From positions 1 through 20,073 of IMG/VR virus record IMGVR_UViG_3300047551_000657: a DNA stretch of 20,073 nt. The stretch is one strand, 5' to 3'. Each line of letters starts with the position of its first letter. The stretch's first letter is position 1. Below the pieces are notes generated by a model. It was given only the letters and a program-made list of their open reading frames with translations, made no database searches and was not told the origin of the DNA. This DNA is from a virus. Below are positions 1-20,073 of this stretch, piece by piece. The translations under genes were made by a program, and so were the position numbers.

Positions 1-1436
1 CTTGTGGCATCGTAGATACCAGCGTTGGTGTAGTTGAGGAGGAGGGAGGTGTTGGTGATGTTGGTTAATGGTGCTGTGGGGATGGTTAGTGTTGTTGACG
101 CTGGATCATAAACATAACTACCAATCACAAATCTAGCACTAGCCATATAGCCAGTAAAATTCTCTGCCCCAGTTGGGTTAGACCCTATATACCAAGCATT
201 TGCCGTATTCCATACGGCTGACGAACTCGTAACCGTATCAGATGATCCAGAGGTTCCGTTAACCCAAATTCTCCAGCTTGAGCCATTTCTTGAAATAGCA
301 ACATGATTCCACGCATTGAGACTTAACGTTTGCGCTCCGACATCGTTTGCAATATCCCATGTTGAACTCGTTGTAGAAGCATAAAGTTTTACAACTCTGC
401 TAGCGTTGTAACCGAGATAAAAACCACCATATGGCGAACCACCTTTGGCAAAAATTCCAGTCAAACCTGATGGCGCTGCTGTTACATACACCCACGTTTC
501 AAGTGTGAAATTAGAAGAACCTAATTCAAGAGAAGCATTATCAGCAACCGTCAAATAATCCCCACTCCCATCAAAGTACCCTGACCCACCCACTGCGGCG
601 GTTGTATAGGCTGCTGTAGGGGCGAAGGGAGAGAAGGGGGTGATTGCTACGCCGTTGTTGGGGGTTACGGTGAATCCGTTTGAGCTTGCGTCCCTGAAGC
701 GGTTGTACTGGCAAGTAAGAAGTGATGTTCCCGAAACAGCAGATAAAGGAGCAGTTGGGACAGTTATTGTCGTAGCGGTTGGATCATAAACAGCACTTCC
801 TTTTACCGCTCTTAAACTCCCAAGATACCCAGAGTAGTAAAACGTGTTTATTTCTGCTCCAATATAAAGATCACCTGCTGCAAAATTTGTTGAGTTTGAT
901 GCGGTTCCTCCAGCAGTCCTTGAGCCATTCAAGTAAAGAGACAATGTTGTTCCGGTTCTACAAACCGCCACGTGAGTCCATGTATTTAATGAAATAGCAT
1001 CATTTGATGTAATTAACGTAGCAACTGCTGAAGCACGAACAATTAATTTATTGCTCGTATCGGTATATATATAAAGACCGCCTGTAGCGTTTGTTAAATA
1101 AATTCCTCTAGCCGTTGTTAAAGCCGTTGGGTACATCCAAAATTCAACGCAAAAATCGCCTGTACCAAAACCAAAAGCTGCGTTGCTAGAAACGGTCAAA
1201 GAATCATTCGACCCATCGAAATAATTCCCCCACCCAGTCTGTGAAAACGGTGAGAACGTACCCTGCGTTGTGTTGCCGTTGCGGGTGATGGTGAAGTTAT
1301 TGGTGCTGCTGTCTAGGAAGGTGTTGTTTTGAGCGCCGTTAGTGCCGTTGCCAGGAAGGAGCAAGGACACAAGGTTGAAATAGGCATCCTTGACTACACC
1401 GACACCGCCGAGAATAAGATTAAGAATGCCAGGCAT
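1..1436 (-). CDS. LamG-repeat tail adhesin (C-terminus beyond window)
   Basis: An open frame starts at ATG 1436 and runs 478 codons to the left edge without a stop, so the C-terminus is missing. Two similar blocks of about 170 residues lie at roughly 70-230 and 287-456. Each has a YFDGS start, an aromatic strand (VEFWMYP, LETWVYV), a W-x-HVA strand, a LNG/VNG turn, a VYDP segment and a TAPL end. This is the pattern of LamG / concanavalin A-like lectin domains found in phage tail proteins. The sequence after residue 462 looks like the start of a third block. By family knowledge such domains bind surface glycans, so a role as tail tip or fibre adhesin in host recognition is inferred. The start lies two bases past the stop of the gene before it, with only a weak GAG-type ribosome site. 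It could equally be a structural decoration protein. Confidence 0.75.
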   Translation of the reverse strand, partial: MPGILNLILGGVGVVKDAYFNLVSLLLPGNGTNGAQNNTFLDSSTNNFTITRNGNTTQGTFSPFSQTGWGNYFDGSNDSLTVSSNAAFGFGTGDFCVEFWMYPTALTTARGIYLTNATGGLYIYTDTSNKLIVRASAVATLITSNDAISLNTWTHVAVCRTGTTLSLYLNGSRTAGGTASNSTNFAAGDLYIGAEINTFYYSGYLGSLRAVKGSAVYDPTATTITVPTAPLSAVSGTSLLTCQYNRFRDASSNGFTVTPNNGVAITPFSPFAPTAAYTTAAVGGSGYFDGSGDYLTVADNASLELGSSNFTLETWVYVTAAPSGLTGIFAKGGSPYGGFYLGYNASRVVKLYASTTSSTWDIANDVGAQTLSLNAWNHVAISRNGSSWRIWVNGTSGSSDTVTSSSAVWNTANAWYIGSNPTGAENFTGYMASARFVIGSYVYDPASTTLTIPTAPLTNITNTSLLLNYTNAGIYDAT

Positions 1437-1438
1437 AG

Positions 1439-1792
1439 TTAGCTCACATTTCCGGTGATAACGCAGGAAGTAGCCGTTATAAACAACACAGTCATCACGC
1501 CTCTTGTCGCAAGCGATACAGATCCAACGCTTGTATTAGTGCCAGCTACATAAGCCGTTGTTGTTGAGCATGTGATCGTAAGACTGCTAGCCGTGTTGTT
1601 ATAAAGAGAAACAACATCACCCGGTGAAAACGTCGAGTTTGGAATCGTTGTAGAGCTAACCGGAACATTGATATAGCCAAGCGTTGTATCTGCATCCGGC
1701 AGCGTGGCTGTGCGGTTGCTATTTGTGTTTGCTGATTGCAACGTGTGGGTTCCGGTTCCGCTTGCGTTGCCTTGTGCTTTTAATGAACTCAT
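1439..1792 (-). CDS. small fibre-associated hypothetical protein
   Basis: This 117-residue protein is rich in Ser, Thr and Asn with regularly spaced beta-branched residues, as in small all-beta virion proteins. It has no signal peptide or membrane segment. I do not recognise a named family. The start is placed at ATG 1792 because AAGGA lies six bases upstream; a TTG two codons earlier would sit only one base from that site. It lies between the repeat-rich fibre gene and the LamG adhesin, nine bases from the former and two from the latter, so a virion or fibre-tip role is inferred from position only. Confidence 0.6.
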   Translation of the reverse strand: MSSLKAQGNASGTGTHTLQSANTNSNRTATLPDADTTLGYINVPVSSTTIPNSTFSPGDVVSLYNNTASSLTITCSTTTAYVAGTNTSVGSVSLATRGVMTVLFITATSCVITGNVS

Positions 1793-1801
1793 TTGCAATC
1801 C

Positions 1802-3172
1802 TTAAGAATAAAAAATCATCCAAGCTTGACCTGTTGGGACGGTAACCGATATGCCGCTTGACACAGTGACAGGGCCAACCGACAAACCGTTGTAGCCGGT
1901 TGATACCGTGTAGTTACTGGAAATCGTTAACGCGCTTTCCAATATGGTTGCAGGCCCTCCACCGCCGCCGCCTGGAATGTTTACTGTTACCGCTCCGGTT
2001 GACGCTGTAGCGGTTACGCCTGCCCCTGTAAAGTTAAAACTCGTTACTCCAGAAGTAATTTGCGTACCTTCGTCAGATACAGGTACAGAACTACCACCAC
2101 CGCTACCGTTTGATGCTGCTGTTATTCTACCTTTAGAATCAACCGTAATGTTAGCGTTGGTATAACTACCAGCAGTTACTGCGGTGTTGGCTAAAGTTGC
2201 GCTAATCGATGTTGAACCAGACCCTGATAAATCACCTGAAAGTGTAATTGTTTGATTACCTGTCAAGTAAGTATTAGAGTCAACCGTCCACGTACCAGAA
2301 CCATTAGTTTTTAAGAAACCACTTGTTCCAGTCAATGCTGCAATAGCTGTTAAATCCGCATCAAGTGGTTGAGCATCTGATATACCATAACCACTAAGTG
2401 TTGTTGGTGTACTGCTAATTTTACTCCAAGCTAATGAAGTAATCCACGATGGGTTAGCATAGCTACCTGTAGTATACACACCATTAGTTACAGTACCGGC
2501 ATTACCAAGTATGTCAATGTTCCACGTACCTGTCGCATTAGTACCTGTTATTGATGGTGCTCCTAGCGTGTTATAGCTGATTGTACGTGCTACAGAACCA
2601 TCAAAGGTAGTTCCTGAAGCATCCCCAGTACCGCTATTGTTAAAAGTTACTGCATACGTTGTTGTTCCACTACCGCCACCACCAGATCCGTTTGATGCTG
2701 CTGTGATACGGCCTTGTGCATCAACAGTGATGTTAGCGTTGGTGTACGAACCTGCTGTAACTGCTGTGTTCGCTAAGTTAATGGTTCTATTAGCGGACAA
2801 ACTACCACCGCCAGACAATCCAGTACCGGCAGTGATTGTTGTTGTTCCTACCGCATAACCTGCCGTAGCATGATTACCCCACCCATAAGCAGTATCCCAT
2901 TCAGATTGCTTTGCTGTGGTAGGGATCGCATAACCAGCCGTATACGATACTGCTAACGTACCTGCTGATGTTACTGGTGATCCTGTTACAGTTAATCCAG
3001 TAGGCACTGACATAGCTACTGAAGTTACTGTACCAGATCCACCAGAAGCTAAATTAGCAATACTTTGTACAGTTGTTTTATAGGTAACACCACTTTGTAC
3101 TACAGGAACTACTTCAGTACCTGTTAGTGGTGTTGTTGCGTTTGATAGAGCTGATATCTTTACGTCAGCCAT
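1802..3172 (-). CDS. repeat-rich phage tail fibre protein
   Basis: This 456-residue protein is low in charge and rich in Gly, Ser and Thr. It contains elements common in phage tail fibres: an [13 protein letters not shown] block (90-102), an [14 protein letters not shown] block (267-280), and two copies of a 34-residue module (about 133-166 and 327-360) ending in [13 protein letters not shown] run of six glycines (401-406) separates a short C-terminal beta domain. The N-terminal 40 residues (start [10 protein letters not shown]) are a recurrent fibre N-terminus in phages and may attach to the virion. The GGAG ribosome site lies inside the end of the upstream gene, so the two are probably translationally coupled. 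Trimeric host-binding fibre is the likely role. Confidence 0.75.
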
Positions 3173-3174
3173 GT

Positions 3175-3735
3175 CTACTCCATGATAATGTAATCGCCTG
3201 ACTCTGTTGTCAATCGATCACCACTTTCTGTAATTAAGTAGTTAACCTGATCAAGCCATGCTTGTAAGTATGTAAACGGTGCTTTACGCCACTCTCCATT
3301 TTGTCTGATAACAAAGTAATCTGGTTGAGGAAACTCATTAGCGGTAGGTAAACCATCTAGACTAAAATTTTGTGTGTTTGAAACATAGATAGAATCAGAC
3401 TTTAATGGCTTTGTTGGTAATTCACCAGCACTGACCTCAATACCATTAGACAACTTAAGAATAAGTGAGTTGTCGATATCAATGTAAGCATCAACAACAG
3501 ATACACCATCCTTACCTGGTTTACCATCTATTCCATCCTTACCATCAACACCATCTCTACCATCTTTTCCTGGTAGCCCATCTTTACCAGGATTACCTTT
3601 GTCACCTTTAGGACCTTGTTTACCTTGTGGTCCTTCTAGTTTAATAATAGTGTCTGCTTTAGAGTCTAACTCACTTACTTTCTTCTTTAGCTTACCAACA
3701 ACAGCAGCGAGCTGTAGTAGCTTTTCCTCATCCAT
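3175..3735 (-). CDS. collagen-like fibre protein
   Basis: This 186-residue protein has three visible parts. Residues 1-34 are a charged heptad-like helix, likely a coiled-coil trimeriser. Residues 35-79 are about 15 uninterrupted Gly-X-Y triplets rich in GKD, GPQ and GNP, the collagen-like pattern. A mixed C-terminal region of about 105 residues follows. Collagen-like repeats occur in phage tail and head fibres and drive trimerisation. Placed directly after portal and before the tail fibre, it is probably a fibre stalk or connector. The start ATG 3735 is preceded by GGTGAG and lies two bases from the portal stop. The protein ends at a tandem-like pair of ITESGD / LTTESGD segments, a small internal duplication. 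Confidence 0.75.
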
Positions 3736-3737
3736 GA

Positions 3738-5714
3738 TTACTCACCAAGAGCGTCATTGAACTGCTTATCAACTTGCTTTTTAGTCTCCATCTGCATCTT
3801 GGCTATGTTTTCGTTACTCTTAATGTCTTCTTCCTTCAACATTAACTCAGCAATCTTGATTCTACGCTGGAATTCACGCTCTGCTGAGTCATCGTTGTTA
3901 GGAAGGTTCTGAGTGGCTGCGTTAACGATCTTAGCTCTTACCTCTTCAGGCATTAACTGAGCCTCTATAGACGCTTTCTGAGCCTCTGCTGCTGCTTTCT
4001 GTGCTCTAGCTTGCTTTTCCTGCACTGTAGCCTGTGCATCAGCTAATTGAAGCTGTGTAGCTTGCTGTTGAGCTTGTTGTTGTTCAGGATTTGGCTGTGT
4101 TAGCTGCTGAAGTTGCTGTAGTAAGCTTTCACGGTTAGGTAATGATGAGTATTCAACGATTCCTTGCAGCAATAACGGTACGATAGGACTATTTGGACCT
4201 AACGTAGACATCATTGCCATCATTTGAGCTTGTTCAAACTCTCTAGCAACCATCCCTAACGTACCTGTTGGGATAAATTCAAAGTCTTTTACAGGATAAC
4301 GGTCAGGAGCAAACTGCATATACCTCCATGCAGCCTTCTGTACGAACGGAATAAGGAAATCTTCTTGAAAATTCACCAAAGAACGCTTGTTCTTCTTGAT
4401 GATACCGCTAACAGCCATCGCTAAACCAGCCGCTGCTGCATCACCACCGCTGACTTGAGCAGGTAAATTAGCTGTATCTAGTGTACCTGTCGCCTGTAGC
4501 ATCATTCTTTCAAAGATTTGAGCTGTTTCGATGTTGGATTTGTCCGTAACACCGAACTTAAATGGTTGTAGGATTTCTGATGGGTTACCATTGACAAGGA
4601 TATTCTTCCCTGGTTTGATCTCAAACTTCTGTCCACGAGGTAATCTAGAAGCATCTATAGCCATCATAGGGGCTGCTGTAAGCCCTAAAGAGTCTACATG
4701 GCTACGAATCTGTGCATCAACAGCCTTTTGCATGTTGTAAGCCTTCTCAGCCGTTCCACGACCCCAGAAACGACCAGGAACGCTATCAGCTTGGTAGGCA
4801 ACAACAGGCCTGTCTTGCATCATAAAAGGTGTTTCTTCTGCTTTAAGTAGATCTTCTCCGTTAGCAATGACGATCAAAGCCTCTACCATCTCTGAATACA
4901 ACTCATCATCTTCAAACGATGTGTCATCAGGATTAACTAATAACTTCTTAGGTACTAAACCATAGTAACGAAGTAGTAGTACCTTATCTGATTGATAGTA
5001 AGTTAAGTCTTGATTAGGCTCTAGGTCAGTGTCTAAGGATGCATCACCAATAGCAACCTTTTTATAAACACCATCTTCCATGCCTTTGATAACTGCATGT
5101 CTACCTACATACTCTTCGATAGCACAACCCATTGCATCATCAATGGTGGTTGCGTTAGGATCAATAAGGAAGTTACGTGGATTGATTGGTTTTAAGTCTA
5201 CCGATACTCTATAGTTAGTGTTAACACCAATCATAGCCAATCCAGGCTGTGCTGTAGGCTGTGTTGCTGGTGCTAGGTTCTTCTTTTGCTTAACAATCAA
5301 TTCACCTATACCAGTACCGTAGATCTCTGCTAAGGTCATGACCTGACCAATGTTCTTACGTACTTTATCTTTCTTGAAATCTTCGGACAACAAAGACTTC
5401 ATCTTCTCAACATCAGTCTTATCTTGATCGCTAATGTCATCGCTGATGTCAAAGAATACACCTTTAGCGAACACAGCTTCTTCAAGATCAGCTTGTTTGT
5501 TATCTACTGCTTGCTGTAGGGCAGGGCTAATAAGCCTAGAACGCTCAGAATCCCTTGTTTTATCTTCATCAGCATAAAGACCTCGCCAGAGACGCTCATA
5601 CTCATCCCAGCGATCCATGTAGTTCTCATCCCTGTAGTTACGCCAATCGTTACAGCGATCCATGACGAAGGCTACTAAGGCATTCTGAGGTGTGATTTCA
5701 GATTCAAATTTCAT
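3738..5714 (-). CDS. portal protein
   Basis: This large 658-residue protein lies directly after the large terminase gene and looks like a podovirus-type portal, the dodecameric ring through which DNA enters and leaves the head. Supporting segments are an N-terminal helical part with SRLISPALQQAVDNKQADLE, an EIYGTGIGELIV helix, a PINPRNFLIDPNATTIDDA strand region, and a long C-terminal Gln/Ala-rich coiled coil (about 540-640). These resemble portal proteins of environmental podoviruses as I remember them. I chose ATG 5714 rather than in-frame TTG 5723 or GTG 5720, because AGG in the terminase end lies about nine bases before ATG. The gene then starts two bases past the terminase stop. Confidence 0.8.
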   Translation of the reverse strand: MKFESEITPQNALVAFVMDRCNDWRNYRDENYMDRWDEYERLWRGLYADEDKTRDSERSRLISPALQQAVDNKQADLEEAVFAKGVFFDISDDISDQDKTDVEKMKSLLSEDFKKDKVRKNIGQVMTLAEIYGTGIGELIVKQKKNLAPATQPTAQPGLAMIGVNTNYRVSVDLKPINPRNFLIDPNATTIDDAMGCAIEEYVGRHAVIKGMEDGVYKKVAIGDASLDTDLEPNQDLTYYQSDKVLLLRYYGLVPKKLLVNPDDTSFEDDELYSEMVEALIVIANGEDLLKAEETPFMMQDRPVVAYQADSVPGRFWGRGTAEKAYNMQKAVDAQIRSHVDSLGLTAAPMMAIDASRLPRGQKFEIKPGKNILVNGNPSEILQPFKFGVTDKSNIETAQIFERMMLQATGTLDTANLPAQVSGGDAAAAGLAMAVSGIIKKNKRSLVNFQEDFLIPFVQKAAWRYMQFAPDRYPVKDFEFIPTGTLGMVAREFEQAQMMAMMSTLGPNSPIVPLLLQGIVEYSSLPNRESLLQQLQQLTQPNPEQQQAQQQATQLQLADAQATVQEKQARAQKAAAEAQKASIEAQLMPEEVRAKIVNAATQNLPNNDDSAEREFQRRIKIAELMLKEEDIKSNENIAKMQMETKKQVDKQFNDALGE

Positions 5715-5716
5715 TG

Positions 5717-6970
5717 TCACCAACCTATTGTTGTGTCGAGGACTTCGTACTCTTCTTCATTCAAGTTCTGATTCCAATCTGCTACCTGTATTTGATCAAT
5801 GTAACTAACAGCATCTATTAAGTCATCATGAGTCTTGCTATCAGGAAACTGCATCAGTTGGTCTATAAACTTGTTATTCCAATCAGCTTCTTTCAGTACA
5901 ATCCTACCGTGTTCAAATCGTCCTTGTAGTGACCAAACAATCCTATCTGTCTTCTTCTTATTACCGTGTGTTAACTCTTCAATACGAGGATAGTAGTTCA
6001 ATCTCCTCATCAGATCATTCATATAAGGCATCACTGCATTCTTCAGCGCACCTTTCTCAATCCCTACCGCATTAACTCTGTAGTCCTTAGCAGCCTTTAA
6101 TATCCTCACTGCTGTTTCTCGGACATCCCATCTACCGTACTGTATGTCAGCTACCCACCAGCCTTTAGTGTTAACCTTAACAATGGCTATCGCTGTTTCA
6201 TCCAGTTTAGAATTCTTCGTCTTGTTCGCCTGAGATGAATCCGTAAAACCACAAAGATCCACCGCAATGAAGTAGTTACCATCTTCAGGTTCTTCGTCAG
6301 TAATCTTGATCCACTCATCTTTGAAGATCTCCGACTGTGCAGCCTCAAACGATGCCATAAACTCTTGTCTAAAAGCAAAGCTAGACATTGATCCTCTAGC
6401 AGCTTCAATCTCTTTAGGGTCTAACAATGGATTATCAAAGCTAGTGAAGTGCCATGCCTTGTAATGTTGATCCTTACCGCTATCACCTAACTTGTACAGT
6501 TCATAGAAATGATTTCTACCCATTGGTGTTCCGATGAACATTGCTCTACCCTTCTGATCCGCTAATGCAGGTCTAAGGATTTGTTCGAACACCTGTGGTT
6601 TCATGTCAGCATACTCATCCATCACCAAGTATTTAAGACTGACACCACGCATTGTCTCTGGTCTATCTGCACCCTTTAGCGATATCATTGCTCCATTCAC
6701 CAACGTAATCTGCATGTTATTTACATGACTACCTTTGATGACTGGATGTCCTAGCTCTAACAGCGTAGTCCACATAATATCTCTAGCTTGTCCCTGCGTT
6801 GGTGCTACATACCAGACATGACCTTTATCAGTCTGTAGAGCCTCTATGATCAATGTCCAAGCTGCTAACCTTGACTTACCTGTACGTCTACCAGCAGCGA
6901 TGATCTTAAACCTTACAGGGTCTTTGAAGACCTCTTGTTGCCACGGTAGTAACTTAACTTGTAGATCCAT
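5717..6970 (-). CDS. terL: terminase large subunit (packaging ATPase/nuclease)
   Basis: This 417-residue protein carries the full two-domain terminase pattern. The ATPase has Walker A AAGRRTGKS (25-33), Walker B LVMDE (115-119) and coupling motif GTP (147-149). The RNase H-like nuclease has D238 in FIAVD, E305 in GIEKG, and the HDDLIDA box (381-387). These acidic residues are expected to bind the metals for cutting the concatemer. The enzyme pumps DNA into the prohead through the portal encoded next door. The length is at the short end for TerL, but no motif is missing. It overlaps the upstream small-terminase candidate by 17 bases. Confidence 0.95.
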   Translation of the reverse strand: MDLQVKLLPWQQEVFKDPVRFKIIAAGRRTGKSRLAAWTLIIEALQTDKGHVWYVAPTQGQARDIMWTTLLELGHPVIKGSHVNNMQITLVNGAMISLKGADRPETMRGVSLKYLVMDEYADMKPQVFEQILRPALADQKGRAMFIGTPMGRNHFYELYKLGDSGKDQHYKAWHFTSFDNPLLDPKEIEAARGSMSSFAFRQEFMASFEAAQSEIFKDEWIKITDEEPEDGNYFIAVDLCGFTDSSQANKTKNSKLDETAIAIVKVNTKGWWVADIQYGRWDVRETAVRILKAAKDYRVNAVGIEKGALKNAVMPYMNDLMRRLNYYPRIEELTHGNKKKTDRIVWSLQGRFEHGRIVLKEADWNNKFIDQLMQFPDSKTHDDLIDAVSYIDQIQVADWNQNLNEEEYEVLDTTIGW

Positions 6971-7451
6971 CGTCTTCTTCTTCTTCGTAATCTATCAAGG
7001 TTGTTTCTACGTCAACAGGTTCATGCTCAATCATCTCTACTGGGTTGTCATTTACTCCAGTGATGTTGATGGTAATAGCTCTAGAGCCTCCACCAGCACC
7101 TTTATCCTCAAAATAACTTACTGGCAACATCCTATCAACACATAGCTTCAGTGCTGCCATCTGATCCTTATCCTCATCATTAAGAGCCTTATGCACTATC
7201 TTTCTGATGATAGCCTGTGAGTGTGTCAGCAACAGCGAAGCTGTTAGTTCTTTAATCCTTGCTGCTTCACCAGGAGGTCTACCTCTTTTAGCTCTTTTGA
7301 TGTACTTCTTGACTTCTTCCTTCTTTGGTCTTCCTCTTTTCCTTTTTTTCGCAGGCACTTTCTTTTCTTCATTGACTGCCACGACATCCTGGCTGACCGA
7401 TGAAGGTAGCGAACAAAGATCAGATATAACTTCAGTTTTAATTTCGGACAT
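6954..7451 (-). CDS. AT-hook protein, probable terminase small subunit
   Basis: This 165-residue protein is the first gene of the leftward arm and overlaps the large terminase gene, the usual position of a small terminase. It contains two AT-hook cores RGRP (39-42 and 56-59) inside a Lys/Arg-rich stretch (30-60), then a helical segment (about 65-112), a Gly-rich turn and a very acidic C-terminus. AT-hooks bind the minor groove of AT-rich DNA, consistent with recognition of a packaging site, but the small terminase call rests mainly on position. ATG 7451 is chosen over GTG 7454 because AGAGG is five bases from ATG and only two from GTG. It could instead be a DNA-binding regulator. The near-consensus promoter at 7605-7633 probably drives it. 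Confidence 0.65.
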   Translation of the reverse strand: MSEIKTEVISDLCSLPSSVSQDVVAVNEEKKVPAKKRKRGRPKKEEVKKYIKRAKRGRPPGEAARIKELTASLLLTHSQAIIRKIVHKALNDEDKDQMAALKLCVDRMLPVSYFEDKGAGGGSRAITINITGVNDNPVEMIEHEPVDVETTLIDYEEEEDDGSTS

Positions 7452-7472
7452 CACTACCTCTATATAGTTTCT

Positions 7473-7486
7473 CTGCCGGAAGGCAG
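7473..7486 (-). other. short GC-rich hairpin in the leftward leader
   Basis: The arms CTGCC and GGCAG are perfectly complementary with a 4-base loop, in an otherwise AT-rich stretch. The hairpin lies just upstream of the AGAGG ribosome site of the first leftward gene, so it would form in the 5' leader of the packaging-gene transcript. It might protect or process the message, or tune translation. No U-run follows, so it is not a terminator. Confidence 0.35.
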
Positions 7487-7604
7487 GACTGTAAGGTGTA
7501 TATAATTTTATGTATCTACAATGTAGTGTATGACGATAAGTTATATGTCTACTATTATTTAGTTTTTATACGATGTTTTGTTCATAGCCTACATAGAAGT
7601 ATCT

Positions 7605-7633
7605 ATTCTAGCATATTTTTAAGAGTTTGTCAA
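7605..7633 (-). promoter_or_regulatory. leftward sigma70-type promoter for the packaging/virion arm
   Basis: Read on the minus strand, TTGACA (7633-7628) is a perfect -35 box and TAGAAT (7610-7605) a five-of-six -10 box, with exactly 17 bases between. It faces the first leftward gene with a leader of about 150 bases. An inverted repeat TAGAA-7-TTCTA (7594-7610) overlaps the -10 box and may be an operator. Near-consensus quality implies use by the host RNA polymerase. Confidence 0.75.
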
Positions 7634-7648
7634 GTTATTTCTTCATAT

Positions 7649-7681
7649 TCAGTGCAGAATCTGTGCTGTAATCAGTGCAGA
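7649..7681 (+). repeat. direct repeat TCAGTGCAGA x2 upstream of the leftward promoter
   Basis: Two identical 10-mers lie 23 bases apart (7649-7658 and 7672-7681). Between them TCTGTGCTG is a near-complement of CAGTGCAGA. They sit 16-48 bases upstream of the -35 box of the leftward promoter, a place where regulator sites are common. No regulator can be named. Confidence 0.4.
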
Positions 7682-7703
7682 CTACATGCAAGAATCATGC
7701 CAA

Positions 7704-7714
7704 CATAGGCTATG
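7704..7714. repeat. palindrome CATAGGCTATG
   Basis: This is a perfect 11-base palindrome around a central G. Close relatives occur at 7583-7594 (minus strand, ATGTAGGCTATG) and in the second control element at 10719-10745 and 10798-10810. The recurrence in the two non-coding control regions suggests a shared regulator site. Confidence 0.4.
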
Positions 7715-7886
7715 GCGGGACTCCATTAACATGGTATCTTAGGCTCCGCAGAGGCTTTATAGATAACCTATTGATTCTAAAGAGATTTCTTAATAGTAAT
7801 GCATTCTCATTAGCATTGTCTATTTTGCTCTTTTTTGTGGCTATAGTGGTGATACTACGCTAGAACAACATTGTTACCCCCCCCCT

Positions 7887-7999
7887 ATGCCGTTTGTCAG
7901 CGTAAAACTACCGTCTATCAGCTCAGTATCTATAGCGATGTCACTGATGAATGGCATAGTCTAACCGATGAACGGTAGAGTCTAGCTGACGAATGGTAC
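7887..7999. repeat. inverted array of five 14-bp sites with 21-bp period
   Basis: Five copies of a 14-base motif fit CTGAYRAAYGGYA. Two lie on the minus strand (7900-7887 CTGACAAACGGCAT; 7921-7908 CTGATAGACGGTAG). Three lie on the plus strand (7944-7957 CTGATGAATGGCAT; 7965-7978 CCGATGAACGGTAG; 7986-7999 CTGACGAATGGTAC). Start-to-start distance is exactly 21 in both arms, that is two helical turns, so bound proteins would sit on the same DNA face. The two arms diverge from a 22-base centre. This is typical of iterons, operator arrays or packaging-recognition sites. The bases between copies are not conserved, so it is not a simple tandem duplication. Confidence 0.75.
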
Positions 8000-8007
8000 T
8001 TGACAGA

Positions 8008-8039
8008 TGGAGAAGACTATGGTGGACCCTATAAAGGGT
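8008..8039 (+). promoter_or_regulatory. possible rightward early promoter with inverted repeat
   Basis: TGGAGA (8008-8013) and TATAAA (8030-8035) form a moderate sigma70 promoter with a 16-base spacer, facing the first rightward genes. The -10 box is embedded in ACCCT-ATAA-AGGGT (8026-8039), which could be an operator. A perfect TTGACA (8000-8005) is also present but has no good -10 box at normal spacing. The last copy of the five-site array ends nine bases before the proposed -35 box. Confidence 0.35.
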
Positions 8040-8127
8040 ACTACTGAGCTTGCAATACTCTGCAGTTCAGGCATAATGTGCACATGGACGAAGCAATCGC
8101 AACGTCAAACAACCAAGGGAAAACGAA

Positions 8128-8349
8128 ATGCTAGACTTCATCAAATCACTGATCCTCGTAAACAAGGTCAAAAAAACTACATCAACGCGCTTCGTGACAG
8201 CGTACAGCAAGCATGGCAGAATCAACGGCATCATCATGAAGCGTGGAATCATCAAAAGCGTAATTAGGGTTCCATACCGTGGCGACGTTACAGTCTACAA
8301 TACTAACATCGGGTTTATAAGACATGACAGGGTTACTAGCTTCAAGTAA
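8128..8349 (+). CDS. small basic early protein, unknown function
   Basis: This 73-residue basic protein has a hydrophobic N-terminus (LDFIKSLILV) and then an alternating beta-like sequence with many Lys and Arg (KKTT, KRGIIK, RVPYRG). AAGGG lies eight bases before ATG 8128, a good ribosome site. I do not recognise a family. As the first plausible gene downstream of the rightward control region it may be an early host-interaction or regulatory protein; this is inferred from position only. Overlapping open frames at 8007-8267 and on the other strand lack comparable start signals. Confidence 0.55.
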   Translation: MLDFIKSLILVNKVKKTTSTRFVTAYSKHGRINGIIMKRGIIKSVIRVPYRGDVTVYNTNIGFIRHDRVTSFK

Positions 8350-8360
8350 AGTATACAGTG

Positions 8361-8387
8361 TATAGTACCTTCGACGAGGGTACTATG
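8361..8387 (+). other. strong RNA hairpin between early genes
   Basis: ATAGTACC (8362-8369) and GGTACTAT (8379-8386) are perfect complements. Counting a wobble pair and two more pairs, the stem is 11 pairs with a GAC loop. It lies 12 bases after the stop of the first early gene and 20 before the ribosome site of the next. No run of U follows, so a simple intrinsic terminator is unlikely. An RNase III-type processing site or message-stabilising hairpin fits better. Confidence 0.5.
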
Positions 8388-8415
8388 CAAAGTAAACTTT
8401 ATAACGGAGCTTATG

Positions 8416-9084
8416 ATGCGACTACGTGCGGAACATGCTGCATTGTCTCAAGCCATTACGATACATAAGAAAACTGTACGTATGGTGTCCGATTATGGGC
8501 ATAGGTTACTTAAGCCAGTATCCTACAATGACAAGCTTGGCAATGGCAGCAAAACCATTACCAAGGGTGCATGGAAGGGTTTCCCAGTGTATTCCCTTAC
8601 ACTCGAAGAAAGGTCCACATGCTCACGCACTTGTCAACAATGGGCCAATTGCTTTGGTAATAACATGGCATTCGCTCATCGTATCAAGCCGGACGACCCT
8701 GAGCTGTTAATGCTTAGATTGTCAGATGAGCTTTCGCACTTGTCCAATGTACACCCTGATGGCTTCGTTGTACGCTTGCACATCCTAGGGGATTTCTTCA
8801 GTGCATCATATGCTCAGTATTGGGTTGACGCATTGCTAGAATACCCTGCACTTAGGATATTCGGTTACACCCATAGGTCCGAACAAGACATCATGGATGT
8901 TATACGCTCAGGCTTGCAGAATAGCAGAGCATGGATTAGGTTCAGTGACAAAGGCGGTATCATGTCCGCTAACGTCAACGGCGAAGGTATCCAATGCCCT
9001 GAACAGACTGGCAAAACTCAATCATGCATGACATGTGCACTTTGCTGGTCCACTACTAAACCGATCGCATTCAAGGAACATTAA
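8416..9084 (+). CDS. GP88-like cysteine-rich phage protein
   Basis: This 222-residue protein resembles the phage GP88 family (named after mycobacteriophage L5 gp88) as I know it. Features are KLGNGSKTI near residue 40, FPVYSLTLEERSTC, a cysteine cluster C69-x3-C73-x5-C79, a VVRLHILGDFFSASY core (119-132), an FGYTHR strand (149-154), and a C-terminal cluster C194/C204/C207/C210. The paired cysteine clusters suggest bound zinc or an iron-sulphur cluster. The biochemical role of the family is not established to my knowledge. ATG 8416 is preferred over ATG 8413 since GGAG is six bases from the former and three from the latter. It lies in the early region after a hairpin. Confidence 0.7.
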   Translation: MRLRAEHAALSQAITIHKKTVRMVSDYGHRLLKPVSYNDKLGNGSKTITKGAWKGFPVYSLTLEERSTCSRTCQQWANCFGNNMAFAHRIKPDDPELLMLRLSDELSHLSNVHPDGFVVRLHILGDFFSASYAQYWVDALLEYPALRIFGYTHRSEQDIMDVIRSGLQNSRAWIRFSDKGGIMSANVNGEGIQCPEQTGKTQSCMTCALCWSTTKPIAFKEH

Positions 9085-9085
9085 C

Positions 9086-9253
9086 ATGGAAAACTTTAAG
9101 ATTGTCGGCTATCTGGTAACCTATAAACTATTCTATGATGGTTTAACCCATATGGATAGATTCAATACACTATTCGATGCTGAAGAATGGGCAGACCGTA
9201 GTGAGCTTGCAGAATACGTTATCAACCCCATTGTTGACCTATCTGGAGAATGA
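9086..9253 (+). CDS. small acidic hypothetical protein
   Basis: This 55-residue protein has a beta-like N-terminus (FKIVGYLVTYKLFYDG) and an acidic helical C-terminus (DAEEWADRSELAEYV). AAGGA lies eight bases before ATG 9086. The frame stays open upstream to 9035, but only as overlap with the preceding gene and without a ribosome site. Its stop lies just before the start of the next gene. No family is recognised. The sequence pattern resembles small single-domain accessory proteins of phage early regions. Confidence 0.6.
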   Translation: MENFKIVGYLVTYKLFYDGLTHMDRFNTLFDAEEWADRSELAEYVINPIVDLSGE

Positions 9254-9255
9254 CA

Positions 9256-9624
9256 ATGAAAGTTTTTGTATACTTTAACTTGCATCGAAAGCTATTCTCT
9301 GTTAAGGCTTTGGAAGGTCCTAACAAAGGTAAGGTTATCGGTCACACGTATAGTGTGTCTCTTAACGATGTTACCTTCAAGGTTTCCGAGGCTGGTAGAC
9401 AACGTGTTTTACGTGAGAAACGTAAGAATGTCCATGCTGGTGTTGTTGGTAACATATCTCCAGATGCTTGGGATGATATGTTGCAGGATGATCCAAAGCA
9501 GATTACTTACAATCCTTATCGTTTCTCATCGTTCGTTGATAAAGAGAACCTAGAGCCGGTAAGACATGCAAAATACTGCTTGCTAAACGGAAGAATTATA
9601 TCAGCTTGGGGCGTCACAGCATGA
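9256..9624 (+). CDS. conserved phage protein of unknown function
   Basis: This 122-residue protein opens with MKVFVYFNLHRKLFSVKALEG and has a basic central block (GRQRVLREKRKNVHAG). I recall similar proteins in unrelated phages with the same opening and the same VSEAGRQRVLREKRKNVHAG block, so it is a conserved but uncharacterised family. The basic block could contact nucleic acid. ATG 9256 is chosen because GGAG (9245-9248) is seven bases away; ATG 9250, which overlaps the previous stop, would be only one base from it. The stop overlaps the start of the next tiny gene in ATGA. Confidence 0.7.
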   Translation: MKVFVYFNLHRKLFSVKALEGPNKGKVIGHTYSVSLNDVTFKVSEAGRQRVLREKRKNVHAGVVGNISPDAWDDMLQDDPKQITYNPYRFSSFVDKENLEPVRHAKYCLLNGRIISAWGVTA

Positions 9625-9701
9625 GAGATGCCTTGATAGCCGTATCAATCATTGCCGTAAACGTCTTTGTCTTATGCCTACTTGTAAAGCTTTCATCATG
9701 A
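9621..9701 (+). CDS. tiny single-pass membrane peptide
   Basis: This 26-residue frame is almost entirely one hydrophobic helix (about residues 5-23, ALIAVSIIAVNVFVLCLLV) flanked by charged residues (RD before, K after). It starts in an ATGA overlap with the previous gene and ends in an ATGA overlap with the next peptide, so translational coupling is likely; no strong ribosome site is seen. Function is unknown. Small phage membrane peptides include superinfection exclusion factors, holin-like proteins and inhibitors of host membrane enzymes. The overlap pattern on both sides supports a real gene. Confidence 0.5.
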   Translation: MRDALIAVSIIAVNVFVLCLLVKLSS

Positions 9702-9784
9702 ATAAATCTAGTGACTTTGTGTTGTATCTTGGTGGCAGTGTTTTTGGTGTATTGTTCGCTGTACTTATCTTCTTAGGGGTTTAG
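9698..9784 (+). CDS. second tiny membrane peptide
   Basis: This 28-residue frame has a short polar N-terminus (MNKSSDF) and a Gly-rich hydrophobic segment (about residues 8-28) that ends at the C-terminus. It overlaps the preceding membrane peptide by four bases (ATGA), and the next gene starts one base after its stop. Two adjacent coupled membrane peptides could act as a pair. A lysis role is possible but the early-gene setting argues against a classical holin/spanin cassette. Function unknown. Confidence 0.5.
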   Translation: MNKSSDFVLYLGGSVFGVLFAVLIFLGV

Positions 9785-9785
9785 C

Positions 9786-9983
9786 ATGTTCGAGATTCGC
9801 TATTGTTCAGGCATCAAATCAAATAATCTTGTCGCATCCTATGATGACATCGGCTTGGCTAAGGACTTTTTAGACAACATGGACAAGCCAGTAGGGACTT
9901 ACTACGGTTACAATACGAACACAAAAAAGGTTTTCTTTTCGTTCGCCTATGAAACCCAATACTTAAAAGGACTAAGAACATGA
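9786..9983 (+). CDS. small hypothetical protein
   Basis: This 65-residue protein has beta-like stretches at both ends (MFEIRYCSG, KKVFFSFAYE) and a helical middle (DIGLAKDFLDNM). This beta-alpha-beta pattern suggests a compact single domain. AGGGG lies six bases before ATG 9786. Its stop overlaps the next start in ATGA. It has no recognised family and no membrane segment. Confidence 0.6.
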   Translation: MFEIRYCSGIKSNNLVASYDDIGLAKDFLDNMDKPVGTYYGYNTNTKKVFFSFAYETQYLKGLRT

Positions 9984-10192
9984 TTCAACTATACTTCAAT
10001 GGTAAACCCTGCGAGATAGTCAGTAGAGACTCTACAGACGGTACAGTCTGTATACGTTACGCTTCTGATCATCCTCATTGGCCTTTCCCTAATTATACTT
10101 GGGTGCATCCCAGCGTATTGTCTAAGCTTAGGCAGTCTAAACACGCTAAGCGATTAGAGGCTCTACAAGGCGTTGAAGATGCTCTAATGTAG
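9980..10192 (+). CDS. small hypothetical protein
   Basis: This 70-residue protein starts with a beta-like domain (IQLYFNGKPCEIV, TVCIRYA) containing a WPFPNYTWVHPSVL segment and ends in a basic helix (LSKLRQSKHAKRLEALQ). AAGGA lies eight bases before ATG 9980, which overlaps the previous stop (ATGA). The small barrel-like pattern with a basic tail would suit nucleic-acid or protein binding, but no family is recognised. It is the last gene of this short coupled run; a 97-base gap follows. Confidence 0.6.
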   Translation: MIQLYFNGKPCEIVSRDSTDGTVCIRYASDHPHWPFPNYTWVHPSVLSKLRQSKHAKRLEALQGVEDALM

Positions 10193-10229
10193 GTAGATAC
10201 CACCAAAACCTAGTTCGTGCCTTCTAGGG

Positions 10230-10252
10230 GCCTTAAAACACGTTTAAAAGGC
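10230..10252 (+). other. interrupted hairpin in the 10193-10289 gap
   Basis: GCCTT (10230-10234) pairs with AAGGC (10248-10252), and AAAC (10236-10239) with GTTT (10241-10245 region), with small internal bulges. It is AT-rich and has no following U-run, so termination is doubtful. It lies between two small gene groups, where RNA processing is possible. TATATT (10265-10270) could be a -10 box but has only a poor -35 partner. Confidence 0.25.
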
Positions 10253-10289
10253 TATTAGGCGCTATATATTACCTTTAAAGGAATTCTTA

Positions 10290-10463
10290 ATGACTAAAGA
10301 GATGTTGGATGAGTTACTGTACCTGATTGAGCTTCAAATCAAGGCTAACATTGCCTTAGCATTAGGTCATGCTGATGCTGCGGACAAAGAAGCAGAAAGA
10401 GAGCATGTTCAATACTATAGACTTGTTTCGTTGATTGAATCAATGAAGGATGATCTTAAATAG
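10290..10463 (+). CDS. short helical protein, unknown function
   Basis: This 57-residue frame starts at ATG 10290 with AAGGA eight bases upstream. The protein is predicted largely alpha-helical: MLDELLYLIELQIKANIALAL, a short turn near GHADAADK, then EAEREHVQYYRLVSLIES. This suggests a helical hairpin that may dimerise. No motif or family is recognised. It is followed 17 bases later by the zinc-binding protein gene. Confidence 0.55.
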   Translation: MTKEMLDELLYLIELQIKANIALALGHADAADKEAEREHVQYYRLVSLIESMKDDLK

Positions 10464-10480
10464 AAAGGTAGGGACGGAAG

Positions 10481-10678
10481 ATTAGATGCTTATCATGTAA
10501 TGAAGCCTTAAGTGACTACGAAGCCTCTAGGCGTAGTGTTCGAACACACCAGTACATTGACTTATGCAATGATTGTTTTCGCTATGTCCGAGATGATATC
10601 GCTGCAGTAGGTAATGTACGCTTAATCAATGAAGGAGATGATGACATTGTAAGCAAACGTAACATTGATGAAGATTGA
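10481..10678 (+). CDS. small zinc-binding phage protein with an apparent ATT start
   Basis: The frame reads (M)RCLSCNEALSDYEASRR..., 65 residues, with CLSC (C3, C6) and a later CNDC pair (C29, C32), a treble-clef or ribbon-like zinc site. I recall phage proteins of the same layout that begin M-x-CLSC, then L-SD-E-A, then DLCN-CF. In this frame the stop upstream is TAG 10469 and the only codons before RCLSC are GGA, CGG, AAG and ATT, so no ATG, GTG or TTG is available. ATT falls exactly where the Met of relatives should be, with a purine-rich AAAGGTAGGG stretch upstream. A sequencing error or decay of the start codon is the alternative. Function is unknown. Confidence 0.6.
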   Translation: MRCLSCNEALSDYEASRRSVRTHQYIDLCNDCFRYVRDDIAAVGNVRLINEGDDDIVSKRNIDED

Positions 10679-10679
10679 C

Positions 10680-10708
10680 TTGACAACTTTGTTTTTCTCT
10701 GATACCCT
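10680..10708 (+). promoter_or_regulatory. possible weak rightward promoter
   Basis: A perfect TTGACA (10680-10685) is followed after 17 bases by TACCCT (10703-10708), which matches the -10 consensus at only three positions. It faces the genes from 10822 onwards. An activator would be needed; the tandem 9-mers just downstream could be its sites or a repressor's. Confidence 0.3.
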
Positions 10709-10718
10709 AAATCTATAT

Positions 10719-10745
10719 AGGCTATGTAGGCTACTTAGGCTATGT
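10719..10745 (+). repeat. three tandem 9-mers AGGCTATGT / AGGCTACTT / AGGCTATGT
   Basis: Three contiguous 9-base units lie at 10719-10727, 10728-10736 and 10737-10745. The first and third are identical and the middle one differs at two positions. A fourth related copy (TTAGCCTATGTAC, 10798-10810) lies on the other side of the inverted repeat. The same core appears in the divergent control region (7583-7594 and 7704-7714). Confidence 0.55.
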
Positions 10746-10788
10746 ACTAAGTATATATTAAATATTATACATAGTATATACTTAGTAC
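10744..10788. repeat. 14-bp perfect inverted repeat in an AT-rich spacer
   Basis: GTACTAAGTATATA (10744-10757) and TATATACTTAGTAC (10775-10788) are perfect complements around a 17-base AT-only-like centre. Outer arms TAGGCTA (10736-10742) and TAGCCTA (10799-10805) are also complementary, so a nested hairpin or cruciform can form. Lying just before the replication genes in the most AT-rich stretch nearby, it is a candidate origin element or operator. As a transcript hairpin it is rich in A-U pairs and lacks a U-tail. Confidence 0.55.
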
Positions 10789-10821
10789 TTAGACTATTTA
10801 GCCTATGTACAGTAGGGCTTA

Positions 10822-11031
10822 ATGAAAGGATTGTTCGAAATGTATCCTGATGATGATTTTTTACCTGAAGAAGCCTTTGACTACACTAAAGGTGAATATG
10901 AAGATATGCACGAAGATCACAAAATCAATGATGTGTTAAATCGTTTTGTTCGCTTATGTCAAGAGTATGGTTTTTACTTCATGATGAGACAACTTACTAA
11001 GGCTTTGAACGCTAAAGGGTTCAACGTATGA
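10822..11031 (+). CDS. small acidic hypothetical protein
   Basis: This protein of 69 residues has a very acidic N-terminal half (YPDDDFLPEEAFDYTKGEYEDMHEDH) and a helical C-terminal half (INDVLNRFVRLCQEYGFYFMMRQLTKAL). ATG 10822 follows TAGGG by four bases. An alternative ATG 10840 has AGGA nine bases upstream, so either start is possible. No family is recognised. The acidic surface could mimic DNA or bind a basic protein, which is speculation. It is the first gene after the AT-rich control element, and it ends in an ATGA overlap with the next gene. Confidence 0.6.
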   Translation: MKGLFEMYPDDDFLPEEAFDYTKGEYEDMHEDHKINDVLNRFVRLCQEYGFYFMMRQLTKALNAKGFNV

Positions 11032-11315
11032 AAAAGCGTATACAGCCACGCAAGCGTAAGGTTAACCCCTACGTAGCCTACCTAGAGAATCATGGCCGCT
11101 ATGCTACCTTAGAAGACCTCCTAGAGGCATTCCCTAACAAGACCTCTAAGCAGATCAGAGACTCTATGTCTAAGTTAGTGGATAACTATACTGTTGATAG
11201 GGATATTAGGAAGGATGATCATCAATATTTGATATCCTATTCTCTTGGTGGATACAACACCAAGGACAACACTGGTATCTGTTGGCATAACCCTTTTAAT
11301 TTGAGGACAACATGA
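11028..11315 (+). CDS. basic protein, possible winged-helix DNA-binding
   Basis: This 95-residue protein begins with a strongly basic stretch (MKKRIQPRKRKV), then has a helix-turn-helix-like middle: ATLEDLLEAF (helix), SKQIRDSMSKLVDNYTVDRD (recognition-like helix) and a beta pair DHQYLISYSLGGY. That order fits a small winged helix but I cannot confirm it. AAAGGG lies eight bases before ATG 11028, which overlaps the preceding stop. It lies just after the AT-rich control element and before the replication genes, so a regulatory or origin-binding role is possible. It ends in an ATGA overlap with the next gene. Confidence 0.6.
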   Translation: MKKRIQPRKRKVNPYVAYLENHGRYATLEDLLEAFPNKTSKQIRDSMSKLVDNYTVDRDIRKDDHQYLISYSLGGYNTKDNTGICWHNPFNLRTT

Positions 11316-11677
11316 GCAGAGAAGCCATGCAGTTGGCGCTTGAGGCGTTGGAGAGTGACCCACTAAGTCATGCTGGGCTTGTTAGTAGAAAGCAAGCCAT
11401 CGCCGCACTACGCCAAGCACTGGAGACAAAGCAAGAGCCAGTTTTGTGGCTGAAAACTTGGTCTGATGGGTCTGTGTCTGTCCTAAAAACTAAGTCTCAT
11501 GCTTTTGCTGACCATGAATTAGAACCCATCTACACCGCACCACCAAAGAAAGAATGGGTTGGTCTGATGGATGAGGAATTTATGGCTATCGCACAAAAAT
11601 ACTCGTTAGCAACTCGTGTCGGTCTTGAGTATTTCAAAGACGAATTAGAAGCCAAGCTAAAGGAGAAGAATCAGTGA
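11312..11677 (+). CDS. conserved phage hypothetical (YTAPP-type protein)
   Basis: This 121-residue protein starts SREAMQLALEALE, has an AIAALRQALE helix, a middle strand region (VLWLKTWSDGSVSVL), an EPIYTAPP segment (72-79) and a WVGLMDEEF helix, then a charged tail. This arrangement (ALEALE... ALRQAL... YTAPP... WVGLTDEE) is one I recall from many phages and prophages, often of Betaproteobacteria, with no known function. GAGGA lies about four bases before ATG 11312. Its last bases overlap the GTG start of the primase-helicase. Confidence 0.65.
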   Translation: MSREAMQLALEALESDPLSHAGLVSRKQAIAALRQALETKQEPVLWLKTWSDGSVSVLKTKSHAFADHELEPIYTAPPKKEWVGLMDEEFMAIAQKYSLATRVGLEYFKDELEAKLKEKNQ

Positions 11678-13281
11678 ACTACTTAGCCACGCATGTTGGC
11701 TGTGATGATTGTGGATCTAGTGATGCATTGTCCGTATCTGTTAATGATAAAGGAGAGACTTGGTCACATTGTTTTGCTTGTGGTACGAATACTAAAATGT
11801 CGGAAGATGTTGATAATTTCAGACAAAAGCATACAAAGTCTGCTAAGGTGATTCCAATGTTAGATGGTAAGTATCAGTCTATACCGCTAAGAAACCTATC
11901 CAGAGATGCCTTAAAAGCCTTTGGAGTGATGATCACTGATGAGGGTGGTGTAGCTTTTCCCTACTGTGATGCTGATGGTAAGGTCACTGCATACAAGGTA
12001 AGACATGATGCAATGAAGACTGATTGCACCATCAAAGGTGATTGGTCTAAGGCTACTTTGTTCGGACAACATCTGTTCCCTAAAGGTGGTAAGAGCATTA
12101 CCATTACCGAAGGTGAATTTGATGCTGTTGCTGTGTATCAAATGAATGGTATGCGGTATCCAGTAGTAAGCATACGTAATGGCGCACAATCAGCAATTAA
12201 GGACTGTAAGGACAACTATGAATATCTTGACTCTTTTGAAACCATTGTTATCAGCTTTGATGCTGATGAAGTTGGTAAGCAGGCTGCTACGAAGGTAGCT
12301 GATCTATTCGGTGCTAAGGCTAAGGTAGTAAAGCACAGGCAACCACACAAGGATGCTAATGATTATCTCAAAGATGAGATGATCAAGGAGTATATCCAGG
12401 ACTGGTTTGCTGCTGAAGTCTATGTACCTGATGGGATCATCGAAGGATCAAAGCTTTGGGAAGAGATCAACACCCCCGCCATTAAAGCCTCTTGTGACTA
12501 TCCTTGGCAAGGTCTTAATGCTTTGACTTATGGTATCCGTAAAGGTGAGCTGGTGACGTTTACAGCAGGATCTGGACTGGGTAAATCACAGGTGCTTAGG
12601 GAGATTGTTTATCACATCTTATGTAAGACTGAGGACAACATTGGCTTGATGTTCCTGGAGGAGTCTACTGTTCGCACTGCCAAAGGTATCATGTCTATCC
12701 ATGCGAACAAGCCACTACATCTACCTGACACAGCGTACACTGATGAGGAGTTTAGAGATGCCTTCGAGCACACTCTTGGCACTAATAGGGTTTATCTTTT
12801 TGATCATTTTGGGAGTACATCAATTGACAACATACTATCAAGAGTCAGATTCATGGCTAAAGGACTCGGATGTAGCTTTGTTGTGTTGGATCATATTAGT
12901 ATTGTCGTCAGTTCTGGCGATGTTGGCGATGAACGTAAAGCATTAGATGAGATCATGACCAAGCTTAGGATGATTGTTCAGGAGACAGGCATAGCACTGT
13001 TGATTGTCAGCCATCTTAAGAGACCTGACGGTAAAGGCCATGAAGAAGGTGCAGCTACTTCACTAGGTCAACTTAGAGGATCTGGTAGCATTGCACAGTT
13101 GTCTGATATGGTGATCGGTATGGAAAGGAATGCACAGCATGATGATGAACGTGAACGCAATACCACCAGGATTAGGGTACTCAAGAACCGTTTCAGCGGT
13201 GTCACAGGTCCAGCCTGTAACGTCTATTACAGCCACTCAACAGGAAGGTTATCAGAGGTCACACAAGATGAAGACTTATGA
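11674..13281 (+). CDS. T7 gp4-type primase-helicase
   Basis: This 535-residue bifunctional enzyme should unwind DNA at the fork and make primers. The N-terminal zinc-binding site has C10, C13, C33 and C36. The TOPRIM primase core shows TEGEFD (145-150) and FDAD (195-198). The RecA-like helicase has Walker A GSGLGKS (299-305), Walker B FVVLDH (402-407), the sensor His in LLIVSH (H447), a QLRGSGSIAQLSD segment (467-478), and KNR with R506 as probable arginine finger. All motifs are intact. The GTG start overlaps the previous stop, and AGGAG lies eight bases before it. The length is close to T7 gp4A. The primase zinc domain is present, so it is not a helicase-only form. Confidence 0.93.
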   Translation: MNYLATHVGCDDCGSSDALSVSVNDKGETWSHCFACGTNTKMSEDVDNFRQKHTKSAKVIPMLDGKYQSIPLRNLSRDALKAFGVMITDEGGVAFPYCDADGKVTAYKVRHDAMKTDCTIKGDWSKATLFGQHLFPKGGKSITITEGEFDAVAVYQMNGMRYPVVSIRNGAQSAIKDCKDNYEYLDSFETIVISFDADEVGKQAATKVADLFGAKAKVVKHRQPHKDANDYLKDEMIKEYIQDWFAAEVYVPDGIIEGSKLWEEINTPAIKASCDYPWQGLNALTYGIRKGELVTFTAGSGLGKSQVLREIVYHILCKTEDNIGLMFLEESTVRTAKGIMSIHANKPLHLPDTAYTDEEFRDAFEHTLGTNRVYLFDHFGSTSIDNILSRVRFMAKGLGCSFVVLDHISIVVSSGDVGDERKALDEIMTKLRMIVQETGIALLIVSHLKRPDGKGHEEGAATSLGQLRGSGSIAQLSDMVIGMERNAQHDDERERNTTRIRVLKNRFSGVTGPACNVYYSHSTGRLSEVTQDEDL

Positions 13282-13438
13282 AGATTTGAAAGAGGATACG
13301 AAACGATTTGCTTTACAGCAGATACGTACAGGGTCTACAATGGGTGAAGTAGTTTGTTCGTTCGAAGAGATCATTAATGAGATCAGGAAAACATCAGACT
13401 ACGTAGAGGCTATGCAAGATGCTAACAGGAGACCATAA
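13268..13438 (+). CDS. small hypothetical protein
   Basis: This 56-residue protein reads MKTYEDLKEDTKRFALQQIRTGSTMGEVVCSFEEIINEIR..., largely alpha-helical and charged. The start overlaps the end of the primase-helicase gene by 14 bases; AGAGG lies nine bases upstream. The open frame extends further upstream to 13130, but that part is a shadow of the helicase gene. No family is recognised. The last base is shared with the start of the next gene. Confidence 0.55.
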   Translation: MKTYEDLKEDTKRFALQQIRTGSTMGEVVCSFEEIINEIRKTSDYVEAMQDANRRP

Positions 13439-13617
13439 TGGCTGAAGTACAAAGCATTGAAGAGCATGAGGATGGTACAGCTACACTACACTTGGATCTT
13501 ACTGATGAAGAGGTTAAGATGTTGATTCAATGGGGTATCAAAGAAGCAATAAAACTTGCATATCACAAAGCACAGAACTTTGATTGGAAGGACAGCGGCA
13601 GTGAAACAAACACTTAG
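13438..13617 (+). CDS. small hypothetical protein
   Basis: This 59-residue protein starts at ATG 13438 in a TAATG overlap with the previous stop. It has an acidic, beta-like first half (AEVQSIEEHEDGTATLHLDLTDEE) and a helix (VKMLIQWGIKEAIKLAYHKA). I recall similar short phage proteins with a TLHLDLTDEE-MLIQWGI-EAI pattern but no function. A conventional ribosome site is weak (AGGAG about six bases upstream, within the previous gene). Confidence 0.6.
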   Translation: MAEVQSIEEHEDGTATLHLDLTDEEVKMLIQWGIKEAIKLAYHKAQNFDWKDSGSETNT

Positions 13618-13792
13618 AGATATGATGAGTCAATGCTGGAACAACCGCATGGACTGTGAACGCTTTGACTTTGAGAAGTTCGCTGAGATGGTAGCCTTCC
13701 AAGCCAGTGAAGAAAGATTGGATCGCTGTATCGAAGCCTTGGAGAGAAGGGGTTATGCTGATGCAGCAGACATCATCAGGGGAGAAGGTTAA
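13601..13792 (+). CDS. small hypothetical protein with a GTG start
   Basis: This 63-residue mostly helical protein (MKQTLRDMMSQCWNNRMDCERFDFEKFAEMVAFQ...) fits a start at GTG 13601, with AAGGA nine bases upstream. The start overlaps the previous gene by 17 bases. The frame is also open upstream to 13556, but without a ribosome site. It ends in ERRGYADAADIIRG. No family is recognised. It lies in a run of four very short genes between helicase and polymerase. Confidence 0.55.
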   Translation: MKQTLRDMMSQCWNNRMDCERFDFEKFAEMVAFQASEERLDRCIEALERRGYADAADIIRGEG

Positions 13793-13971
13793 TGTGGGTA
13801 ATGGATAGGCTGTTAGCTGACCACGCAGAGCTAAAGAAGAAATATGATACACTGCTAGAAGACTATCAGAAACTGGTACATAAATATGAAGAGCTTAGTG
13901 CTGGACATCGAAACAGACATGAAGCAGACTGTTATCTTCTGCGTAGTCACGAAGGATCTGACAACAAGTGA
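13792..13971 (+). CDS. small coiled-coil protein overlapping the polymerase gene
   Basis: This 59-residue frame has a clear heptad helix (RLLADHAELKKKYDTLLEDYQKLV) followed by a polar tail. GGAG lies seven bases before ATG 13792, which overlaps the previous stop (TAATG). It shares its last 86 bases with the start of the DNA polymerase gene in another frame. The good ribosome site here and the lack of one at the polymerase start suggest that ribosomes translating this frame help initiate polymerase synthesis. Its own function is unknown. Confidence 0.5.
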   Translation: MWVMDRLLADHAELKKKYDTLLEDYQKLVHKYEELSAGHRNRHEADCYLLRSHEGSDNK

Positions 13972-15526
13972 GGTGGTATGTCATACTCATCCAAATACAC
14001 TAAAGCCTCTTATAGAGGATTACGACACAGTGATCGGACACAATCTAATCAGCTTCGACGGTTACCACCTTCGGAGATTGTGGAACATTACGATACCACT
14101 CAAGAAGGCCTCCGATACGCTCGTGCTGTCGAGGCTATGGAATCCCAGTATCGAAGGAGGTCACAGTCTAGAAGCATGGGGGAAAAGATTAGGGAATCAC
14201 AAGATTGAGTTCCAAGACTTTACTGCTTTGACACAAGAGATGATTGATTACTGTATCCAAGATGTTAATCTTACTGGTGAACTTCATCGCAAACTATGCA
14301 CAGAATTGAAGGACTTCTCACAGCAAAGCATTGACATTGAACACAAGGTACAGTTCATTGTTGCACAGCAGGAAAGACATGGATTCAAACTAGACATACC
14401 CTTATGTACTGAGTTTATCTCTCAGTTAACTACGAAGTTATCAGCCATTGAAGAGAATCTACAGACTATATTCCCACCGATCATCACTGAACGTGTTAGT
14501 GAAAAGACAGGTAAGAAGCTAAAGGATCATGTTGAAGTGTTTAACCCAGGCTCTAGAGATCAGATAGGACGTAGACTGACATCATTAGGATGGAAGCCTG
14601 AGAAGTTCACTGAGACAGGTAAACCAATGGTTGATGAAGTGATACTGTCTAAGCTAACCTATCCAGAGGCTAAGGCAATGGCTGAGTATCTACTTATCCA
14701 GAAACGTATAGCACAGTCTACATCGTGGCTAGAGCACGTTGCTGATGATGGTAGGGTACATGGTAAGGTAATCACCAACGGTGCTGTCACAGGGCGTATG
14801 ACGCACCACAGCCCTAACATGGCACAGGTTCCTGCTGTCAATGCTGAGTATGGTGAAACATGCAGACAAGTATGGACTGTAGATCCTGGTAATGTCTTAG
14901 TTGGTTGTGATGCTTCAGGGTTAGAACTACGTATGTTAGCTCATTACATGAAAGATGATGAGTACACTAAGGAGGTGATCAATGGGGATGTCCACACTAA
15001 AAACCAACTCGCTGCTGGTCTTGAGAGTAGGGCGCAAGCAAAGACGTTTATCTATGCCTTTCTCTATGGAGCAGGGCCAGCTAAGATTGGATCGATTGCT
15101 CAAGGGAGCGCCGAGGAAGGAAAGAAACTCATCACCCGTTTCCTTAAGAATACGCCAGCTCTCAAGACACTTAAAGATAAAGTTAGCAGGTATGCAGAGA
15201 AAGGGTATTTACCTGCCCTTGACGGTCGTCGATTATGGGTACGGTCGGAACACGCAGCACTTAACACGTTACTTCAAGGAGCTGGTGCGATCTCGATGAA
15301 GCAAGGTCTGATCCACCTACATGAGTCACTGAAGAAACACAAGATACCTGCACACTTTGTGGCTAACGTCCATGATGAATGGCAGATAGAATGTCCTAAG
15401 CAGTACGCTGATGATGTTGGTAAACTCGCTGTAGCAGCTATTGAGAAGGCTGGTGTTACCTTGGGTTTACGTTGTCCTCTAACGGGTGAATACAAAGTAG
15501 GAAACAACTGGAAGGAAACACACTGA
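13886..15526 (+). CDS. family A DNA polymerase (T7-like) with 3'-5' exonuclease
   Basis: This 546-residue replicative polymerase has both domains. Exonuclease: D7 and E9 (LVLDIE), HNLISFD (52-58), and YCIQD (122-126). Polymerase: motif A DASGLELRMLAHY with D342; motif B R382-x3-K386-x3-Y390-x3-Y394; motif C VHDE with H496-D498. Residue Y390 aligns with E. coli Pol I F762, as in T7. It is about 160 residues shorter than T7 gp5 (704), and I see no room for a large thioredoxin-binding insertion in the thumb (180-225). ATG 13886 is the only start after TAG 13856. It has no ribosome site and lies inside the preceding coiled-coil gene. It should copy the phage genome with the helicase-primase and SSB encoded nearby. 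Confidence 0.95.
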   Translation: MKSLVLDIETDMKQTVIFCVVTKDLTTSEVVCHTHPNTLKPLIEDYDTVIGHNLISFDGYHLRRLWNITIPLKKASDTLVLSRLWNPSIEGGHSLEAWGKRLGNHKIEFQDFTALTQEMIDYCIQDVNLTGELHRKLCTELKDFSQQSIDIEHKVQFIVAQQERHGFKLDIPLCTEFISQLTTKLSAIEENLQTIFPPIITERVSEKTGKKLKDHVEVFNPGSRDQIGRRLTSLGWKPEKFTETGKPMVDEVILSKLTYPEAKAMAEYLLIQKRIAQSTSWLEHVADDGRVHGKVITNGAVTGRMTHHSPNMAQVPAVNAEYGETCRQVWTVDPGNVLVGCDASGLELRMLAHYMKDDEYTKEVINGDVHTKNQLAAGLESRAQAKTFIYAFLYGAGPAKIGSIAQGSAEEGKKLITRFLKNTPALKTLKDKVSRYAEKGYLPALDGRRLWVRSEHAALNTLLQGAGAISMKQGLIHLHESLKKHKIPAHFVANVHDEWQIECPKQYADDVGKLAVAAIEKAGVTLGLRCPLTGEYKVGNNWKETH

Positions 15527-15741
15527 TGATTACCAACTTTGATGAGATTGATTCTCTTGTCGTAACTATTAAGATAGGAAAGGATGATGCTGGTTATGTA
15601 ACGATGGATGTTCAGAGTGATAAGTTAGTATCAAACCGTATGATGTTGGCGTTGCTACACTCTATTGCTGAATCAGCTACAGAATCAATGATGGCTGAGA
15701 TACAAAGTAGAGTATTGCTTGACAAATTTAAGATGAACTGA
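15526..15741 (+). CDS. small hypothetical protein
   Basis: This 71-residue protein has a beta-like N-terminal half (FDEIDSLVVTIKIGKDDAGYVTMDVQ) and a helical C-terminal half (MMLALLHSIAESATESMMAEIQSRVLLDKF). ATG 15526 overlaps the polymerase stop (TGATG), and AAGGA lies nine bases upstream. No family is recognised. Its end carries the -35 box of the candidate promoter for the SSB gene. A helper role in replication is suggested by position only. Confidence 0.6.
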   Translation: MITNFDEIDSLVVTIKIGKDDAGYVTMDVQSDKLVSNRMMLALLHSIAESATESMMAEIQSRVLLDKFKMN

Positions 15742-15747
15742 TACACT
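15719..15747 (+). promoter_or_regulatory. sigma70-type promoter for the SSB gene
   Basis: TTGACA (15719-15724) is a perfect -35 box; TACACT (15742-15747) matches the -10 consensus at four of six positions, with exactly 17 bases between. It lies at the end of the previous gene, about 30 bases before the SSB start, in one of the few gaps of the replication region. Separate, stronger SSB expression would fit the high copy need of this protein. Confidence 0.55.
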
Positions 15748-15776
15748 GTTATTGTATTTTCACTGAGGAAATTAAC

Positions 15777-16181
15777 ATGGAACAAAAACCTGTACGTATT
15801 GAAGCAACCTTGATGTGGCCTTTCCTTGATAAGCCTAACGATATGTCTGGTAAGTATCAAGTAGATCTGACTAACCTGTCAGACAAGGCTGTTAAGGCTT
15901 TGGAAGATATGGGTATCTCTGTTCGCAACAAAGAAGGTAAAGGCTTTTACATTACCGCTAAGAGTAACCATGAGATCAAAGCATTAGATAAGAATGGTGA
16001 ACAAGTGTTAGCACATATCGGTAACGGTACAAAGGCTGTCTGTGTCATGGGTTCATACTCATGGACCTTTAAGAACAAGAAAGGTGTATCACCTTCACTG
16101 AAGAAGCTAGTGATCACTGACTTGGTTACTTACAGTGCACAGCCTAAGCAAGACGAAGAAGAAACAGAAGACGTACTGTAA
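15777..16181 (+). CDS. single-stranded DNA-binding protein (T7 gp2.5-like)
   Basis: This 134-residue protein should coat single-stranded DNA during replication and recombination. It matches phage SSBs as I know them: MWPFLDKPND near the start, SGKYQVDLTNLSDKAVKALE, GFYITAKSNHEIKA, a GNGTKAVCVMGSYSWTFKNK strand pair, LKKLVITDLV, and a strongly acidic C-terminal tail (QDEEETEDVL) that in gp2.5 and bacterial SSBs recruits partner proteins. AGGAA lies seven bases before ATG 15777, and a promoter lies upstream. It is shorter than T7 gp2.5 (232). Its stop overlaps the exonuclease start (TAATG). Confidence 0.8.
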   Translation: MEQKPVRIEATLMWPFLDKPNDMSGKYQVDLTNLSDKAVKALEDMGISVRNKEGKGFYITAKSNHEIKALDKNGEQVLAHIGNGTKAVCVMGSYSWTFKNKKGVSPSLKKLVITDLVTYSAQPKQDEEETEDVL

Positions 16182-16876
16182 TGAAGCTAATGCCAATCAT
16201 TGATGGCGACATTCTCTGCTACCGTGTAGGCTTTGCCTGTAACGAGGAAACAGAGAAGGTTGCTATCAGAACGATGGCAGAGATGTTAGAGGAGCTGATC
16301 TTTATTGAACTCTCCTCTAACATCCATGTCGGTTACTTAACTGGTAAGGACAACTACAGGCATGACATCGCTAAGACACAACCCTACAAAGGAAACAGAA
16401 AAGATGCGCCCAGGCCCGTACATCTTCATAGCCTTCGTGAGTATCTTATTACTGCTTGGGACTTCAGAGTGGCTGATGGACAAGAGGCTGATGATGCTAT
16501 TGGAATCCATGCCACGCTAACCAGGGATAACTCAATCATCGTATCCATTGACAAAGACTTAGACATGATCCCTGGTCATCACTACAATCCTGTAAAGAAA
16601 GATCATTACTACGTGAATGACAAAGATGCTATCAAGAACTTCTATCGTCAGATCCTTACTGGTGACAAGGTAGACAATGTACAGGGATTACGTGGTATTG
16701 GTCCTAAGAAGGCTGATAAGATCTTAGGTGACTTTGATACTGACCTAGCCATGTATGAGGCTGTGCTGAAGGCTTATGATGGTGATGCTGAACGTGTGTT
16801 AGAGAACGGACAACTACTGTGGATTAGACGTAAGGAGGGTGAGCTATGGCAACCACCGACACCATCGTCTACCTAG
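16181..16876 (+). CDS. 5'-3' exonuclease of the FEN/T7 gp6 family
   Basis: This 231-residue nuclease should remove primers, degrade host DNA or expose single strands for recombination. Metal-binding acids are visible: D8 and D10 (IIDGD), E102, D104 and D105 (QEADDAIG), D124, D126 and D128 (SIDKDLDM), and D162 and D165 (TGDKVDN). A helix-three-turn-helix DNA-binding element GLRGIGPKKADKIL (169-182) follows. The helical-arch YKGNRK (69-74) is present. All hallmarks are intact. Its last 31 bases overlap the next gene, whose strong AAGGAGG ribosome site lies inside it. Confidence 0.9.
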   Translation: MKLMPIIDGDILCYRVGFACNEETEKVAIRTMAEMLEELIFIELSSNIHVGYLTGKDNYRHDIAKTQPYKGNRKDAPRPVHLHSLREYLITAWDFRVADGQEADDAIGIHATLTRDNSIIVSIDKDLDMIPGHHYNPVKKDHYYVNDKDAIKNFYRQILTGDKVDNVQGLRGIGPKKADKILGDFDTDLAMYEAVLKAYDGDAERVLENGQLLWIRRKEGELWQPPTPSST

Positions 16877-17163
16877 AATGGGTAGATGCTGTAGCCAGCT
16901 CAGGATGGCAACTAAAGGGTACTGGTTCGTTAGCGAGGTGTAAGTCTGTTGGTTTTATGACGCATGAGACTGATGATGAAGTACACCTAGCAGCAGCGAT
17001 AGGAGAGAATGATTGCAATGCTGTCATGATCATTCCTAAAAGCTGGATAAGTAATTGGACGGAGATCGACATTGAAGCCTTCAAGCGCAAAAAACAAAGG
17101 CAGATTACTGCAAAAGCTGGTGGTGCAAAAACTAAGAGACACTTTCAATCTAAGCGAACATGA
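16846..17163 (+). CDS. conserved phage hypothetical protein
   Basis: This 105-residue protein begins ATTDTIVYLEWVDAVASSGW, has a compact beta-like core (VGFMTHETDDEVHLAAAIG, NAVMIIPKSWI), and ends in a very basic tail (KRKKQRQITAKAGGAKTKRH). I recall similar IV-LEW-DA-SSGW proteins in phages, always unnamed. AAGGAGG seven bases before ATG 16846 is one of the best ribosome sites in the window. It overlaps the exonuclease gene by 31 bases and the next nuclease gene by 92. The basic tail coincides with that overlap and may reflect the second frame's coding needs. Confidence 0.65.
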   Translation: MATTDTIVYLEWVDAVASSGWQLKGTGSLARCKSVGFMTHETDDEVHLAAAIGENDCNAVMIIPKSWISNWTEIDIEAFKRKKQRQITAKAGGAKTKRHFQSKRT

Positions 17164-17497
17164 TTGCAAAAGCACACCAATGGGTACACAGGGCGAGGAT
17201 GTCTGGCTCTCGACGAATGCACTGGAACGATTTAGGTACGGTATTGAGTGCAAGAACAGAGCAAGAATCGCAGTCTACACTGACTACGAACAAGCAATAC
17301 GGCACTGTGAAGGCAAAGACAAAGAACCCCTCTTAGTCATCAAGCAGAATAGATCTGATCCTTTAGCACTGGTTAGCCTTGATCACTTCATAGCACTAGC
17401 AGAGAAGGCTAAACTGTGGGAAGTACATCAGAAGCAGAAGACTGTAGAGGAAAGTAAACAAGCCACCAGGATGAGAAAGGTTTATGGCAAACATTAA
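17072..17497 (+). CDS. PD-(D/E)XK nuclease, Holliday-junction-resolvase-like, TTG start
   Basis: This 141-residue protein fits the PD-(D/E)XK fold: N-terminal SAKNKGRLLQKLVVQKLRD helix, MGTQGEDVWLS with D43, and YGIECKNR with E59 and K61, then a helical region and a LVIKQNRSDPLALVSLDHF strand. Likely roles are resolving branched replication DNA or degrading host DNA. The start is TTG 17072, with GGAG seven bases upstream; this gives the N-terminal K-x-SAKNKG that I remember in related phage nucleases. It overlaps the upstream gene by 92 bases in another frame. No in-frame ATG near the start would preserve the SAKNKG helix. Confidence 0.75.
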   Translation: MKPSSAKNKGRLLQKLVVQKLRDTFNLSEHDCKSTPMGTQGEDVWLSTNALERFRYGIECKNRARIAVYTDYEQAIRHCEGKDKEPLLVIKQNRSDPLALVSLDHFIALAEKAKLWEVHQKQKTVEESKQATRMRKVYGKH

Positions 17498-18188
17498 AGT
17501 AGACTACATCGAACACATGGGTGATGACTTAACGGTAGTCAATGCTGCTCGTGTTAGCTTTGATAAAGAGTCAGAAGCTGTTGATTGGTATGACACAGAG
17601 CAAGGTAACCACTACTTTCCTTTACCTGTGTTAGATCCTAAAGACATCAAGCTGATTAACTATCTAGCTAAACACAACCATTGGAGTCCTTTCAGCCATT
17701 GCTTTATCCAGTTCAGGATCAAAGCACCGATCTTCGTAGCTAGGCAGTTGATGAAGCATACGGTAGGATTAGCCTGGAATGAAGTCAGTAGACGTTATGT
17801 TGATACCTCACCAGAGTTCTATCAACCTACCTACTTCAGACGTAAAGCACCGAATGTTAAGCAAGGTAGTTCATCAGAACCTGTAAAAAGTCACATTGAT
17901 TGGAATGAAACAGTTGACAAGTACACAGGAACTATGTTAGCATTGTATGACGCTATGCTCAAAGAAGGTATCTGTGCTGAGCAAGCTAGGATGATTCTCC
18001 CCCAATCCATGATGACTGAATGGTATTGGAGTGGGAGCCTTTACGCCTTTGCTAGAGTATGTCAATTAAGGTTAGCAAAGGAAGCCCAAGCAGAGACAAG
18101 GATCGTTGCAGAGAACATCTGCCGAGTCTGCTCTGAAGTATTCCCTAATGCCTGGGATGCCCTAATGAATGGAGATGAAGATGAGTAA
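17484..18188 (+). CDS. thyX: flavin-dependent thymidylate synthase
   Basis: This 234-residue protein should make dTMP from dUMP with FAD and methylenetetrahydrofolate. ThyX hallmarks are NAARVS (20-25), HWSPFSH (66-72), the signature region KHTVGLAWNEVSRRY (91-105) and ARMILPQSMMTEW (168-180). The classical RHRx7S signature is altered: RHR is replaced by KHT (91-93) and one extra residue precedes S102. I recall similar KH-x-VG-xxWNEVSRRY forms in other phages, so this is probably a functional phage subclass. It overlaps the preceding nuclease by 14 bases. With the ribonucleotide reductase downstream it serves dNTP supply. Confidence 0.93.
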   Translation: MANIKVDYIEHMGDDLTVVNAARVSFDKESEAVDWYDTEQGNHYFPLPVLDPKDIKLINYLAKHNHWSPFSHCFIQFRIKAPIFVARQLMKHTVGLAWNEVSRRYVDTSPEFYQPTYFRRKAPNVKQGSSSEPVKSHIDWNETVDKYTGTMLALYDAMLKEGICAEQARMILPQSMMTEWYWSGSLYAFARVCQLRLAKEAQAETRIVAENICRVCSEVFPNAWDALMNGDEDE

Positions 18189-18495
18189 TAGTAAAATTAG
18201 CTTTCATGTGTCGATAATGTCAGAAGAAGATGAAGAAGGAAAAAAACACAACGCTGACTATGGTTTCCCACTACAGCATATGGTTGATATTAATGCTACC
18301 TACGATAGTAGTATTGCTTGGCCTACGCTGTTAGAGAAAGCCTGTGAAGCCCTCGGTGCTTACTACGGTTACGATGTTAAAGATAAAGTATTCGTGAAAC
18401 AGTTCGGAAATATCGTTAACATCTTTGGACACGATGATCCGAAACACTATAATACAGATTCAGACTCAGAAGCTGATGCGAATCCTGCTACTTGA
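18181..18495 (+). CDS. hypothetical protein
   Basis: This 104-residue protein starts with a beta-like stretch (ISFHVSIMSEEDEEGKKHNADYG), has an acidic composition throughout, a helix (TLLEKACEALGAYYGYD) and a very acidic end (DSDSEADANPAT). ATG 18181 has GGAG six bases upstream and overlaps the thyX stop; ATG 18169 is in frame but deeper inside thyX. No family is recognised. Its end overlaps the next exonuclease gene by 20 bases. Confidence 0.6.
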   Translation: MSNSKISFHVSIMSEEDEEGKKHNADYGFPLQHMVDINATYDSSIAWPTLLEKACEALGAYYGYDVKDKVFVKQFGNIVNIFGHDDPKHYNTDSDSEADANPAT

Positions 18496-19210
18496 CATCG
18501 AATCAGCACCTAACACTGCGTATGTCTGGGGTTTATTTCAACAGAACATCAGTATCAGTCAGATCGTAGATAGCAGCAGTGTTTTGTGTTGGTCCGCTAA
18601 GTGGTATCAAGGTGATCAGTTAATGTTCAGCAGTATCCTAAACGGTAAGAAGACTATGCTAAAGAAGATCCATAGTCTCTTAGATGAATGCGATGCTGTG
18701 GTACATTACAATGGAACTAGGTTTGACATACCAACACTTAACAAAGAGTTCCTAGAGGCTGGTATGTCTCCTCCAGCACCTTACCATCAGATTGATCTGT
18801 TAAAGACTGCTAGAAAGGAATTTAGGTTTCCTAGTAACAAGCTCGACTATGTAGCTAGAGCATTAGGACTAGGACAGAAGACTAAGCATGAAGGCTTTGA
18901 ACTTTGGATCAAGTGTATGAACAAAGACAAAGAAGCATGGGAAGTCATGGAGCAGTACAACAAACAGGATGTCATATTGCTGGAGAAGGTTTATGAGCGA
19001 TTTCTTCCCTGGATTCGAACCCATCCTAACATCTCAGTCAACAAAGACCACCAAAGCTGCACACGATGTGCTAGTATCAATCTACAGAGACGAGGGTTTA
19101 GCACCTCCCTCACTGGAAAATACCAACGTTACCAGTGCAAAGATTGTGGTGGATGGCAACAACAAAGAAGGAGTGAACCAATTGCTGCCGAAATACTCAA
19201 GCCAAGCTAA
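18476..19210 (+). CDS. DnaQ/RNase H-like exonuclease with C-terminal zinc ribbon
   Basis: This 244-residue protein begins MRILLLDIES with D7 and E9, typical of DEDD-type exonucleases. Further acids are D84 (HYNGTRFD), D107 (HQIDLL) and D165 (YNKQDV, Y161-x3-D165), so the nuclease core is complete; it resembles the YprB-type RNase H-like domain. A zinc ribbon follows with CTRC (C195, C198) and CKDC (C221, C224), a fusion that may bind DNA or protein. The start ATG 18476 is chosen because MRILLLDIE is a standard N-terminus; upstream codons to 18425 lie in the previous gene. No ribosome site is visible, so coupling is likely. It is separate from the exonuclease domain in the polymerase. Confidence 0.8.
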   Translation: MRILLLDIESAPNTAYVWGLFQQNISISQIVDSSSVLCWSAKWYQGDQLMFSSILNGKKTMLKKIHSLLDECDAVVHYNGTRFDIPTLNKEFLEAGMSPPAPYHQIDLLKTARKEFRFPSNKLDYVARALGLGQKTKHEGFELWIKCMNKDKEAWEVMEQYNKQDVILLEKVYERFLPWIRTHPNISVNKDHQSCTRCASINLQRRGFSTSLTGKYQRYQCKDCGGWQQQRRSEPIAAEILKPS

Positions 19211-19424
19211 ACAAGTTGGTGGTGATCACTACAAGCAGACAACACTACAGCCTTGGGATGTTGTCAGTGCTTGGGGTTTAGATCCTTGGTCAGCTAATGT
19301 AGTTAAATACATTCAAAGATTTCACCGTAAGAATGGTAAGGAAGATCTACAAAAAGCAGTACACTATCTGGAGTATTTGATTGATAACTATGACTTAGTA
19401 AAGAATAAGTATTACAAGGAGTAA
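19182..19424 (+). CDS. DUF3310 protein with a TTG start
   Basis: This 80-residue protein has QVGGDHYKQTTLQPWDVVSAW and VVKYIQRFHRKNGKEDLQKAVHYLEYL, the DUF3310 (SaV-like) pattern found in many phages; some annotations call it a nucleotide kinase, but I see no kinase motif here. The TTG 19182 start has AAGGAG exactly eight bases upstream. GTG 19173 overlaps that site. The frame is open far upstream to 18969 as a shadow of the exonuclease gene. It overlaps the exonuclease end by 29 bases. Its place between thyX and ribonucleotide reductase would suit a nucleotide-related role. Confidence 0.75.
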   Translation: MLPKYSSQAKQVGGDHYKQTTLQPWDVVSAWGLDPWSANVVKYIQRFHRKNGKEDLQKAVHYLEYLIDNYDLVKNKYYKE

Positions 19425-19426
19425 CT

Positions 19427-19603
19427 ATGGCGCTAACGATTCTGGACTTATTTGATAAACTAAAAAGATTAGATGAGATATCTCTACTTGAGATACTGAA
19501 CATAACAGCAGAAGACTTGGTTGATAGGTTTGAGGACAGAATCGAAGCCATGTTTGACCAACTTGTTGACGAAATAGATGACACCGAAGAGGACGAAGAA
19601 TGA
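19427..19603 (+). CDS. short acidic helical protein
   Basis: This 58-residue protein reads MALTILDLFDKLKRLDEISLLEILNI..., two amphipathic helices followed by a strongly acidic end (DEIDDTEEDEE). AAGGAG lies five bases before ATG 19427. The last bases overlap the ribonucleotide reductase start in ATGA. I recall similar short LLDLFDKLKRLDEISLLELLNI proteins in phages, of unknown function. The acidic tail may bind a partner such as the reductase or a basic DNA-binding protein, which is speculation. Confidence 0.65.
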   Translation: MALTILDLFDKLKRLDEISLLEILNITAEDLVDRFEDRIEAMFDQLVDEIDDTEEDEE

Positions 19604-20073
19604 AGTTAAATAACTACTCAAGTTTTATCCACAAAAGCCGCTACAGTCGTTTCATTGACGAACAAGGCAGACGTGAGAACTGGAGTGAAACAGTTGAACG
19701 CTACATGGGATTCATGAAGAAACAACTGTTAGACAAACACAAGTATGAGATTCCACAACACATCTACAAGACAGTGCATAAAGCAATCCTTAACATGGAT
19801 GTAATGCCTTCGATGCGTTGTATGATGACTGCTGGAGAGGCTCTTGAGCGTCAGAACATTGCTGGTTATAACTGTAGTTATCTGCCTATCGACGATCCTA
19901 AATCCTTTGATGAGGCTATGTACATCCTCTTGTGCGGTACCGGTGTTGGATTCTCAGTAGAGGCTAAGTATGTCAATCAACTCCCTGAAGTCCCTGATCA
20001 GTTATTTGATAGTAAAACTACTATCGTGGTATCCGACAGCAAAGAGGGCTGGGCTAAAGCATTACGACAACTC
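19600..20073 (+). CDS. class II (B12-dependent) ribonucleotide reductase, N-terminal part
   Basis: The frame runs 158 codons from ATG 19600 to the right edge with no stop. It matches the monomeric adenosylcobalamin-dependent ribonucleoside-triphosphate reductase (as in Lactobacillus leichmannii): FIHKSRYSRF, GRRENWSETVERY, VMPSMRCMMTAGEALERQN, AGYNCSYLPIDDPKSFDEAMYILLCGTGVGFSVE. The Cys in NCSYL is the likely N-terminal redox cysteine. The catalytic finger loop and the remaining active cysteines lie outside the window. It should reduce ribonucleotides to deoxyribonucleotides without oxygen dependence, relying on host cobalamin. Start ATG has GAGG seven bases upstream and overlaps the previous stop. 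Confidence 0.9.
   Translation, partial: MKLNNYSSFIHKSRYSRFIDEQGRRENWSETVERYMGFMKKQLLDKHKYEIPQHIYKTVHKAILNMDVMPSMRCMMTAGEALERQNIAGYNCSYLPIDDPKSFDEAMYILLCGTGVGFSVEAKYVNQLPEVPDQLFDSKTTIVVSDSKEGWAKALRQL

Follow-up and report, generated by a model that had tools for sequence, protein, structure and literature searches.

In the phage genome fragment analysed here, the element between the small CxxC gene and the replication genes is, judged by its conservation in relatives, a real and well-delimited regulatory leader of an ordinary kind. It is best explained as a promoter together with a transcribed 5' hairpin leader of the replication operon, most likely working as RNA, e.g. in protection of the 5' end; the probability of this reading is put at about one half.

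The window, i.e. the whole stretch of DNA analysed, is a phage genome fragment of 20,073 bases, taken from a virus record. Structural and packaging genes occupy the minus strand of its left third, and replication genes (primase-helicase, family A DNA polymerase and exonuclease) the plus strand of its right half. The best GenBank relatives of the primase-helicase are from pelagiphages, e.g. HTVC115P (52% identity), followed by SIO1-like and other roseophages. For comparison, 80 IMG/VR loci were gathered by a search with the primase-helicase, and more were added by scans with the proteins of three relatives. The element is common to two clades of these relatives, with flanks ~90-95% identical to the window in its own clade (clade 1) and ~73% identical in clade 2. 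No T7-type RNA polymerase gene (PF00940) was found in 15 relatives by a search that detected the positive control CRP-361, and the host polymerase is therefore expected to transcribe these phage genes.

Promoter and palindrome ahead of the replication operon

The features of the region are as follows, all on the plus strand.

10481-10678: gene for a small CxxC...CxxC protein, always upstream of the promoter across the family
10680-10685: -35 box TTGACA, from the sequence; invariant in clades 1 and 2
10700-10708: extended -10, TGaTACCCT, 17-nt spacer from the -35; conserved in clades 1 and 2
10713-10726: 14-mer CTATATAGGCTATG, from about +1, with a near-copy at the late promoter
10715: A, predicted transcription start (+1), placed from the -10 position; the clade-2 stem begins at the same base
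10715-10724 with 10799-10808: outer stem, which begins at the predicted +1; paired without exception in 15 distinct leaders
10718-10745: three tandem 9-nt units, AGGCTATGT/AGGCTACTT/AGGCTATGT at 10719-10745, also read as TAGGCTATG/TAGGCTACT/TAGGCTATG
10727-10805: 79-nt quasi-palindrome, the putative transcribed hairpin; arms of 39 nt, 82% complementary, flank a single central base
10736-10742 and 10799-10805: TAGGCTA and TAGCCTA
10744-10788: 45-nt core, present as its exact reverse complement in 14 relatives
10744-10757 and 10775-10788: 14-nt perfect arms, GTACTAAGTATATA and TATATACTTAGTAC
10825-10830: Shine-Dalgarno AAAGGA, from the sequence; conserved
10840-11031: first operon gene, small acidic protein; ATG 10840 conserved
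11028-11315: gene for a small basic protein, helix-turn-helix-like by eye, without family match
11674-13281: primase-helicase (Toprim and DnaB_C)
13886-15526: family A DNA polymerase

The arrangement TTGACA-N17-TGaTACCCT agrees with the sigma70 extended -10 pattern (TTGACA-like -35, 17+/-1 spacer, TGnTAnnnT). The -10 hexamer is weak, matching at just 3 of 6 positions, and for this reason a simple promoter scan misses the site. From the -35 to about +14, taking in the first ~14-20 transcribed bases, clades 1 and 2 are almost identical despite ~73% flank identity, and the promoter with the 14-mer site at the start is the most conserved part of the element. The TTCTCTGATACCCT of the -10 region is also present in the distant locus L077/L140. 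Family-wide, a promoter stands upstream of the replication operon, between the small CxxC gene and the small acidic gene, and is followed by leaders of unrelated sequence. A preliminary description of this DNA had favoured an origin of replication and named a promoter as the alternative; that alternative is well supported by the near invariance of TTGACA-N17-extended -10 across two clades and by its family-wide place before the operon. A further promoter-like TTGACA-N17-TGATACACT occurs at 15719-15747 of the window, 30 bases before the gene at 15777, and the same pattern found no such site in the relatives scanned.

ATG 10840 is the conserved start of the first gene, an ATG at 10822 being lost in most relatives. 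The small ORFs downstream of the element belong to no Pfam or PHROG family. The CxxC gene apparently starts with ATT (10481-10483), a start read so because of an in-frame stop just upstream; AAAGGTAGGGACGGAAG-ATT-AGATG is kept there in L009, L031 and clade-2 L051, and other relatives have ATG. Elsewhere in these genomes, an insertion of ~0.65 kb follows the primase gene in L034 (7602-8264), L053 (2855-3545) and L054 (7602-8292); it carries an HNH-like reading frame and a duplicated primase C-terminus and looks like a homing endonuclease insertion. A tail-region protein of the window (3175-3735, minus strand) contains collagen-like GxY repeats.

The 9-mers, 14-nt arms, TAGGCTA/TAGCCTA heptamers and TTGACA box of the preliminary description all lie where it placed them. 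Its nested repeats are all real, and as a whole they make up one larger quasi-palindrome directly downstream of the promoter. The pairing it gave to the two heptamers is revised: TAGCCTA concentrically faces the second 9-mer (10727-10733) and not TAGGCTA, and the covariation seen in relatives points instead to the first 9-mer copy (10718-10724) as its partner. The inverted-repeat score is 19. The highest value among 300 dinucleotide shuffles of the 500-nt region was 11, and of 1000 shuffles confined to the AT-rich 120 nt a single one reached 19; the repeats are unlikely to be due to chance. The quasi-palindrome is the best inverted repeat of the window and its top folding outlier on both strands, and the leader as RNA has a predicted fold of -41.6 kcal/mol (z -4.6). 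A second quasi-palindrome, at 8347-8401 of the window (27-nt arms, 81%, 1 nt between), lies just upstream of the ribosome-binding site of a GP88-like gene at 8413 and is present in clade-1 L009, L012, L013 and L014.

Conservation and inversion of the hairpin in relatives

Conservation of the promoter, conservation of the hairpin, pair-preserving changes and inversion of the core all emerge directly from comparison of the sequences. In all 15 distinct clade-1 leaders the 10 pairs of the outer stem are kept, and solely pair-preserving changes occur: L066 has C-G in place of U-A, with both sides changed, four rows have G-U in place of G-C, and one row has U-G in place of C-G. The covariation score of this stem was reached by 6 of 500 shuffles, which is weaker evidence than usual here because template switching yields compensatory changes without selection. 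The one-sided changes give G-U on the plus strand, not A-C, which favours an RNA form. Over single mismatches in the whole of clade 1 there is no excess of G-U over A-C; the full concentric register, with the second 9-mer, shows no covariation above shuffles; and over 26 leader clusters the plus strand is not significantly more structured than the minus strand (Wilcoxon p 0.14).

Hairpins of different sequence occupy the same place in other lineages. Clade 2 has a different hairpin, whose 17-bp stem starts exactly at the predicted +1 and closes two inner hairpins; the tandem 9-mers are absent there, though promoter and hairpin are kept. Within clade 1 a fourth 9-mer unit has been gained in L009 and L014. 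The distant L069 group has another, shorter hairpin with compensatory U-A/A-U changes (93% paired, 6/500 shuffles), and the L233 leader forms a hairpin of ~26 bp with the best z among the clusters (-7.5). In total, 12 of the 26 leader clusters fold with z below -2 against shuffles and 14 lack a significant hairpin; the L186/L191 group (~20 leaders) has no stable one (z about 0 to +1). No comparable leader palindrome was found in the annotated phages HTVC115P, HTVC104P, SIO1, P12053L, CRP-361 and MW202701; in HTVC115P, whose genome is very AT-rich, a -10 is followed by an AT palindrome of 20 nt. A GenBank phage nucleotide search gave chance AT-rich matches only. Rfam gave no family at gathering score, and at a permissive threshold weak, chance-like microRNA matches only.

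Some of the 14 relatives with an inverted core are 94-97% identical to the window in their flanks. L034 has its core in the same orientation as the window, yet well-supported branches of the flank tree separate the two, and the cores of L019 and L023 also have the orientation of the window. The 5' arms of L034 and L056 have been converted to the exact complement of parts of the 3' arm. Template switching in hairpins leaves loop inversion and arm correction (PMC8794818), and as both patterns are matched here, the core appears to carry the signature of inversion by template switching, in an unusually clear record. The template-switched RNA hairpins of that study likewise combine an inverted loop, arm correction and compensatory changes; they differ in size, the inverted core being 45 nt here (with a 17-nt loop) and the reported rRNA loop inversions mostly 4 nt and at most 7-8 nt. 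Recombination swapping a short segment between lineages could replace some of the repeated inversions.

A leader of the following kind would account for these data. Host RNA polymerase with a sigma70-type factor would start at about 10715, and the first ~95 nt of the RNA would form a long hairpin, the outer stem of which starts with the 5' nucleotide or right beside it, with the ribosome-binding site (10825) and first gene (10840) following the hairpin unpaired. Its most likely job would be in cis, in the RNA, the paired 5' end shielding the operon mRNA from 5'-end-dependent decay; the hairpin would also keep the leader clear of the ribosome-binding site. Polymerase template switching within the palindrome would keep renewing the arms and flipping the core, which would explain fast change of sequence with constant form. 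The start site, RNA rather than DNA as the working form, and the stabilising function are parts of this model that we infer.

As summarized in PMC3997798, which cites Emory 1992 and Bouvet 1992, E. coli mRNA is stabilised by 5'-terminal stem-loops. Such stabilisers have a stem that begins only a few nt from the 5' end, and so, counted from the predicted +1, does the fully (100%) paired outer stem. The ompA and papA leaders, as that source presents them, likewise belong to sigma70 transcripts whose 5' end lies in or beside a stem, with an unpaired ribosome-binding site downstream; compared with them, the present element is much longer, AU-rich, situated in a phage replication operon and invertible in its core, and its stabilising effect is a prediction.

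Alternative readings of the element

The strongest rival is a DNA operator, which seems possible but on the whole unlikely: a phage regulator would bind CTATRTAGGCTATG/TAGNCTA at the transcription starts of two promoters, the replication promoter and the late leftward one, with tandem and inverted copies giving cooperative binding or looping. What makes it the main rival is a stretch of 14 bases found again at the late promoter in the clade of the window, where the following features lie.

7605-7633, minus strand: late leftward promoter TTGACA-N17-TAGAAT with extended -10, conserved in both clades
7583-7596, minus strand: CTATGTAGGCTATG, the near-copy of the 14-mer, just after the late promoter

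Across whole clade-1 contigs (38-42 kb), matches to the 14-mer CTATRTAGGCTATG allowing up to one mismatch are confined to the element and the late promoter, lying at about +1 in each case. Clade 2 carries two inverted exact 14-mer copies in its hairpin arms, the high conservation of promoter and 14-mer site noted above fits an operator as well, and even the L186/L191 group has palindromes (CTACTTAGTAG and ACTATATAGT) after its promoter. However, the late-promoter copy is missing in clade 2, where it is reduced to CTATGTAG, the sites are not common to the L069 group, and no regulator gene was identified. C-to-T changes at column 89, in the 3' arm, break the DNA symmetry yet keep an RNA G-U pair. 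The operator and RNA-leader readings may hold together. The late leader itself (7454-7605 of the window, minus strand) has a TATGTAG near +3 that can pair with an invariant CTACAT ~75-80 nt downstream; this outer helix is invariant in both clades, the intervening sequence differs, and folding is weak (z about -1).

It is improbable that the leader is a nascent-RNA element acting on RNA polymerase, as does HK022 put, or a site cut by RNase III, as in T7 early mRNA. The position directly after an early-type promoter, the long duplex and the clade-2 form, an outer stem with two inner hairpins, would suit either. The putL antiterminator RNA of HK022 is likewise structured and encoded just behind an early phage promoter that host polymerase uses, but it consists of two conserved stem-loops (PMC9378689), whereas clade 1 has one long hairpin, in which the loop and inner-stem sequences are not conserved and even invert. 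The lack of an Rfam family at gathering score also speaks against this reading.

A hairpin without function, in which the promoter alone is selected and self-correcting template switching keeps the palindrome, is quite doubtful. The repeated template-switch footprints in the arms (L034 and L056) and core, and the 14 clusters without significant hairpin, are what it would lead one to expect; it does not sit well with the fact that several lineages have independent hairpins, unrelated to one another, in the same syntenic position, or with an outer stem starting at +1 in both clades.

The origin of replication first proposed, in which the 9-mers would serve as initiator sites or the promoter would prime synthesis and the AT-rich stretch would melt, is very improbable, since the cumulative GC-skew minimum lies elsewhere, clade 2 lacks the 9-mers and the hairpin itself is flipped and rebuilt from one relative to another. 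That minimum falls 1.8-3.9 kb upstream of the element, in the divergent intergenic region, both in the window and in seven near-complete relatives; three of these relatives show end overlaps of 127 nt, as is typical of circular or permuted assemblies. Because skew follows gene orientation here, its minimum is a weak argument against an origin near the element. The preliminary description had said that skew placing the origin elsewhere, with no conservation in relatives, would count against it; the skew does point elsewhere, but the element is conserved as promoter and hairpin, so that only half of this holds. In its favour, the element is AT-rich, single-copy per genome, conserved and upstream of primase-helicase and polymerase, positive skew turns steep right after it in the window, and the template-switch history of the palindrome shows polymerase stalling or switching there. 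Conserved tandem direct repeats, as in iteron-type origins, are wanting. The primary origin of T7, a phage with a T7-type primase-helicase and polymerase, resembles the element in having a promoter and an AT-rich stretch; the element differs in its host-type promoter, in the skew and in that no phage RNA polymerase gene, which with its own promoter defines the T7 type, was found in the 15 relatives.

The 21-nt tandem repeats at 7943-7998 (2.7 copies) were considered as alternative origin iterons and rejected because in relatives they encode a repeated peptide motif (TDERHSL-like); the repeat contains an in-frame TAG in both L012 and the window. A run of C in the divergent region (7876-7885 of the window) varies in length and interruption between relatives.

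Meaning for the phage family

A hairpin form that persists through sequence change, and even through inversion, is more in keeping with an RNA leader than with an origin. A testable promoter-leader model can replace the origin guess for a large group of uncultured T7-like podoviruses, which seem to rely on host RNA polymerase. It is a long shot, though conceivable, that structured leaders are family-wide in these host-polymerase-dependent phages, with cores that template switching keeps inverting and both orientations coexisting in nature, and that they may tune expression of the replication operon. The element would provide a natural case, in dozens of close relatives, of a 45-nt hairpin core inverted by template switching, an inversion reported elsewhere for short loops only.
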